Origin: Streptomyces sp. NBS 14/10 | GTDB lineage: Bacteria > Actinomycetota > Actinomycetes > Streptomycetales > Streptomycetaceae | Length of the DNA: 64,000 nucleotides | Direction of reading: 5' to 3' | Assembly: GCF_002224125.1 (NCBI RefSeq) | Contig: NZ_NCSM01000003.1 | Coordinates: 379,747-443,746 of the forward strand | Part shown: positions 1 to 64,000 of the stretch, piece by piece | Numbering within the stretch: position 1 is the stretch's first letter | Layout of the letters: every line of letters starts with the position of its first letter | Position numbers and translations under genes: made by a program | Notes under the pieces: model-generated | Seen by the model: the letters and a program-made list of their open reading frames with translations, nothing else | What the model was told of the DNA's origin: nothing | Database searches by the model: none

Positions 1-945
1 CAGCAGCAGCGCGCCGCGCTGCTGCGCCGGCTGCGGGAGGCCGAGTTGCCGCTGGTCGATGCGACGGCCGTGCTGGACGGGCCGTACGAGGAGGCCCGCG
101 AGGTGCTGCGGGCTCAGCTGGGCCGGACGAGGGAGTCGGCCGCGGCGGCCCGCGCCGCGCTCGAGGAGATCCTGCGCGCGCTGCCCGGGGGAACCCGCCG
201 CGCCGAGGTCCTCGTCGGCGGGGCCGAGCTGGCGGGCGCGGTGCGGCAGGTGGGCTCGGCGGTGGCGGCGGGCGCGGCCCGGGAGGAGTTCCCGGTGCTC
301 GGCCGCGTACTGGTCGAGATCGACGGCGAGGAGTTCCGGCTGGTGGCCACGGACCGCTACCGGCTGGCCGTACGGGCGCTCCGGCCGCTGTCGATCGGGG
401 GCGAGCCGTGCGAACTGCTGCTGGACATCGGCGAGTTGACGGAGACGGCGGCCTGGGCCCGGCGGCTGCCCGAGGTCACCGTCGAGGTCGAGGGGCGGCA
501 GGCCCGCGTACGGGGCGGCGGCGAGTGCCGGGAGCTGGCGGGCTCCGACGAGGTGTTTCCCGCGTACCGGATGGTGCTGGACGACCTCGGGGCCGCCCGG
601 CACCGCGTGATCGCCGACCGGGCCGGGCTGCGGCGGGCCGTCGCGGACCGCCTGGACACCGGCCACCGGGCGATCACCCTCACCACCGCCGGGGACGACC
701 TCCTGATCTCGCCAGAGGAACCCGGGGAACCCGGCGCGACCGCGCTGCGCGCGATCTGCACGGGGCCGCCGCTGCGGATCGCCTTCGACCCCGGCGTCCT
801 GCTGCCGGCGCTCGACGCGAGCGTCGGGCCCGATGTGCTGCTGGAGATCGCGTCCGAGGCCCGGCCCGTCGTCGTCCGCTCCGCCGACCAGGGGAGCTTC
901 ACCACCCTGGTCATGCCGGTCCGCGGCACGACCGCCACCACCTAG
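1..945 (+). CDS. MerR-type regulator fused to a DNA clamp (DnaN)-like domain, 5' truncated
   Basis: The reading frame is open from the first base, so the start lies upstream of the window. The first visible ~60 residues form an Arg/Glu/Ala-rich helical stretch like the dimerisation coil that follows a MerR winged helix; the DNA-binding part is not visible, so the MerR assignment is inferred. From about residue 75 the sequence resembles domain 1 of the DNA polymerase III beta clamp: a short helix (ELAGAVRQV), then PVLGRVLVEIDGEEFRLVATD followed by RYRLAV. A second clamp-like unit begins near HRVIADRAGLRRAV and the protein ends with LVMPVR, which resembles the clamp's end. I recall Streptomyces proteins with a MerR head and a beta-clamp-like tail, where the tail may be a ligand-binding or oligomerisation module rather than a replication clamp. 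The next gene starts 10 bases downstream, so the two are probably cotranscribed. Confidence 0.65.
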   Translation, partial: QQQRAALLRRLREAELPLVDATAVLDGPYEEAREVLRAQLGRTRESAAAARAALEEILRALPGGTRRAEVLVGGAELAGAVRQVGSAVAAGAAREEFPVLGRVLVEIDGEEFRLVATDRYRLAVRALRPLSIGGEPCELLLDIGELTETAAWARRLPEVTVEVEGRQARVRGGGECRELAGSDEVFPAYRMVLDDLGAARHRVIADRAGLRRAVADRLDTGHRAITLTTAGDDLLISPEEPGEPGATALRAICTGPPLRIAFDPGVLLPALDASVGPDVLLEIASEARPVVVRSADQGSFTTLVMPVRGTTATT

Positions 946-955
946 AAAGGGCCGA

Positions 956-1408
956 ATGACCGTGGATCCCGAGAACCCCGTCGTCCGGCTGTGCGTCCAG
1001 GGCATGACCGCCGAGGCCGAAGGCAGGAACGAGGACGCCCGCGCCCTGTTCCAGCGGGCCTGGGACACCGCTGCCGACGACTACGAGGCCTGCGTGGCAG
1101 CTCACTATCTCGCCCGGCACCAGCCGGACCCTCAGGGGACGCTGCGCTGGAACCAGGAGTGTCTGGACCGGGCCGACGCGGTGGGCGACGACCGCGTCCG
1201 AGGCTTCCACGCCTCCCTGCATCTGAACATGTTCACGGCGTACCGGGCGCTCGGCGAGCCCGGCAAGGCCCGCGAACACCTCGCGCTGGCCGCCGCCCGC
1301 GTCGGCGACGTGCCGGAAGGTCCGTACGGCGACGGGATCCGCTCCGCCGTCGCGGAGGCGCTGCGCGCGGCCCGGGCATCGTCCGGACTCCGACCGGCCA
1401 CGACATAA
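956..1408 (+). CDS. small tetratricopeptide-repeat-like protein
   Basis: A 150-residue soluble, helical protein. Residues about 10-35 (CVQGMTAEAEGRNEDARALF) and later helices (ACVAAHYLARHQ, FHASLHLNMFTAYRALGEPGKAREHL) have the small/large residue spacing of tetratricopeptide repeats, which usually act as protein-binding scaffolds. The ATG at 956 was chosen because an AGAAAGGG ribosome site lies about 5 bases upstream and because the gene then follows the regulator with a 10-base gap. An upstream in-frame start would overlap the regulator in another frame and is unlikely. No catalytic motif or membrane segment is visible, and the partner is unknown. Confidence 0.6.
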   Translation: MTVDPENPVVRLCVQGMTAEAEGRNEDARALFQRAWDTAADDYEACVAAHYLARHQPDPQGTLRWNQECLDRADAVGDDRVRGFHASLHLNMFTAYRALGEPGKAREHLALAAARVGDVPEGPYGDGIRSAVAEALRAARASSGLRPATT

Positions 1409-1438
1409 CCACTGGACCGACCCGGCCACAGCTGCAAA

Positions 1439-1467
1439 TATATTCGCTATGCAGAATAGTCATGCAT
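1439..1467 (+). promoter_or_regulatory. candidate leaderless promoter and ArgR operator over the argJ-like start
   Basis: An AT-rich island sits in very GC-rich DNA. TATATT (1439-1444) ends four bases before the ATG at 1449, the spacing of a -10 element for a leaderless transcript, and no ribosome site is visible. TATGCA (1448-1453) and CATGCAT (1461-1467) resemble the half-sites of Streptomyces ARG boxes (CATGCAT next to TTGCATA in argC). ArgR bound here would cover the start of transcription and translation. Confidence 0.5.
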
Positions 1468-2636
1468 CATTGCTGGCGGCCTGGCCACTCGGCTTCCACG
1501 CCTACACCGGCCACGGCGGCATCCGCGACAGCGGCGACGACATCTCGATCATCGCCTCGGACCGGCCCGCCGTCAGCGCCGCGATGTTCACCCTCAGCCG
1601 CTTCGCGGGCCCGGCCGTGGTGCTCAGCCGGCGGCATGCCGCTGGACGGCGGCTGCGGGCGGTGGTCACGCTGGCCCAGAACGCCAATGTGGCCACCGGC
1701 AAGGAAGGGGAGCGGAACGCCGCCGAGGTGGTCGGGCGCGTGGCGGGGATTCTGGGGGTCGCCGAGAGCGAGGTGCTCATCGGCTCCACCGGGGTGATCG
1801 GGCGCCCGTTGCCGATGGACGCCATCCGTACGCATCTGGACCAGCCGCATCTCGCCCAGGGCGCCGCCGTCTTCGACGCCGGGACCGAACGGGTGGCCCG
1901 GGCGATGATGACCACCGACACCCGGCCCAAGATCAGTGCGCGCTCGGTCGGGGCTGCCCGGATCGTCGGCGTCGCCAAGGGCGTCGGGATGCTGGAGCCC
2001 AATATGGCCACCATGCTGGCCTATCTCTTCACCGACGCGACCATCGCGCCCGATGCGCTGGACGCCGCGCTGCGCGGGGCGGTGGACCGCAGCTTCAACT
2101 GTCTGAGCATCGACACCGACACCTCGACCTCCGACACGGTGTCCGTACTCGCCAACGGCGCGGCGGGGCCGGTCGACCAGGTCGAGTTCGCCGCCGCGCT
2201 CGCCGAGGTGTGCCTGGATCTGACCCTGCAGATGGCCATGGACGGGGAGGGCGCGACCAAGCTGCTGCGCGTCACCGTCGACGGGGCGGGGGACCGCGCA
2301 CAGGCCAAGCGGGTGGCGAAGAGCGTGGTGAACTCGCCGCTGGTCAAGACGGCCGTGCACGGGGCGGACCCCAACTGGGGGCGGGTCCTGATGGCCATCG
2401 GCAAGAACACCGACGACACCGATATCGAACCGGCCAAGGTGAGCGTGCGCTTCGGCGGCATCGAGGTCTACCCCGAGGAGCCCGAGGCGGACACCCTCGA
2501 CCGGCTCACCGAACTCATGCGGCGCAGCGAGGTCGACATCTCGGTCTCCCTGGGCCTCGGCGAGGCCGCCGCCACCGTCTACGGCTGCGATCTGTCGGCG
2601 GGCTACGTACGCGTCAACGCCGACTACACCTCCTGA
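1449..2636 (+). CDS. glutamate N-acetyltransferase/ornithine acetyltransferase, OAT2-like ArgJ paralogue
   Basis: ArgJ family (395 residues, normal length). These Ntn-hydrolase-fold enzymes move an acetyl group between N-acetylornithine and glutamate in the cyclic arginine pathway. The autocleavage/nucleophile motif is intact: KGVGMLEPNMATMLAY near residues 178-193, with the Thr after Ala as the new N-terminus of the beta chain. Other signatures are MTTDTRPK, SIDTDTSTSD, VNSPLVKTAVHGADPNWGR and a YGCDL...YVRVNADYTS tail. The wording is closer to OAT2 (Orf6) of the Streptomyces clavuligerus clavulanic acid cluster than to canonical ArgJ. Ordinary argJ lies in argCJBD, and none of those genes is adjacent, so this is probably a second copy. 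The alternative is that it is the strain's only ArgJ. The start is supported by homologue length; there is no clear ribosome site. Confidence 0.85.
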   Translation: MQNSHASLLAAWPLGFHAYTGHGGIRDSGDDISIIASDRPAVSAAMFTLSRFAGPAVVLSRRHAAGRRLRAVVTLAQNANVATGKEGERNAAEVVGRVAGILGVAESEVLIGSTGVIGRPLPMDAIRTHLDQPHLAQGAAVFDAGTERVARAMMTTDTRPKISARSVGAARIVGVAKGVGMLEPNMATMLAYLFTDATIAPDALDAALRGAVDRSFNCLSIDTDTSTSDTVSVLANGAAGPVDQVEFAAALAEVCLDLTLQMAMDGEGATKLLRVTVDGAGDRAQAKRVAKSVVNSPLVKTAVHGADPNWGRVLMAIGKNTDDTDIEPAKVSVRFGGIEVYPEEPEADTLDRLTELMRRSEVDISVSLGLGEAAATVYGCDLSAGYVRVNADYTS

Positions 2637-2662
2637 CACGAGGCTTCGCAGCCCCAAAGCGG

Positions 2663-2699
2663 CCGGCCCGGCGCGCTCGCTTCGAGCGCGCCGGGCCGG
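2663..2699. terminator. hairpin terminator between convergent genes
   Basis: A perfect 17-base inverted repeat (2663-2679 and 2683-2699) with a 3-base CTT loop, 26 bases after the argJ-like stop and 46 bases before the end of the convergent ABC permease gene. It can serve both strands. There is no U-tract, as is usual in Streptomyces. Confidence 0.85.
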
Positions 2700-2744
2700 G
2701 CTCCGCTGCCCCTCACCCCCACGAAGGGGCAGTGGCCTGGGGAC

Positions 2745-5324
2745 CTACTCCGTGGCTATGGCGTTCAGCACGTTCATCCGGCCCGCCCGGAAGGCCGGGA
2801 GGAGGGCGGCGACCAGGCCCACCACGGCCGAGCCGATGAAGACCGTGATGATCGTCGGCCACGGGATCTCAAGGGTCTTCAGGCCCTCGAGCGCCAGCAG
2901 CTTCTGCGCCGTCGCACCCCAGCCCATGCCGAGGCCGAGGCCGAGCAGGGCGCCGAACAGCGCGATCACGACCGACTCCAGGCGGATCATGCGACGCAGC
3001 TGACGGCGCGACAGGCCGATGGCGCGCATCAGGCCGATCTCCCGGGTCCGCTCGACGACCGACAGCGCCAGGGTGTTCACCACGCCAAGGACGGCGACGA
3101 TGATGGCGAGCGCCAGCAGACCGTAGACCAGGTTGAGCAGCTGCCCGATCTGATCCTTCATCATCTTCTTGTAGTCGGTCTGGTCCCGGACCTTGACGGA
3201 CGGGTATTCGTCCAGCTGGGCCTTGAGGGAGGCGTAGGCCGCCTTCTCCTGGCCGTCCTTGGCGGCCGCGAGCATCATCGCGTTCACCGGCATCTCATCG
3301 GCCGGGATATAGCGCTCGGCGGTGGTGATGTTCAGGTACTTGGCGCCCTTGTTGAGCGAGGTGTCGTCCGAGGTGATGGCGGCGACCTTGAGCTTGGCCG
3401 GGGTCTTGCCGCCCACGAAGGTGACGGTGAGAGTGTCGCCCTTCTTCACCTTGTGGTCCTTGGCGAAGTTCTCGGACACCGAGATGGCGTCCATGCCGTA
3501 GGCGTCGGCGAGCGAGCCGTCGACGACGGGGGTGCGCAGATCGTCCGCGAACTTCGGGTCGGCGGCGACCAGGTTGTCGGTGCTGGTCTTGCCGTCGGGC
3601 GTGGTGATCTTGGTGTCGTTGAGGTTCTTGACGTCGGTGACGTGGTCCAGGCCCTTCGCCGCGTGCACCGCCTTCACGACGTCCCCGGTGATCGGCTTGC
3701 CGCCGTCCGACTGGACGATGAAGTCCGCGCCGACCGACTTGTCGAGCTCATCGCTGGCCGAGGCGACCATCGAGGAACCGACCACCGACAGACAGGCGAC
3801 CAGCGCGAGGCCGATCATCAGCGCGGCGCCGGTGGCGCCGGTACGCCGGGGGTTGCGCAGCGCGTTCCGCTCGGCCATCCGGCCGACCGGGCCGAAGATC
3901 CGCAGGATGACGGCGGCCAGCACCCGGACCACCAGGCCGGCCAGCAGCGGGCCGATGACGATGAAGCCGATCAGGGTCAGCAGCACGCCCAGGCCCAGGA
4001 GCATCGCCCCATCGGTCGCCTTGTCCGCGTTCGCCGCCGCGACCAGGGCCGCCACGCCCGCGCCCGTGAGCAGCGCACCGATCGCGGCCCGGATCCGGCC
4101 GGCCTTGGCGTCCGCCGGGGTGCCCGCGTCCCGCAGGGCCGCCATCGGGGAGATCTTCCCGGCGCGGCGGGCGGGGATGTACGCGGCGATCACGGTGACG
4201 ACGATGCCGATGGTGAGGCCGATGATGGGCGTGGCGGGCTTGACCGTCAGCTGGTCGGTGCTGATGTTCAGGCCCTGGCTGCCCATGAACTTCATCAGTC
4301 CGACGGCGAGGCCGATACCGCCGAGGACGCCGAGCACCGAGCCGACGACGCCGAGCAGCAGCGCCTCGATCAGCACCGAGCGGTTGACCTGCTTGCGGCT
4401 GGAGCCGATGGCCCGCATCAGGCCGATCTCGCGGGTGCGCTGGGCGACCAGCATCGAGAAGGTGTTGACGATGAGGAAGATGCCGACCAGCACGGCGATC
4501 CCGGCGAAGCCGAGCATCGCGTACTTCATGATGTCGAGGAACGAGCCGATGTCGTCCTTGCCCTCCTCGGCGGACTCGTCCTTCGTCTGCACCTTGTAGC
4601 CGTCGCCGATGGCCGCGACCACGTTCTTCTTCAACTGGTCGTTGCTGATGCCGGTCTTGGCGGTCAGCGCGAAGCTGGTGTACGCGTCGGGGCGGCCGAG
4701 CAGCTTGCTCTGCGCGGTGGCGGTGTCCGTGTAGACGATGGTGGCGCCGGGGTTGGTCACCTTGAAGGTCGTCAGGCCGACGATCTTGGCGCGGAACTCG
4801 CCGGGCACGGCGATGAGCCGCAGCTCGTCACCGATCTTCAGGTGCTTGTTCTTGGCCGTGTCGGCGTCGAGCATCACCTCGGTGGGGCCGCGCGGCTCAT
4901 GGCCGGAGGTGAGGTCCACCGCCAGCAGCTCGGTCGGGTCCCAGTTGGTGGCGACGGTCGGGGCGCCGGACTTCGGGCCGATGTCGTCGTTGTTCTTGTC
5001 GACGACGGTGACGGTCTCGGTGCTGATCTCACCGACCGCCGCCTTGACGCCCTGGACCTTCTTCAGCTCGGCGAGCCGCGTCCCGGGCACCGTCTCGATC
5101 TTGCCGGTCTGGGGGCCGTTGTTGCTGCCGCCCTCCTCCTTCGGCTTGACCGAGACATCGGAGCTGGTGCTCGAGAAGAGCTGGTCGAAGGTGGCGTTGG
5201 TGGTGTCGGTGAAGACGAGCGTGCCGCAGACGAAGGCCACCGACAGCAGGACGGCGATGGCCGACAGCGCCATGCGTCCCTTGTGCGCGAAGAAATTGCG
5301 CATCGAGGTCTTGAGGACGGTCAT
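2745..5324 (-). CDS. ABC transporter permease, MacB/FtsX type
   Basis: An 859-residue membrane protein made of two similar halves. Each has an N-terminal membrane helix (here FFAHKGRMALSAIAVLLSVAF), a long extracytoplasmic MacB-type periplasmic core domain, and a FtsX-like core with the signature REIGLMRAIG seen twice (VAQRTREIGLMRAIGSSRKQ and VVERTREIGLMRAIGLSRRQ). It ends in a final helix pair and AGRMNVLNAIATE. Such permeases work as mechanotransmission machines or exporters of peptides, lipids or antibiotics; no substrate can be read from the sequence. The ATG overlaps the stop of the upstream ATPase gene by four bases (ATGA), so translation is probably coupled and the pair forms one transporter. 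Confidence 0.92.
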   Translation of the reverse strand: MTVLKTSMRNFFAHKGRMALSAIAVLLSVAFVCGTLVFTDTTNATFDQLFSSTSSDVSVKPKEEGGSNNGPQTGKIETVPGTRLAELKKVQGVKAAVGEISTETVTVVDKNNDDIGPKSGAPTVATNWDPTELLAVDLTSGHEPRGPTEVMLDADTAKNKHLKIGDELRLIAVPGEFRAKIVGLTTFKVTNPGATIVYTDTATAQSKLLGRPDAYTSFALTAKTGISNDQLKKNVVAAIGDGYKVQTKDESAEEGKDDIGSFLDIMKYAMLGFAGIAVLVGIFLIVNTFSMLVAQRTREIGLMRAIGSSRKQVNRSVLIEALLLGVVGSVLGVLGGIGLAVGLMKFMGSQGLNISTDQLTVKPATPIIGLTIGIVVTVIAAYIPARRAGKISPMAALRDAGTPADAKAGRIRAAIGALLTGAGVAALVAAANADKATDGAMLLGLGVLLTLIGFIVIGPLLAGLVVRVLAAVILRIFGPVGRMAERNALRNPRRTGATGAALMIGLALVACLSVVGSSMVASASDELDKSVGADFIVQSDGGKPITGDVVKAVHAAKGLDHVTDVKNLNDTKITTPDGKTSTDNLVAADPKFADDLRTPVVDGSLADAYGMDAISVSENFAKDHKVKKGDTLTVTFVGGKTPAKLKVAAITSDDTSLNKGAKYLNITTAERYIPADEMPVNAMMLAAAKDGQEKAAYASLKAQLDEYPSVKVRDQTDYKKMMKDQIGQLLNLVYGLLALAIIVAVLGVVNTLALSVVERTREIGLMRAIGLSRRQLRRMIRLESVVIALFGALLGLGLGMGWGATAQKLLALEGLKTLEIPWPTIITVFIGSAVVGLVAALLPAFRAGRMNVLNAIATE

Positions 5325-6109
5325 GACACCCGCCCGCGCGCGTCGAAGCTCTTCATCCGCTCCAGCACCAGCTCGGCGGTGGGGTTGTACATCTCGTCGA
5401 CGATCCGGCCGTCGGCCAGATACAGCACCCGGTTGGCGTACGCGGCGGCGACCGGGTCATGGGTGACCATCACGATGGTCTGGCCCAGCTCGTCCACCGA
5501 GCGCCGCAGGAAGCTCAGCACCTCGGCGCCGGCCCGGGAGTCCAGGTTTCCGGTGGGCTCGTCACCGAAGATGATCTCGGGGCGGGCGGCGAGGGCGCGG
5601 GCCACGGCGACGCGCTGCTGCTGACCGCCGGAGAGCTGGTTCGGCCGGTGCTTGAGCCGCTCGGCGAGCCCCACCGTCTCCACCACCCGGTCCAGCCAGG
5701 CGCGGTCCGGCTTACGGCCCGCGATGTCCATGGGCAGCGTGATGTTCTCGATCGCGTTGAGCGTGGGGAGGAGGTTGAACGCCTGGAAGATAAAGCCGAT
5801 CCGGTCGCGGCGCAGCTGGGTGAGCTTCTTGTCCTTGAGCCCCGTGATCTCCGTCTCGTCGATGAAGATCTGACCGGAGGTCACGGTGTCGAGGCCGGCG
5901 AGGCAGTGCATGAGGGTCGACTTGCCGGAGCCCGACGGGCCCATGATCGCGGTGAACTGCCCGCGAGCTATGTCGACGTCCACATGGTCCAGCGCGACCA
6001 CACGGGTCTCGCCGGAGCCGTACGCCTTGACGACCTGGCGCGCGCGGGCGGCAACAGCCGTATGTCCTCCACTGCCCCCGGTCTTGGGAATCGATACAGC
6101 GGTTGTCAC
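5321..6109 (-). CDS. ABC transporter ATP-binding protein, MacB/LolD type
   Basis: A 262-residue cytoplasmic ATPase. Walker A GPSGSGKST (about residue 56), Q-loop in FIFQAFNLLPTLNA, signature LSGGQQQRVA, Walker B IIFGDEPTGNLD and switch His in MVTHDPVAA are all intact. The phrase GPSGSGKSTLMHCLAGLD is typical of the MacB/LolD group that pairs with FtsX-like permeases. The GTG at 6109 was chosen because GGAGAG lies about 4 bases upstream. The gene is the first of a two-gene minus-strand operon with the permease. It is divergent from the MFS exporter, with 443 bases between them. Confidence 0.94.
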   Translation of the reverse strand: MTTAVSIPKTGGSGGHTAVAARARQVVKAYGSGETRVVALDHVDVDIARGQFTAIMGPSGSGKSTLMHCLAGLDTVTSGQIFIDETEITGLKDKKLTQLRRDRIGFIFQAFNLLPTLNAIENITLPMDIAGRKPDRAWLDRVVETVGLAERLKHRPNQLSGGQQQRVAVARALAARPEIIFGDEPTGNLDSRAGAEVLSFLRRSVDELGQTIVMVTHDPVAAAYANRVLYLADGRIVDEMYNPTAELVLERMKSFDARGRVS

Positions 6110-6552
6110 GGTGACTCTCCTATGTCGTCTTCTGCTTCTACTGCGCGTCGTGCCGCGAGCCGGGGTCCTCCGCCCGCGTACCTCAAGGGTGATCCAGACG
6201 TGGGGGGTGTCGCGATGGTGCCTGGCTCCGTATCGATGGGGGTGCTAGCCCTACCCTCTCGGTCAGGTCGGCCATAGTTACCCTAGAAGCGCCGCAGGTC
6301 GCCTTCCTCCTCCGCCAGTACGAACCCTGGGTAGGAGGAACGGGTGGATGACCCCTAAGGGGAATGAGACCTCAGGCGTACTCCGTCTCGGGGTCCAGAC
6401 TGCGCCCTGACGTTACGGAAGGATCAAGTCCGCTGTTCCAGGGGGCGGACGCCCGCTTCCCTTCCCCCGATCCCACATGGAATCGTGGGTATTACAACGG
6501 ACTTGGCGACCGAGCCCCGGACCCGGCTCGGCCGGCGGAGGGAGCGCATACG
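6110..6552. promoter_or_regulatory. divergent intergenic region upstream of ABC exporter and MFS genes
   Basis: 443 bases without a convincing gene. It should hold both divergent promoters. Visible elements are a CCCC-TAA-GGGG palindrome at 6352-6362, the possible minus-strand -10 boxes TAGGGT and TAGGGC between 6245 and 6290, and TATTAC at 6489-6494 on the plus strand. I cannot assign a -35 box to any of them with confidence. An in-frame upstream extension of the MFS gene (from 6364) reads through Pro/Gly-rich sequence with no family resemblance and was not accepted. Confidence 0.35.
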
Positions 6553-8208
6553 GTGAGCGGCACCGCACGGAGGCGGACGGACGCGGACACCGGACCACCC
6601 ACCCCAGAGACGGCCCTCTCACCCCCGATCCGCCGCCGCCCCGTCGCCGCCGCGCTGATGCTCGGCATGGCGCTCGCCGCGCTCGACTCCACCGTCATCT
6701 CCACCGCGATCCCCCAGATCGTGGGCGACCTCGGCGGTTTCTCCGTCTTCTCCTGGCTGTTCTCCGGCTATCTGCTCGCCGTCACGGTCAGCCTGCCGGT
6801 CTACGGCAAGATCTCTGACACCTTCGGCCGCAAGCCCGTCCTGCTCTTCGGGATCGTGCTCTTCCTGGTGGGCTCGCTGCTGTGCGCGGGCGCCTGGAAC
6901 ATGGGCTCCCTCATCGCCTTCCGCGTCGTCCAGGGCCTCGGCGGCGGCGCGCTGCAGGGGACCGTACAGGTCATCGCCGCCGACCTCTACCCGCTCGAGG
7001 AGCGCCCCAAGATCCAGGCCAGGCTCTCCTCCGTATGGGCCCTGTCCGCCGTGGCGGGCCCGGTCATCGGCGGTCTGCTCGCCGGCTACACCGACTGGCG
7101 CTGGATCTTCCTGATCAACCTGCCGGTCGGCGCCGTGGCGCTGCTGCTGATCGTCCGCCATCTGCACGAGCCGAACCGGGACGGGGCACGCGGCCCCGGC
7201 GTGGACTGGGCGGGCGCGCTCGCGATCTTCGCGACCGGCGGACTGCTGCTGACCGCCCTCGTACAGGGCGGAGTGGCCTGGGCCTGGCTGTCCGCGCCCT
7301 CGCTCGCACTGCTCGCGGGCAGCGCGGCATGCGCGGCCGCGACCGTGTTCATCGAGCGCCGCGCCGCCGAACCGATCATTCCGGGCTGGGTCTGGCGCCG
7401 CCGTACGATCTCGGCCGTCAATCTCGCGCTCGGCGCGCTGGGCCTGCTGATGATCGCTCCCACGGTCTTCCTGCCCACCTACGGCCAGTCGGTCCTGGGG
7501 CTCGGCCCGATCGCGGCCGGATTCGTGCTGTCGGCCATGACGCTCAGCTGGCCGATATCGGCCGCGCTGAGCAGCCGCGTCTACAACCGGATCGGCTTCC
7601 GGCGCTGTGCCATCACCGGTATCGCGTGCGCCGCACTGGTCCTGCTCGCCTTCCCGCTGCTCCCCTACCCCGGCGCGGACCCGGACGCGGCCTGGCAGCC
7701 CGCGCTGATCATGCTGGCGCTCGGCGCGGCCCTCGGCCTCTTCCAGCTACCGCTGATCATCTGGGTCCAGTCCTCCGTCCGCTGGGCCGAACGCGGCACC
7801 GCGACCGCCTCGATCCTCTTCTGCCGGCTGGTCGGCCAGTGCGTGGGAGCGGCGGTCTTCGGCGCCGTCGCCAACGCCACCCTGGCCGACCGCCTCGACG
7901 AGGCGCCCCCCGCCATCCGCACCGGTCTGCCCGACGACCTCGACGGGGTCTCCCGCGCGCTGGAGCACCCCGCCACGCTCACCGACCAGGCCGCCGACTA
8001 CCTGCGGCGCGCGGTCGACACCGCCGTCGACCACGTCTACGTCGGCTCGGCGGGCGCCGCCGTACTGGCCCTGCTGGCGCTGCTGTTCCTCGCCCCGCGC
8101 CGCACGGCCACCGGGCCGGACGGGAAGCTGGGCGCGGCGGGTGCCGGAGGCACCGAAGGCCGGGACGGTACGGAAGGCGCCGACGAGCAGGCGCAAACGG
8201 CCGGGTAG
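6553..8208 (+). CDS. MFS multidrug exporter, DHA2 (14-TM) family
   Basis: A 551-residue proton-driven antiporter of the EmrB/QacA type. A hydrophobic first helix contains MALAALDSTVISTAIPQIVGDL, the hallmark DHA2 motif D1. Motif A follows as GKISDTFGRKPVLLFG, motif B as RVVQGLGGGALQG, and motif C-like ALSAVAGPVIGGLL. About 14 hydrophobic segments are visible and the end is a polar Gly/Asp-rich tail. The GTG at 6553 was chosen because GGAGGGAG lies about 8 bases upstream and because it leaves a short 30-residue cytoplasmic leader before helix 1. The substrate is unknown; the divergent ABC exporter suggests an efflux locus, but no adjacent TetR or MarR regulator is present. Confidence 0.88.
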   Translation: MSGTARRRTDADTGPPTPETALSPPIRRRPVAAALMLGMALAALDSTVISTAIPQIVGDLGGFSVFSWLFSGYLLAVTVSLPVYGKISDTFGRKPVLLFGIVLFLVGSLLCAGAWNMGSLIAFRVVQGLGGGALQGTVQVIAADLYPLEERPKIQARLSSVWALSAVAGPVIGGLLAGYTDWRWIFLINLPVGAVALLLIVRHLHEPNRDGARGPGVDWAGALAIFATGGLLLTALVQGGVAWAWLSAPSLALLAGSAACAAATVFIERRAAEPIIPGWVWRRRTISAVNLALGALGLLMIAPTVFLPTYGQSVLGLGPIAAGFVLSAMTLSWPISAALSSRVYNRIGFRRCAITGIACAALVLLAFPLLPYPGADPDAAWQPALIMLALGAALGLFQLPLIIWVQSSVRWAERGTATASILFCRLVGQCVGAAVFGAVANATLADRLDEAPPAIRTGLPDDLDGVSRALEHPATLTDQAADYLRRAVDTAVDHVYVGSAGAAVLALLALLFLAPRRTATGPDGKLGAAGAGGTEGRDGTEGADEQAQTAG

Positions 8209-8389
8209 CGGGGCGGCGGAACAGCGGGCTGGCGGGCTCCCGGCCGAGCCGGGGCCGGCCGACGCGAATCCGGCCGGGGCAAGGCCTGTCGGCGCGAAGC
8301 CGGCCGGTTCCCCGCCGCGGCCGCAGGCCAGTCGGGCCGCAGCCAGTCGGCGCGGAGCCGACCGGGCCGCAGCCAGCCCGGGGAGTCGG

Positions 8390-9307
8390 CTACGCCTCCG
8401 GCCGCGGCGGGGAGCCCGCGTCCTCGACGACCGGCCGGCCCGTCAGCGCGGCCAGGCTGCCCCGTACGTGCTCCAGATGCGACTTGAGCTCTTCGCGCCG
8501 CTCGACATGCTCGCGCAGCGTCCGCTCCGTCTCCCGCTCCAGGCGCTCCTCCCGCGCCCGCGCCTGCGCGATGATCTCCGCCGCCTGCGCCTGGGCGTCC
8601 TCCTGCCGCAGCCGCGCCGCCTGTTCGGCCATCGCGTACTCCCGCTTGGCCTCGGCGAGCTTCAGCTGCGCGCGCTCCTCCAACTGGGCGACCCCGGCGG
8701 CCATCGCGGCCTCCCGCTCGGCGATCTCCCGGCCCGCCGCCTCCCACCGCTCGCCGTGGTCCCGCTCCTGCTCGGCCAGGACGGCGGCACTGCGCTGCCG
8801 CGTCTCCTTCAGCGCCGACAGGGCTTCGGTCCGCCACTCCTTGGCGTCCTGCCGCGAGGCGGCGCGCAGCTCGTCGACATCCGCCTGGGCCGACTCCAGC
8901 GTCGAGCGCGCGGAGGCCTCGGCGACGGCCCGGGTCCGCTCGGCCTCCTCGCGGGCGGCCTGCTCGACCGTACGGGCTGCGGCCCGCGCGGCGTCCCACA
9001 GCTCCTGCGCCGATGCCTCGGCGCGCGCCCGCAGGCTCGTGGCCTCCTCTTCGGACGCGAACAGGATCAGCCGGGCGCGGTCGCCCAGGGATTCATACGT
9101 TTGGGGGGCCAGCTGGGCGACCGCCTCGCGCAGCTGCTCCGCCTCGGCGGCGAGTTCATTGCTGAGCACCGTGAGCCGCGCGGCGCGCTCCCACGCCGCG
9201 TCGCGCGCGTCGGACAACTCCGCCAGAGTGCGGTCTACTTGCTCCGGCCGGTAGCCGCGGCCCCGTCCGCCGATGGTGAAACCTTGACGTGACACCGATG
9301 CGCCCAT
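8390..9307 (-). CDS. long coiled-coil protein, DivIVA/FilP-like (often annotated cellulose-binding)
   Basis: 305 residues, almost entirely heptad-patterned Ala/Glu/Arg/Leu coil from about residue 25 to 285, preceded by a short Gly-rich head (FTIGGRGRGYRPEQVDRTLAEL). The RGYRPEQVDR motif followed by a coil resembles the N-terminal crossover region of DivIVA-like proteins. Streptomyces have several such proteins (Scy, FilP and relatives) that form cytoskeletal scaffolds at hyphal tips; FilP-type proteins are often annotated as cellulose-binding, which is not visible here. The ATG at 9307 was preferred because AAAAGGGG lies about 9 bases upstream. The GC-rich 180 bases after its stop contain two copies of GGGCCGCAGCCAG. 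It is monocistronic. No enzymatic motif is seen. Confidence 0.7.
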   Translation of the reverse strand: MGASVSRQGFTIGGRGRGYRPEQVDRTLAELSDARDAAWERAARLTVLSNELAAEAEQLREAVAQLAPQTYESLGDRARLILFASEEEATSLRARAEASAQELWDAARAAARTVEQAAREEAERTRAVAEASARSTLESAQADVDELRAASRQDAKEWRTEALSALKETRQRSAAVLAEQERDHGERWEAAGREIAEREAAMAAGVAQLEERAQLKLAEAKREYAMAEQAARLRQEDAQAQAAEIIAQARAREERLERETERTLREHVERREELKSHLEHVRGSLAALTGRPVVEDAGSPPRPEA

Positions 9308-9464
9308 CCTTGGAACCCCTTTTGTCCGGCATGCAACCGCTCCGGCGCACATCTTTATAGATCGCGGCTAATCGCACATAACGCGACACTCCGCCCATCT
9401 TCGTCGGCCGGGGATGTCATGCCCTCCCCTGACGTCGCTGTCGCCGTCGACACCGGATCCGGAC

Positions 9465-9522
9465 AACACAACGACGAGGCGCCCGCCCCCGTCACGGGGG
9501 TCGGGCGCCTCGTCGTTGTGTT
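9465..9522. terminator. very long hairpin terminator of the deaminase/SUKH-4 gene
   Basis: A perfect 21-base inverted repeat (9465-9485 and 9502-9522). Its interior can pair a further five bases (CCCCC 9486-9490 with GGGGG 9496-9500) around a GTCAC loop with one bulged base. It lies 27 bases after the end of the minus-strand toxin-type gene and upstream of the coiled-coil gene, so it insulates the two. Confidence 0.88.
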
Positions 9523-9548
9523 CTGCCGCTGTTCGCCTCAGAGGCCGC

Positions 9549-12500
9549 TCAGAGCAGACCGTCCCACATCTGCTCCAGCAGCACCGACCACCAGTTGTCC
9601 GGCGAGGAGAGCGCCGCCGGGTCCAGGCAGGCCAGCTGCGCCTGGAAGTCGACCGTCCAGCGGCCGGCCTGCTCCGGCGTCAGCCCGTACCGCAGCCGCC
9701 ACATCCGGCCCAGCAGGGCCAGGCAGCGGACGAAGTCCGGCAGCGAGGAGTTGACGAACTGCGGCGGTACGGGCGCACCGCCGGGGCCCGCCTCCGCCGG
9801 CACCGCGACGATATGCGCCGTGCCGTACTGCACACACAGCTGACGGCCGAAGTCATTGCCCATGACCAGGTACGAACCCGCGTCCGACGCGGGCTGCACC
9901 CCGCGCTCGGCGGCCAGCTCGGCGAGCGTGGGCACCGGGCGGCCTTGCTGGGCCTGGGCCCAGAAGAACGGCCCGAAGTCCATCGGCAGCCCCGCCATGA
10001 CCAGCGTCTGCGCGACCACGTCCGGCACGCCCATACGCGACACCGCACGCTGGTCGAAGCGGAAGATGCCCTGCGGACCGAACGACTGGATCAGCTCCTG
10101 CGCGAGCACCTCCGGCGGCACGGGGGCCACCCGCTGCACCTGGCTGGGGTGCGGCAGCGGCACCCGGTTCGGGGCCGGGCGGGCCGGGCCGTCCGCCACC
10201 TGGTGCAACTCGCCCTGGTGCTCGATGAGGTGGCGTACGCCCTGCTGGCGGGTCGCGTGATCACGCCCGTACGCCGCCGTGTGGCTGATCCGCACCTGCG
10301 GCCAGGTTTCCTTGATCATGCGCGCGCAGTAGCCGCCGGGCAGATCGCAGGACTCCAGCTCGGTGTGCAGCTCGAGCACTTGGTGCGGCGGGACGTTCAT
10401 CACGCGTAGCTCGTGCAGGATCTGCCACTCGGGATGCGGGGTGCCGGGCGCGGAACGGCGGATGAGCTGCTGCTCGGAGCCGTCCTGCGCGCGGTAGCGC
10501 AGCACCGCCATATAGCCGGGGCCGACGGTCGGCTGGTTGGACGGCGGCGCGGGGTAGGCGTATCCGCCACCGGGCGGCGGCATACCGGGGCCGGGCATAC
10601 CGGGCGGGGGCGTTCCGGGGCCGGGCATGCCAGGCGGAGGCGTCCCCGGGCCGGGCATGCCGGGCGGGGGCGTACCGCCCGCGAGCATCGTCGCGGCGGC
10701 GTGCACCCCGCCGGGGCCGCTGGGGCCGCCGGGGTATCCGGGGCCGGGCGGCGGAGGCGGCGTCTGCGCACCGCCGGGGCCGGGCACGCCGGGCTGACCC
10801 GGGGCGCCGGGAGCACCCGGGGCGCCGGGAGCGCCGGGGGGACCGGGAGGCTGCGGACCACCCGGGCCCGGCATAGCCGGGACGCCGGGCGCACCCGGAC
10901 CACCGGCAAGCATCGTCGCCGCCGCATGCACCCCACCCGGAGCACCAGGAACACCCGGAACACCAGGCGCACCCGGCTGACCAGGAGCACCCGGCGGAGG
11001 CGTCGCCCCCGGAGCCCCGGGCGGGCCGGGGAAGTTACCGACCGGGCCCGGCGGAGGCGGTGTCTGGCCGCCCACGGCCCCGGGCACACCGGGAGCCCCG
11101 GGGGGACCAGGAGGACCGGGAGGACCGGGAGGACCGGGCGGCTGCGGACCCGGCACACCGGGCTGACCCGGCGCACCGGGAGCACCCGGGGCACCAGGAG
11201 CGCCGGGGGGACCGGGAGGCTGCGGACCACCCGGGCCCGGCATACCCGGCACACCGGGCGCACCCGGACCACCGGCAAGCATCGTCGCCGCCGCATGCAC
11301 CCCACCCGGAGCACCAGGAACACCAGGCGGAGGCGTCGCGCCCGGCTGGCCAGGAACACCCGGTGCGCCCGGAACCCCAGGCGCGCCCGGCGGAGGCGTC
11401 GCGCCCGCGCCCGGGATGCCCGGCGCCGGCGGCGGGGGCGGCGTCTGCGGACCGCCCGGGCCTACGCCCGGACCGCCAAGGCTCTCGGGGTCGAGCGCCG
11501 AGACCAGTTGGGTCGGTACGTACCCTCCGGCCGGGGCGCCCGGAGCGCCGGGGCCGGACGGCGGCGGCGGCGGAGTGTGCGCACCCGGCGCCGAGCCCGC
11601 GCCAGGCACGCCGGGCGCGCCGGGCGGCGGCGGGACCGACGGACCGACGGGCGGCGCACCAGGCGGCACCGGAGGCGCGCCCGGGCCCGCGGCCGGCGCA
11701 CCGGTGGGCCGCGGCATGTCCAGGGCCGGCGCGATGGCCGTGGGCGGCAGGGCGCTGCCCGCCGACAGCAACTCGGTCTTGGCGTCCGGCCGCACGCCCG
11801 GCACCGGGGTGTCCTCGTCATCGGAGCCCGCGAGCGGCGGGGCGAAGACCGTGACGGGCGGGGCGACCGAGCGGTCGTTGTCGTCGCTCCCGGAGTTGGT
11901 GTCGGCGCCCGCCCACGGCGTACCGCCGGCCGGTGTCGCCGGGGGGACAGGGGCGGGGTCCGCGGGGCCCGGAGGCGCCGCGGGGGCGGCCCAGGGGCTT
12001 CCGGGCCCGGGGCCGGCGCCGTGCTGCCCGCCGCGTGACGCGTCGTCCGGGGGCTGCGCGCCCGCGCCCGGCGTGCCCGGGGCGCCCGGCGTGCCCGCCG
12101 AGGCGCCGGGCGCGAACGGACCGGAACCCGCCGCACCGGCGCCCGGCCAGTCGTCTTCCCTACGCTCGGCCGAACCGTCGGCCGCGGACCCCGACGCCCC
12201 GGAACCGCCGCCGTAGCCACCGGACGCCGTGGCCGGCACCGGCCAGTCGTCCACCGGTTCCGGCTCGCGGCCGTCCGGACCGCCCACCGCGGACGCCCCG
12301 GCTCCGGAACCCACCGCACCAGAACTCGCCGCGGCGGACCCGGGCCAGTCATCCGTAGCCGATTCGCGGTCCGCGGGCCCGCCCGAAGCGCCCGTCCCCG
12401 AACCACCGCCGTACGAGCCTGAAGCGGCCGAGGACCGCGCCCCCGGCCAGTCGTCCACCGCTGCCGACGGCTCGCCCGCAGCGGAACCGCCCGCCAAGGA

Positions 12501-13025
12501 CGCCGCCGCGCCGGAGCCCGCTCCCGCACCGGAGGCCCCAGCACCGGAGGTCCCCGTACCCGAGCCCGCCCCGGAAGCACCGCCGCCCCCGTCACCACCG
12601 CTGCCACCGCTGCCACCGCTGCCACTGCCCGACCGCTGGTCGGGGATGCCGCGCGCGTCCGCCGCCTCCTGTAGCCAGTCCGGCGGTGTCAGCAGGAAGG
12701 ACGTCGCGTTCAAGTCGATGCGCTGCGGCCGCGCGCCCGTGCTCTCCTGGTCCCCGCCGGAGGCCCCGTACTGCTCCTCGTACCGGCGGATGACCTCACC
12801 CACCGGAAGCGCCGGCCACAAGGTCGTGTCCCCGCTGTCGCGGGCGATGACCAGCCGGGTGCCCTCGGAGGGCCCGTCCGAGACCGGTCCGTCGGCGCGG
12901 TCCTCGGCCCAGGCCACGAAGCCCAGGTCGAACTCCCGCACCCGCACCTCGCGCTGCTGATACGCGGGCACATCGCCGTTGATCCACAGCTCCGCGCGCT
13001 CCTGCGCCTGTGCGAAGGTCACCAT
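9549..13025 (-). CDS. multidomain polymorphic-toxin-type protein: YrhB/Imm35-like head, Gly-Pro linker, deaminase, SUKH-4
   Basis: 1158 residues. Residues 1-87 (MVTFAQAQERAELWINGDVP onward) resemble the small YrhB/Imm35 immunity fold. Residues about 88-823 are low-complexity, first Gly/Ser/Ala-rich with repeated DDWPG motifs, then collagen-like GAPG/GPPG repeats. Residues about 838-925 resemble the nucleic acid/nucleotide deaminase of polymorphic toxins, with VLELHTELESCDLPGGYC giving a candidate zinc-site Glu 889, Cys 893 and Cys 900. Residues about 970-1158 match SUKH-4 immunity domains (MGLPMDFGPFFWAQ-like core). No signal peptide is visible, so it is probably cytosolic. The ATG at 13025 lies five bases after the WHH/SUKH gene, so the two form an operon. 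The domain mixture (toxin plus immunity in one chain) is known from Streptomyces surveys; the target is unknown. The deaminase call rests on one motif block. Confidence 0.72.
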   Translation of the reverse strand: MVTFAQAQERAELWINGDVPAYQQREVRVREFDLGFVAWAEDRADGPVSDGPSEGTRLVIARDSGDTTLWPALPVGEVIRRYEEQYGASGGDQESTGARPQRIDLNATSFLLTPPDWLQEAADARGIPDQRSGSGSGGSGGSGGDGGGGASGAGSGTGTSGAGASGAGAGSGAAASLAGGSAAGEPSAAVDDWPGARSSAASGSYGGGSGTGASGGPADRESATDDWPGSAAASSGAVGSGAGASAVGGPDGREPEPVDDWPVPATASGGYGGGSGASGSAADGSAERREDDWPGAGAAGSGPFAPGASAGTPGAPGTPGAGAQPPDDASRGGQHGAGPGPGSPWAAPAAPPGPADPAPVPPATPAGGTPWAGADTNSGSDDNDRSVAPPVTVFAPPLAGSDDEDTPVPGVRPDAKTELLSAGSALPPTAIAPALDMPRPTGAPAAGPGAPPVPPGAPPVGPSVPPPPGAPGVPGAGSAPGAHTPPPPPSGPGAPGAPAGGYVPTQLVSALDPESLGGPGVGPGGPQTPPPPPAPGIPGAGATPPPGAPGVPGAPGVPGQPGATPPPGVPGAPGGVHAAATMLAGGPGAPGVPGMPGPGGPQPPGPPGAPGAPGAPGAPGQPGVPGPQPPGPPGPPGPPGPPGAPGVPGAVGGQTPPPPGPVGNFPGPPGAPGATPPPGAPGQPGAPGVPGVPGAPGGVHAAATMLAGGPGAPGVPAMPGPGGPQPPGPPGAPGAPGAPGAPGQPGVPGPGGAQTPPPPPGPGYPGGPSGPGGVHAAATMLAGGTPPPGMPGPGTPPPGMPGPGTPPPGMPGPGMPPPGGGYAYPAPPSNQPTVGPGYMAVLRYRAQDGSEQQLIRRSAPGTPHPEWQILHELRVMNVPPHQVLELHTELESCDLPGGYCARMIKETWPQVRISHTAAYGRDHATRQQGVRHLIEHQGELHQVADGPARPAPNRVPLPHPSQVQRVAPVPPEVLAQELIQSFGPQGIFRFDQRAVSRMGVPDVVAQTLVMAGLPMDFGPFFWAQAQQGRPVPTLAELAAERGVQPASDAGSYLVMGNDFGRQLCVQYGTAHIVAVPAEAGPGGAPVPPQFVNSSLPDFVRCLALLGRMWRLRYGLTPEQAGRWTVDFQAQLACLDPAALSSPDNWWSVLLEQMWDGLL
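10550..11420. repeat. internal coding repeats of the collagen-like linker
   Basis: Within the deaminase/SUKH-4 gene the DNA encoding GVHAAATMLAGG occurs three times (about 10678-10716, 10905-10940 and 11269-11304). The last two are nearly identical for well over 50 bases, including flanking Gly-Pro codons. Shorter units coding PPPGMPGPG recur between 10575 and 10680. The pattern indicates duplication by slippage or recombination inside the gene. Confidence 0.85.
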
Positions 13026-13030
13026 CGCGC

Positions 13031-14005
13031 TCACCCCTCCACCGGGACGGCGTACGCGAAGCCGCCCTCCACCATCAGGTTGGCCACGGTCTCCAACTCC
13101 GGCGGGTTGCCCGCGAGCCGCAGCAGGAACGCGTCGAAGTCGTTCCCGCACGGCAGCATCAGCTCGACCCGGTCCTGCACCGTCCAGCCGTCGTGGTCCC
13201 GCGCGTCGTCGTACGCGCAGAACCACACCGAGCCGATCACGTCACCCTTCACCTTCACCGCGATCACCCCGCCCTGTACGAAGCCCACCCCGAGGAAGTC
13301 CTTGGTGAAGTGGTCGCGCAGGCATTTGTTCACATACACCAGGTCGTTGACCGCGGCCTCGTCGCGCACCGTGAAGAACGGCTGGTCGACGAGGAGGCCG
13401 AGCTCCGGGTCCAGCGCCGCGCCGACGGGTGCGCAGCCGCCCGCCGCCTTGAGGAAGGCCCGGTACGCGCCGGGCAGCCGGTAGCCCAGATCCTCCTCGA
13501 CGCCGAGCACCTGCTCCTCGGTGACCGAAATGCCGCGCTTGGGCAGTCCGAAGTGCACCGGCCGGGTCTCCTGCAGCGGCCGGGTGCCGCGCTTGCCCTG
13601 GTCGACGGCGGCCGTCGCGAGCCCGCCGTGGTGCCGCAGCAGCGCCTTCACCTCCACCGGGATCAACTCCAGGCGGCGGGTGCCGACGACGTGGTGCCAG
13701 GTCCAGCCGTGCGGGGTGGCCACGCTCGACGAGCCGTCCCACAGGTCGTGGCCGACGGCGTGCAGCGCGGCGTTGGCGGAGACGAAGTCCGTCAGCCGCA
13801 GCTCGTCGACGCCGAACCCCTCGGGCGGCTCGGCTATTTCGGCCGCCGCGCGCGCATAGGGCGTAAAGTCCGGATAGCCGTTTTCGTCCACCCGGACGCC
13901 CTTGGGGTGCCGGGCGGCCCTCACCGGGTCCGGGAAGTGCACGACCTGCCCGGCGTAGGCCGTGTTCGGTGGCGCGGCCTGCTGCCCGAGCCGACCTGTC
14001 GTCAT
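13031..14005 (-). CDS. WHH-type HNH/endonuclease VII-like nuclease fused to SUKH (SMI1/KNR4) domain
   Basis: 324 residues. The N-terminal part (about 30-130) reads GVRVDENGYPDFTPYARA, then GWTWHHVVGTRRLELIPVEV and ALLRHHGG. Trp103-His104-His105 and His125-His126 match the conserved WHH signature of HNH/Endo VII toxin nucleases. Residues about 155-310 begin with GISVTEEQVLGVEEDLGYRL, PGAYRAFLKAAGG and resemble SMI1/KNR4 (SUKH superfamily) immunity domains. The chain therefore joins a probable DNase toxin fold to an immunity fold. There is no export signal. An AGGGGG site lies about 7 bases upstream of the ATG at 14005. It is the first gene of the operon with the deaminase/SUKH-4 gene. Whether the nuclease is active or a decoy cannot be told from sequence. 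Confidence 0.75.
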   Translation of the reverse strand: MTTGRLGQQAAPPNTAYAGQVVHFPDPVRAARHPKGVRVDENGYPDFTPYARAAAEIAEPPEGFGVDELRLTDFVSANAALHAVGHDLWDGSSSVATPHGWTWHHVVGTRRLELIPVEVKALLRHHGGLATAAVDQGKRGTRPLQETRPVHFGLPKRGISVTEEQVLGVEEDLGYRLPGAYRAFLKAAGGCAPVGAALDPELGLLVDQPFFTVRDEAAVNDLVYVNKCLRDHFTKDFLGVGFVQGGVIAVKVKGDVIGSVWFCAYDDARDHDGWTVQDRVELMLPCGNDFDAFLLRLAGNPPELETVANLMVEGGFAYAVPVEG

Positions 14006-14200
14006 GGCGGATGCCCCCTGCTGCTGCTGGCTGGTACGGACAGACTATGCGGTACCGCGACCCCGGACCCCGGCGCGCCCGGCCGCGCGCGACCGACCCC
14101 CGACGCCGGGCACCCTGCCGACCTGCCGCCCGGCCCGCACCGGCCACCCCCGGACTTTCGCACCACGCGCCACATTTGGCAGGCTGATCTTCGCAACCGG

Positions 14201-14232
14201 GGGATTGCGCGGGGATTGCGCGCGGATTGCGC
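14201..14232 (+). repeat. three direct repeats in the divergent toxin-immunity promoter region
   Basis: GGGATTGCGC, GGGGATTGCGC and GCGGATTGCGC follow each other with an 11-base period, about one helical turn, 30-60 bases before the YwqJ-like gene start and about 200 bases before the divergent WHH gene start. Phased direct repeats of GGATTGCGC are plausible binding sites for a shared regulator. Confidence 0.5.
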
Positions 14233-14260
14233 AGGGAGGGAACGGGAGGGAACGCAGGAG

Positions 14261-14839
14261 ATGCACACCACGCCAAGCGGGCGCGACAGCGCCGCATCCG
14301 GCCAGAGCGAGGGCGCCGGGCCCGGCCAGAGCGACCCACGGCTCAGCTGGAGCGACACCGACGGCGCGGCCGGACCGCCGCCGCTCGTCCACCGCCGCGA
14401 CGGCATCCTGCCGACCGTCGCCGCCGCGCTCTCCGTCCGCGGCGACACCCTCACCAGCACCGCGAGCAAGGGCGACCAGCCGCCCCCGCTGCACCCCCTG
14501 ATCCAGGACTTCCTGGACACCCTCACCAGCGCCCAGCGCGAGCGGTTCACCGGCCGCTGCCCCGAGGCGATCCTGCTCTCCCGCCATCTGACCGGCGTCG
14601 AGGCCAACCGCTCCAAGCGCGCCGCGCGTAAGCCGCTCACCCACGGCGAGGCCCGCCGCGCCTTCAAACACGCCAAGATCACCACCCGCCGGATCCGTGA
14701 GGCCGGCGACCCCCGGCACGGCAGCTACGCCCCGCCCTGCCGCTCCTGCGTACCGCTGCTGGCCCACTTCGGCGTACGGACCGTCGGACACACAAACGGG
14801 CCCGGGGCGGAAGCCGCGGCCGGCCCGGTCAGGGGCTGA
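14261..14839 (+). CDS. YwqJ-like putative deaminase (toxin-type)
   Basis: 192 residues. The motif CPEAILLSRHL (Cys100, Glu102) followed 48 residues later by PPCRSCVPLL (Cys150, Cys153) matches the C-x-E and PC-x-x-C zinc and catalytic signature of the YwqJ branch of the deaminase superfamily, where Cys replaces the usual His. The first 60 residues are Ser/Gly/Asp-rich and disordered-looking, with no signal peptide. The ATG at 14261 has GGGAGGG about 10 bases upstream. It is divergent from the WHH/SUKH gene and is followed by a SUKH-3 gene, the arrangement expected of a toxin-immunity pair. The substrate (nucleotide, nucleic acid or other) is unknown. Confidence 0.72.
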   Translation: MHTTPSGRDSAASGQSEGAGPGQSDPRLSWSDTDGAAGPPPLVHRRDGILPTVAAALSVRGDTLTSTASKGDQPPPLHPLIQDFLDTLTSAQRERFTGRCPEAILLSRHLTGVEANRSKRAARKPLTHGEARRAFKHAKITTRRIREAGDPRHGSYAPPCRSCVPLLAHFGVRTVGHTNGPGAEAAAGPVRG

Positions 14840-14868
14840 CCTTGGACACCTCCAGACGGGTACGCAGC

Positions 14869-15348
14869 ATGGACACCACCCGCTTCTCCGTCCCCGTCGA
14901 CGCCGCCCTGCGCGAGGCGGGCTGGCAGCCGGGGCGCCGGGACATCCACCAGGCCGAATACTGGGCGGACACCCTGCGCGCCCACACCTCCCCCGCCGGG
15001 CATATGCACGCCGTCTTCCCGGCGGCCGTCGAGGCGTGGGCGGAGTTCGGCGGGCTGCATGTCATCCCGCCGGGCGCCGGCCGGCATATCGCCCCGACCC
15101 CTTTTCATATCGACCCGCTGCACGGCCTGCATCTGGCCCGCACGCTGGGCGACCTGGGGCGGGCGCTGGACACGGCGCTCAGCCCGCTGGGCGAGGAGGC
15201 GGGCGGACAGGCGCTGTTAACGATCGACGCGGAGGGGCGGGTGTACAGCCTGGACCACACCGGGGACTGGTACCTGGGCGCGGACATCGACGCGGCGCTG
15301 ACGGCGCTGGTGACGGGGGTCCAGCCGCAGCGACTGCCGCGCGGCTAG
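14869..15348 (+). CDS. SUKH-3 family immunity protein
   Basis: 159 residues. The order VDAALREAGWQPGRRD, AVEAWAEFGGLHV, PTPFHIDPLHG, LLTIDAEGRVYSLDHTGDWYLGADIDAALTAL matches SUKH-3 proteins, which are stand-alone immunity proteins next to toxins in actinobacteria. The ATG at 14869 was chosen on homologue length. A TTG at 14842 with AGGGG about 7 bases upstream is a real alternative and would add nine residues. It lies directly downstream of the YwqJ-like deaminase in the same operon and probably neutralises it; that pairing is inferred from position. Confidence 0.75.
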   Translation: MDTTRFSVPVDAALREAGWQPGRRDIHQAEYWADTLRAHTSPAGHMHAVFPAAVEAWAEFGGLHVIPPGAGRHIAPTPFHIDPLHGLHLARTLGDLGRALDTALSPLGEEAGGQALLTIDAEGRVYSLDHTGDWYLGADIDAALTALVTGVQPQRLPRG

Positions 15349-15365
15349 CGACTCTGGGGAATCAC

Positions 15366-16901
15366 CTACTCTTTCGAGCCAATTTCGAGCAGAGATGAAT
15401 CGGCCACGGCGGCCGCACGGTCGGCGGCGGTGCGGTCGCCAGCCGCACGGTCGGCGGCGGTGCCGTCCGTGGCCGTACGGTCCGGAATGACCGCCGAGAC
15501 CCGGAAGCCGCCCGACTCCGTGGCCCCCGACACAAAACCGCCCCCGAGCGTCGTCACCCGCTCCTTCATCCCCAGCAGGCCATTGCCGCCACTCGGCAGC
15601 CCCGCGTCCGCCGCGCCCCACTCCGAGGGCCCGTTCTCCACCAGCACCGCGACCTCCGACGGGCGATGGGCGAGCCGGACCCGCGCCTTCGCGCCCGGCG
15701 CATGCTTGTGGACGTTGGTCAGGGCCTCCTGCACCACGCGGTACGCGGTCTGCTCCACCCGGGGCGCATAGCCGCGCTCCTCCCCCTCCACTGACAGCTC
15801 CACGACCATCCCGGCCGCCCGCGACTGCCCGACCAGCGTCTCCAGCTCCGCCAGCCGCGGCCCGCCCACGATGTCCGCCGCCCCGGCCGACCCCCCGGCC
15901 CCGGCCGTACGAGCACCGCCCGCACCCTCCGCGCCGCCCGCACCCGCGGCCCCGGCGGCCTCCGCCGCGGCCGACGCGGCCGCGGCCACCGCCGCCAGCG
16001 GCACCGGCTCGTCGTCCCCGCGCCCGCCGGCCGGGGCCGGGGCCCGCTGACCGACGTCCTCGGAACGCAGCACGCCCAGCATCTGCCGCAGCTCGGTCAG
16101 CGCCTGGCGGCCCATGTCGCCGACCAGCGCCGCGTTCTTCGCGGCCTTCTCCGGATCCTTGAGGGCGACCGCCTGCAGGGCCGCCGCGTGCACCACCATC
16201 AGACTCACCCGGTGCGCCACCACGTCATGCATCTCCCGTGCGATACGGGTGCGCTCCTCGTTACGGGCCCACTCGGCCCGCTCCTCCGCCCGGTCCGCCA
16301 GCAGCGACAGCTCGCGCTCCAGACCGTCCGCCCGCTCCCGCAGGCTCTCCACGAGCCGGCGCCTGGCCCTGACGTACAGCCCGAGCAGGATGGGCGGCGC
16401 GGTGAGACCCAGGGACATCACCACCGCGAACAGCGGGACCATCCACACGGTGGGTTCCGCGGGGCCCCTGCCGTGGTGCATGTCCTCCTGGAACCGGATG
16501 GTCGAGATGATCAGCGTGCCCACGCCCGACATCCCGGCGAGCACGGCCGTGATCCGGCGCGGCACCTCCGAGGCGGCCAGGGTGTAGAGGCCCACGATGC
16601 TGAGCATCAGCCCCATCTCCGCCGGGGTGACCGCGATCGATATGAGCACCACGGCGATCGCCCAGCGCCGCCGCAGCAGCAGCGTCGCGCCGACGACCAG
16701 CCCCATCGCCACCCCGACGGCGACCGGGATACGCGCGTCATGAGCGAAGGCGACGCCCTCCGCGGCACACTCGACCGCCGACATGACCGCGAGGGTGATG
16801 TCCAGCACCATGCTCCGCCGCCGCGGCCACCACCACGGCCCAGCGGGCGCGCCTCGCGCACCCGCTGTCTCGACGTCCCCCATTTCCCCCGTCGCAGTCA
16901 T
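15366..16901 (-). CDS. orphan sensor histidine kinase, NarL/DesK type
   Basis: 511 residues. About six hydrophobic segments occupy residues 30-190, followed by a short coiled linker. The HisKA_3 dimerisation box is EERTRIAREMHDVVAHRVSLM, with His as the predicted phosphosite. An Ala/Gly/Glu-rich insert precedes a HATPase domain (AYRVVQEALTNVHKHAPGAK as N box, GNGLLGMKERVTTLGG as G box). The tail is an imperfect Ala-Asp-Arg repeat. These kinases normally sit next to a LuxR-type response regulator, and none is adjacent here. The ATG at 16901 is supported by family length. Signal and target are unknown. Confidence 0.87.
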   Translation of the reverse strand: MTATGEMGDVETAGARGAPAGPWWWPRRRSMVLDITLAVMSAVECAAEGVAFAHDARIPVAVGVAMGLVVGATLLLRRRWAIAVVLISIAVTPAEMGLMLSIVGLYTLAASEVPRRITAVLAGMSGVGTLIISTIRFQEDMHHGRGPAEPTVWMVPLFAVVMSLGLTAPPILLGLYVRARRRLVESLRERADGLERELSLLADRAEERAEWARNEERTRIAREMHDVVAHRVSLMVVHAAALQAVALKDPEKAAKNAALVGDMGRQALTELRQMLGVLRSEDVGQRAPAPAGGRGDDEPVPLAAVAAAASAAAEAAGAAGAGGAEGAGGARTAGAGGSAGAADIVGGPRLAELETLVGQSRAAGMVVELSVEGEERGYAPRVEQTAYRVVQEALTNVHKHAPGAKARVRLAHRPSEVAVLVENGPSEWGAADAGLPSGGNGLLGMKERVTTLGGGFVSGATESGGFRVSAVIPDRTATDGTAADRAAGDRTAADRAAAVADSSLLEIGSKE

Positions 16902-17138
16902 ACCGACCAGACTACGGCCGGGCGCGAGAGGTTCACCCCGGGACACGGCCGGGCGAACCGCCAGAACCCGGCAGACGCCCACAGGAGCCGCCTCGTGACC
17001 TACCCGGCGCAGAGCGCGGAGCGCGGGGCTCCACCGTCGCGTCGAGCTCTACCGTCGCGTCGAGGGGGCTTGTTACGGCATAGTGGTGGGGGCCAAGTCG
17101 ACAACCTCCAGCAGGTGTCCGATTTGACCATTTTGCTA

Positions 17139-17210
17139 TCCCCTGTGGTGTAATCGGCAGCACAGCAGCCTTTGGAGCTGTTTGTCAAGGTTCGAGTCCT
17201 TGCAGGGGAG
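17139..17210 (+). tRNA. tRNA-Gln (anticodon TTG)
   Basis: A full cloverleaf. The acceptor stem TCCCCTG (17139-17145) pairs with CAGGGGA (17203-17209). The anticodon arm is GCAGC-CTTTGGA-GCTGT with anticodon TTG at 17172-17174, and the T arm is CAAGG-TTCGAGT-CCTTG. The discriminator is G17210 and CCA is not encoded. It lies upstream of glmU on the same strand, an arrangement I recall from Streptomyces. Confidence 0.96.
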
Positions 17211-17321
17211 CTCCCGTTCGAGTCCTGACCGCCCACGTCAGGACCCACCCTCGTTCCCGCCCCGAAACCTCTCGGTATCCTGCGGTTGTCCACACCCGAG
17301 CCGAGCCCGAAGGGCACATCC

Positions 17322-18797
17322 GTGAGCGCCAACCGCCCGGCAGCCGTCGTCGTCCTCGCAGCGGGTGAGGGCACCCGCATGAAGTCGACGACCCCCAAGG
17401 TCCTGCATGCGATCTGCGGCCGGTCCCTCGTCGGGCATGTCGTCGCTGCCTCCCGCGAGCTGTCCCCCGAGAACCTGGTGGTCGTCGTCGGCCACGCCCG
17501 TGAGCAGGTCACCGCGCATCTCGCCGAGATCGACGCCGACGTACGCACCGCCGTACAGCACGAACAGAACGGGACGGGGCACGCCGTCCGGATGGGCCTT
17601 GAGCAACTCACCGACAGCACCGACAGCGGCGACAGCGGGGTCGCCCTGGACGGCACCGTGGTCGTCGTCTGCGGGGACACCCCCCTGCTGACCGGCGAGA
17701 CCCTGGGCCGTCTCGCCGAGACCCACGCCTCCGAGGGCAACGCCGTCACCGTGCTGACCGCCGAGGTCCCCGACGCGACCGGCTACGGCCGGATCGTGCG
17801 TGACGGGGCGAGCGGCGCGGTCACCGCGATCGTGGAGCACAAGGACGCGACCGACGCCCAGCGCGCGATCCGCGAGATCAACTCGGGGGTCTTCGCATTC
17901 GACGCCCAGCTGCTGATCGACGCGCTGGGCAAGGTACGGACCGACAACAGCCAGGGTGAGGAATACCTCACCGATGTGCTGGGCATCCTGCGCGAGGCCG
18001 GGCACCACGTCGGCGCCTGTGTGGCGGGCGACCACCGCGAGATCGTCGGGATCAACAACCGGGTGCAGCTGGCCGAGGCGCGCCGGCTGCTCAACGACCG
18101 GCTGCTGACCCGGGCCATGCTCGACGGGGTGACCGTCGTCGACCCGGCCACGACCTGGGTGGACGCGACCGTCACCTTCGAGCCGGACGCCGTGGTGCAC
18201 CCCGGCACCCAGCTGCTGGGCGCCACCCACCTCGCGGCGCACGCCGAGGTCGGCCCGAACTCCCGGCTCACCGACACCACCGTCGGCGAGGGCGCGACCG
18301 CGAGCTTCACCGTCGCCGACGGCGCGGAGATCGGCGCGGGCGCGAGCGTCGGCCCGTACGCGTATCTGCGCCCCGGCACCCGGCTCGGCGCCAAGGCCAA
18401 GGCGGGCACGTACGTGGAGATGAAGAACGCCCGGATCGGCGAGGGCACCAAGGTGCCGCATCTCTCCTACGTCGGCGACGCGACGATCGGCGAGTACACC
18501 AACATCGGCGCCGCCAGCGTGTTTGTGAACTACGACGGCGTCAACAAGCACCACACCACCATCGGCAGCCACTGCCGCACCGGAGCGGACAATATGCTTG
18601 TGGCTCCGGTCACGATCGGGGACGGCGCCTACACCGCCGCCGGCTCGGTCATCACCAAGGATGTGCCCCCGGGCTCGCTCGCTGTCGCACGCGGCCAGCA
18701 GCGGAATATCGAGGGTTGGGTCGCCCGCAAGCGCCCCGGAAGCGCCGCCGCGAGGGCCGCCGAATCGGCTCGCCAGGAGGGCGAGGGCGAGGGATGA
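17322..18797 (+). CDS. glmU: bifunctional UDP-N-acetylglucosamine pyrophosphorylase/glucosamine-1-phosphate N-acetyltransferase
   Basis: 491 residues. GlmU acetylates glucosamine-1-phosphate and then joins it to UTP, giving UDP-GlcNAc for peptidoglycan. The N-terminal nucleotidyltransferase has [11 protein letters not shown] (about residues 12-22) and VVCGDTPLL. The C-terminal half is a left-handed beta helix of hexapeptide repeats ([45 protein letters not shown]), with catalytic-site [10 protein letters not shown]. The GTG at 17322 was preferred over an upstream TTG at 17286 because AGGG lies 8 bases before it. The final ~30 residues are a charged Ala/Arg/Glu tail. Confidence 0.96.
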
Positions 18798-18868
18798 CCC
18801 GTGCACGGGTGCGCCGTGCGGGGCGTACCGTGATAAGCGCATCAAAGTGACATCCAAGGAGACTTGCT

Positions 18869-19843
18869 GTGACCGGGATCAAGACGACCGGCGAGAAGAA
18901 GCTGATGCTCTTCTCCGGCCGCGCCCACCCCGAGCTGGCCGAGGAGGTCGCCCACGAGCTGGGCGTCAGCTTGGTCCCGACCAAGGCATTCGACTTCGCG
19001 AACGGCGAGATCTACGTCCGTTTCCAGGAGTCCGCGCGGGGCGCCGACTGCTTTTTGATCCAGAGCCACACGGCTCCGATCAATAAGTGGATCATGGAGC
19101 AGATGGTCATGCTCGATGCGCTCAAGCGGGCCTCCGCGCGCTCGATCACCGTGATCGTGCCGTTCTACGGCTATGCCCGCCAGGACAAGAAGCACCGCGG
19201 CCGCGAGCCCATCTCGGCCCGGCTGATCGCCGATATGTTCAAGACCGCGGGTGCCGACCGGATCCTCACGGTCGATCTGCACACCGACCAGATCCAGGGT
19301 TTCTTCGACGGCCCGGTCGACCACCTCTTCGCGCTGCCGGTGCTCGCGGACTACGTGGGCGCCAAGGTCGACCGCGACAAGCTGACCGTGGTCTCCCCGG
19401 ACGCGGGCCGGGTGCGCGTCGCCGACCGCTGGTGCGACCGGCTCGGCGCCCCGCTGGCGATCGTGCACAAGCGGCGCGACCCGGATGTGGCCAACCAGGT
19501 GACCGTCCACGAGGTCGTGGGTGATGTGCGGGGCCGGGTGTGTGTCCTGGTCGACGACATGATCGACACCGGTGGCACCATCTGCGCCGCGGCGGACGCG
19601 CTGTTCGCCAATGGCGCGGAGGACGTGATCGTGACGGCCACCCACGGTGTGCTGTCCGGACCGGCCGCGGACCGGCTGAAGAACTCGAAGGTGAGCGAGT
19701 TCGTCTTCACCAACACCCTGCCCACCCCGAGCGAGGTCCAGCTCGACAAGATCACCGTGCTGTCGATGGCGCCGACCATCGCCCGCGCGGTCCAGGAGGT
19801 CTTCGAGGACGGCTCGGTGACCAGCCTCTTCGAGGAGCACTGA
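18869..19843 (+). CDS. prs: ribose-phosphate pyrophosphokinase (PRPP synthetase)
   Basis: 324 residues, normal family length. It makes PRPP from ribose-5-phosphate and ATP for nucleotides, histidine and tryptophan. Motifs visible: FANGEIYVRFQES, GYARQDKKHRGREPISARL (ATP and flexible loop), VDLHTDQIQGFF, and the PRPP-binding loop VDDMIDTGGTICAA. The GTG at 18869 has AAGGAG 8 bases upstream. It follows glmU by 71 bases and is probably cotranscribed; a strong terminator follows. Confidence 0.97.
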   Translation: MTGIKTTGEKKLMLFSGRAHPELAEEVAHELGVSLVPTKAFDFANGEIYVRFQESARGADCFLIQSHTAPINKWIMEQMVMLDALKRASARSITVIVPFYGYARQDKKHRGREPISARLIADMFKTAGADRILTVDLHTDQIQGFFDGPVDHLFALPVLADYVGAKVDRDKLTVVSPDAGRVRVADRWCDRLGAPLAIVHKRRDPDVANQVTVHEVVGDVRGRVCVLVDDMIDTGGTICAAADALFANGAEDVIVTATHGVLSGPAADRLKNSKVSEFVFTNTLPTPSEVQLDKITVLSMAPTIARAVQEVFEDGSVTSLFEEH

Positions 19844-19883
19844 TGGCCACCGGCGACTTAGCGACCGGGACCCGCCGACCGAT

Positions 19884-19913
19884 CTGAGGCCACCCCACCA
19901 GGGGTGGCCTCAG
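19884..19913 (+). terminator. terminator after prs
   Basis: A perfect 13-base stem (19884-19896 with 19901-19913) around an ACCA loop, 40 bases after the prs stop. It separates the glmU-prs unit from rplY. Confidence 0.88.
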
Positions 19914-20110
19914 CCATGTGCCGAGGCATGCACCCCAGGACGGTAGAATTGCCGGGTTGCTCGGCGAGGGAAGCTGTGTGCGGTGACGTACGCGGCTCGT
20001 CCGTTATCGGCGCGCTCTTCGTAGAGATGGTCTGTCGTGGGCCGGGTGACGGCCGTCAGATCCGCTTTCAGCGGATACAGCGACATACAACGACTACGAG
20101 GAGTGCAGCC

Positions 20111-20695
20111 ATGGCTGAGGTCAAGATTTCCGCCAAGTCCCGTACCGAGTTCGGCAAGGGCGCCGCCCGCCGTGCCCGCCGCGAGGGCCTGGTCCCGGGT
20201 GTGGTGTACGGCCACGGCACCGAGCCGGTCCACGTCAACCTGCCGGGCCACACCCTGATGCTCGCGCTCAAGACCCCGAACGCGCTGCTCAGCCTCGACG
20301 TCGACGGCAAGAAGCAGCTCGTCATCCCCAAGGCGGTCCAGCGCGACGCCATCAAGGGCTTCCTCAAGCACGTGGACCTGCTCCTGGTGAAGAGCGGCGA
20401 GAAGGTCACCGTCGAGGTGCGGGTCAACACCGAGGGCGAGCTGGCCCCCGGCGGCAACCTGCTGGAGCACCTGCTGAACGCGCTGCCGGTGGAGACCGAG
20501 GCCACCCACATCCCGGAGTCGGTCACCGTCTCCATCGCGGGCCTGGACGCCGGTCACTCCATCCTGGCCAAGGACATCACCCTGCCGGCCGGCACCACCC
20601 TGGCCGTGGAGGAAGACACCGTCGTTCTGCAGGTCGTCGGCGCCCAGGCCGAGGCCCCGGCCGGCGAGGGTGAGGCCGAGGGCGAGGAGGCGTAA
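20111..20695 (+). CDS. rplY: 50S ribosomal protein L25/general stress protein Ctc
   Basis: 194 residues: the long (TL5/Ctc) form. The N-terminal 5S-rRNA-binding L25 domain reads [20 protein letters not shown] and [11 protein letters not shown]. The C-terminal beta domain contains PIVEVEV-type strands and [23 protein letters not shown]. The tail is acidic ([10 protein letters not shown]), common in actinobacterial Ctc. The ATG at 20111 is preceded by GAGGAGTG about 7 bases upstream. Longer in-frame starts would run into the upstream terminator region. It has its own hairpin terminator. Confidence 0.94.
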
Positions 20696-20707
20696 CCAAC
20701 GCCGAGC

Positions 20708-20742
20708 GGGCATTGACGCCTCAGCCCGAGGCGTCAATGCCC
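20708..20742 (+). terminator. terminator after rplY
   Basis: A perfect 15-base stem (20708-20722 with 20728-20742) around AGCCC, 12 bases after the rplY stop. Confidence 0.9.
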
Positions 20743-20846
20743 CCGCTGCCCGTTCCGGCCGCTGTCCCGCCCCGTCCCCTCGTCCTGGGGCCGGGCCCGG
20801 GCGGCGGCCGGTCCTTCACTCCCCCAGTGCTCGAGGAGACACCCAG

Positions 20847-21440
20847 ATGACGACGGACGAAGCGAGCCCCTGGCTCGTCGTGGGCCTCGGCAACCCCGGG
20901 CCCGAGTACGCGGCCAACCGCCACAACGTCGGCTTCATGGTGGCCGATCTGCTGGCCGACCGTATGGGCGGCCGGTTCAAGGCGCACAAGTCCCGCGCGC
21001 AGGTCGTCGAGGGGCGCGTCGGTGCGCCGGGCCCGGCGAGCCGCCGGGTGATCGTCGCCAAGCCGATGTCGTTCATGAACCTCTCCGGCGGCCCCACCAC
21101 CGCGCTGCGCGACTTCTACAAGGTGCCGGTCGGGCATATCATCGCGATCCACGACGAACTGGACATCGACTACGGCGCGCTGCGGCTGAAGCTCGGCGGG
21201 GGTGACAATGGCCACAACGGCCTGAAGTCGATCACCAAGTCGCTGAGCCCCGACTACTTCCGCGTCCGCTTCGGGATCGGCCGGCCGCCCGGCCGGATGG
21301 ATGTCGCGGCCTTCGTGCTCAAGGACTTTTCCGCCGCTGAGCGCAAGGAGTTGGACTATTTCGTGGACCGCGCCGCGGACGCCGTGGAGACGCTGATCGT
21401 CGACGGTCTGGAGCGCGCGCAGTCCACGTACAACTCCTGA
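20847..21440 (+). CDS. pth: peptidyl-tRNA hydrolase
   Basis: 197 residues. It cleaves peptidyl-tRNA released by stalled ribosomes. Signatures: [21 protein letters not shown] (catalytic His in RHNVG), [39 protein letters not shown] and [13 protein letters not shown]. The ATG at 20847 has GAGGAG about 8 bases upstream and gives the usual family length. It lies 105 bases after the rplY terminator, so it probably has its own promoter in that gap. Confidence 0.96.
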
Positions 21441-21506
21441 TCCCCGCCCGAGTGACCCTCCGCCGACGGTTGACCCGCGGGCTGGGATGTCGGGAGGATC
21501 GCGGCC

Positions 21507-22025
21507 ATGTCTTCCTCCGGCACGATCAAACGCAGCCGTTCGCGGCGGGCGGGCGAGAACGCGTACGGGCTGCTGCTGCTCACGAAAATCGTAGTGATGG
21601 CGCTCCTCGCGCTGTTCGTCATCGTCGCGGGGGTGTGGTACTCATGGGCGACCGCCAAGCCGGCGATGTTCAACAAGGGCCTTGAACGCGGCACGATCAC
21701 GGTCGCCAGCTGCGACGACGACTGGTGCACGGGCGCCTTCACGCCCGCCGACGGCTCCGGCCACGCCCGTGCGAAGGTGCGGATCGACAAGGCGGTCACC
21801 GACGGCAAGGGCGACCGTCTCCTGGTGGCCCTCAAGCCCGGCTCGGACGAAGCCGTACGGACCGGTATGACCGGAATCCTGCACGCCTGGGTCCCCTTCG
21901 CGGGCTCCCTCCTGCTGGCCGCCCTCATGGTCGCGGGCGGCCTCCGCCTGCGCCGCACGGCCTGGGCCATGGGCCTCACCGGCGCGGCCCTCCTGGCCGC
22001 GTCCTTCGCCACGCTGACGTTCTGA
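21507..22025 (+). CDS. predicted membrane protein of unknown function
   Basis: 172 residues. A basic N-terminus (KRSRSRRAGENAYG) precedes one membrane helix (LLLLTKIVVMALLALFVIVAGVWY). An extracytoplasmic loop of about 80 residues has two close cysteines (SCDDDWCTG), and two more helices lie near the end (AWVPFAGSLLLAALMVAGGL and AWAMGLTGAALLAASFATLTF). The ATG at 21507 has GGAGGA about 9 bases upstream. It probably follows pth in one transcript. I do not recognise the family. Confidence 0.75.
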   Translation: MSSSGTIKRSRSRRAGENAYGLLLLTKIVVMALLALFVIVAGVWYSWATAKPAMFNKGLERGTITVASCDDDWCTGAFTPADGSGHARAKVRIDKAVTDGKGDRLLVALKPGSDEAVRTGMTGILHAWVPFAGSLLLAALMVAGGLRLRRTAWAMGLTGAALLAASFATLTF

Positions 22026-22178
22026 GCCCCCGGGCCTCCATGCCCGGGGCCGACGGCCGGTGCGGCACCGGCTGCCGCGCCGGGCCGCCCGGAGCGGTAC
22101 GGCGGGTCGGCCGCAGCGGCGAAGCCTGCTGCGAGGGCGGCCGGGGTCCGGGGCGCGGCCCCGGACCACAAACAAAGA

Positions 22179-22219
22179 ACCGAGCCTGGGCCGCTCCGCA
22201 GGAGCGGCCCAGGCTCGGT
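22179..22219. terminator. bidirectional terminator between membrane protein gene and ppc
   Basis: A perfect 19-base stem (22179-22197 with 22201-22219) and a GCA loop, between the convergent gene ends. A second, 10-base GC hairpin lies just upstream (22145-22154 with 22158-22167). Confidence 0.92.
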
Positions 22220-22241
22220 CACATCGCCCGCGGACCGCAGG

Positions 22242-24962
<2,721 letters not shown>

Positions 24963-25135
24963 AGGTGCGGGCTCCTTGCAGTGTTCGGGCACTGGGCGGG
25001 GTGAGGACGGGACCTGAACGCCGTGGCTGCCTGTGCCACCGGCCCCGGGACCCCCGTGCTGTCGGCGAGATGCGGACCGCGCTGTCCGACGCCACCAGGA
25101 TAGGCGGCACGCCCTCGGGGGAATCCATAGCCCTA

Positions 25136-25191
25136 TTGCCCCGCTTCGGGGCCCTGCCATACTTACGTCGCCGTAGGTTACGGTCCCGTAG
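25136..25191 (+). promoter_or_regulatory. candidate promoter and paired operator upstream of the desaturase
   Basis: TTGCCC near 25137-25142 and CATACT (25159-25164) form a possible -35/-10 pair with about 16 bases between. Immediately downstream are two near-identical 14-base elements, TTACGTCGCCGTAG (25163-25176) and TTACGGTCCCGTAG (25178-25191). Each is a small inverted repeat (TACG...CGTA), with a 15-base period. This looks like a repressor site, possibly for the TetR protein encoded downstream. Confidence 0.45.
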
Positions 25192-25220
25192 CCGTACCCC
25201 CGAGCCCCACGAGGGATCCC

Positions 25221-26213
25221 ATGACTGCAAGCCCCGACGTGATCGACGACGCGCCCGGCGCCCTCCGGGACGAGGCAGAGCACCCACTTCCCTCCGCCAC
25301 GCTCGGCGGGGACAACAAGCGCTCCATCGAACAGATCACCCTGCTGCTCTTCATCACCGTCCCCTTCCTCGCCCTGGCCGCCGCCATTCCGCTGGCCTGG
25401 GGATGGGGGGTCAGCTGGCTGGATCTGACGCTGATGGTCGTCTTCTACTACATCGGCTGCCACGGCATCACCATCGGCTTCCACCGCTACTTCACCCATG
25501 GCTCCTTCAAGGCCAAGCGGCCGCTGCGGATCGCGCTGGCGATCGCCGGATCGCTGGCGGTGGAGGGGCCGCTGGTGCGCTGGGTGGCCGACCACCGCAA
25601 GCACCACAAGTTCTCCGACGCCAAGGGCGATCCGCACTCCCCCTGGCGGTTCGGGGAGACCGTTCCGGCGCTGATGAAGGGCCTGTGGTGGGCGCACATC
25701 GGCTGGATGTTCGACGAGGAGCAGACCCCGCAGTACAAGTACGCGCCCGACCTGATCAAGGACGACGCGATCCGCCGGATCTCCCGGCAGTTCGTGGTCT
25801 GGACGGTCGTCTCGCTGCTGCTGCCCGCGCTGATCGGCGGTCTTGCCACCTGGTCCTGGCAGGGCGCGGCGACCGCTTTCTTCTGGGGGTCGCTCGTACG
25901 GGTGGCCCTGCTGCACCACGTCACCTGGTCGATCAACTCGATCTGCCACGCGGTCGGCAAGCGCCCCTTCAAATCGCGCGACCGGTCCGGCAATGTGTGG
26001 TGGCTGGCGGTGCTCTCGTGCGGTGAGTCCTGGCACAACCTCCACCACGCCGACCCGACCAGCGCCCGCCATGGCGTGATGAAGGGCCAGCTGGACTCCA
26101 GCGCCCGGATCATCCGCTGGTTCGAGAAGGCTGGCTGGGCCTATGACGTGCGCTGGCCCAGCGAGGCCCGTATCGACGCCCGCCGTAAAGAGGAAACCGC
26201 CGAAGCGGCATGA
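25221..26213 (+). CDS. membrane acyl-CoA/acyl-lipid desaturase (delta-9 type)
   Basis: 330 residues. The three His boxes of di-iron membrane desaturases are present: [18 protein letters not shown] and HNLHHAD (preceded by SCGESW). Four membrane helices surround them, including [21 protein letters not shown] and [16 protein letters not shown]. It introduces a double bond into saturated acyl chains to tune membrane fluidity. The ATG at 25221 has GAGGGA about 6 bases upstream. The stop overlaps the start of the TetR gene by four bases (ATGA), and the pair is divergent from ppc. Confidence 0.93.
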
Positions 26214-26911
26214 TGGGGGGCGTGGCGACCGACAGTAATACCAGCGGTAACAAGGACCGGGCGGCCCGCGCCTCCGGATCCGGGAGCCGGCGCGCGCGCC
26301 GGGTGCGGATGACCGGCAAAGAGCGCCGGGAGCAATTGCTGGACATCGGTCGCGCGCTCTTCGCCGAGCGCGGCTTCGAAGGTACTTCGGTGGAGGAGAT
26401 CGCGGCCAAGGCCGGGGTCTCCAAGCCGGTGGTCTACGAGCACTTCGGCGGCAAGGAGGGGCTGTACGCGGTGGTGGTGGACCGCGAGATGCGCCGGCTG
26501 CTGGACATGGTGACCGGAGCGCTGACCGCGGGCCACCCCCGTGAGCTGCTGGAGCAGGCGGCCTTCGCGCTGCTCGACTACATCGACGCGTACACGGACG
26601 GCTTCCGCATCCTGGTGCGCGACTCCCCCGTCGCCCAGTCGACGGGCAGCTTCGCCTCGCTGATCAGCGATATCGCCACCCAGGTGGAGGACATCCTCGG
26701 CCTGGAGTTCAAGGCCCGCGGCTTCGACCCCAAGCTCGCCCCGCTGTACGCGCAGGCGCTGGTGGGCATGGTCGCGCTCACCGGTCAGTGGTGGCTGGAC
26801 GTACGCCGGCCGAAGAAGGCCGAGGTGGCGGCCCATCTGGTGAATCTGGCCTGGCACGGTCTGGACGGTCTTGAGCCCAAGCCCCGGCTGATAGGCCACC
26901 GCAAGGCGTAA
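26210..26911 (+). CDS. TetR-family transcriptional regulator coupled to the desaturase gene
   Basis: 233 residues. A disordered Ser/Gly/Arg head of about 40 residues precedes the TetR helix-turn-helix ([52 protein letters not shown]). The remaining ~140 residues are the helical ligand-binding domain. The ATG at 26210 overlaps the desaturase stop; ATG 26213 and GTG 26222 are alternatives that change only the disordered head. Because it is translationally coupled to an acyl desaturase, it is a good candidate for a fatty-acid-sensing repressor of that gene. That is inference from position; E. coli FabR and mycobacterial homologues act this way. Confidence 0.92.
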
Positions 26912-26941
26912 CCCCCGGGGGCTGGTCCACGCCTCATCTCC

Positions 26942-26970
26942 AGGGGGTACCCCCAGCGGTAGCTGGGGGA
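26942..26970. repeat. dispersed Streptomyces-type palindromic repeat
   Basis: AGGGGGTACCCCC is followed by an 8-base stem (26950-26957 with 26962-26969) around GGTA. Near-identical GGGGGTACCCCC/AGCTGGGGG elements occur, as I recall, in many Streptomyces intergenic regions. Here it lies between the TetR stop and the next gene and may also act as a terminator. Confidence 0.6.
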
Positions 26971-27005
26971 GGATGATGTGAGCCACGGGGGAGGGGGCTC
27001 TGGCT

Positions 27006-27482
27006 ATGGTCACGGTCACGGGGCGCACGGGGGAACGATCCGAGACGCGCAAGAAGACGGTCGGCGCGGGGCCGGGTTTCTGTCACACGCTGGGTCTGCT
27101 GGTGCTGGCGCTCTCGGAGTGGGTACGGGCCGATCTGAAGGACGCGACCTCGTACGCTTCGCACTCGTATCTCAAGAACATGATCGAGTTCGCGGCGGAG
27201 CTGTCCGATACGGACTGGTACAAGCCCGCCGTGGATCTCTACGACAAGGTCTCCTTCGGCCAGCCGCGCGCCGCCCTGTGGGCGGCCGTCTTCATGGCCC
27301 TGGTGGTACGGCTCAACCGGCACGGTCCGGAAGAGGCCCAGCAGGCGCTGTCCTGGGTGACCGCCGCGTACTGTCTGCTGGCCACGGTGGCCCTCATGCC
27401 GTACCTGGCCGCCCCTGGGGGCGGCGGGTTCGTCCTGCTGCTGGCGGTGAGCGCGGGCGTGGTGAGCGCGGCGACGCGCTGA
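27006..27482 (+). CDS. small predicted membrane protein, function unknown
   Basis: 158 residues. One hydrophobic stretch lies near residues 27-40 (FCHTLGLLVLALSEWV), then a soluble section (DATSYASHSYLKNMIEFAAELSD), then three hydrophobic segments (ALWAAVFMALVVRL, ALSWVTAAYCLLATVALMPYLA and GFVLLLAVSAGVVSAA). The ATG at 27006 is preceded by a GGGGGAGGGGG tract about 6 bases upstream. No family recognised. It converges on the exported Cys-rich gene. Confidence 0.65.
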   Translation: MVTVTGRTGERSETRKKTVGAGPGFCHTLGLLVLALSEWVRADLKDATSYASHSYLKNMIEFAAELSDTDWYKPAVDLYDKVSFGQPRAALWAAVFMALVVRLNRHGPEEAQQALSWVTAAYCLLATVALMPYLAAPGGGGFVLLLAVSAGVVSAATR

Positions 27483-27503
27483 GCCGGCCATGATCAGCGC
27501 TGG

Positions 27504-28370
27504 TCAGCGCTGGTACACCATGGTGCACAGCAGCGTCCGGCCGCCGTTGACCACCCACGACCAGTAGTACGTACGGTCGCCCTGGACCCGGGCGCAGTTC
27601 GAGGCGGAGGGGTTCGCCGGGGCCTTGTACACGCCGGTGATATGCAGGATCTGGTTGTACCGGGCCGGGACCTTCCCGTCGCACTCCACCACGGTCATCA
27701 GCCCGGCCCGCATCTGCGCCGACTGCCCGCTGCCCGACTGCTTGGCCATCAGGCAGTAGCCCACCTTGAACTGGCGGGTCAGGCACAGGGCGATGGTCTG
27801 CCCGCGGGAGGTGTACGACATGTAGTTCTGGCCCGGCCCCTGGCTGCAGGCGCTGCTGCTGGAGCGCACGGCGGTCACCCACATATAGGCGTTGTAGGCG
27901 CTGCAGCCGACCCGGTACGGGACCTGGGTGTTGTAGCCGCCGCTGCCCGTGTCGTACACGGCGAGGCAGTCCCCGGCGCTCACCGCCCGGTAGGCGTCCG
28001 CGGTGGGGTCCGGCGCCACGGTGGGCGTCGCGGGCCGCTGGGTCTCCACCGACCCCCCGCCGCCTCCGCTGCCGCTGCCGCCGCCCCCGGAGCCATAACT
28101 GGGCAGCGACGAGGTGGGCAGCCCACTGGGCAGCCCGCTCGGCAGCCCGCTGGGTATCCCGCTGGGGAGCGCCGGCAGCCGCGAGGAGCCGCTGGACGGA
28201 CGGGCGCTGCCCGTGAACGATGTCTTGTCGTCGTCCTCGACGACCTGCGGCAACACGAGGACGGCGAAGGCGAGGGCGGCGGCGACCAGTATCCAGACCC
28301 CGCGCTGCTTCTGCTCCTCGCTGCTCCCCGTGTTCGCTCCCGAACCAGACCCGCCTGACGCGCCGTCCAT
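27504..28370 (-). CDS. membrane-anchored extracellular Cys-rich protein (LppU/SCO3897-like)
   Basis: 288 residues. A short cytoplasmic N-terminus and one helix (GVWILVAAALAFAVLVLPQVV) are followed by a Ser/Pro/Gly stalk with repeated PSGLPSGLP units and a GGGGSGSGGGGG run. The ~160-residue external domain has about seven Cys, starting at AVSAGDCLAVYDTG and VGCSAYNAYMWVTAV. The SAGDCL...V.C pattern resembles secreted LppU/SCO3897-type proteins of unknown role. The ATG at 28370 has GGGGAGAG about 3-5 bases upstream. It is monocistronic. Confidence 0.7.
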   Translation of the reverse strand: MDGASGGSGSGANTGSSEEQKQRGVWILVAAALAFAVLVLPQVVEDDDKTSFTGSARPSSGSSRLPALPSGIPSGLPSGLPSGLPTSSLPSYGSGGGGSGSGGGGGSVETQRPATPTVAPDPTADAYRAVSAGDCLAVYDTGSGGYNTQVPYRVGCSAYNAYMWVTAVRSSSSACSQGPGQNYMSYTSRGQTIALCLTRQFKVGYCLMAKQSGSGQSAQMRAGLMTVVECDGKVPARYNQILHITGVYKAPANPSASNCARVQGDRTYYWSWVVNGGRTLLCTMVYQR

Positions 28371-28520
28371 GGCTCTCCCCCGTGGAAACCTTGGCCCACC
28401 ATGTGGTTGTTCAGCGCATCCACGGTCTCATGAGACGCAGCTCAGGGGGAGCACTGCGGCAAAGCGTGCCTGGCATGTGACTTTGGCCGACGCCGGAGGC
28501 GCGCCGTCGTCGTCGAGAGG

Positions 28521-28745
28521 TCAGGCGACCGGCTCCAGAAACTCCAGCCGGTTCCCGGCCGGGTCCTCGATGCCGAGGTGGAGCTGGACCGGACCACATC
28601 GGAACCACAGACCGCCGCGGGCCGCCAGGACGGGAGGTTTGGCGATCTCGGTCATGCCGAGCGCTTCGCCGTAGTACATGCGGAGGGCGCTCTCAGCGCC
28701 TGGCGGCACGGCCAGCTGCACATGGTCGACCGCGGCGAGCATCAT
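28521..28745 (-). CDS. VOC (glyoxalase-fold) protein with an internal deletion
   Basis: 74 residues. The N-terminal half of a VOC domain is normal (MLAAVDHVQLAVPPGAESAL, RMYYGEALGMTEIAKPP, GLWFRCGPVQLHLGI). It then jumps directly into the C-terminal strand EDPAGNRLEFLEPVA. Family members are about 115-130 residues, so roughly 40-45 residues from the middle are missing without loss of frame. The shared Asp-Pro at the join (HLGIEDP and DPxGNRLEF) suggests a deletion between similar sequences. The start overlaps the stop of the upstream tam gene (ATGA). It may be a remnant or a half-domain dimeriser. Confidence 0.7.
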   Translation of the reverse strand: MMLAAVDHVQLAVPPGAESALRMYYGEALGMTEIAKPPVLAARGGLWFRCGPVQLHLGIEDPAGNRLEFLEPVA

Positions 28746-29560
28746 TCCGCCTTCCGGGCGACGGCGAAGATACGGCGGAAGGGGAAGGCCGTGCCGTGCG
28801 GGCCGGGTGGGTAGGACTTGCGGAGGAGGTCGGCGTATTCGGCGAGGAAGGCGTCGCGGGCCGTGGGGTCGTCCTGGAGGGCGGTGAGGACGGGGCGCAG
28901 GGCGGTGCCCTTGACCCAGTCGAGGACGGGGTCGGTGCCGGTCAGCATCTGGATGTAGGTGGTCTCCCAGGCGTCGACCTCGCAGCCGAGCGCGGCCAGG
29001 CGCTCCAGGTAGGCGGCCGGGTCGAGGACGGGGACGGTGCGCGGACGGGGGGTGGGGAGGCGGTCTCGCCAGTGGGGGGCGTCGCACAGGTCGGCCAGCA
29101 GGGTGTGGCTGGGGGCGGTGAAGTTGCCCGGGACCTGGAAGGCGAAGGTGCCGCCGGGGCGGAGGGCGGCGATCCAGGCCGGGAAGGACTCGGCGTGGCC
29201 GGGGACCCACTGGAGCAGCGCGTTGGAGACGATCAGGTCGAAGGTCTCGTCGGGGACCCAGTGCGCGGCGTCGGCGGGGCGGAAGTCCAGCAGGCCGCCG
29301 CCTTCGGGGGCGGTGTGGGCGCGGGCCGCCTCCAGCATCTCGGCGGAGTTGTCGAGGCCGGTGACATGGGCGTCGGGCCAGCGGTCGAAGAGGAGGACGG
29401 TGACATTGCCGGCGCCGCAGCCGAGGTCGGCGATGCGGGCCGGGCGGCCGGGGGCGGTGGGGAGGTCGGGGATACGGGCGAGGAGGTCGAGGAAGGGGCG
29501 GGTGCGATGGCCCGCGTGGCGGAGGTACTGACGCGGATCCCAGTTGGGTGAAGAGTGCAT
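28742..29560 (-). CDS. tam: trans-aconitate 2-methyltransferase
   Basis: 272 residues. A SAM-dependent methyltransferase that esterifies trans-aconitate, a spontaneous by-product that inhibits aconitase. Motif I is IADLGCGAGNVT and motif II is VTGLDNSAEML. Also visible are DLIVSNALLQWVPGH and the Tam-typical W...YIQMLTGTDPVLDWVKGTALRPVL and FPFRRIFAVARK ending. Its neighbour on the divergent strand is a MarR regulator, the tam-tamR arrangement studied in S. coelicolor, which strongly supports the assignment. Confidence 0.92.
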   Translation of the reverse strand: MHSSPNWDPRQYLRHAGHRTRPFLDLLARIPDLPTAPGRPARIADLGCGAGNVTVLLFDRWPDAHVTGLDNSAEMLEAARAHTAPEGGGLLDFRPADAAHWVPDETFDLIVSNALLQWVPGHAESFPAWIAALRPGGTFAFQVPGNFTAPSHTLLADLCDAPHWRDRLPTPRPRTVPVLDPAAYLERLAALGCEVDAWETTYIQMLTGTDPVLDWVKGTALRPVLTALQDDPTARDAFLAEYADLLRKSYPPGPHGTAFPFRRIFAVARKAE

Positions 29561-29632
29561 GACGAAGCCCCCAGGCAGGTACGCATGGTGTGCGGCGATC
29601 TTTGCCGTCCAGGCCTACGGTGCTCCAGGGGG

Positions 29633-29650
29633 TATCTTGATGTCAAGAGA
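29633..29650. promoter_or_regulatory. palindromic operator between tam and tamR (TamR site)
   Basis: TATCTTGA-TG-TCAAGAGA, with a perfect 6-base inverted repeat (TCTTGA 29635-29640, TCAAGA 29643-29648), in the 123-base divergent gap. MarR dimers bind such 16-18 base palindromes. TamR of S. coelicolor is reported to bind this gap and to release DNA with citrate and aconitates. Confidence 0.72.
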
Positions 29651-29683
29651 CTTCATGTCGACAGACCAACTACACTGATCGTC

Positions 29684-30181
29684 ATGGAGGACGAGGTCGA
29701 TCGGCTGGTCGCGGCGTGGCGCCGGGAGCGCCCCGACCTCGACGTGGAGCCGCTGGAAGTGCTCAGCCGCGTCAGCAGGCTCGCCCGCCATCTCGACCGG
29801 GCGCGGCGGATCGCCTTCGCCGAGCACCATCTGGAGCCCTGGGAGTTCGACGTGCTGACGTCGCTGCGCCGGGCCGGGACGCCGTATCAGCTCTCGCCTG
29901 GACAGCTGCTCACCCAGACCCTGGTCACCTCGGGCACCATGACCAACCGGATCGACCGGCTGGCGAAGAAGGGCCTCGTCGAGCGGCTGCCCGACCCCAG
30001 CGACCGGCGCGGGGTGCTGGTGCGGCTGACCGACGAGGGGCGCGACCGCGCCGATCAGGCGCTCGCCGGGCTGCTCGACCAGGAGCACGCCATCCTCGCC
30101 GAGCTGTCCCAGGCGCAGCGGGCCGAACTGGCCGCGCTGCTACGCCAGCTGACCGCCCCGTTCGACAATCTCCCCGGCTAG
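29684..30181 (+). CDS. tamR: MarR-family regulator TamR
   Basis: 165 residues. The winged helix runs from about residue 45 (FDVLTSLRRAGTPYQLSPGQL) through VTSGTMTNRIDRLAKKGLVERL and the wing PDPSDRRGVLVRLTDEG. N- and C-terminal helices provide the dimer interface. It is divergent from tam. In S. coelicolor TamR senses citrate, isocitrate and aconitates and controls tam and TCA/glyoxylate genes; that role is carried over from the literature. The ATG at 29684 gives family length; no strong ribosome site is visible. Its last 42 bases overlap the end of the convergent response-regulator gene. Confidence 0.92.
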   Translation: MEDEVDRLVAAWRRERPDLDVEPLEVLSRVSRLARHLDRARRIAFAEHHLEPWEFDVLTSLRRAGTPYQLSPGQLLTQTLVTSGTMTNRIDRLAKKGLVERLPDPSDRRGVLVRLTDEGRDRADQALAGLLDQEHAILAELSQAQRAELAALLRQLTAPFDNLPG

Positions 30182-31045
30182 ATCGACCGGGCCGACCCCG
30201 GCGCGGCGGGCCAGGGCCACAGCCGCCAGGGTGGAGTGCACGCCGAGCTTGCCCAGCACGTTCTGCATATGGGTGCGGACCGTGTGCGGGGACAGATACA
30301 GCCGCTCGGCGACCGCCTTGCGGCCGAGCCCGGCCACCATGCAGCGCAGCACCTCGCGCTCGCGCGGGGTCAGCGACTCGACCAGCCGCTCGCTCTCGGT
30401 GCGGTGCTTACGGGCGGCCGTCATCTCCCGCAGCACGCCGGTGAGCAGCGCGGGCGGCAGATGCGTCTCATCGCGCAGCACGCCGCGGATGACCGCGAGC
30501 AGCCGGGAGAGCGAACAGTCCTTGGCCACCCAGCCGCACGCCCCGGCCTGCAGGGCCGCCGCCGCCCGGCGCGGGTCGTCGCGCTCGGCCAGCACCACCG
30601 TACGTACGCCCGGCTGTGCCGAGCGGACCCCGCCGACCAGCGAGATGCCGTCCACCGCCCGGCCATCCACCACCCGGCCGCTCGCCATCCGCCCCGGCGC
30701 CGCGCGGCCGTTCGCGACCCCGCCGCCGACGGTCCCGCCGGTGAGCGATCCGCCGCCCACGGCCCCATGGCCCGTCGGCGCGCCGCTCATCAGCGATTCG
30801 GCGGATGCGGGCAGCGGCTGTGGCGGAATGCCCACAGCCCCCCTGACCCCTCCGCCCAGATCCGCGTCGACCAGCATCACATCGAAGCGGCGCCCCTCGG
30901 ACGCCCCGCGCTCCAGACAGCGCAGCGCCGCCGGACCGCTGCCTGCCGCCGAGACCTCCACGTCCTGCTCCGCCGCGAGGGCGGCCGCCAGCGACTCGGC
31001 GAAAATGCGATGGTCATCCACCACGAGAACCCGAATACGTGCCAC
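30140..31045 (-). CDS. LuxR-type response regulator with an insertion inside the receiver
   Basis: 301 residues. The receiver starts normally (IRVLVVDDHRIFAESL) and has the phospho-acceptor in VMLVDADL (Asp60). About residues 64-132 are then a Gly/Ser/Val-rich insert (GTVGGGVANGRAAPGRMASG) where the third helix should begin. The fold resumes at VRTVVLAERDDP and GACGWVAKD (conserved Lys). The C-terminal LuxR helix-turn-helix is LTPREREVLRCMVAGLGRKA through HTVRTHMQNVLGKLGV. The second of two closely spaced GTG codons (31045) was preferred because GGGGGG lies just upstream. No kinase gene is adjacent. It is convergent with and overlaps tamR by 42 bases. Confidence 0.85.
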   Translation of the reverse strand: MARIRVLVVDDHRIFAESLAAALAAEQDVEVSAAGSGPAALRCLERGASEGRRFDVMLVDADLGGGVRGAVGIPPQPLPASAESLMSGAPTGHGAVGGGSLTGGTVGGGVANGRAAPGRMASGRVVDGRAVDGISLVGGVRSAQPGVRTVVLAERDDPRRAAAALQAGACGWVAKDCSLSRLLAVIRGVLRDETHLPPALLTGVLREMTAARKHRTESERLVESLTPREREVLRCMVAGLGRKAVAERLYLSPHTVRTHMQNVLGKLGVHSTLAAVALARRAGVGPVDLAGEIVERGGQLA

Positions 31046-31299
31046 GGAACCCCCCACGTCGCCGGATACGGAAAAACCCAGTGCGGGTACGGCGCCCGGT
31101 GCGAGGGTCGCCGCAACCGCACGGCCGCCGCCGTGCTGATCACTACCCCACCCCGGGCGTCGTACCTGCCTGTCTCGCCCCCTGATACGCGTCGGCCCCC
31201 ACCGACGCTGTGCACAGCGTACGGCCGGAGTCCGACACCGGGGGTGAATTTCGGCAAAACTGACCGTCGGCGCACCGACGTTGACCTGCTCTCGTGAGG

Positions 31300-31328
31300 A
31301 TCGTGTTCCGTTGTGAGGAGTAAGTCAA
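31300..31328 (-). promoter_or_regulatory. candidate housekeeping promoter for the LuxR-type regulator
   Basis: On the minus strand TTGACT (31328-31323) and CACGAT (31305-31300) are separated by 17 bases, about 255 bases upstream of the regulator start. The match to TTGACN-N17-TANNNT is good except for the first base of the -10. The rest of the 340-base gap (31046-31385) holds no gene. Confidence 0.45.
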
Positions 31329-31385
31329 CGAATCGGTACGGTATTTGATCGGGCGAGCGGTCAACTGGCCGATTGGGCTTGCCTG

Positions 31386-32585
31386 TTACGTGAGCCGCCG
31401 CGCCCCCGCGCTCGGCACCGCCGGGAAGATCCGCGGGGCCCGGTACCCGGCCGCCGCGAACGCCTCGGTCACCGCCTTCCCGACCGCCTCCGCGTCCGCC
31501 TCCTCCACCAGCACGATCGCCGAGCCGCCGAAGCCACCGCCGGTCATCCGGGCGCCGAGCGCGCCCGCCGCGTTCGCCGTCTCCACGACCAGGTCGAGCT
31601 CCGCGCAGGAGATCTCGAAGTCGTCGCGGCACGACGCGTGTCCGTCGGTCAGGATCGGGCCGATGGACCGGGTGGCGCCCGCGTCAAGGCGCTCGATGAC
31701 CTCCTCCACCCGGTGGTTCTCGGTCACCACATGGCGCACCCGCCTGACCAGCGTCTCGTCGTCGGCGAGGGTGCCAAGGGCCTCGTCAAGGTGCTCGTAC
31801 GCGACATCGCGCAGGGCCCGCACCCCGAGCGCCCGCGCACCCGCCTCGCACGCGGCGCGCCGGTTGGCGTACGCGCCGTCGCCCAGTTCGTGCTTGACCT
31901 GGGTGTCCACGACCAGCAGCCGCAGCCCCTCGGCCGCCAGGTCGAACGGCACCTGGCGCAGGGTCAGCTCACGGGTGTCCAGGAACAGCGCGTTCCCGTC
32001 CGTGCAGCAGGCGGACGCGGTCTGGTCCATGATTCCGCAGGGGACGCCGACGAAGACGTTCTCCGCGCGCTGGCACAGCTGGGCGATGCGCAGCGGCTCC
32101 AGGCCGAGCCCGTGCAGCTCGTTCAGCACGGAGGCGGTCACCACCTCGAGCGCGGCGGAGGAGGACAGCCCCGCGCCCGTCGGCACCGTGCTGGTGTAGT
32201 GCAGATCCGCCCCGCCGGCCGCGGCGCCGGTGAGCACCCCCGCGTCGTGCAGCGCCCACACCACGCCCGCCGGGTAGGCCGCCCAGCCGCCGCGGTCGCC
32301 GCCCGCGTCGTCGGCGACCGGCGCGAGATCGTCGAGGCGCAGCTCGACGACCCCGCCCGGCGCGTCCCCGGAGTGCAGCCGCAGCACGCCGTCGGTACGC
32401 GCGCGGGCGGCGGCCAGGCAGGTGTGCGGCAGCGCGAGCGGCATGACGAAGCCGTCGTTGTAGTCGGTGTGCTCACCGATCAGGTTGACCCGGCCCGGGG
32501 CCGCCCAGACGCCCTCGGGCTCGGCCCCGAACACCTTGCGGAAACCCTCCACGGCGCGGTCCGGGCCGCTCACGCTGTCGTTCAC
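31386..32585 (-). CDS. galK: galactokinase
   Basis: 399 residues, GHMP kinase superfamily. It phosphorylates galactose to galactose-1-phosphate. Signatures: GRVNLIGEHTDYNDGFVMP (galactokinase motif near residue 32), VPTGAGLSSSAALEV (phosphate-binding GHMP loop), CGIMDQTAS (catalytic Asp) and MTGGGFGGSAIVL near the end. The GTG at 32585 was chosen on family length. It is the last gene of galT-galE-galK, 27 bases after galE. Confidence 0.96.
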   Translation of the reverse strand: MNDSVSGPDRAVEGFRKVFGAEPEGVWAAPGRVNLIGEHTDYNDGFVMPLALPHTCLAAARARTDGVLRLHSGDAPGGVVELRLDDLAPVADDAGGDRGGWAAYPAGVVWALHDAGVLTGAAAGGADLHYTSTVPTGAGLSSSAALEVVTASVLNELHGLGLEPLRIAQLCQRAENVFVGVPCGIMDQTASACCTDGNALFLDTRELTLRQVPFDLAAEGLRLLVVDTQVKHELGDGAYANRRAACEAGARALGVRALRDVAYEHLDEALGTLADDETLVRRVRHVVTENHRVEEVIERLDAGATRSIGPILTDGHASCRDDFEISCAELDLVVETANAAGALGARMTGGGFGGSAIVLVEEADAEAVGKAVTEAFAAAGYRAPRIFPAVPSAGARRLT

Positions 32586-32612
32586 TTGTCGGCTCTCCTT
32601 TTGCTGTGCGAC

Positions 32613-33587
32613 TTACTGTGCGATGTGCTGTGCGAACCGCCAGGCGTCCGCGACGATTCCGGCCAGGTCGGCGCGGCTCGGGCGCCAGCCAAGGCGCTCC
32701 TTGGCCCGCTCGGCCGAGGCCACCAGGACCGCCGGGTCGCCGCCCCGGCGGGGGGCGTTCACCTCGGGGATCGGGTGGCCGGTGACCTCGCGTACGGTCT
32801 CGATGACCTCGCGGACCGAGAAGCCGTTGCCGTTGCCGAGGTTGCAGATCAGGTGCTCGCCCTCGGTCGCGGCGCCCAGCGCCAGCAGATGGGCGTCGGC
32901 CAGGTCCGCGACATGGATGTAGTCGCGCACACAGGTGCCGTCGGGGGTGGGGTAGTCGTCGCCGTAGACGGAGATCGCCTCGCGGCGGCCCTGGGCGACC
33001 TGGAGGACGAGCGGGATGAGGTGCGACTCGGGGTCGTGCCGCTCGCCGTACGCCCCGTAGGCGCCCGCGACGTTGAAGTACCGCAGGCTCACCGCCGCCA
33101 GGCCGTGCGCCGCGCACTCCCCGCTGATCATGTGGTCGACGGCGAGCTTGGTGGCCCCGTACGGGTTGGTCGGCGCGGTCGGGGCGTCCTCGGTGATCGG
33201 GACCTGCTCCGGCTCGCCGTAGGTGGCCGCGGTGGAGGAGAAGACGAGCTTGCGCACGCCCGCCTCGCGCATCGCCGCGAGCAGGTCGGTGGTCCCGCCG
33301 ACGTTGTTGACCCAGTACTTCTCCGGGTTGACGACGGACTCGCCGACCTGCGAGAAGGCCGCGAAGTGCAGTACGCCGTCGAAGGAGGGGTCCAGCCACT
33401 TGCCGGCGTCCTGAATGCGCCCCTCGATGAACTCCGCGCCCTCCGGCACCCCGGCGCGGTGCCCGGTGGACAGATCGTCCAGCACGGTCACCCGGTGACC
33501 GGCCTCCAGCAGATGCGCCGCGACCACGCTGCCGACATAGCCGGCACCGCCGGTAACCAGGTACTTCCTCTGCTGCGCATTGCTCAC
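32613..33587 (-). CDS. galE: UDP-glucose 4-epimerase
   Basis: 324 residues, extended SDR. It interconverts UDP-galactose and UDP-glucose. The NAD-binding motif is [16 protein letters not shown]. Ser/Thr in [12 protein letters not shown] and the YxxxK motif in [11 protein letters not shown] form the catalytic set, and [11 protein letters not shown] is typical of GalE. The GTG start overlaps the galT stop by four bases, so translation is probably coupled. Confidence 0.96.
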
Positions 33588-34651
33588 TTGCTCGCTACCT
33601 CTCGCAGTCGCTCGGCCGCGGCCTCCGGCGGCACATCGTTGATGAACACATTCATGCCGGATTCGGAACCCGCGAGAAACTTCAGCTTGCCGGAAGTGCG
33701 GCGGATGGTGAAAAGCTCGAGGTGAAGTGCGAATTCACCCCGGTCCGCGATGCTGAACGGCGCCTGGTGCCAGGCCGCGATGTACGGCGTCGGCGGCTCA
33801 TCGGCCCCTTCCTTCCCACCACCCCGCCCGTCGAATATCCGGTCGAAGCGCTTCAAGAGTTCCAGATACATCTGTGGAAACTCTGTGCGCGCGCCTTCGT
33901 CGAGGTCGCGGAGGTCGGGGACGCGCCGCTTGGGATAGAGGTGCACCTCGTACGGCCAGTGCGCCGCGTACGGCACAAAGGCGATCCAGTGCTCGCCGTC
34001 CATGACGACGCGCCGCCCGTCGGCCCGCTCGTCGGCGATCACGTCGTCGAAGAGGTTGCGGCCGGTGCGCTCACGGTGTTCCGCGAGCGAGCGCAGCATC
34101 AGTTGTGTACGAGGCGTGGTGAAGGGATACCCGTAGATCTGCCCATGGGGGTGGCCGAGGGTGACGCCGATCTCCTTGCCGCGGTTCTCGAAGCAGAAGA
34201 CCTGCTCGACGGAGGGGAGCTGGGCCAGTTCGGCGGTCCGGTCGGTCCATGCCGTAAGGACGAGGGCGGCCTGCTCGACGGTGAGATCGGCGAAGGAGGC
34301 GTCGTGGTCGGAGGTGAAGCAGACGACCTCGCACCGGCCCGAGTCCCCGGCGAGCGAGGGGAAGCGGTTCTCGAAGACCACGACGTCGTAGTCGGCGGCG
34401 GGGATCTCGCTGTGCCGGCCCTCGCGGGAGGGGCACAGCGGGCATTCGTCGGCCGGCGGGTGGTAGGTGCGGCCCTGGCGGTGCGAGGCGACCGCGACGC
34501 TGTCGCCGAGCAGGCGGTCATGGCGGATCTCGGAGCTGGTGGCGATGGGGTCCAGGGGCCGCGGGTCGACGGCGTCGCGCACCGCGTCATCGCGTGCGTC
34601 GTAGTAGATCAGCTCGCGTCCGTCCGCGAGCCGCGTCGCCGTCTTCTTCAC
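33584..34651 (-). CDS. galT: galactose-1-phosphate uridylyltransferase
   Basis: 355 residues, HIT superfamily. It exchanges UMP between UDP-glucose and galactose-1-phosphate. CPLC ([10 protein letters not shown]) is one zinc site. [13 protein letters not shown] carries the active His-Pro-His, [18 protein letters not shown] is typical, and [11 protein letters not shown] lies near the end. The GTG at 34651 ([18 protein letters not shown]) was preferred over an ATG at 34675 because AGGAG lies 8 bases before it. It is the first gene of the gal operon, divergent from a sodium/solute symporter. Confidence 0.95.
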
Positions 34652-34697
34652 TCCGCCAACTCCTGTCAGTGCCATGGGTCAACCAACGGCTGCCACC

Positions 34698-34726
34698 CAA
34701 CACAACCAAACACAATGAACCACAAC
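34698..34726. promoter_or_regulatory. A/C-rich direct repeats upstream of galT
   Basis: CCAACACAA, CCAAACACAA and TGAACCACAA follow one another from 34698 to 34726 with a 9-10 base period, about 47-75 bases upstream of the galT start in the divergent gap. Short phased repeats of CAA(A)CACAA resemble operators of DeoR-type sugar regulators in actinobacteria. Confidence 0.42.
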
Positions 34727-34836
34727 TCAACAGCCGCGTCAATGAGTGCGAAGGTGACCGGACAAAGCAGGAGAATTCGGATACCTTCGCCGCACGTTTC
34801 TGGTGCGTTCCGTTCCGGCGATGAAGCGAGTCACGT

Positions 34837-36507
34837 ATGCACTATCTGGCCGAAGGGCTCCGGCTCCCCACCAACGCACTCGACTACTCCATTCTCATCC
34901 TCTACTTCGTCGTTGTCCTGGGCGTCGGATTCGCCGCCAGAGCGAGCATCAAGACAAGCCTCGACTTCTTCCTGTCCGGCCGCTCCCTGCCCGCCTGGGT
35001 GACCGGTCTCGCCTTCGTCGCCGCCAATCTGGGCGCCCTGGAAATCCTCGGCATGGCGGCCAACGGCGCGCAGTACGGCGTCTACACCGTGCACTGGTAC
35101 TGGGTCGGCGCCATCCCGGCCATGGTCTTCCTCGGCCTGGTCATGATGCCCTTCTACTACGGCTCCAAGGTGCGGTCCGTCCCCGAGTTCCTGCTGCACC
35201 GGTACGGGCCCGCCTCGCATCTGCTCAGCTCGATCATCTTCTCGGTGGCGTCCGTGCTGATCGCGGGCGTCAACCTCTATGCGCTGGCGATCGTGGTCGA
35301 GGCGCTGCTGGGCTGGCCCCAGTGGGTGGCCATCGTGGTCGCGGGCCTCTTCGTCCTGATCTACATCACCCTCGGCGGGCTCTCCTCGGCGATCTACAAC
35401 GAGGTGCTGCAGTTCTTCGTCATCCTGGCCGCCCTGATCCCGCTCACCGTCGTCGGCCTCAAGCGGGTCGGCGGCTTCGGCGGGCTGGCCGACTCGCTCA
35501 ACGACAGATACGGCGAGAACTTCACCTCCGCCTGGGGCGGCACCGGTATCGGCTCCGCCAACCCGCTGGGCGCCAACTGGCTGACCATCGTGCTCGGCCT
35601 CGGCTTCTGCCTCAGCTTCGGCTACTGGACCACCAACTTCGCCGAGGTGCAGCGCGCCCTGTCCGCCCGAAACCTCTCGGCCGCCCAGCGCACCCCGCTG
35701 ATCGCCGCCTACCCCAAGATGTTCATCCCGCTGATCGTGGTCGTCCCCGGGCTGATCGCGCTGGTCATCGAGCCGGGCCTGGGCAGTACGAAGAGCGGGC
35801 TCCAGTACAACGACGCGATCCCGCTGCTGATGCGCGATCTGCTGCCCAACGGCGTGCTGGGCATCGCGGTGACCGGGCTGCTCGCCGCCTTCATGGCGGG
35901 CATGGCCGCCAACGTCTCGTCCTTCAACACCGTCTTCACCAACGACATCTGGGCGGCGTATGTACGCAGAGGCCGCTCGGACGAGCACTACCTGCTGACC
36001 GGGCGCGTGGTGACGGCGGTCGGTGTGGTGTGCGGCATGGGGACGGCCGTCATCGCGTCCTCGTTCAGCAACATCATGAACTATCTGCAGACCCTGTTCT
36101 CGTTCTTCAACGTGCCGCTGTTCTGCGTCTTCATCATCGGCATGTTCTGGCGGCGGGCCACGGCCGCGGCCGGGTTCTGGGGGCTGCTGTCCGGGACCGT
36201 GGCCGCGATGATCAACTATTTCTGGCTCTACAAGGCGCAGGTGATCTCCATCCCCAGCGACCAGGGGGCCAACTTCGTCTCGGCGATCGTGGCGTTCGTG
36301 GTCGGCGGCGTGGTGATGGTGACCGTCTCGCTGTTCACCAAGCCCAAGCCGGTGGAGTCGCTGGCCGGGCTGGTCTACGGGACCACCTCCCCCGGGATGG
36401 CCGAGCCGCCGGCCGCCGGCGACGAGGCCTGGTACCGCCGGCCGGCGCTGCTGGGCTGGGGCGCGATCGTGCTGGCGGCGCTGTGCTACGTGCCGTTCTC
36501 CCTGTGA
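34837..36507 (+). CDS. sodium:solute symporter (SSS family), probably for galactose
   Basis: 556 residues with about 13-14 membrane helices: first ALDYSILILYFVVVLGVGFAA, then DFFLSGRSLPAWVTGLAFVAANLGALEILG, the standard SSS opening (G-R-S-L-P motif). FAEVQRALSARNLSAAQRTPL carries the conserved loop after helix 7-8. Such proteins import sugars or other solutes with sodium. It is divergent from galTEK across 185 bases, so galactose is the likely substrate, by context only. The ATG at 34837 gives family length; the ribosome site is weak (AAGCGAG). Confidence 0.88.
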   Translation: MHYLAEGLRLPTNALDYSILILYFVVVLGVGFAARASIKTSLDFFLSGRSLPAWVTGLAFVAANLGALEILGMAANGAQYGVYTVHWYWVGAIPAMVFLGLVMMPFYYGSKVRSVPEFLLHRYGPASHLLSSIIFSVASVLIAGVNLYALAIVVEALLGWPQWVAIVVAGLFVLIYITLGGLSSAIYNEVLQFFVILAALIPLTVVGLKRVGGFGGLADSLNDRYGENFTSAWGGTGIGSANPLGANWLTIVLGLGFCLSFGYWTTNFAEVQRALSARNLSAAQRTPLIAAYPKMFIPLIVVVPGLIALVIEPGLGSTKSGLQYNDAIPLLMRDLLPNGVLGIAVTGLLAAFMAGMAANVSSFNTVFTNDIWAAYVRRGRSDEHYLLTGRVVTAVGVVCGMGTAVIASSFSNIMNYLQTLFSFFNVPLFCVFIIGMFWRRATAAAGFWGLLSGTVAAMINYFWLYKAQVISIPSDQGANFVSAIVAFVVGGVVMVTVSLFTKPKPVESLAGLVYGTTSPGMAEPPAAGDEAWYRRPALLGWGAIVLAALCYVPFSL

Positions 36508-36543
36508 CCCCGCTACGACTCGCCGATCGGAGGCTCATACGCC

Positions 36544-36906
36544 ATGAGTGACGAATACGAGTACCAGCACCAGGTCGAGGAGCTCGAGGGCAAGTCGGCG
36601 TCCGCGGCCCGGCTCTTCGACGTACGGCGGATCATCGGCGGGCTGTTCGTGGTCTACGGGATCATGGTCACCCTCGCCGGGATCACCGCCTCGGACGCGG
36701 ATCTGAAGAAGGCCGAGAACATCAACATCAACCTCTGGACGGGCGTGAGCATGCTCGTCCTCGGGCTGCTGTTCCTGCTCTGGCTGAAGCTGCGCCCCGC
36801 CGCCCCGCCGCACCCGCCGCACCCGCCGCACCCCGCGCCCGAGTCGCCCACGCCGCCCACGCCGCCCACGTCGCACGAGGAAGGTCCGAACGCGGGCGGC
36901 AGCTGA
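36544..36906 (+). CDS. small two-helix membrane protein next to the symporter
   Basis: 120 residues. A charged N-terminal 25 residues is followed by two helices (IIGGLFVVYGIMVTLAGITA and LWTGVSMLVLGLLFLLWLKL) and a Pro/His-rich tail (PPHPPHPPHP and similar). It starts 36 bases after the symporter and is probably an accessory subunit or stabiliser of it. Function not established. Confidence 0.75.
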   Translation: MSDEYEYQHQVEELEGKSASAARLFDVRRIIGGLFVVYGIMVTLAGITASDADLKKAENININLWTGVSMLVLGLLFLLWLKLRPAAPPHPPHPPHPAPESPTPPTPPTSHEEGPNAGGS

Positions 36907-36934
36907 GTCACGGCGAGGGCGGCGGCTGGTGGGG

Positions 36935-37627
36935 TCACGGCGACGGCGGCTGGTGGGTCTGGTGGCTCGCCGCTCGGTCCAGCAGCCCCGTACGCGCGGC
37001 CAGGGCCGCGGCCTCCAGCCGGGACCCCACCCCCAGCTTCATCAGCACCCGCTGGACATGCGTGCGCGCCGTGCTGGACGCGATCCCCATGCCCGCGGCG
37101 ATCAGCCTGGTGTCCTCGCCGTCCGCGACCCGGACCAGCACCTCCACCTCGCGGGGGGTGAGCATCCGCAGCAGCCGGGAGCCCTCGTCGTCCGGCTGGG
37201 CCGCCGGGTTCAGCAGCTCGGCGAACGCGCCCTGCAGCAGCTGCGGCGCCACGGCGGCCTCCCCCGCGCGCGCCTTCACCATCGCCCGCTCGACGCCCTC
37301 GATGCGCTCGTCGTGGCGCACATAGCCGGACGCCCCGGCCGCGAACGCGGCCGCTATGCCGCGCGGGCTCGGCACCGGGCCCAGCACCACCACGGCGACC
37401 TGGGGCCGCTCCTTCTTTATCCGCACGACCGGTTCGAAGGCCCCGGGCTCGGCGGGCGCCGCCGTGCCCAGCAGACACACCTCCGGCGCCCGGCTCACCA
37501 CCAGCTCCGCCGCCCCCGCGCTCGGCGCGGCCGCCGCGAGCACCCGGTGCCCGCGCAGCTTCAACGCCGAGGCGAGCGCCTCGGCGAGCAGACGGTGGTC
37601 ATCGACCACCATGAGTCGCACGCCCAC
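36935..37627 (-). CDS. LuxR-type regulator with a degenerate receiver (no phospho-acceptor Asp)
   Basis: 230 residues. The receiver-like head begins LMVVDDHRLLAEALASAL, but the strand that should carry the phosphorylated Asp reads EVCLLGTAAPAEP (Gly at about 54). The Ser/Thr switch strand reads VAVVVLGPVPS and the conserved Lys is Arg in GYVRHD. The output domain is a complete LuxR HTH (LTPREVEVLVRVADGEDTRLIAAGMGIASSTARTHVQRVL). It is therefore an atypical, phosphorylation-independent regulator. The GTG at 37627 has GGGGGGAG a few bases upstream. No kinase adjacent; it converges on the small membrane gene. Confidence 0.85.
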   Translation of the reverse strand: MGVRLMVVDDHRLLAEALASALKLRGHRVLAAAAPSAGAAELVVSRAPEVCLLGTAAPAEPGAFEPVVRIKKERPQVAVVVLGPVPSPRGIAAAFAAGASGYVRHDERIEGVERAMVKARAGEAAVAPQLLQGAFAELLNPAAQPDDEGSRLLRMLTPREVEVLVRVADGEDTRLIAAGMGIASSTARTHVQRVLMKLGVGSRLEAAALAARTGLLDRAASHQTHQPPSP

Positions 37628-37997
37628 GAGCTCCCCCCCATCCGCTCAGGCACGAAGTCCCGGCCGCTCACCGGCCGCTCAGTCCCGCCGTCCGCGCCGA
37701 CAGCCCCTCAACTGCGCGGCCTGCCGGGCCCCGCACAGAGGCCCTGGACTCCCTTGCCCCGGGAAGCTACACGCTTGTTCGACGTCATGGGCCCCTTACC
37801 CGGAAGAAGCCCCCCGGAATGCCGAAATCCCGGCCATTCGCGCCTACTTGACATCTACTTGGCGTCCGAATCGGACCGGTACGGCGCCCCGTCCGGCCGC
37901 CCGCGCATGCGCGGGCGGCAACGGCGGCGGCCCCGCCCCATACGTACCGGCGAGTGAGCCGAAAGGGGGGCCCATGGCCTGTCGTCCCGGGCTCCTG
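37628..37997. other. 370-base intergenic region, no gene seen
   Basis: It lies upstream of the degenerate-receiver regulator and downstream of the PQQ-propeller gene, so it should hold the regulator's promoter. TTGACA occurs at about 37848 on the plus strand but without a good -10 at normal spacing and with no plus-strand gene to serve. Nothing else was identified. Confidence 0.5.
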
Positions 37998-39926
37998 TCA
38001 GCCGCCCGCGCCGAAGATCGCGGCGAGCGGGTCGTCCTTGTCGTAGCTGCCAGAGGGCTTGGTGGCGTACTTGTCGCTCATGTAGAGCCGCTGGTTCGCG
38101 TAGATGACCTCGTTGTACTTCGCGCTGAAGTTGGACTCCATCTCGCGATCGGCGACCTGGTTCTGCAGCAGCTTGTCCTTCTTGTACGACTTGGGGTCGA
38201 TCCGCCAGACCGCGCCGCCCGCGTCATAGGTGGACTCCTGGTAGGCGACGACGTAGCCGTCCTTGTCCAGGCCCAGCGGGGTCAGCCCCGCGCCCTCGAC
38301 GCCGTCGGTCTTGCCGATCGCCTTGCCGGTCTTCAGGCTGAAGGCGACGACCTCGTTCACCGTGCCGGACGACGAGCTGGAGCGCTCCTCCGACCCCATG
38401 AACAGGGCGTCCGCCGACTTGCTGACGACGGCCAACTTGCAGCCCTCGACATTGGTCGACTCACACTCGGCGACGTACTTGCCGCCCTCCGTGGAGATCT
38501 TGCTGACGACCTTGCCCGTCTTGCCGCTGTCGTCGATCGTCAGGAAGTCGGAGACCGCGGCACCCGTCGAGTCGCCCGCGTCGAGGCCGACGATCAGCGG
38601 GTCGGTGGACAGGACGTGGACGTAGTCCAGGCCGGGCGAGACCTTGTAGCTGGACTTGATCTTGCCGTTCTTCGGGTTCAGCGTCTGCACCTGGATCTGC
38701 GGGTTGTCGTACTCACCGCACTGGCGCACCGCGACCAGCTTGTCGCCACCGCCCGCGTAGCCGGCGTCCTCACAGTCCTCGCCCTCCTGCGGCTTCCACA
38801 GCAGCTTGCCGTCGAGCGACCAGGCCGCGCCGCCCCTGGTGCCGCCCGCGGCGACGGTGCCGCCGCCCAGGGTCACCTCGTCGAAGGACAGCCTTTCGTA
38901 GCTGTCGCTCAGATGCTTCTGCCAGAGCATCTTGCCGTTGTTCAGGTCGAACAGCCCGACCTCCGTGCAGGAGGGGTACTTGTCCTTCTTGGAGGGCTTG
39001 GCCTCCTGGAAGAGGATAGTCGTCAGGCCGTTCTCGGTGACGTGGTCCGAGGACCAGCAGATCTCGCCCGCCAGCGGGATGGTCCACTTCGGGCTTCCGC
39101 CGTCCAGCGGATAGCCGACGACCTTGTAGACGTCGGCCTTCACGAAGGTGTCGTCGGTGACCCACATGCCCTCGGTGGTGATCTGGTCACTCACCTTCGG
39201 CATGTCGATCTTGTTGATCAGCTTCCCGTCGACGGTCTCGGGTGCGGGCACGTCCTTGCCGCCCGTCGTGCCCGAAGTGGACTCCTGGCTCTGCTTCTTG
39301 TCCTTGGGGTCCTTGGCCTGGTCGTCGCTGCCGCCGTCGCCCTTGGTGGCGAAGAAGATGCCGCCGCCGACGATCAGCGCGACCGCGACCACCGCGCTGA
39401 CGATGATCATCATGCGCTGCTTGGACTTGTTGCCGCCGCCCTGGCCGCCGCCCGGCGTCGCGCCCGGGTAGGTGTTCTGGGGCGGGTACGGGCCCTGGGG
39501 CGGGTATCCGTACTGCGGCTGCTGACCGGACGCGTACTGCGGCTGCTGACCGGACGGGTACGCCGCGGGCATGCCCACCTGCGTCGGCTGAGCGTGCACG
39601 GACTGCGGCTGCTGCGGCGGATAGCCGTAGCCTCCGGCGCCCTGCGGGGGCGTCTGGGGCATACCCGACGGCGGAGCCTGGGGCGGGCCGGGCGGGCCGG
39701 GCGGGCCGGCCGGGCCGGGTGGGGGCGGCGTCGCCGGGCCGGGCGGCGCCGGGGGCGGCGGAGTCTGGGGAGCCTGCGGCGGCTGGCCCGGCGCCTGCGG
39801 ATAGCCGTAGCCCGGCTGGGCGGGCGGCTGCCCCGGGGGCTGCTGCGGATAGCCGTACGAAGGGTCCTGCGGTGCGCCAAAGCCACCCTGCGGCGGCTGA
39901 TTGGGCGGCGGAGGCGGCTGAGACAT
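37998..39926 (-). CDS. membrane-anchored PQQ-type beta-propeller protein with Pro/Gln/Gly-rich cytoplasmic head
   Basis: 642 residues. Residues 1-165 are low-complexity (QPPPPPNQPPQGG, GYPQQPPGQPP, repeated GQQPQYG), then a basic KSKQR and one helix (MMIIVSAVVAVALIVGGGIFF). A charged Asp/Lys linker with a Ser/Thr patch leads to about 400 external residues whose repeats (WTIPLAGEICWSSDHV, MLWQKHL, LDGKLLWKPQ, VWRIDPKSYKKD) resemble PQQ/BamB-like propeller blades. Such proteins are common surface or sensor-like proteins in Streptomyces; the ligand is unknown. The ATG at 39926 has AAAGGAA about 8 bases upstream. Confidence 0.78.
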   Translation of the reverse strand: MSQPPPPPNQPPQGGFGAPQDPSYGYPQQPPGQPPAQPGYGYPQAPGQPPQAPQTPPPPAPPGPATPPPPGPAGPPGPPGPPQAPPSGMPQTPPQGAGGYGYPPQQPQSVHAQPTQVGMPAAYPSGQQPQYASGQQPQYGYPPQGPYPPQNTYPGATPGGGQGGGNKSKQRMMIIVSAVVAVALIVGGGIFFATKGDGGSDDQAKDPKDKKQSQESTSGTTGGKDVPAPETVDGKLINKIDMPKVSDQITTEGMWVTDDTFVKADVYKVVGYPLDGGSPKWTIPLAGEICWSSDHVTENGLTTILFQEAKPSKKDKYPSCTEVGLFDLNNGKMLWQKHLSDSYERLSFDEVTLGGGTVAAGGTRGGAAWSLDGKLLWKPQEGEDCEDAGYAGGGDKLVAVRQCGEYDNPQIQVQTLNPKNGKIKSSYKVSPGLDYVHVLSTDPLIVGLDAGDSTGAAVSDFLTIDDSGKTGKVVSKISTEGGKYVAECESTNVEGCKLAVVSKSADALFMGSEERSSSSSGTVNEVVAFSLKTGKAIGKTDGVEGAGLTPLGLDKDGYVVAYQESTYDAGGAVWRIDPKSYKKDKLLQNQVADREMESNFSAKYNEVIYANQRLYMSDKYATKPSGSYDKDDPLAAIFGAGG

Positions 39927-40083
39927 GAGGTGTTCCTTTGTACGCGGGCCCGTGAACCGATCGACCTCCCCCGCGATCCCGGGGGTCAAAGCCCTCCAGG
40001 AAGGAGCGAATCGGACACAAAACCCGCCAGTGAGCGGCCGACAAGCGGGAGTTCTTTGTATCACCCGGCCCTGTCATGCCAAG

Positions 40084-40120
40084 GGCCGGTCTCAGCCTCA
40101 TCGACCAGCTGAGACCGGCC
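40084..40120 (-). terminator. terminator after the ABC-F gene
   Basis: A 13-base perfect stem (40084-40096 with 40108-40120) around an 11-base loop, 19 bases after the ABC-F stop on the minus strand. Confidence 0.82.
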
Positions 40121-40138
40121 TGTGACGCGACCGTTGCC

Positions 40139-41962
40139 CTAGACGTCCTCGGCGAGTTCCAGCCAGCGGGTCTCCAGTTCCTCCCGCTCGCCCGTCAACT
40201 CCCGCAGCCGCGCGTCGAGCTCCGCGACCTTCTCGAAGTCCGTGGCGTGCTCGGCGATCCGCTCGTGCAGCTCCGTCTCCTGCTCACCGATGCGGTCAAG
40301 GCGCCGCTCGATCTTCTGGAGCTCCTTCTTCGCCGCGCGCTGCTCGGCCGCCGACTTCTGCGCCGGGCCCGGCTGTTCCGCGGCCTTCTGCCGTCCGGGC
40401 GCCACGGGGGCCGACGCCGCCGCGGCCCGCACCCGCTGACGCCGCTCCAGGTACTCGTCGACGCCGCGCGGCAGCATCCGCATCGTCGCGTCGCCCAGCA
40501 GCGCGAAGACCCGGTCCGTCGTCCGCTCGATGAAGTACCGGTCGTGGCTGATCACCACGAGCGAGCCGGGCCAGCCGTCGAGCAGATCCTCCAGCTGGGT
40601 CAGCGTCTCGATGTCGAGGTCGTTCGTCGGCTCGTCGAGGAACAGCACGTTCGGCTCGTCCATCAGCAGCCGCAGCACCTGGAGCCGGCGCCGCTCGCCG
40701 CCGGAGAGGTCGCCGACCGGCGTCCACTGCCGCTCCTTGGTGAAGCCGAACTTCTCGCACAGCTGCGAGGCGGTCATCTCCCGCCCCTTGCCCAGGTCCA
40801 CCCGCTGCCGCACCCGCTCCACGGCCTCCAGCACCCGCAAGGCCGGGTCCAGCTCCGCGACCTCCTGCGACAGATACGCCAGCTTGACGGTCCGGCCGAC
40901 CACCACCCGGCCGCCCACCGGCTGCCGCTCGCCGTCGCTGTCGGCCGCCTCGGCCATGGCCCGCAGCAGCGAGGTCTTCCCCGCGCCGTTCACGCCCACC
41001 AGGCCGATCCGGTCGCCGGGCCCCAGCTGCCAAGTCAGATGCTTCAGCAGCACCTTCGGACCTGCCTGGACGGTCACGTCCTCCAGGTCGAAGACGGTCT
41101 TGCCCAGGCGCGAGTTCGCGAACTTCATCAGCTCCGCGGAGTCGCGGGGCGGCGGCACGTCCGCGATCAGCGCGTTCGCCGCCTCGATACGGAAGCGGGG
41201 CTTGCTGGTGCGGGCCGGGGCGCCGCGGCGCAGCCAGGCCAGCTCCTTGCGGACCAGGTTCTGCCGCTTGGCCTCCTCGCTGGCGGCGATGCGCTCCCGC
41301 TCGGCGCGGGCGAACACATAGTCGCTGTAGCCGCCCTCGTACTCATGGACCGCGCCGCGCTGCACATCCCACATCCGGGTGCAGACCTGATCCAGGAACC
41401 AGCGGTCGTGGGTGACCACCACCAACGCCGACCGCCGCGCCCGCAGATGAGCGGCCAGCCAGGAGATGCCCTCGACGTCGAGGTGGTTGGTCGGCTCGTC
41501 CAGGACGATCAGGTCCTGTTCGGCGATGAGCAGCTTGGCGAGCGCGATCCGGCGGCGCTCACCACCGGAGAGCGGGCCGATGACGGTGTCCAGGCCCTGG
41601 GTGAAACCGGGCAGGTCGAGCCCGCCGAACAGGCCGGTCAGCACATCCCGGATCTTGGCGTTGCCCGCCCACTCGTGATCGGCGAGATCGCCGATGACCT
41701 CGTGGCGGACGGTGGCCGCGGGGTCGAGCGAGTCGTGCTGGGTGAGCACGCCGAGCCGCAGATCCCCGGAGTGGGTGACGCGGCCGGTGTCGGCGGGCTC
41801 CAGTTTGGCGAGAATCCGGATCAGGGTGGTCTTGCCGTCACCGTTGCGGCCGACGACGCCGATCCGGTCGCCCTCGTTCACCCCGAGGGAGATGCCATCG
41901 AGCAGCGCCCGGGTGCCGTACACCTTGCCGACGGCTTCGACGTTGACCAAGTTGGTGGCCAT
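40139..41962 (-). CDS. ABC-F family ATPase (Uup-like, ribosome-associated)
   Basis: 607 residues with no membrane segments and two ABC cassettes in one chain: first GRNGDGKT, LSGGERRRIAL and LIVLDEPTNHLD; second GVNGAGKT, LSGGERRRLQ and VLFLDEPTNDLD. Between them is the ABC-F linker (P-site tRNA interaction motif region), and the C-terminal ~80 residues are a charged coiled coil, as in Uup. ABC-F proteins act on ribosomes to relieve stalling, and some protect against antibiotics; which role applies is not visible. The ATG at 41962 has GGAG about 5 bases upstream. Confidence 0.92.
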   Translation of the reverse strand: MATNLVNVEAVGKVYGTRALLDGISLGVNEGDRIGVVGRNGDGKTTLIRILAKLEPADTGRVTHSGDLRLGVLTQHDSLDPAATVRHEVIGDLADHEWAGNAKIRDVLTGLFGGLDLPGFTQGLDTVIGPLSGGERRRIALAKLLIAEQDLIVLDEPTNHLDVEGISWLAAHLRARRSALVVVTHDRWFLDQVCTRMWDVQRGAVHEYEGGYSDYVFARAERERIAASEEAKRQNLVRKELAWLRRGAPARTSKPRFRIEAANALIADVPPPRDSAELMKFANSRLGKTVFDLEDVTVQAGPKVLLKHLTWQLGPGDRIGLVGVNGAGKTSLLRAMAEAADSDGERQPVGGRVVVGRTVKLAYLSQEVAELDPALRVLEAVERVRQRVDLGKGREMTASQLCEKFGFTKERQWTPVGDLSGGERRRLQVLRLLMDEPNVLFLDEPTNDLDIETLTQLEDLLDGWPGSLVVISHDRYFIERTTDRVFALLGDATMRMLPRGVDEYLERRQRVRAAAASAPVAPGRQKAAEQPGPAQKSAAEQRAAKKELQKIERRLDRIGEQETELHERIAEHATDFEKVAELDARLRELTGEREELETRWLELAEDV

Positions 41963-42111
41963 CACACTCCTGTACACGGATCGATCGGCATCCCAGGGTA
42001 GTCGCCACGCGAAGCGGTCCGGGCGCGCCGGTGTGCCCGCGGCGATAGGTAGCCCGTCTGAGTATCCGTACGGATGCCACGCGGGTGATCTCGCTCCTAG
42101 CGTCCTCTGCC

Positions 42112-42552
42112 ATGGATCATGCGAGGAGCCTGTGGGCCGGTGCGGGCACGATCGAGGCGGATCGGGAGCAGGAACTGGCCCAGGCGAGAGCGGCCGAGGC
42201 GGAGCGGGCCGCCGCGGAGCAGCGGGCACAGCAGCGGGCGGAGCGCAGGCTGAGGGCCGTCCGGGCGGTGGCGGTCGGGGTGGTGTGGCTCAGCTCCGGG
42301 CTGACCCTCATGTTCCTGCCCATGCTCTCGATGTCCGCCGGGTCGGACTGCGGCGTCGACGACACCCGTTTCATCTGCACCGACGGCGGCCAGGACACCG
42401 CCGTCTACATCGCCGTCTACACCTCGCTGATCGCCGCGCTGGCCGGCACCTGGGGGGCCTTCTCCCACCGTCTGCTCGGCCGCGCGGTGTGGGGCGCGTC
42501 GCTGGTGGCGCTCGGTATCGCCTGGCTGGTGAACCTGCTGATCATCCGCTGA
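42112..42552 (+). CDS. small predicted membrane protein, function unknown
   Basis: 146 residues. A highly charged Glu/Ala/Arg helix (EADREQELAQARAAEAERAA) is followed by three helices (AVRAVAVGVVWLSSGLTLMFLPML, AVYIAVYTSLIAALAGTWGAF and AVWGASLVALGIAWLVNLLII), with a pair of Cys (DCGVDDTRFIC) in the external loop. The ATG at 42112 is favoured by the charged start; no strong ribosome site. The stop lies inside the first copy of a 20-base repeat array. No family recognised. Confidence 0.65.
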   Translation: MDHARSLWAGAGTIEADREQELAQARAAEAERAAAEQRAQQRAERRLRAVRAVAVGVVWLSSGLTLMFLPMLSMSAGSDCGVDDTRFICTDGGQDTAVYIAVYTSLIAALAGTWGAFSHRLLGRAVWGASLVALGIAWLVNLLIIR

Positions 42553-42638
42553 CCCTCCGGGCCGGCGACATCCCGGGGATCCGCTGAACCCCGGGGGCAT
42601 CCGCTGAACCCCGGGGGCATCCGCTGACCCTCCGGGTC
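42543..42638. repeat. four copies of a 20-base repeat at a convergent gene junction
   Basis: ATCCGCTGAACCCCGGGGGC occurs as two exact tandem copies (42579-42598, 42599-42618), flanked by two variants ATCCGCTGACCCTCCGGG(C/T)C (42543-42562, 42619-42638). The first copy carries the stop codon of the membrane-protein gene, and the last overlaps the stop codon of ispE. Each unit has a CCCCGGGG-type palindrome. Confidence 0.88.
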
Positions 42639-43617
42639 ATCCGCGTACGACGGCCGCCCCCGCCGCCGGCCCCGTGGCCACCCGTACGGCACGGCAGGTG
42701 CCCGAGGCGGCCAGGGCCTTCGCGACGGCGGCGGCCGCTTCCGCGTCCTCGGCCAGGAACGCGCAGGTCGGGCCGGAGCCGGAGACCAGCGCGGCGAGGG
42801 CGCCCGCGTCGGTGCCCGCGCGCAGCGTGTCGGCCAGGGCGGGCCGCAGGGACAGCGCGGCGGGCTGGAGGTCGTTGGTCACGGCGGCGGCGAGCGCGGC
42901 GGCGTCCGCGGTGCGCAGCGCCTCCAGGAGGGCCGTGGACGGCTCGGGGTCGGGTACGTCGTCCACCGTGGCCCCCTGGCCCTCGGCGGCGCGCAGCCGG
43001 TCGCATTCGCGGTAGACGGCGGGGGTGGACAGGCCCCCCTCGGCCACGGCGAACGCCCAGTGGAAGGCGCCCCCGGTCTCCAGCGGGGTCAGCAGTTCGC
43101 CCCGCCCCCGGCCCAGGGCCGCCCCGCCGACCAGGCTGAACGGTACATCGCTGCCCAACTCCGCGCAGATCTCCAGCAGTTCGGCGCGGGAGGCCGCCGT
43201 GCCCCACAGCGCGTCGCACGCCACCAGCGCCCCGGCGGCGTCCGCGCTGCCGCCCGCCATACCGCCGGCCACCGGGATGTCCTTGTCGATGTGCAGCCGG
43301 ACCCGGGGCTCGACGCCGTGCCGCTCGGCGAGCGCGAGGGCGGCGCGGGCGGCGAGGTTGGTGCGGTCGAGCGGCACGCTGTCCGCGTCCGCGCCGGAGA
43401 CGGTGATCCGCAGCTCGTCGGCCGGGGTGGCGGTGACCTCGTCGTACAGCCCCACCGCGAGGAAGACATTGGCCAGGTCGTGGAAGCCGTCCGGCCGAAG
43501 GCCGCCGACCGCGAGCTGGACGTTGACCTTCGCGGGCACGCGGACGGTCACGGATCGGGTCACGGCTGGTTTCTCCTCGGGCTGCTCGGCGGTCTTGGCG
43601 CCCTGCTCGTCGGTCAT
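42637..43617 (-). CDS. ispE: 4-diphosphocytidyl-2-C-methyl-D-erythritol kinase
   Basis: 326 residues, GHMP kinase. It is the fourth step of the non-mevalonate isoprenoid pathway. VTVRVPAKVNVQLAVGGLRPDGFHDL (substrate Lys/Asn site), IPVAGGMAGGSADAAGAL (phosphate loop) and ALVSGSGPTCAFL (motif 3) are intact. The N-terminal 18 residues are an acidic extension. It is followed, as in other actinobacteria, by the 16S rRNA dimethylase ksgA upstream on the same strand, an order well conserved in Streptomyces. Confidence 0.95.
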   Translation of the reverse strand: MTDEQGAKTAEQPEEKPAVTRSVTVRVPAKVNVQLAVGGLRPDGFHDLANVFLAVGLYDEVTATPADELRITVSGADADSVPLDRTNLAARAALALAERHGVEPRVRLHIDKDIPVAGGMAGGSADAAGALVACDALWGTAASRAELLEICAELGSDVPFSLVGGAALGRGRGELLTPLETGGAFHWAFAVAEGGLSTPAVYRECDRLRAAEGQGATVDDVPDPEPSTALLEALRTADAAALAAAVTNDLQPAALSLRPALADTLRAGTDAGALAALVSGSGPTCAFLAEDAEAAAAVAKALAASGTCRAVRVATGPAAGAAVVRG

Positions 43618-43687
43618 GGCGCCGCGCCCATTGTCCCGCCCGCGCCCCGCGCGGCGGAGGCGCCTGTCGGACGCTGCCGCGAATCGG

Positions 43688-43751
43688 CAGGGCCGGGAAG
43701 GGGCGGGGCGGGGCGGGAAAGGGCGGGGCGGGGAAAGGGCGGGGCGGGGGA
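43688..43751. repeat. G-rich direct repeats between ksgA and ispE
   Basis: The unit GGGCGGGGCGGG(G)AAA recurs about three times in tandem in the 136-base gap. The plus strand has many G-runs of three to five bases separated by C or AAA, a potential G-quadruplex. It lies between the ksgA stop and the ispE start, so it would be a C-rich leader in the ispE transcript. Confidence 0.75.
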
Positions 43752-43753
43752 AG

Positions 43754-44623
43754 TCACCCCGCCGCGGGCGTCTGCTCCGCGATCGCCGCGAACTGCTCGA
43801 CCGTCAGCGCCTCGCCCCGCGCCTGGGGCGAGATCCCGGCCGCCGTCAGCGCGGCCTCCGCCGCCGCGGCGGATCCGGCCCAGCCCGCGAGGGCCGCCCG
43901 GAGCGTCTTGCGGCGCTGCGCGAAGGCCGCGTCGATCACCCGGAAGACCTGGTCCTTGGTGGCGGTGGTACGGAGCGGGGCGGAGCGGCGGACGAGGGAG
44001 ACGAGGCCGGAGTCGACGTTCGGCGCGGGCCAGAACACATTGCGGCCGATCGCCCCGGCGCGCTTCACCTCGGCGTACCAGGCGGCCTTCACCGACGGCA
44101 CGCCGTACACCTTGGAGCCGGGCGCCGCCGCGAGCCGGTCGGCGACCTCGGCCTGGACCATGACGAGGGTCCGCTCGATGGTGGGGAAGCGGTCGAGCAT
44201 ATGCAGCAGCACCGGGACCGCGACGTTGTACGGGAGGTTGGCGACCAGCGCGGTGGGCGCGGGGCCGGGCAGCTCCGTGATGTGCAGGGCGTCGGAGTGG
44301 ACGAGCGCGAAGCGGTCCGCGCGGCCGGGCAGCCGCTCCTGGACCGTCGCGGGGAGGGCCGCCGCGAGCACGTCGTCGATCTCGACGGCCGTGACCCGGT
44401 CGGCGGCCTCCAGGAGGGCCAGGGTCAGCGAGCCGAGCCCCGGGCCGACCTCGACGACCACGTCGTCGGGCCGGACGCCGGCGGTCCGGACGATCCGGCG
44501 GACCGTGTTGGCGTCGATGACGAAGTTCTGGCCGCGCTGCTTGGTGGGGCGTACGCCGAGCCGGGCGGCCAGTTCGCGGATGTCGGCGGGGCCCAGCAGG
44601 GCGCCTGCGTCGGTGGAGCTCAC
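43754..44623 (-). CDS. ksgA: 16S rRNA (adenine1518/1519-N6)-dimethyltransferase
   Basis: 289 residues. KsgA dimethylates two adjacent adenines near the 3' end of 16S rRNA. Motifs: [19 protein letters not shown] (family opener), [17 protein letters not shown] (SAM site), VTAVEIDD, and the catalytic [15 protein letters not shown] (NLPY). It is followed by ispE on the same strand and preceded by rpf with a 54-base gap. Confidence 0.96.
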
Positions 44624-44677
44624 CGGCGCAAGTTTACGGCCCTTGAACTGCCCGACGACCCTTGAACTGCCCGCGAG

Positions 44678-45877
44678 CTATCCGCTCAGCCGGTGGCCGC
44701 AGTGCGGCCAGGGGCTCGCCCCCCGCTGTACGTACAGCTTCTTCGCGCGGTAGGTCTGCTCCGCCGGGGGCGCGTCCTGCGGGCGCCCCTGCCCGCCCAG
44801 GTTCTGCCAGGTGCCCTGGTCGAGCTGGTAGAGCCCGCCGTACCGGCCGGAGTCGTCGACCGCGTTCGGCCGCCCGCCGGATTCGCAGCGGGCCATGGCC
44901 TGCCAGTCGAGCCCCTCCGCACCGGCCACGGGCTGCGGCGGCCGGGGTTTGGTGCCGACCCGTACGACATGGGCCACGGGCCGGCGCACCACGCGGGTCT
45001 TGAGCTTCCGGGGCCGCTGCCGGACGCCGTTGACGGTGCGCACCAGGTAGGTGGTGCGCTCCACGCCCGGCTCGCCCACGGCGGCCACCAGTTCGGTGCC
45101 CTGGAGGACGGTGGGGTCCGCGCGCCGGAAGGTCGGGAAGGGGATGGCCCGGTCGCGGACCTCCTCGCGGCCGGTGATCCGCATGACCGAGATGGTCTGG
45201 CCGTCGCGCGGAAAGCTCTCCTGGGGCACGGAGGTGGTGTCCTGGTCGCGCAGCGCGATCCCGGCCTCGGCCAGGGCGTCGGCGACGGTGGCGGCGTTGG
45301 TGCGCAGGGTGCGCTCGCGCCCGTCGGCCATGAAGGTGACCGTGCGCTCGGTCCGTACGTCCAGGTCCAGGCCGCGCCGCGAGATCGCGGCCGAGCGCGA
45401 GGCGGAGAGGTGGGCGCCCTCGGCGCGCACCCCGAGCTGGCGCAGCGCACCGTCCACGGTGTGGGCGGTGGTCCACACCCGGCGGCGTTCTCCGTCGACG
45501 GTGAGGGTGACCGGGCGGCCGTAGCGGACGGCGATCCGGTCGCCGCTGACGAGGTCCGCTTCGGGCGCGGGGGCGACGAGGTCGTGGGCGCCGACGTCCA
45601 CGCCCTCGTCCGCGAGGAGTTCCGCGACGTCCCCGGCGTAGGTGTGCAGGGTGCGGGCGCTGCCGTCGACGCTGAGCCGTACGGCCTTGTCCTCGGCCAC
45701 GAAGGCGGAGGTGCCGCCCGCCAGCGCGGCGACGACCAGCGCCTGGGGCAGCAGCCGGCGCAGCTGCTCGGGCCGGGCGGCGCGCTGTCTGCGACGCGCC
45801 GCCCGGCGGGCGTCGGCCCGGCCGCCCGTGCCGCGGTGACTGCCCGCGACACGACGGCCGCCTTGCGTACGGCTCAC
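44678..45877 (-). CDS. resuscitation-promoting factor (RpfB-like cell-wall lytic enzyme)
   Basis: 399 residues. A basic head and one hydrophobic signal/anchor (LLPQALVVAALAGGTSAFV) are followed by three DUF348 units (VRLSVDGSARTLHTYAGDVAELL, VTLTVDGERRRVWTTAHTVDGAL, VTFMADGRERTLRTNAATVADAL). A G5 domain follows (TVLQGTELVAAVGEPGVERTTYLVRTVNGV). The C-terminal Rpf transglycosylase domain has WQAMARCESGGRPNAVDDSG with the catalytic Glu after Cys. It cleaves peptidoglycan outside the cell and supports spore germination or regrowth. The GTG at 45877 has GGAG 8 bases upstream. No riboswitch-sized leader exists (93 bases to tatD). Confidence 0.94.
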   Translation of the reverse strand: MSRTQGGRRVAGSHRGTGGRADARRAARRRQRAARPEQLRRLLPQALVVAALAGGTSAFVAEDKAVRLSVDGSARTLHTYAGDVAELLADEGVDVGAHDLVAPAPEADLVSGDRIAVRYGRPVTLTVDGERRRVWTTAHTVDGALRQLGVRAEGAHLSASRSAAISRRGLDLDVRTERTVTFMADGRERTLRTNAATVADALAEAGIALRDQDTTSVPQESFPRDGQTISVMRITGREEVRDRAIPFPTFRRADPTVLQGTELVAAVGEPGVERTTYLVRTVNGVRQRPRKLKTRVVRRPVAHVVRVGTKPRPPQPVAGAEGLDWQAMARCESGGRPNAVDDSGRYGGLYQLDQGTWQNLGGQGRPQDAPPAEQTYRAKKLYVQRGASPWPHCGHRLSG

Positions 45878-45970
45878 GACAACACTCCGGCAACACTCCA
45901 CAAGTCCACTGGTCAGGGCATGAGTCCCGGGACTGTAGCGGAGCGGCGACCACTCTCCAAAGCGGTATGA

Positions 45971-46903
45971 CTACTGTGAGTAGTTCCCTTCCCTGGGCTC
46001 GCCGACGCCGGAAACCGGCGCCGAAAAGCCGAAAACCCGCGCGGTATTGGCCGCGACGGCGGCCGCGAGGGTGTCCTCGGGGACGCCCTTGGCCTCCGCC
46101 ATGGCCCGCAGGGTGAGCGGAATGAGGTACGGGGCGTTAGGCCGTCCGCGGTACGGGGCGGGGGTGAGGAAGGGCGCGTCGGTCTCGACCAGCAGCAGGT
46201 CGAGCGGGGCGACGGCGACGGCTTCGCGCAGCGGGGTGGCGTTCTTGAAGGTGACGTTGCCCGCGAAGGACATGTAGTAGCCGCGCTCCGCGCAGATCTT
46301 CGCCATGGCGGCGTCGCCGGAGTAGCAGTGGAAGACGACGGTCTCGGGCGCACCCTCCTCGGCGAGCACCCGCAGCACGTCGTCGTGCGCCTCGCGGTCG
46401 TGGATGACCAGCGCCTTGCCGTACCGCTTGGCGATGGCGATATGGCCGCGGAAGGACCGCTCCTGGGCGGCGATGCCCTCGGGGCCGGTGCGGAAGTAGT
46501 CGAGGCCGGTCTCGCCGACGCCCCGCACCTGCGGCAGTGCGGCCAGGGCCGCTATCTCCTCCAGGGCGGCGTCCAGGGCCGCTTCGCCGCCCGGTTCGCG
46601 CGCGCCCTGCCGGGACCAGCCATCCGGGTCCCCGTGAACGATGCGCGGCGCCTCGTTGGGGTGCAGGGCCACGGTGGCCCAGATGTTCTCGTGGGCTTCG
46701 GCCGTCTTCGCCGCCCAGTGCGACCCGGCGAGGTCGCAGCCCACCTGGATGAGGGTGGTCACGCCGACCGAGGCGGCCTTGGCGAGGGCCTCCTCGACGG
46801 TGCCCGACTGCATGTCCAGGTGGGTATGCGAATCGGCGACCGGGACCCGCAGTGGCTCGGGGAGCGGCGGAGACAGATCCTTTTTGTTTTGTGACTGCGC
46901 CAT
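45971..46903 (-). CDS. tatD: TatD-family metal-dependent DNase
   Basis: 310 residues, TIM-barrel amidohydrolase-like. DSHTHLDM gives the first metal-binding His pair, VGETGLDYF the Glu, LVIHDREAHDDVL and VVFHCYSGD further His, and LVETDAPFLTP the Asp. An extra loop (about residues 90-110, HGDPDGWSRQGAREPGGE) is typical of actinobacteria. Probable roles are DNA repair or RNA/DNA trimming. A TAGAAT box seven bases upstream of the ATG, with no ribosome site, suggests a leaderless transcript. Confidence 0.93.
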   Translation of the reverse strand: MAQSQNKKDLSPPLPEPLRVPVADSHTHLDMQSGTVEEALAKAASVGVTTLIQVGCDLAGSHWAAKTAEAHENIWATVALHPNEAPRIVHGDPDGWSRQGAREPGGEAALDAALEEIAALAALPQVRGVGETGLDYFRTGPEGIAAQERSFRGHIAIAKRYGKALVIHDREAHDDVLRVLAEEGAPETVVFHCYSGDAAMAKICAERGYYMSFAGNVTFKNATPLREAVAVAPLDLLLVETDAPFLTPAPYRGRPNAPYLIPLTLRAMAEAKGVPEDTLAAAVAANTARVFGFSAPVSGVGEPREGNYSQ

Positions 46904-46910
46904 GAGCGCG

Positions 46911-46980
46911 ATTCTATTTGCCGGAGATCGCCGGAGATCGCCGGAGAATGCCGGAGAACGCTGAAGAACGCTGAAGAAAT
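46911..46980 (-). promoter_or_regulatory. tatD leaderless promoter with six 10-base tandem repeats upstream
   Basis: Reading the plus strand, CCGGAGATCG (twice), CCGGAGAATG, CCGGAGAACG, CTGAAGAACG and CTGAAGAAAT fill 46921-46980 as six contiguous decamers. On the minus strand they lie directly upstream of a TAGAAT -10 box (46911-46916) and cover the -35 region. One helical turn per unit places every copy on the same face of the DNA. Confidence 0.7.
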
Positions 46981-47040
46981 CGCGCCCTGGCGCTCATTCG
47001 GATACGGTACGGCTCATACGCAAGTGACCAGGATCACCAT

Positions 47041-47085
47041 CGGCCGCCGATTACCGGTGAGTTAATCACCGGTAATCGGCGGCCG
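47041..47085. terminator. perfect 20-base terminator hairpin
   Basis: The stem 47041-47060 pairs fully with 47066-47085 around GTTAA. It lies 28 bases after the end of the minus-strand zinc-ribbon gene and upstream of the tatD promoter. Confidence 0.92.
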
Positions 47086-47112
47086 TCGGCTCTGTGTCTT
47101 ACCCCCTGTGCC

Positions 47113-47556
47113 TTACTTCCGGCTCTGGAACGGATGCAGCAGATCCGACAGATGCCAGTGGTGGCCACGCCGCGCCGGCGGGGCGCCCGGTGCCGGTGTG
47201 GCGTCGGACGCCTCGGCGTCCGCCCGACGGGCCCGCCGCCGGGGCTCCCCGCCCAGGCTCCGCAGGGCCGTCGACACCTGTCCCGACCTCATGATGCGTA
47301 CGAGGTCGGCGCCGCAGTTGTGGCAGTTGGGGCTGGTCAGCGGGGACCGTACGCGCATGCCATCGGTGAAGTAGATGACAAACGCCCTCCCCTCGGCGTC
47401 CACGTGATGCTCGATGTCGTACGACTGCTCCCAGCCGTGCCCGCACTTCATGCACGCGAAGGCGTACGCCTCGTGGGCGACCTCTGCGTCCGTCGCGTCG
47501 TTGGTGGTGTGGGCTATCGGGCGAACGCCGCTCGAGGTACCCGCAATTTCGCTCAT
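47113..47556 (-). CDS. small zinc-ribbon-like protein
   Basis: 147 residues. Two Cys pairs, FACMKCGHGWEQSYDIEHH and SPNCHNCGADLVRIM, about 45 residues apart, form a likely zinc ribbon around a small beta domain (AFVIYFTDGMRVRSPLTS). The C-terminal 50 residues are basic, Pro/Ala-rich and end in HHWHLSDLLHPFQSRK. No enzyme motif or membrane segment. The ATG at 47556 has GAGGAG about 6 bases upstream. The family is common in Streptomyces as a hypothetical protein; function unknown. The 161 bases upstream to rsmI hold no gene. Confidence 0.75.
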   Translation of the reverse strand: MSEIAGTSSGVRPIAHTTNDATDAEVAHEAYAFACMKCGHGWEQSYDIEHHVDAEGRAFVIYFTDGMRVRSPLTSPNCHNCGADLVRIMRSGQVSTALRSLGGEPRRRARRADAEASDATPAPGAPPARRGHHWHLSDLLHPFQSRK

Positions 47557-47717
47557 GGCAACTCCTCTTGTCCGCAGGACAAGGCTTCCGGGACTGGACG
47601 TCCCACCTCCAGTGGACGCCTTTTCCGGCCCGGAGTGCAGCTGCCCTTCCACCTCTTGAGGGAGATTTGGCGGCCGGATGCCCCAACGCCCCCGCCACCC
47701 GGCCTAACCTTTGCTTT

Positions 47718-48596
47718 TCAGCCTTCCCCTTTACCTCCGCGTGGCTCGGTACGTGCCGCGTTCTTTGCCGCCACCACCGCGTCGAACACATCCCGTTTGG
47801 GCAGGCCCGCCTCCTGCGCGACCGCCGCGATGGCCTCCTTGCGGCGCTCCCCGGCCTCCTCGCGGACCGCGACCCGCCGGGCCAGCTCGGCCGGGTCGGC
47901 CTCGCCGGGAGCCGGTTCGGGGGCGCCCTCGACCACCACCGTGATCTCGCCCAGTACGCCCTCGGCCGCCCAGGCCGCGAGATCCTTCAGCGGGCCGCGC
48001 CTGACCTCCTCGTACGTCTTGGTCAGCTCGCGGCACACGGCGGCCCGCCGGTCCGCGCCGAACACCTCGGCCATGGCGGCCAGCGTGTCGTCCAGGCGGC
48101 GCGGCGACTCGAAGTACACCAGCGTGCGGCGCTCGGCCGCGACCTCGCGCAGCCGCCCCAGCCGCTCGCCCGCCTTGCGCGGCAGAAAGCCCTCGAAGCA
48201 GAAGCGGTCCACCGGCAGCCCGGAGAGCGCGAGCGCCGTCAGCACGGCCGAGGGCCCGGGCACCGCGGTGACCGTGATCCCCCGCTCGACGGCCGCGGCG
48301 ACCAGGCGGAAGCCGGGGTCGGAGACGGACGGCATGCCCGCGTCGGTGACCAGCAGCACCCGCGCGCCGCCCGCCAGCGCCTCCACCAGTTCGGGCGTAC
48401 GGGCCGACTCGTTGCCCTCGAAGTAGGACACCACCCGGCCGCGCGGCTGCACGTCCAGCGCCTGGGTGAGGCGGCGCAGCCGCCGGGTGTCCTCGGCGGC
48501 CACCACATCGGCGGCCGCGAGCTCGGCGGCCAGCCGCGGGGGCGCGTCCCGCGTGTCGCCGATGGGGGTTCCTGCCAGTACCAGCGTTCCAGTCAC
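47718..48596 (-). CDS. rsmI: 16S rRNA (cytidine1402-2'-O)-methyltransferase
   Basis: 292 residues, tetrapyrrole-methylase fold. GTLVLAGTPIGDTRDAPPRL is the SAM-binding start, followed by VAAEDTRRLRRL, VLLVTDAGMPSVSDPGFRLV (family signature), AVPGPSAVLTAL and FEGFLPRK. It methylates C1402 in the ribosomal P site. The GTG at 48596 has GAGG 8 bases upstream; an ATG at 48605 would add three residues. It is divergent from pmt, an order conserved in actinobacteria. Confidence 0.95.
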   Translation of the reverse strand: MTGTLVLAGTPIGDTRDAPPRLAAELAAADVVAAEDTRRLRRLTQALDVQPRGRVVSYFEGNESARTPELVEALAGGARVLLVTDAGMPSVSDPGFRLVAAAVERGITVTAVPGPSAVLTALALSGLPVDRFCFEGFLPRKAGERLGRLREVAAERRTLVYFESPRRLDDTLAAMAEVFGADRRAAVCRELTKTYEEVRRGPLKDLAAWAAEGVLGEITVVVEGAPEPAPGEADPAELARRVAVREEAGERRKEAIAAVAQEAGLPKRDVFDAVVAAKNAARTEPRGGKGEG

Positions 48597-48714
48597 ACGA
48601 TCCATCCTCGCAGCACCCGGAGCGGGCCTGGAAAACCCCGACGGACGGCCCCCGATCCCCGGCCGGACGACTTGGCTCGCCACTCTCATAGTCCGCTTCC
48701 CTACGATGGGCCGG

Positions 48715-50493
48715 GTGACGAGTGACACCGCGACCCACGCCCAGCCGGGCCGAGCCGCCGGCCAGCATCCGCCCGCCTGGCAGCGCCGGCTGCGCCGCTT
48801 CGGATACGCGGGCCGGCCGCGGTCCGATGTACGGGAGCGGCTGGTGCCCCCCTACCCAGAGCCGGGGACCCGGCTGTGGGAGGCGCTGGGCGCGGCTCCG
48901 CCCGCGGCGTCGCGGATCGCCCGCTGGACCGGCTGGGGCGGGCCGCTGCTGGTCGCGCTGTTCGCCGGGCTGCTCCGGTTCTGGCGGCTCGACAGCCCCG
49001 GCAAGGTCATATTCGACGAGACGTACTACGCCAAGGACGCCTGGGCGCTGCTCCAGCTCGGCTACGAGGGCACCTGGCCGAAAAACGCCAACGGCAAGAT
49101 CATCGCGGATCCCCAGCAGATCCCGCTGAGCGACGCCGCCGGGTATGTCGTCCACCCCCCGGTGGGCAAGTGGGTCATCGCGGTCGGCGAGCAGCTTTTC
49201 GGTCTGACCCCCTTCGGCTGGCGGTTCATGGTCGCCCTGCTCGGCACGGCGTCGGTGCTCATGCTGTGCCGGATCGGGCGGCGGCTGTTCCGGTCCACCT
49301 TCCTGGGGTGTCTGGCGGGGCTGCTGCTGGCCGTGGACGGTCTGCACTATGTGATGAGCCGCACCGCGCTGCTCGACCTCGTCGTCATGTTCTTCGTCCT
49401 GGCCGCCTTCGGATGTCTGCTGATCGACCGGGACCAGGCGCGGGCGCGGCTCGCCGCCGCCCTGCCGGTCGGCCCGGACGGCACCGCCCGCCCCGACGCG
49501 GAGATCGCCGCGCGGCTGAAGCTCGGCGTGCGGCCGTGGCGGATCGCCGCCGGGGTGTGCCTGGGGCTCGCGGCCGGCACCAAGTGGAACGGCCTGTACG
49601 TGCTGGCGGCCTTCGGCGTGATGACGGTCCTGTGGGACATGGGCGCCCGCCGCACCGCCGGGGCGCGCCGCCCGTTCCGGGCGATGCTGCGCCGCGACAC
49701 CCTGTGGGCGTTCCTGACGACCGTGCCTGTGGCGTTGGTCACCTACCTCGCCAGCTGGTGGGGCTGGTTCACCACCAGCGGCAGCTACAGCACCCGCAGC
49801 GGCTGGACCCACAGCGGCTACTTCCGGCACTGGGCCGAGACCCCGAAGAACATGGGGGGCGGCGGCTACAGCGACCACGGGCTCTGGGCCTGGCTCAACC
49901 CGCTGCGCAGCCTGTGGCACTACGAGACCGAGGTCTACAAGTTCCATGTGAAGCTGGACGACCCGCATATCTACCAGTCCAACCCGTGGAGCTGGCTGAT
50001 CCAGTCCCGCCCGGTCTCCTACTTCTACGAGTCCCCCTCCCCCGGTGAGGCCGGCTGCCCGAAGGACGCGACCGAGAAGTGCGCCCGCGAGGTGCTGGCG
50101 CTGGGCACCCCGCTGCTGTGGTGGGCGGCCTGCTTCGCGGTGGCGTATCTGCTGTTCCGGTGGGCGCTGCGGCGGGACTGGCGGGCGGGCGCGGTCCTGT
50201 GTGGCCTGGCGGCGGGCTATCTGCCGTGGTTCCTGTACCAGGAGCGGACGATCTTCTCCTTCTACGCCGTGGTCTTCGTGCCGTTCCTGTGCCTGGCGGT
50301 GGCGATGATGATCGGCGCCATCGTGGGGCCGCCGGGGGCCTCGGAGAACCGGCGGGTGATCGGCACGGTCGGCGCGGGTGTGCTCGTGCTTCTCATCATC
50401 TGGAATTTCATCTACTTCTTCCCCCTCTACACAGGTCAGACGCTGCCCATGGACCAATGGCGGTCCCGGATCTGGCTCGACACCTGGATCTGA
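48715..50493 (+). CDS. pmt: dolichyl/polyprenyl-phosphate-mannose protein O-mannosyltransferase
   Basis: 592 residues with about 10-11 membrane helices. The GT39/PMT signature is VIFDETYYAKDAW (catalytic Asp-Glu in the first external loop), followed by HPPVGKWVIAVGEQLFGLTPFGWR. The later LVMFFVLAAFGCLLIDRD and WNGLYVLAAFGVM segments match the family. It transfers mannose from polyprenyl phosphate to secreted proteins and lipoproteins. In S. coelicolor Pmt loss affects phage infection and antibiotic resistance. The GTG at 48715 was preferred (MTSDTATHAQ); an ATG at 48706 is the alternative. Confidence 0.94.
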   Translation: MTSDTATHAQPGRAAGQHPPAWQRRLRRFGYAGRPRSDVRERLVPPYPEPGTRLWEALGAAPPAASRIARWTGWGGPLLVALFAGLLRFWRLDSPGKVIFDETYYAKDAWALLQLGYEGTWPKNANGKIIADPQQIPLSDAAGYVVHPPVGKWVIAVGEQLFGLTPFGWRFMVALLGTASVLMLCRIGRRLFRSTFLGCLAGLLLAVDGLHYVMSRTALLDLVVMFFVLAAFGCLLIDRDQARARLAAALPVGPDGTARPDAEIAARLKLGVRPWRIAAGVCLGLAAGTKWNGLYVLAAFGVMTVLWDMGARRTAGARRPFRAMLRRDTLWAFLTTVPVALVTYLASWWGWFTTSGSYSTRSGWTHSGYFRHWAETPKNMGGGGYSDHGLWAWLNPLRSLWHYETEVYKFHVKLDDPHIYQSNPWSWLIQSRPVSYFYESPSPGEAGCPKDATEKCAREVLALGTPLLWWAACFAVAYLLFRWALRRDWRAGAVLCGLAAGYLPWFLYQERTIFSFYAVVFVPFLCLAVAMMIGAIVGPPGASENRRVIGTVGAGVLVLLIIWNFIYFFPLYTGQTLPMDQWRSRIWLDTWI

Positions 50494-50608
50494 CGGGATC
50501 CAAGGGGACCTGACGGGCAAGGGCCCCGCTCTCGATGCCGGTAGAGTGCCCCGGACCACGCACTCCATCGAGCGGTGGAGGGCTTCGAGGGACTGTGGGG
50601 GTTCTGCA

Positions 50609-52249
50609 ATGCGGAGTGGCGCGAGAGCCGCGGTCATCGGTGCGGTGTTCGCCGCCATGGTCGGGGTCGCCGGTTGCGGTGGTGGACAGGACAGCTCGAC
50701 CGGTTCGAAGGACGGCGCGGACAGCGGGACGGGCGACGAAAAGCCGGTGGTCAAGAAGGTGAAGACCGGCCCGCCCAGCGCGGCCGAGGTCAAGGCCACG
50801 GCCCGGGACTTCCTGGCCGCCTGGTCCGCGGGACAGACCGCGAAGGCCGCCGGTCTGACGGACGACGACAAGGCCGCCACGGCCGCGCTCACCGCCTACC
50901 GTGACAAGGCCCACATCGGAAAGGCGACGCTGGCGGCGGGTCAGCCCACCGGCAGCACGGTGCCGTTCACGGTCAACGCGCAGATCGCCTACGGGGGACG
51001 GCAGATCCCCTGGACGTATGAATCCTCGCTGACCGTCACCCGCGACAAGACCAGCGGGGCGGCGGTCGTCGACTGGAAGCCGTCGGTCGTGCACCCGAGG
51101 CTCAAGGCCGGGGACGCCCTCAAGACGGGCCCGGCCGGTACGCCCCCGATCAAGGCCGTCGACCGCGACGGCGCGGAGCTGAGCGCCGCCGACCACCCGA
51201 CGCTCAAGGCGATCCTGGACGGACTGCGGGAGCGCTACGGCAAGAAGGCGGGCGGCACGCCCGGCGTGGAGACCTGGATCTCCCGCGCCAAGGGCTCCAA
51301 GTCCCCCGACGAGACGCTGAAGGTGCTCTCCAAGGGCAAGGCCGGCACGCTCCACACGACGATCGACGCGAAGCTCCAGGCGACGGCGGAGCAGGCGGTC
51401 AAAAAGCGGTCCAAGGCCGCGGTGGTGGCGATCAAGCCCAGCACCGGCGAGGTCCTGGCGGTCGCCAACTCCCCGGCCCAGGGGTTCAACACCGCCTTCC
51501 AGGGCTCGTACGCGCCCGGCTCGACCATGAAGGTCATCACCTCGGCGCTGCTCATCGACAAGGGCCTGGCGGGCTACGGCAAGCCGCACCCGTGCCCGAA
51601 GTACTTCTCGTACGGCGGCTGGAAGTTCCAGAACGACGACAAGTTCGAGATCAAGGGCGGCAGGTTCGAGCAGAGCTTCGCCCGCTCCTGCAACACGGCC
51701 TTCATCAGCCAGGCGCCCAAGCTGGCCGACGACGACCTCACCAAGGAGGCCCGGGACGTCTTCGGTATCGGGCTGAACTGGCAGACCGGCATCTCCTCCT
51801 TCGACGGCGCGGTGCCGGTGCAGTCCGCCGCCCAAAAGGGCGCGTCGCTGATCGGGCAGGGCGGGGTGCGGATGAACCCGCTCAACATGGCGTCGGTCTC
51901 GGCGACCGTCGCCAGCGGCTCCTTCCACCAGCCCTACCTGGTCTCCCCCACGCTGGACAACCGGACCCTGGCCAAGGCCGCCCGCGCCATGAAGCCGAGC
52001 ACCCGGCAGCAGCTCAAGAGCCTGATGAAGCTGACCGCCACCGCGGGCACCGCCGCCCAGGCGATGTCCGGGATGAGCGGTGACTTCGGCGCCAAGACGG
52101 GCTCGGCGGAGGTCGACGGGCAGAAGCAGCCCAACGGCTGGTTCACCGCCTACAGCGGCGACCTCGCGGCGGCGGCCGTGGTCCCGCAGGGCGGCCACGG
52201 CGGTGACTCGGCGGGGCCGATCGTGGCCTCCGTGCTGCGCGCAGGCTGA
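50609..52249 (+). CDS. lipoprotein penicillin-binding protein (class B transpeptidase with NTF2-like domain)
   Basis: 546 residues. A lipobox VAGC places Cys23 as the lipidated residue, followed by a disordered Ser/Gly/Asp tether. Residues about 57-165 form the MecA-type NTF2-like domain (AEVKATARDFLAAWSAGQ). The transpeptidase domain has all three motifs: STMK (Ser305, Lys308), SCN (Ser360, Asn362) and KTG (496-498). It cross-links or modifies peptidoglycan outside the membrane. The ATG at 50609 has GGGGG about 8 bases upstream. It follows pmt by 115 bases and may be one of its glycosylated targets; that link is inferred. Confidence 0.92.
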   Translation: MRSGARAAVIGAVFAAMVGVAGCGGGQDSSTGSKDGADSGTGDEKPVVKKVKTGPPSAAEVKATARDFLAAWSAGQTAKAAGLTDDDKAATAALTAYRDKAHIGKATLAAGQPTGSTVPFTVNAQIAYGGRQIPWTYESSLTVTRDKTSGAAVVDWKPSVVHPRLKAGDALKTGPAGTPPIKAVDRDGAELSAADHPTLKAILDGLRERYGKKAGGTPGVETWISRAKGSKSPDETLKVLSKGKAGTLHTTIDAKLQATAEQAVKKRSKAAVVAIKPSTGEVLAVANSPAQGFNTAFQGSYAPGSTMKVITSALLIDKGLAGYGKPHPCPKYFSYGGWKFQNDDKFEIKGGRFEQSFARSCNTAFISQAPKLADDDLTKEARDVFGIGLNWQTGISSFDGAVPVQSAAQKGASLIGQGGVRMNPLNMASVSATVASGSFHQPYLVSPTLDNRTLAKAARAMKPSTRQQLKSLMKLTATAGTAAQAMSGMSGDFGAKTGSAEVDGQKQPNGWFTAYSGDLAAAAVVPQGGHGGDSAGPIVASVLRAG

Positions 52250-52427
52250 CCCAGGCGACATCTGACGCACGACCGCCGCGGCGTCGGCGCGGTCCCCTCA
52301 AGGGCCGTGTCGGCGCCGCGTCGGCGTTGGCGGGCGCGTGTCGGCTCCGCGTCGGTGCCGCGTCGGCGGCCCGGACGAGCATCGAGTTGTCCGACCAAAC
52401 CACTCGCTGCACCGACGGGGAGTCACC

Positions 52428-53621
52428 ATGCGTCAGAAGAAGCGTCAGCAGAGCGTTCTGATATCGGGCGCCGGTATCGGCGGGCCCGCGCTCGCCTACT
52501 GGCTGGACCGGTACGGATACGAGGTCACCGTCGTCGAGCAGGCCGCGGGGCCCCGCCCCGGCGGACACGCGATCGACGTCCGCGGCCCCGCGCTTGAGGT
52601 GGCCGAGCGCATGGGCGTACTCGACCGGATCCGGGGCCTCAGCACCGACCTGCGGGGGATGTCGGTGGTCGACGACGAGGGCCAGGAGCTGTTCCGCACC
52701 ACCGAGCGCACCGTCAGCGGCGGCGACCTCGACAGCCCCGATGTGGAGATCCTGCGCGACGACCTCGCCGCGGTCCTCGCCGACGCGGGCGGCGCCGGGA
52801 TCAGTTACGTCTACGGCGACTCCATCGACCGGCTGGAACAGGACGCGGACGACGTGCGGGTGGTCTTCCACGGCGGTACGAAGCGCCGCTTCGACCTGGT
52901 CGTGGGCGCCGACGGGCTGCACTCCCGCACCCGGCGGCTGGCCTTCGGACCGGAGGAGGACTATCTGCACCACCTCGGCACCTCGCTGGCCGTGTGGACG
53001 GCGCCCAACTTCCTCGGCCTCGACCGCTGGCAGGTCGTCTACAAGATGGGCGGCGACCTGTGGGGCGGAATGGTGATGAGCGTCCGCGACAACCAGGAGG
53101 TCCGCGTCTACGTCGGCTTCGACTGGGACGAGCCGCCGGCCGAGTCCGACACCGGCGACCCGCACGCGCAGAAGCGGCTGATCGCCCGGGAGTTCGCCAA
53201 GGCCCGCTGGGAGATGCCCCGGCTGCTTGAGCACATGTGGGGCGCCCCGGACTTCCTCTTCGACTCCATGGCCCAGATCCGCATGGACTCCTGGTCCCGC
53301 GGCCGGGTGGCGCTGCTCGGCGACGCGGGCTACTGCGGTTCGCCCATGTCCGGCCAGGGCACCAGCATGGCCCTGGTCGGCGCGTACGTCCTGGCGGGCG
53401 AGATCAAGGCCGCGGACGGCGACCACGCGGCCGCCTTCGCGGCGTACGAGCGGGAGCTGCGCGGATACGTGACCGCCAACCAGGAGCTCGCGCTGACCAA
53501 CAAGGCCGTGATGGACGCCCGGGACGCCATGGACCTCGGCGAGGTGGAGGGGGAGGAGTTCGTCGCCGACCTCCGGGCGGACCTGGACGTCGCCAACTCC
53601 TACTCGCTCAAGGAGTACTGA
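52428..53621 (+). CDS. FAD-dependent monooxygenase (PHBH fold)
   Basis: 397 residues. GxGxxG FAD site ISGAGIGGPALAYWLDRYGYEVTVVE, then the DG motif LVVGADGLHSRTR, and the GD motif VALLGDAGYCGSPMSGQGTSMAL. Group A flavoprotein hydroxylases oxidise aromatic or polyketide substrates with NAD(P)H and oxygen, and the TetX-like branch can inactivate antibiotics. No pathway genes surround it, so the substrate is unknown. The ATG at 52428 has GGGGA about 7 bases upstream. The ~180 bases upstream contain imperfect GTCGGCGCCGC repeats. Confidence 0.9.
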   Translation: MRQKKRQQSVLISGAGIGGPALAYWLDRYGYEVTVVEQAAGPRPGGHAIDVRGPALEVAERMGVLDRIRGLSTDLRGMSVVDDEGQELFRTTERTVSGGDLDSPDVEILRDDLAAVLADAGGAGISYVYGDSIDRLEQDADDVRVVFHGGTKRRFDLVVGADGLHSRTRRLAFGPEEDYLHHLGTSLAVWTAPNFLGLDRWQVVYKMGGDLWGGMVMSVRDNQEVRVYVGFDWDEPPAESDTGDPHAQKRLIAREFAKARWEMPRLLEHMWGAPDFLFDSMAQIRMDSWSRGRVALLGDAGYCGSPMSGQGTSMALVGAYVLAGEIKAADGDHAAAFAAYERELRGYVTANQELALTNKAVMDARDAMDLGEVEGEEFVADLRADLDVANSYSLKEY

Positions 53622-53825
53622 GCGGAGTGCTCAGTAAGGACCGCTGATGGCGCACCCCGAACGGCCCGTTCCGACCGCCCTTGAGTAGTGCACAATATGA
53701 GGCCGTCATCACTCAAAGGGGGGCCCGTTGCGGATCGGCGTTGAGGCGAGCGGTGCTGGGCGAGGGCAGCGAGGGCAGCGGCGGCTCACCGCCGCGCCCG
53801 CCGGTGCGATTGAGGGGCGGCAGCG

Positions 53826-56534
53826 GTGACGGTCCTGCCCGACGCGGCCACCTCACGGGCGGTGCTCATCGGCACCAGCCGCTACGACCACATAGAGCAG
53901 CTGCCGACGGTGGCGAACAACCTCCGCGCGCTCGCCGCCGCCCTGTGCGCCCCGCACACCTGGGGACTCGCCCCCGAGCACTGCACGGTCATCGAGAACC
54001 CCCAGGACCCGGTCGAGGTCCTGGACGCCGTCCGGACCGCGGCCGAGCAGGCCACCGACACCCTGCTGGTGTACTTCGCCGGCCACTCCCTGGTCGAGCC
54101 GCGCCGCGGCGAGCTGGTCCTCGGCCTCACCGGATCGCAGCGGCAGCGGTCCTATACGGGACTGTCGTACGGCACCCTGCGCGATGTCATGTCCGACGGC
54201 CGGGCGGGCCGGCGGGTGATGCTCCTCGACTGCTGCCTCAGCGGTGCGACGCCCGGTTTCGTGGACGGGATCGAGGCGGTGGTCGACCGCGCGGACCTCG
54301 ACAGCGCCTGTCTGCTGGCCGCCGTCCCCGACAGCAGCTTCGCGTTCGCCCCGCCCGGCGAGGCCCACACCGCCTTCACCGGCGAACTGCTCAGACTGCT
54401 GGGCGAAGGGGTGCCGGGCGGGCCGCAGCTGCTCGACCTGAGCACCGTCTACGGGCAGGTGTACGCGGCGATGGGCGCCAAGGGACGGCCGCTGCCGCAC
54501 AAACGCGACCGCGGCGGCATCGCGGGCGGCATCGCCCTGGCGCGCAACACGGCCCCCGTCATGCCCGTCTTCGGCCCGACGCCCCCGGCGTACGCGCCGG
54601 GCGCCGGCGCTCCCCTGCCGCCCCCGCCGTACGCCCCCGGGCAGACTCCCCCGCCGCCGCCCGCCCCGCCCGCCTGGCCCCCGGGATTCGCCCCGGCGCA
54701 GGCCCCCGGCAGCGGCGCGCCGAACAACCGCCGGATCCTCATCCGCTCCGCGATAGCGGTGGCGGTCGTCGGTGGCCTGCTGGCCGCCGGCATCCCCCTG
54801 GTGAACAAGTGGACGGAGGACGACTCCCCCAAGAAGACCGTCGCGAAGCCGTCGCCGACGAGCACCCCGACGAAGAAGGTCCCCGCCCCCGCGTACAACG
54901 ACGCGACCGAGCGCGTCGTCAATCCGTCGAAGGCCAAGGGCGGCACGCTGAAGTTCGTCGGCAGGAGCGACGCCGACTCCTGGGATCCGCAGCGCAGCTA
55001 CTACGGCTTCGCGTGGAACTTCTCCCGCTACTTCACCCGTCAGCTGGTCACCTTCGCCCCCAAACCCGACAAGGGAGGCTCCGATCTGGTCCCGGACCTC
55101 GCGACGAGCAAGGCCAAGGTGAGCGAGGGCGGCAAGACGTACTCCTACACCCTGCGCTCCGGGATCACCTGGGAGGACGGCTCGCCCATCACCTCCGAGG
55201 ACGTCAAATACGGCATCGAGCGGGGCTGGGCCACCGATGTACTCCCCGGCGGCCCGACCTACTTCAAGCAGGTCCTCGACCCCGACGGGAAGTACAAGGG
55301 CCCCTACAAGGACGACAAGCTGGGCCTGAAGGCCATCGAGACTCCCACGTCGAACACCATCGTCTTCCATCTGGCCGAGCCCAACAGCGACTTCGAGCAG
55401 ATGCTGGCGATGCCGGCCGGTTCGCCCGTGCCGAGCGCGAAGGACACCAAGGCCAAATACCAACAGCGTCCATTCTCCTCCGGGCCGTACAAATTCGGCT
55501 CGTACACGCCGAACAAGTCGCTGGAGCTGGTCCGCAACACCGAATGGAAGCAGAGCTCCGACCCCGTCCGCGCCGCCCTGCCCGACCGGATCACGGTCGA
55601 CATCATCCAGGACGACAATGCCAGGAGTCAGCGGCTCTTCGCGGGCTCCTACGACGTGGATCTCGAACCGACCTCGCTTCCCAAGCCGGCCATCGCCAGG
55701 GCTGTGAGCAGCACCGAGCTCAAGACCCGGCTGGACGACCCGTACACCATGGGCATCCGCTATCTGGGCCTGCCGCGGACCGTCAAGCCGATGAACAACA
55801 TCCACTGCCGCAAGGCGGTCATCTACGGGACGGACCGGCAGTCCATACAGACGGCCCTCGGCGGCCCCGGCGGCGGTGAGATCGCCACCAACATGCTCCC
55901 GCCGGGCATCGAAGGGGCGAACCCCACCGACGATCCGTACGGGGTCCGGGAGCGCGGCGGAAGGGCCGATGTCGCCAAGGCGAAAAAGGAACTGGCGGCC
56001 TGCGGCAAGCCGAACGGCTTCCGGACCACCGTCGCGGTCCGCGCCGGAAACCCCGACGACCTCTCCGCCGCTCAGGCGCTGCAGTCCTCGCTGAAGTCCA
56101 TCGGGATCAGCTTCACCATCGAGCAGATCGAACTCGGCCAGTACTACCAGGTCGTGGGCTCGCCCTCCACCGTCAAGAAGAAGGGCTACGGCATCATCCT
56201 CGCGCGGTGGCTCCCCGACTTCCCGACCGCCCAGGGATTTCTCCAGCCCCTGGCCGACGGCCGCTTCATCCTGCCCACCGGCAATGTCAACTTCCCCCAG
56301 TTGGACGACAAATCCATCAACAACCTCTTCGACAAGGCGATCGCCGGGCAGGACCGCAGGGAGATCAGGGAGATGTACCGGCAGATCAACCGGAAGGTCT
56401 CCGACAGCGCCGGCTTTGTCCCCCTGACCTTCCAGAAGAGCTACACCTGGCGCGGCCCGCGGCTGACCAATGTCTATACCAGCCACATCTATGCCGGCGG
56501 TTACGACTTCGCGTCGCTGGGTGTCACCCCGTAG
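53826..56534 (+). CDS. transmembrane caspase-like protease fused to an oligopeptide-type solute-binding domain
   Basis: 902 residues. Residues 1-240 are a caspase (C14) domain of the actinobacterial type (SRAVLIGTSRYDHIEQLPTV, NNLRALAAAL). Catalytic His87 lies in VYFAGHSL and catalytic Cys137 in LLDCCLSG, both intact. Residues 241-300 are Pro-rich. A basic NRRILIR precedes one helix (about 304-325), so the protease should face the cytoplasm. After a Thr/Pro/Lys linker, about residues 355-902 are a full SBP_bac_5 (DppA/OppA-type) domain: GGTLKFVGRSDADSWDPQ, FSRYFTRQLVTF, YTLRSGITWEDGSPITSEDV, FSSGPYKFGSYTP. The GTG at 53826 has GAGGGG 8 bases upstream. The architecture suggests a receptor that couples peptide binding outside to protease activity inside. 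This is inference; the proteolytic target is unknown. Confidence 0.88.
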   Translation: MTVLPDAATSRAVLIGTSRYDHIEQLPTVANNLRALAAALCAPHTWGLAPEHCTVIENPQDPVEVLDAVRTAAEQATDTLLVYFAGHSLVEPRRGELVLGLTGSQRQRSYTGLSYGTLRDVMSDGRAGRRVMLLDCCLSGATPGFVDGIEAVVDRADLDSACLLAAVPDSSFAFAPPGEAHTAFTGELLRLLGEGVPGGPQLLDLSTVYGQVYAAMGAKGRPLPHKRDRGGIAGGIALARNTAPVMPVFGPTPPAYAPGAGAPLPPPPYAPGQTPPPPPAPPAWPPGFAPAQAPGSGAPNNRRILIRSAIAVAVVGGLLAAGIPLVNKWTEDDSPKKTVAKPSPTSTPTKKVPAPAYNDATERVVNPSKAKGGTLKFVGRSDADSWDPQRSYYGFAWNFSRYFTRQLVTFAPKPDKGGSDLVPDLATSKAKVSEGGKTYSYTLRSGITWEDGSPITSEDVKYGIERGWATDVLPGGPTYFKQVLDPDGKYKGPYKDDKLGLKAIETPTSNTIVFHLAEPNSDFEQMLAMPAGSPVPSAKDTKAKYQQRPFSSGPYKFGSYTPNKSLELVRNTEWKQSSDPVRAALPDRITVDIIQDDNARSQRLFAGSYDVDLEPTSLPKPAIARAVSSTELKTRLDDPYTMGIRYLGLPRTVKPMNNIHCRKAVIYGTDRQSIQTALGGPGGGEIATNMLPPGIEGANPTDDPYGVRERGGRADVAKAKKELAACGKPNGFRTTVAVRAGNPDDLSAAQALQSSLKSIGISFTIEQIELGQYYQVVGSPSTVKKKGYGIILARWLPDFPTAQGFLQPLADGRFILPTGNVNFPQLDDKSINNLFDKAIAGQDRREIREMYRQINRKVSDSAGFVPLTFQKSYTWRGPRLTNVYTSHIYAGGYDFASLGVTP

Positions 56535-56547
56535 CCGGGGCGCGGCC

Positions 56548-58032
56548 ATGTGGGAGTCGCTGTTCGAGGGGCCGGAGCCCACGGAGCGGTTGCGCGAGAT
56601 GTGGGCGCAGGGGCTGGGGGCGAACCCGGCCGTACCCGACGACCTGCGGTGCGATTTGCTGGGCCGCTCGCGTTACCTTCTGTGGCGCGAGCAGTCTGCC
56701 TCGGTCGTGGAAGCCGCCGTCGCCCACCCGGAGTGGAAGGTGCGGGAACAGCTGGCCGAGTGCCAGCCGAACCTCACGGCCGAGTGCTGGGCCCGGCTGA
56801 TCCTGGGCGAGCGGAAGCCCAGGAACCTGTGGGTCCTCACCATGATCGCGGCGGACCGGCGCGATGAGCTCACCGAGGCCGCGTACGAACGGGTGGCCGC
56901 CCACCCCGAGGCGCGTATCCGCGCGGAGGCCACCCGGCTGACGGGGCTGCCCGTACGGCTGCTGACCGCGCTGGCCCTCGACCCGGAGCCCGGCGTACGG
57001 GCCGCCGCCTGCCCGCGCGCCTGGCCACATCTGGACGGGGCGGCCCGACAGGGGCTGCTGGCCGACCCCGAGGACGGGGTCCGCGTGGCCGCGCTGCTGC
57101 GCCACCATGAGCACGGTGAAGACCACGACGCCCAGCCGCTGCCCCGGTCGGTCTTCGAGGCAGAAGATCTCGGCGACGCTGCTCTCGAAACCTGTCATCT
57201 GACGCACGACCTCGCCGAGCACCTGACCCACCACGGCACCAAGGCCCAGCGGAGTCGCCTCGCGGGCAACCCGCGGCTGGCCCCGGAGCTGATCGCCGTG
57301 CTCGCCAGGGACCCCGACGACGGGGTCCGCCATGTGGTGGCCCTACGGCCGGAGCTCACCGAGGAACAGCGGGCGGACATCCGGGTGGACATCGACCCGG
57401 ACGGGCTCACCCACGCGCTCGACTGGGTCACCGCACTCCACGACGACCCCGAAGCGATGCGCCGTCTTGCCGCCTCGTCCCACCTCCCGGTGCGCCGGAG
57501 CGTGGCCCGCGCGAAGCGTCTGCCGCCGGACGTGGTCGAACGCCTCGCCCGGGACGAGGACCGCGTCGTACACCTCTTCCTGGCCGAGTCCTGCGACGAC
57601 GCGCCCACCGACATGCTGCTGGAGGTGTGGGGGTGGTGGACCGGCAGCCTGACCTGTCCCGACCGGCCGCGCGGCCATCCGAACTTCCCGCGCCACGGCC
57701 TGCTCCGGTACGCCGACGACCCCGACCCGCGGATGCGCCAACTGGCCCTGGACGACCCGGAGTCGACGCCCGAGCTGGTGAAGCGGTTCGCCCGGGACGC
57801 CGACAACGAGGTACGGCTCCGGGCCGCGAAGGACCCGCGGCTGCCCGTGGATTCGGCAGTGCGGCTGGTGGACGACCCCGAGTGGACCATACGGAGGGCG
57901 GCGGCCCGGCACCCCGGGCTGCCGGCGGAGGCGCTGGTGCGGCTGCTGCGGGATCCCGAGGCCGCGGAGGAGGCGGCCCGGCATCCGGCCCTGCCCGTGG
58001 ACGTCATGCGGCGGATGATCCGGCAGCCTTGA
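56548..58032 (+). CDS. HEAT/leucine-rich-variant repeat protein, partner of the caspase gene
   Basis: 494 residues made of about 14 short helical repeats of the pattern LAxDPDxxVRxxVAxRP (LLADPEDGVRVAALL, LARDPDDGVRHVVAL, FARDADNEVRLRAA, LVDDPEWTIRRAAARHP), typical of LRV/HEAT scaffold proteins in Streptomyces. Cys residues are few and no iron-sulfur motif is visible. No membrane segment or signal peptide. The ATG at 56548 lies 13 bases after the caspase/SBP stop with GCCGGGG just upstream, so the two genes are almost certainly one transcript. A binding partner or substrate adaptor of the caspase is the obvious hypothesis. It converges on the SDR gene with a 16-base gap. Confidence 0.82.
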   Translation: MWESLFEGPEPTERLREMWAQGLGANPAVPDDLRCDLLGRSRYLLWREQSASVVEAAVAHPEWKVREQLAECQPNLTAECWARLILGERKPRNLWVLTMIAADRRDELTEAAYERVAAHPEARIRAEATRLTGLPVRLLTALALDPEPGVRAAACPRAWPHLDGAARQGLLADPEDGVRVAALLRHHEHGEDHDAQPLPRSVFEAEDLGDAALETCHLTHDLAEHLTHHGTKAQRSRLAGNPRLAPELIAVLARDPDDGVRHVVALRPELTEEQRADIRVDIDPDGLTHALDWVTALHDDPEAMRRLAASSHLPVRRSVARAKRLPPDVVERLARDEDRVVHLFLAESCDDAPTDMLLEVWGWWTGSLTCPDRPRGHPNFPRHGLLRYADDPDPRMRQLALDDPESTPELVKRFARDADNEVRLRAAKDPRLPVDSAVRLVDDPEWTIRRAAARHPGLPAEALVRLLRDPEAAEEAARHPALPVDVMRRMIRQP

Positions 58033-58048
58033 GGTGATCGGGAGGCCG

Positions 58049-58831
58049 TCACTCCCCCGCGATGGCGGCCCGCAGGCCCACGTTGCTCATCAGCAGACCG
58101 CCGTCCACGGGGAGGGTGACGCCGGTGATCCACGAAGCGTCGGAGGAGGCCAGGAAGGTGATGGCGGCGGCGATGTCGGCTGGCCTACCGACGCGGCCCA
58201 GGGGGTAGACGCGGGCGGCGCGGTCGAGGGCGTCCTCCCGGCCGTCCCAGTTGGGGGTGTGGATGGTGCCGGGGGTGACGAGGTTGACGCGGACGCCGCG
58301 CCCGGCGGCGTGGCCGGCGAGGGTGCGGGTGAGGCTGGCCAGGCCCGCTTTGGCGGCGCTGTAGGCGTGGTTGCCGAAGTCCCGCTCGCCGTTGACCGAG
58401 CCGACGTTGACGATCGCGCCCCGGCCGCCCGCCGCGGCCAGGTGGGGCAGCGCGGCGCGGGCGCAGCGGAACGCGCCGGTCAGGGTGATGTCGAGGTCCT
58501 GGTGCCACGCGTCGTCCGGCTGGTCCTCGAACAGCGGGGTGTCGGGGGTGCAGGACAGGGCGTTGTTGACGAGTACGTCGAGCGCGCCGAAGCGGTCCAC
58601 GGCGTGCGCCACGGCCGCCTCGACCGCCGTACGGTCGGCGACGTCGCAGGCCAGCGACTCGGCCTCGCCGCCGTCGGCCCGTATCGCCGCGGCCGCCTTC
58701 GCCGCCCGCTCGCCGTCGAGGTCGGTGATCAGCACGCGGGCGCCCTCGGCGGCGAAGCGGCGGGCGGTCACCTCGCCGATGCCCCGTCCCGCGCCGGTGA
58801 GTACGACCGCATAACCCTCGAATCGCCGCAC
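58049..58831 (-). CDS. short-chain dehydrogenase/reductase
   Basis: 260 residues, classical SDR. TGAGRGIG (about residues 12-19) binds NAD(P). LVNNALS is the NNAG-type motif with Leu-Ser. Ser in VNVGSVNG and AYSAAKAG give the catalytic Ser-Tyr-Lys, and LPVDGG lies near the end. An oxidoreductase of unknown substrate. It is convergent with the LRV gene, 16 bases apart, and transcribed towards it. Confidence 0.92.
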   Translation of the reverse strand: MRRFEGYAVVLTGAGRGIGEVTARRFAAEGARVLITDLDGERAAKAAAAIRADGGEAESLACDVADRTAVEAAVAHAVDRFGALDVLVNNALSCTPDTPLFEDQPDDAWHQDLDITLTGAFRCARAALPHLAAAGGRGAIVNVGSVNGERDFGNHAYSAAKAGLASLTRTLAGHAAGRGVRVNLVTPGTIHTPNWDGREDALDRAARVYPLGRVGRPADIAAAITFLASSDASWITGVTLPVDGGLLMSNVGLRAAIAGE

Positions 58832-58870
58832 CTTCTGCTCCCTCCGACACCGGGCCGGCGCCCGTGACGC

Positions 58871-58891
58871 GCCCCGCCCACGTGGCGGGGC
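58871..58891 (-). terminator. short GC hairpin after the AAA ATPase gene
   Basis: The stem GCCCCGCC (58871-58878) with GGCGGGGC (58884-58891), loop CACGT, 10 bases after the minus-strand AAA+ gene. Confidence 0.65.
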
Positions 58892-58901
58892 CTCGTCATG
58901 G

Positions 58902-60071
58902 TCACTTCCCGGCTGCGGGCGGACGCAGTCGTTCCGGCGGTGGCGGAGGTGTTTCGGGGGGCTGCTCTGTCTCCCGGAGCTGAGGTGCTTCCGGGGGCTG
59001 GAGCGGCGCCGGGCGGTGGGGGCGGCTCTCCTTGACCCGTTCCACCGCGGCCAGCAGATCCGCCTGGCCGACCCGGTCCCGCCCCGTCAGCAGCGCCTCC
59101 GCCGCCGCGTCGATCACCGCGCGGCGGATGTCCCGCCCGGTGACGTCGTCGACGGCGGCGAGGTCCTGCGTACGGACGTCGTCGGCCAGGGGCAGCGTCC
59201 CGGGCAGGTGGCGGCACCAGATCCGGGCGCGGGCCGCCTCGTCGGGGACCGGGAACCGGACGTGCCGGACGCGGCTGTCGAAGGCGGTGTCGTAGCTGGA
59301 CACCAGGTTGGTGGCGAACACGGCAAGTCCCTCGAACCGGTCGAGCGCGGTGAGCAGTTCGCTGCGCATGGCGTTCACCGCGTGCTCGGAGCCGTGGCTG
59401 GTGGTCTCGAAGCGGGCGGACATCAGGCCGTCCGCCTCGTCGAGGAAGAGCACCGCGCCCTGGGTCCCGGCGGCGTGGAAGAGCGCGTCCAGGTTCTTGG
59501 GCCCCTCCCCGTGGTACTTGCTCTCCAGCTGGGAGGCGCGGGCGGCGATCAGCGGGCGGCCCAGCCGGTCCGCGATGGCGTGGGCGGCCATCGTCTTGCC
59601 GGTGCCGGGCGGGCCTTCGAGGTTCACCGCCGAGCTGGGGTGCGGCTGGATGGTCCGCAGCCCCCACTCCTCGAACAGGGTGCGGCGCCGCTCCACGATG
59701 TGGATCGCGCGCAGCAGCTGCTCCATGGTCCGGTCGGGGAGCACCAGCCGGTCGAAGGTGTACTGCGGGGCGGTGGCGGTGAAGTGCTCCGCGCGCTCCG
59801 CCACCGAGGGTCCGTCCCCCGCCTCCCCCTCGGCCTTCGCCTCGGCCTTCGCGGGTGGTCGGTCCGCGGGCCGGTTGGTGATGGTGACGGTGAGCGGTTC
59901 CGGCCCGTGGTGGCCGCCGAAGGCGTCCACGGCGGCGATCAGACGGCTGCGCAGCAGGGCCGCCTCGACCTCGTCGGTGCCGCCGGGGATGCCGGTGACG
60001 GCGAACGCGGGGCGCGGCGCCGCCCCGCCCGGCCGTACGGGGTGGCCCTCGGGCCTGGTGTTCCTCTTCAC
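58902..60071 (-). CDS. AAA+ ATPase (FtsH/Cdc48-like core)
   Basis: 389 residues. An N-terminal region of about 110 residues with a Lys/Ala/Glu-rich linker is not recognised. The AAA+ core has Walker A EGPPGTGKTMAAHAIAD (about 150-158), pore-loop-like SQLESKYHGEGPKNL, Walker B AVLFLDEADGL, sensor 1 VFATNL and an Arg-finger-like DSRVRHVRF, followed by the lid. The last 50 residues are Pro-rich. It probably remodels proteins. The GTG at 60071 has GGAGGAG 5 bases upstream. It lies 90 bases downstream of two coupled small genes and may act with them. No protease domain. Confidence 0.87.
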   Translation of the reverse strand: MKRNTRPEGHPVRPGGAAPRPAFAVTGIPGGTDEVEAALLRSRLIAAVDAFGGHHGPEPLTVTITNRPADRPPAKAEAKAEGEAGDGPSVAERAEHFTATAPQYTFDRLVLPDRTMEQLLRAIHIVERRRTLFEEWGLRTIQPHPSSAVNLEGPPGTGKTMAAHAIADRLGRPLIAARASQLESKYHGEGPKNLDALFHAAGTQGAVLFLDEADGLMSARFETTSHGSEHAVNAMRSELLTALDRFEGLAVFATNLVSSYDTAFDSRVRHVRFPVPDEAARARIWCRHLPGTLPLADDVRTQDLAAVDDVTGRDIRRAVIDAAAEALLTGRDRVGQADLLAAVERVKESRPHRPAPLQPPEAPQLRETEQPPETPPPPPERLRPPAAGK

Positions 60072-60160
60072 TGCGCTCCTCCGCTCGCCGCGTGCACGGC
60101 TGTCGTCGGTGGTCAGGCGGACAGGTGGTCAATCCGTCAGCCCGTCAGTCCGTCAACCCG

Positions 60161-60481
60161 TCAGCCCCAGACGGCGACCTGGTGGGTCCGGTGGGCGCCG
60201 CGCACCCGCTCGTCGGCCCGTTCGCCCTTGACCCGGCGGCTCTCGACGAACTGTTCGCGCGAGGTGTCGAAGACGCCCTGGATGTAGCTGACCTTGCCGT
60301 CGCGGATGGACTCCGCGACCGTGACGCACCGCAGATCGGCGTCGAGATGCAGCCGGTCGCTGCGGGCCCGGAACCAGTCGGCGAGGTATTCGATGGTCAC
60401 GATCACGACGTACACCACCGCGACGGCGCCCAGCCCGCCGAGGCCGAGAAGGACGGTCGTCAGCAGACTCAGCACGGTCAC
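60161..60481 (-). CDS. small membrane-anchored protein of unknown function
   Basis: 106 residues. One long N-terminal helix (LSLLTTVLLGLGGLGAVAVVYVVIVTIEYL) is followed by a ~70-residue cytoplasmic domain with a short beta pattern (CVTVAESIRDGKVSYIQGVFDTSREQFVESRRVKG). The GTG start overlaps the stop of the upstream gene by four bases. The name of the family is not known to me. The 89-base gap downstream holds 9-base CCGTCA(G/A)CC repeats. Confidence 0.6.
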   Translation of the reverse strand: MTVLSLLTTVLLGLGGLGAVAVVYVVIVTIEYLADWFRARSDRLHLDADLRCVTVAESIRDGKVSYIQGVFDTSREQFVESRRVKGERADERVRGAHRTHQVAVWG

Positions 60482-61044
60482 GCCCCTCCCTGGAAGACGA
60501 TCAGGTCCGTATCGCCGAAGGCGGCGGCCAGCTCCTCGTCGAGCCGCTGGGCCCGGCAGACCCAGACCGGCGCGTCGGCCGCCCCGGTGTCGTGCAGCGG
60601 GGTGCCGTCGGCGTCCAGGAAGAAGGTCTGGACGAGGTATTCACGGCCGCTGCGGCGCCGGAGCACCGCTCCCCCCGCCGCCTCGGGCACCGCGGCGCGG
60701 TTGCGCACCAGGAAGGCCACCACGTCGGAGTAGCCGAGGACCGGGTGGAGCGGCGCCCGTTTGGCGCCCAGGCCGCTCCTGGCCTCGCCGACCCGGTCAC
60801 CCAGATCCATCAGCCGGACGATCCCGTGGAGCATCCGGTCGGCGGTCTCCAGCACCCGGTCGGCCTGTGCCGCCCCGCCCGTCAGCTCCCTCCCCGGCCC
60901 GCCCGCCGGTCCCCTCCCCGGCCCGCTCGCCGCTCCCCTCCTCGGCCCGCTCGCCGGCCCGCTCGCCGGCCCGCTCGCCGGCCCGCTCGCCGGCCCGCTC
61001 GCCGGCCCGCTCGCCGCCCCTCGGACGGCCTTCTCTTCGGACAT
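60478..61044 (-). CDS. protein of unknown function with Ser-Gly-Pro-Ala repeat head
   Basis: 188 residues. Residues about 11-45 are repeated SGPA and Gly-Arg units encoded by a 12-base tandem repeat. The rest (ADRVLETADRMLHGIVRLMDLGDRV, VLGYSDVVAFLVRNRAAV, YLVQTFFLDADGTPLHDTG, FGDTDLIVFQG) is an uncharacterised alpha/beta domain. The ATG at 61044 has GAGAGG about 5 bases upstream. Its stop overlaps the start of the small membrane protein, so the two are coupled and probably function together with the AAA+ ATPase. Confidence 0.6.
   Translation of the reverse strand: MSEEKAVRGAASGPASGPASGPASGPASGPASGPRRGAASGPGRGPAGGPGRELTGGAAQADRVLETADRMLHGIVRLMDLGDRVGEARSGLGAKRAPLHPVLGYSDVVAFLVRNRAAVPEAAGGAVLRRRSGREYLVQTFFLDADGTPLHDTGAADAPVWVCRAQRLDEELAAAFGDTDLIVFQGGA
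60944..61015. repeat. 12-base tandem repeat inside the SGPA gene
   Basis: GGCCCGCTCGCC repeated six times without error (60944-61015). It encodes the SGPA units on the minus strand. Copy number could vary between strains without frameshift. Confidence 0.95.
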
Positions 61045-61226
61045 GCGCCTCTCCCCCCAGCTCCCCCGGACCCCGCGCACCCTGCGGGGGCTTGCCTCGA
61101 TGCTCCTCGTCGCGCCTGTCACTCTTCGTCCCCCGGGAGGGCGGGCAATCGCGCCCTCCCGTGTCGTCCTCTGGTACGACAGCGCCCTGTTCGGCCGGGA
61201 CAGAAACCGACAGGCCGCCCGGTTTG

Positions 61227-62177
61227 TCACCGCTCCGCCGTGAGCCTGCCGGGCGGATGCGCGCCCAGTGCGTTGAGCCGGCGCAGCAGCAGGTCGGGGT
61301 TGGTGTGCCGGGAGCATACGTACATCGCGAAAATCATCCGGACGTCGGCGGGTTTCGAGCTGATCCCGCAGGCCGTCATCGCCCGGTCGATCTGTGTCTT
61401 GACCGTCGAGACCTTCACGTTCAGCGCGGCGGCCGTCTCCTCGTACGAGTAGCCGTCCGCGTACCACTCCAGCACCCGGACCTGGCCCTCGCTCAGGCCC
61501 GCGGCCCAGTCGGAGAACACCACGGGCTCGCGGGGCGCCCCCTGTTCGGCCGACGCGGCCATGTAGAGGGCGTCCAGCAGGGTGAGCTGGCCGAGTCCGG
61601 CCTGGACGCACTGCTGCTGGAAGTCGGACAGGTCCTTGCGGTACTGGTCCTCCTCGACCTCCAGCTCCTCCAGGATCCAGGGCACCCGCCCGCCCCGGGC
61701 CGTCTTGAACAGCACCTCGGCGAGGTACGGCGGAAGGGTCAGCCCGCATTCGCGCACCGCCGTCTCCAGCGCGGAGGCCAGATGGGGTTTGAGCCAGTGC
61801 GGGTGGTGGCGGGCGTCCCAGACCGCGTTGGCCAGGACGGCGGGCCCCACGGTCTTGCCGAACACCGCCTTCGCCCCGCACACCCAGGGGGCCACCCGCT
61901 GGCGCCACTGCTCGGCCGCGGTGCACACCACGACATCCGAGCGGCGCACCAGTTCGGCGAACTCCTCGGCCGTGGCCACCCCCATCAGATCGGCCACGCA
62001 CACGTCGTACTCCGCGCCGCTGATGCGCAGCTTTCTCACCGAGTCGACCTCACTGACCACGGTGAGCCGCGGGTCGTCGTTGAGCGCGTCCACCAGGCCG
62101 CGTCTGGTCATCTCGTGGTCTTCGACCACGGCCACTTGCAGTGGCTGCCGGTCATCCCGTTCAGTTTCCGACGTCAT
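61227..62177 (-). CDS. response regulator with LuxR-type output, partner of the adjacent kinase
   Basis: 316 residues. The receiver begins PLQVAVVEDHEMTRRGLVDAL, with the phospho-acceptor Asp in YDVCVADLMGV and Lys in GAKAVFGKTV. A longer than usual linker (about residues 125-230) is helical. The LuxR helix-turn-helix is LSEGQVRVLEWYADGYSYEETAAALNVKVSTVKTQIDRAM. The ATG at 62177 has GGGGGG about 9 bases upstream. It follows the kinase gene by 35 bases and forms a two-component system with it. The genes just downstream (SGPA protein, membrane protein, AAA+) are possible targets. Confidence 0.85.
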   Translation of the reverse strand: MTSETERDDRQPLQVAVVEDHEMTRRGLVDALNDDPRLTVVSEVDSVRKLRISGAEYDVCVADLMGVATAEEFAELVRRSDVVVCTAAEQWRQRVAPWVCGAKAVFGKTVGPAVLANAVWDARHHPHWLKPHLASALETAVRECGLTLPPYLAEVLFKTARGGRVPWILEELEVEEDQYRKDLSDFQQQCVQAGLGQLTLLDALYMAASAEQGAPREPVVFSDWAAGLSEGQVRVLEWYADGYSYEETAAALNVKVSTVKTQIDRAMTACGISSKPADVRMIFAMYVCSRHTNPDLLLRRLNALGAHPPGRLTAER

Positions 62178-62212
62178 GACGGACGCCCCCCTTGATCTCC
62201 TCGGCATGTGCT

Positions 62213-63673
62213 CTATGGCTTCCTCGGGGCGCGGGCGGCCGATGCGATCGGGAGAGTGAGCGTCACCTGCGTGAGCCCGCTGACCGATTCCACCTCCAGC
62301 GCCCCGCCCCGCTCGCGCAGCAGCCGCTCGTGGAGGGCGAGCGACCTCATCCGGCTGACCCCGCTCGCCAGCACCTCAGGCGGGAATCCGGTGCCGTGGT
62401 CGGTGACCACCAGCTCCACCACATCGCCGCCCTCCCCGCCTGCCTCGCTCTCCGGCGCGGGCATCACGTCCACATGCAGCACCGCGTCGTGCACCCCCGC
62501 GCTGCGCGGCACGTTGATCAGCAGCGCCCGCAGGGCGGGCTCCAGCAGCTCCACCTCGGGCGGCGGGATCCGGGCCGCCGCCTCGACGACGTGGTCGGGG
62601 ATGATCGGCTCCACGGTCAGCCGGTCGTTGGTGGCCAGGGCGACCTGTCGGTGCACCATGCCGATCAGCGGCACCGACTCGCTGAACCGCCCGGTGGCGA
62701 TGAAGGTGGCCAGCCGCTCCCGGGCCACCACCGCGGATTTGCGCAGCGAGTCGAGCTGTTCGGGATCGGTGATGTCGACCCGCTGGAAGGCGTTGAGGGT
62801 GTGCCCCAGGTGGTTGTGCAGCTCGATGGCGAGCAGTTTCCGCTGCTCCTGTTCATGCAGCTGAAGGCTCATATCGCCGAGGTCGGCGGAGAGTTGCAGC
62901 AGGAAGATGCCGCCGCGCCGGATGAGGTAGGCCAGCGCCCCGTAACCGGTGAGCCCGATCAGCACATCGGAGCGGCCAAGCGCCGACGGGTCGCCCAGGA
63001 CGATGACCGCGGCGTACGAGGCGGCGACGGCGGCCGTGCCGCCGACCAGGACGCGCGGCCGCTGGCCGAGGGCCGAACCGACGCCCACACCGGAGATCTG
63101 CTCGGTGGTCAGCACCAGCAGCGGGGCCATGTCCGCGGCCCGGTTGCCCCCCATGACCAGGGCGCAGGCCCATAAGAAGACCACGGCCGAGCCCAGTTCG
63201 ACCGCCGCCGTGGTGGAGTCGTACACCGTGGGCCCGTGCCCCGCCGCCCCCAGCCCCGGCGCTCCCTGCCCCGCCGCCGGGTCCTCCGCCGTTCCGGCGG
63301 ACCGCGCCGCGTCCGGCTCGCCGCCCGCGTCCCGGGCGAGCACCCGCCGGTGGTTGCGGAAGATGTGCAGAACGAACCACAGCGACTCGGCCAGCACCGC
63401 CAGCAGCAGCGTCAGCGCGCGGCCGGGGTGCCGGGTGTGGCCGGCGATACCGGGCACGGTCACGGCCAGCTGAATGCCATGCATCAGCCGGAAGATCAGC
63501 AGGATGCGGAGCATCTGCCATTCCATATCGCGCCACGCCAGCCGGTGCCGCACGGCCGGCGACTCGGCGCCCGGCCTGCGCCGCCGGTACGGCACCTTCA
63601 CGGGCACCTTCACGCCGGGCGCACGACGCCCCTCTTCCGGCCACGTAAGCGACCGCCCCCGATGCAGAGCCAC
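62213..63673 (-). CDS. sensor histidine kinase of the two-component system
   Basis: 486 residues. Membrane segments near residues 55-115 (LRILLIFRLMHGIQLAVTV, ALTLLLAVLAESLWFVLHIF), then a Gly/Ala/Asp-rich loop, then further helices (LGSAVVFLWACALVMGG and later AASYAAVIVLGD, LIGLTGYGALAYLI). The His box is LLAIELHNHLGHTLNAFQRV. The ATPase has a weak N box and TDHGTGFPPEVLASGVSRM as G box. It resembles NarL-type kinases but is divergent. The GTG at 63673 was preferred because GGGGGG lies about 5 bases upstream; an upstream GTG at 63718 is possible. Confidence 0.8.
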   Translation of the reverse strand: MALHRGRSLTWPEEGRRAPGVKVPVKVPYRRRRPGAESPAVRHRLAWRDMEWQMLRILLIFRLMHGIQLAVTVPGIAGHTRHPGRALTLLLAVLAESLWFVLHIFRNHRRVLARDAGGEPDAARSAGTAEDPAAGQGAPGLGAAGHGPTVYDSTTAAVELGSAVVFLWACALVMGGNRAADMAPLLVLTTEQISGVGVGSALGQRPRVLVGGTAAVAASYAAVIVLGDPSALGRSDVLIGLTGYGALAYLIRRGGIFLLQLSADLGDMSLQLHEQEQRKLLAIELHNHLGHTLNAFQRVDITDPEQLDSLRKSAVVARERLATFIATGRFSESVPLIGMVHRQVALATNDRLTVEPIIPDHVVEAAARIPPPEVELLEPALRALLINVPRSAGVHDAVLHVDVMPAPESEAGGEGGDVVELVVTDHGTGFPPEVLASGVSRMRSLALHERLLRERGGALEVESVSGLTQVTLTLPIASAARAPRKP

Positions 63674-63887
63674 GCGGTCCCCCCGCTTCCCCCGAACCCC
63701 TCTGCCCCCGGCCGACACACCGCCCGCCAGGGCGCCGACCAGCCGGAAGGCCTTTCAGTGTGGAGAAGCAAATGGCCCTGGCATAGGGACTGTTGGCCCC
63801 TGGAACCCGCTTGTGCGGGTACCCAGCGGCGCACAGAGTCAGCAGGGGGCGTACGGCGCATTCACCGCGCGCCGGTCAGGCGTCCGC

Positions 63888-64000
63888 TCACTGATCGCGC
63901 CGGCGCACACCGACCACGGTGACCGCGACCGCGGCGGCCGCCCACACCGCGTAGACCGTCCAGGCTCCCCCGACGGTCCACGGGTAGTGCAGCGGGTGGT
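63888..64000 (-). CDS. membrane protein, C-terminal end only (probably ABC-2 type permease)
   Basis: The frame enters from the right edge; 36 residues plus the stop are visible. They show HPLHYPWTVGGAWTVYAVW, then AAAAVAVTVVGVRRRDQ: one last membrane helix with a basic end. ABC-2 permeases often end this way, but the evidence is slight. Codon usage is typical of the region. Confidence 0.5.
   Translation of the reverse strand, partial: HPLHYPWTVGGAWTVYAVWAAAAVAVTVVGVRRRDQ

Follow-up and report, generated by a model that had tools for sequence, protein, structure and literature searches.

Can a ligand outside the cell control a caspase inside it through a single polypeptide? The question is raised by a gene in the window, by which we mean the entire analysed stretch of 64,000 nucleotides from Streptomyces sp. 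NBS 14/10. Its product carries a caspase-like domain at the N-terminus and a peptide-type solute-binding protein (SBP) at the C-terminus (Table 1), and it looks like the receptor version of a recently described family of bacterial caspases that are thought to be active in cell death or defence.

Domain architecture of the fusion protein

The 902-codon frame contains no internal stop codons and, as the earlier note had it, encodes one chain; the same halves share a frame in other genomes, and recurrence of the chain in several of them rules out a frameshift or mis-assembly between the halves. The full-length relative in S. sparsogenes (963 aa, 70% identity) has both halves in one frame, the S. 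milbemycinicus caspase half (93% identity) ends at the contig end, and the six complete fused chains remain open across 902–1120 codons. A plasmid element was also considered and rejected, as 2,166 plasmid records match the query but none has 80% of it covered in one place.

Table 1. Features of the fusion gene and its immediate surroundings in the window
Feature	Position	Strand	Basis or remark
Caspase-TM-SBP_bac_5 fusion gene	53826..56534	+	902 aa, GTG start, ORF reading
EACC1-associated-type caspase domain, residues 1–230	53826..54515	+	NF047832 at residues 10–218; Foldseek of AlphaFold model
His87 codon, predicted catalytic	54084..54086	+	Conserved His column of family alignment
Cys137 codon, predicted catalytic	54234..54236	+	Conserved Cys column of family alignment
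Pro-rich linker, residues 231–302	54516..54731	+	Length varies among orthologues; pLDDT under 50
Single membrane helix, residues 303–324, no lipobox Cys	54732..54797	+	Hydropathy
Lys/Pro/Ser/Thr-rich stalk, residues 325–371	54798..54938	+	Sequence, orthologue comparison
SBP_bac_5 (OppA2-like) binding domain, residues 372–902	54939..56531	+	Pfam, nearest structure by sequence and fold
Asp798 codon	56217..56219	+	Invariant in 7/7 fusions
Upstream intergenic stretch, 204 nt	53622..53825	+	Conserved in part in S. sparsogenes and S. milbemycinicus
LRV/HEAT-repeat gene	56548..58032	+	Pfam scan of neighbouring products

The N-terminal part clearly matches the NCBIfam profile for the 'caspase, EACC1-associated type' (NF047832, cut-off 140 bits) with 220.6 bits, and its S. 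sparsogenes orthologue does so with 223.3 bits, whereas the Pfam Peptidase_C14 profile scores barely above its cut-off in the window (23.6 vs 21.4 bits) and gives no match at E 0.01 in S. sparsogenes. With the PADLOC caspase model the match is weak (E 0.00038). An AlphaFold model of the caspase alone (five sequences) is moderate, with pLDDT 70, pTM 0.76 and most of residues 140–172 low, and has the caspase fold: Foldseek retrieved MALT1 paracaspase and caspases 4, 11 and 9 with probability 1.00 (best E 1.5e-7, TMq 0.55). No PDB chain was found at E 0.1 with a profile of the five caspase sequences. The N-terminal caspase claimed in the earlier note is therefore sustained, and His87 and Cys137, which it had singled out, occupy columns that hold His in 136 and Cys in 136 of the 137 aligned caspases, the remaining one having a gap at the Cys. 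The window caspase also has Ser88 at a column that is Gly in 132/137 and Ser160 where 92% have Gly. On the profiles and the fold, this half is an EACC1-associated-type caspase and a predicted protease.

The His–Cys dyad is retained in S. sparsogenes and S. milbemycinicus as it is in the window. Gly88 is replaced in S. milbemycinicus too, S. sparsogenes has Arg at Gly140, and the fusion in genome G031 has Arg in place of the catalytic His.

The C-terminal part matches Pfam SBP_bac_5 (PF00496) with 251.9 bits against a cut-off of 32.4, from position 2 to 362 of the 368-position profile (residues 421–811), so that it had rightly been called complete; the Pro-rich linker, too, lies where it was proposed. 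In the full-chain model (pLDDT 73) the SBP is good, the caspase weak and the linker below pLDDT 50.

Membrane helix and loss of the lipobox

Beyond the caspase, hydropathy finds 303–324 as the sole stretch, for which reason secretion of the whole chain is judged unlikely; helix 306–317 falls in a low-confidence part of the full-chain model. The single helix proposed earlier thus stands, but its N-in orientation, credited to preceding Arg residues, is less firmly indicated than claimed, as the 18 residues on its N-terminal side contain two Arg and no acidic residues and the 16 on its C-terminal side contain four Lys/Arg and three Asp/Glu. In three orthologues RRR or a longer run directly precedes the helix. 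The chain is probably N-in, with the caspase inside the cell and the SBP outside.

The lipobox Cys, expected of a binding lipoprotein of an ABC importer, is present in 68/68 unfused homologues (67 caught by the lipobox pattern, the 68th having its Cys as TAACS) and in none of the seven fusions. In a second set, obtained by a search with a profile of the helix and SBP (TM-SBP), it is found in 25/25 unfused loci and in 0/5 fusions, these five overlapping the first set.

The binding domain, its ligand and the search for an importer

Among solved structures, OppA2 of the clavulanic acid cluster (2wok, 2wop) comes closest in both sequence and fold, with 38% identity over the whole domain; 2wop superposes on the SBP model with a TM-score of 0.94 by target. 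Unlike the window SBP, OppA2 was solved alone, as a binding protein that is not joined to an enzyme.

Asp798 is invariant in all seven fused chains, and by analogy with OppA/DppA structures it would be the residue that grips the N-terminal amine of the peptide. By this analogy, we infer that the ligand would have a free amine, as a peptide or an amino acid does. Perhaps it contains arginine, because OppA2, the nearest solved relative, was crystallised with arginine and with bradykinin; the preference is extrapolated from 38% identity.

The same genome encodes an unfused SBP, 54% identical, between two DppB/DppC-like permease ORFs (locus L002; permeases assigned from ORFs). Searching the window with these two permeases gave nothing better than E 0.22, and no permease of the kind that accompanies an importer lipoprotein was found beside the fusion gene. 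Pfam recognised no ABC subunits among the seven neighbouring products, and a motif scan of the window found one ABC-ATPase, at ∼ 5635, 48 kb from the fusion gene. Within the reach of these searches, the earlier statement that no importer subunit is nearby is upheld.

Distribution of the fusions

At E 1e-35, caspases of the EACC1-associated family number 134 in 69 of 121 genomes of the genus, the window genome included. We examined the other 133 loci, some of which end at contig ends, and found SBP_bac_5 after the caspase in 5/134: the window gene and loci L152, L154, L166 and L265. Fusions thus occur in 4/120 other genomes, one of them (L166) with a caspase of another lineage. A scan of genome contigs yielded 72 loci, comprising the S. 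sparsogenes and S. milbemycinicus relatives, a Dactylosporangium protein with another caspase and an FxsC C-terminus, a kinase–SBP fusion (L024) and 68 unfused SBPs. In a family sample, 44/61 genomes had the caspase, and of its 62 new caspase loci the 60 examined (59 of another genus and one of this genus; 8/60 stretches incomplete) showed no SBP_bac_5 fusion.

The TM-SBP profile gave 66 rows against the 121 genomes; the 30 loci listed comprised the five known caspase fusions and the 25 unfused loci with a lipobox. That the five fusions head the search carries no weight, since the profile itself had been built with the window and four of the five known caspase fusions in it. Two matches with long frames, G058:C1:6747341-6749155 and G065:C1:229582-231393, may be further fusions.

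Other C-terminal domains include a phytase-like propeller, found in 10/197 caspase proteins (phmmer, E 1e-5), and, among ten caspase proteins scanned, WD40 repeats (two) and Peripla_BP_6 (one). The constant caspase and variable C-terminal domain are those of the EACC1 two-gene system, and outer-domain variants recur among the predicted products of EACC1-type caspase genes.

The EACC1 gene and the locus

The usual partner of these caspases is EACC1, a small membrane gene directly upstream. Using the two EACC1 genes of the window genome, each of which lies next to another caspase, as the seed of a profile, we found EACC1 upstream of 119/133 caspases (L181 was scored as lacking it from only ∼ 100 nt of upstream sequence). 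At L152 and L154 the EACC1 stop codon is 2 nt before the caspase start; upstream of L166 and L265 this profile found none. No EACC1 gene lies beside the fusion in the window, S. sparsogenes, S. milbemycinicus, G031 or G064. Thus, the window gene departs from the two-gene system in lacking EACC1 directly 5′ of the caspase, and there is no room for it upstream because the gap between the preceding FAD gene and the fusion is 204 nt and the EACC1 domain has 107 positions; the gap to the next upstream gene is < 200 nt in S. sparsogenes and S. milbemycinicus. The absence of EACC1 and the losses in the catalytic motifs of near relatives had been overlooked in the earlier note.

EACC1 is missing in 3/5 SBP fusions vs 12/129 other survey caspases (Fisher p 0.01, an optimistic value because members share descent). 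A general rule by which the caspase's own helix replaces EACC1 is not supported over all caspases, a helix being found in 8/15 caspases without EACC1 vs 57/119 with it (p 0.79).

The gene order is EamA-EACC1-fusion-SDR in G096, EACC1-fusion-SDR in G055 (with no EamA within the short stretch covered), FAD-EamA-fusion-SDR in S. sparsogenes, FAD-fusion in S. milbemycinicus and FAD-fusion-LRV-SDR in the window. Four of these loci (window, S. sparsogenes, G055 and G096) thus have the SDR gene, and three (window, S. sparsogenes and S. milbemycinicus) have the FAD gene. We take the four SDR-bearing loci to be one and the same, in which an ancestral pair would have lost EACC1 in the window and S. sparsogenes; a gain of EACC1 in G055 and G096 could also account for the difference. 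A single chromosomal locus for all fusions was rejected: in G031 the EamA gene converges on the fusion from the 3′ side, on the opposite strand, and G064 has none of the tested neighbours in common. The LRV gene, if begun at its ATG at 56548, starts 13 nt past the fusion stop and may form an operon with the fusion; tblastn found no LRV homologue at L023, L086 (where the contig ends inside the caspase), L152, L154, L166 or L265.

Exchange of the TM-SBP cassette

In the L024 ORF, on a Streptomyces MAG contig, the C-terminal part of a kinase leads through a basic stretch and a helix into the same SBP. The Pfam protein kinase match is 38.4 bits (cut-off 31.7), and the best NCBIfam relative of this Ser/Thr kinase is AfsK, far under its cut-off. 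The helix regions of L024 and the window are alike (GLLAVGIPVGLNW and GLLAAGIPLVNKW). The kinase fusion is known from this one contig (cov 3.5), which is cut within the kinase.

In a tree of 65 SBP rows (15 unfused loci, missed by the start motif, were left out), five of the fused domains (window, S. sparsogenes, G055, G096 and G031) group together (96/87), whereas L166 and L024 sit on long branches outside it, closer to the unfused SBPs. The latter were taken as transporter subunits, permeases having been looked for in L002 only. The 'fused' label requires at least two changes on this tree, and 10% of bootstrap trees recover all seven fused SBPs as having arisen once. A quick tree of the caspases unites six fusions (support 83) and places L166 apart, beside L145, L146 and L156. 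The TM-SBP part thus accompanies caspases of two lineages as well as a kinase. As it follows different output enzymes, it is easier to read as input than as payload, and we infer that it serves as the input.

Rates of evolution

We estimated dN/dS by a simple Nei–Gojobori count, which is inflated in high-GC genes, and used the values in comparisons only. Between the window and S. sparsogenes, the caspase has dN 0.126, dS 0.183 and dN/dS 0.69, higher than the neighbouring FAD (0.45) and penicillin-binding protein (0.49) genes, whose dN values are 0.103 and 0.094. Since the caspase dN is near these values, the protease half appears to be still constrained. Against S. milbemycinicus the caspase dN/dS is 0.43, with 0.46 for the FAD gene and 0.16 for the penicillin-binding protein gene. 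The caspases of the EACC1-bearing pair, G055 and G096, are far more constrained (dN 0.018, dN/dS 0.16), and there the SBP is again quicker than the caspase (0.145).

Between the window genome and S. sparsogenes, dN is 0.187 for the fused SBP and 0.049 for the unfused one (L091 in S. sparsogenes), so that the fused SBP evolves ∼ 4 times faster; against two other species, the unfused SBP of the window genome has dN 0.073 and 0.112. A quickly evolving outer domain on a constrained protease would fit changing ligands as well as release from docking to a permease.

Possible mechanism and its alternatives

Exchange of the output domain, loss of the lipoprotein Cys and faster evolution of the SBP together favour a ligand sensor. 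The receptor-like layout recognised in the earlier note (fused halves, a membrane helix and no importer genes) holds up and is strengthened by the kinase that bears the same cassette. We therefore lean towards a membrane-anchored receptor-protease, in which a cytoplasmic EACC1-family caspase would be controlled by an extracytoplasmic peptide-type SBP. Binding of the ligand outside would close the SBP and alter helix packing or clustering, which would bring the caspase domains together and switch on proteolysis in the cytoplasm; the output could be damage-limiting death or stasis, matching the conflict role proposed for EACC1 systems. Suicide, phage defence or development, as suggested in the earlier note, would be conceivable settings. 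A transporter-type SBP probably lost its lipobox and was then joined behind signalling domains. That such chains act without EACC1, as single-chain ligand-gated caspases whose TM-SBP took over the membrane-sensor role proposed for EACC1 as a portable cassette that also drives a Ser/Thr kinase, is a tentative extension of which we are rather doubtful. The motif drift in the EACC1-less set leaves room both for such a receptor and for decay. On the latter reading, which we hold to be unlikely, the chain would formerly have acted together with EACC1, as in G055 and G096; with that gene lost, the caspase would be drifting to inactivity, and no more than a scaffold or membrane-anchored binding protein would be left. 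The five copies without EACC1, the substitutions at the catalytic His, Gly88 and Gly140, and the caspase dN/dS of 0.69 vs 0.16 in the EACC1-bearing pair agree with decay. Against it speak the open frames of the six complete chains, the dyad kept in three of the copies, a caspase dN near that of neighbouring genes, a dN/dS that against S. milbemycinicus resembles that of the FAD gene (though above that of the penicillin-binding protein gene), and the partial conservation of the stretch upstream of the fusion gene.

Following the general model of Kaur et al. (2020) for their system 4, the C-terminal domain could instead be a payload deployed by autoproteolysis of the caspase once EACC1 senses a signal, and the long linker without predicted structure offers a possible place for cleavage. 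We regard this as improbable for the window gene, which has no EACC1 and whose two halves, given the predicted topology, would be on opposite sides of the membrane; moreover, both sequence and fold make the C-terminal half a binding protein, and the same cassette is found on a kinase. It is more improbable still that the SBP feeds a peptide ABC importer encoded elsewhere, with the caspase as its passenger or monitor. The permeases flanking the unfused SBP of the same genome lend this idea some substance, but no permease was found beside the window gene, the fusions have lost the lipobox, five fused SBPs form their own clade, and the fused SBP evolves faster.

Relation to known systems

The earlier note knew of no described system with such a receptor, a view that does not survive the literature on receptor-domain caspases. 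Kaur et al. (2020; PMC7159879) defined the EACC1 two-gene system ('System 4'), linked it to a multicellular habit, proposed EACC1 as the membrane sensor and the C-terminal domains as effectors, predicted a role in conflict or defence, and mentioned EACC1-caspases with TM and extracellular periplasmic-binding domains. That actinobacterial system shares with the window chain an N-terminal caspase of the family and a variable C-terminal domain, and differs in having the EACC1 gene, which the window copy lacks; the mention of the periplasmic-binding variant leaves its PBP family unspecified and C-terminal domains are read as effectors. The EACC2-caspase proteins of Kaur et al. (2021; PMC8195603) are similar, and some of them have an outer domain, for example CHASE2. 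Asplund-Samuelsson et al. (2012; PMC3501461) reported cyanobacterial caspase homologues with ANF_receptor or CHASE2, and for a CHASE2 homologue spelled out the layout with the receptor outside and the caspase inside; these likewise carry a receptor-type domain on a caspase but with other domains, and the main text of that paper contains no word starting with 'SBP' or 'solute'.

Within the same genus and family, a caspase-TM-Peripla_BP_6 protein (L167; 1/197 at phmmer E 1e-5) has one helix, a binding-protein outer domain and EACC1 upstream, and the caspase-TM group of L272 (12/197 at the same threshold) has an outer domain with weak SBP_bac_11 or VWA matches; in both, the outer domains are of other families than in the window. 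Precedents for SBP-type sensing are GlnH-GlnX-PknG of actinobacteria (PMC6069109) and BvgS/EvgS (reviewed in PMC8534201), in which, as in our reading of the window chain, a solute-binding-type domain acts, or is proposed to act, on a cytoplasmic kinase across the membrane. Unlike the window chain, their output is phosphorylation, and they are separate polypeptides or histidine kinases. In titles and abstract openings of open-licence PMC papers, we found no SBP_bac_5-caspase chain and no experimental study of an EACC1-caspase; among the matches listed for 'EACC1' as a whole word in open-licence PMC, only the two Kaur papers concern the system. Thus, EACC1-caspases with TM and extracellular periplasmic-binding domains and caspases with ANF_receptor or CHASE2 were already known, and the SBP_bac_5 version, the exchange with a kinase and the absence of the EACC1 gene are new.

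EACC1-type caspases are common in the mycelial genus Streptomyces (69/121 genomes at E 1e-35). A solute-binding outer domain is rare among them and would allow the ligand to be searched for with purified protein, which makes the idea of a signal switch directly testable, and related chains with and without the EACC1 gene permit a test of the role of EACC1. Should the ligand prove to be a peptide, whether released by neighbours or by lysed cells or in the course of the organism's development, the chain would be the bacterial equivalent of a death receptor.

Neighbourhood of the fusion and candidate further fusions

In the window, a gene for an LRV/HEAT-repeat protein separates the caspase–SBP fusion from the SDR gene. 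No homologue of this repeat gene was found in the fusion loci of Streptomyces sparsogenes or of the relatives G055 and G096, where the fusion is followed by the SDR gene. The AAA ATPase encoded nearby scored 98 bits against the IetA/IteA family (cut-off 510).

Two SBP matches in the genus sample, from genomes G058 and G065, start near the helix region in frames of more than 1000 codons, and that of G058 is located ∼ 5 kb from a caspase. They are possibly additional fusions.

Features and loci discussed in the text
Feature	Location	Strand	Remark
LRV/HEAT-repeat gene	window 56548–58032	+	between fusion and SDR gene
AAA ATPase	window 58902–60071	-	weak similarity to anti-phage IetA/IteA family
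SBP match	G058:C1:6747341–6749155		
SBP match	G065:C1:229582–231393		
Caspase–FxsC (TIR-like) fusion	L094:5992–7428		Dactylosporangium aurantiacum
EACC1-like ORF and caspase	L278:3526–5857		IMGVR_UViG_2731957741_000002
Propeller-related caspases	L159, L184, L196, L218, L220, L201, L204, L179, L251, L303		phmmer
L272-type caspases	L272, L271, L274, L343, L344, L329, L273, L340, L268, L335, L314, L317		phmmer

Other domains and genomic settings of the caspases

Among the 197 caspase proteins compared by phmmer, 10 showed a relationship to phytase-like propellers in their C-terminal halves, the Pfam match itself being confirmed for four (L159, L184, L201 and L251). Another 12 of the 197 have mutually related outer regions (E 1e-5); in the two members scanned with Pfam, these regions gave below-cut-off matches to SBP_bac_11 (L272) and VWA (L268). 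In D. aurantiacum, a TIR-like FxsC domain is joined to a caspase of the type found in the window fusion.

An EACC1-like ORF adjoins a caspase with several hydrophobic stretches in the viral contig L278, and putative phage structural genes lie beside this pair (identities read from the ORFs). Given this location, the EACC1–caspase pair may be prophage-borne.
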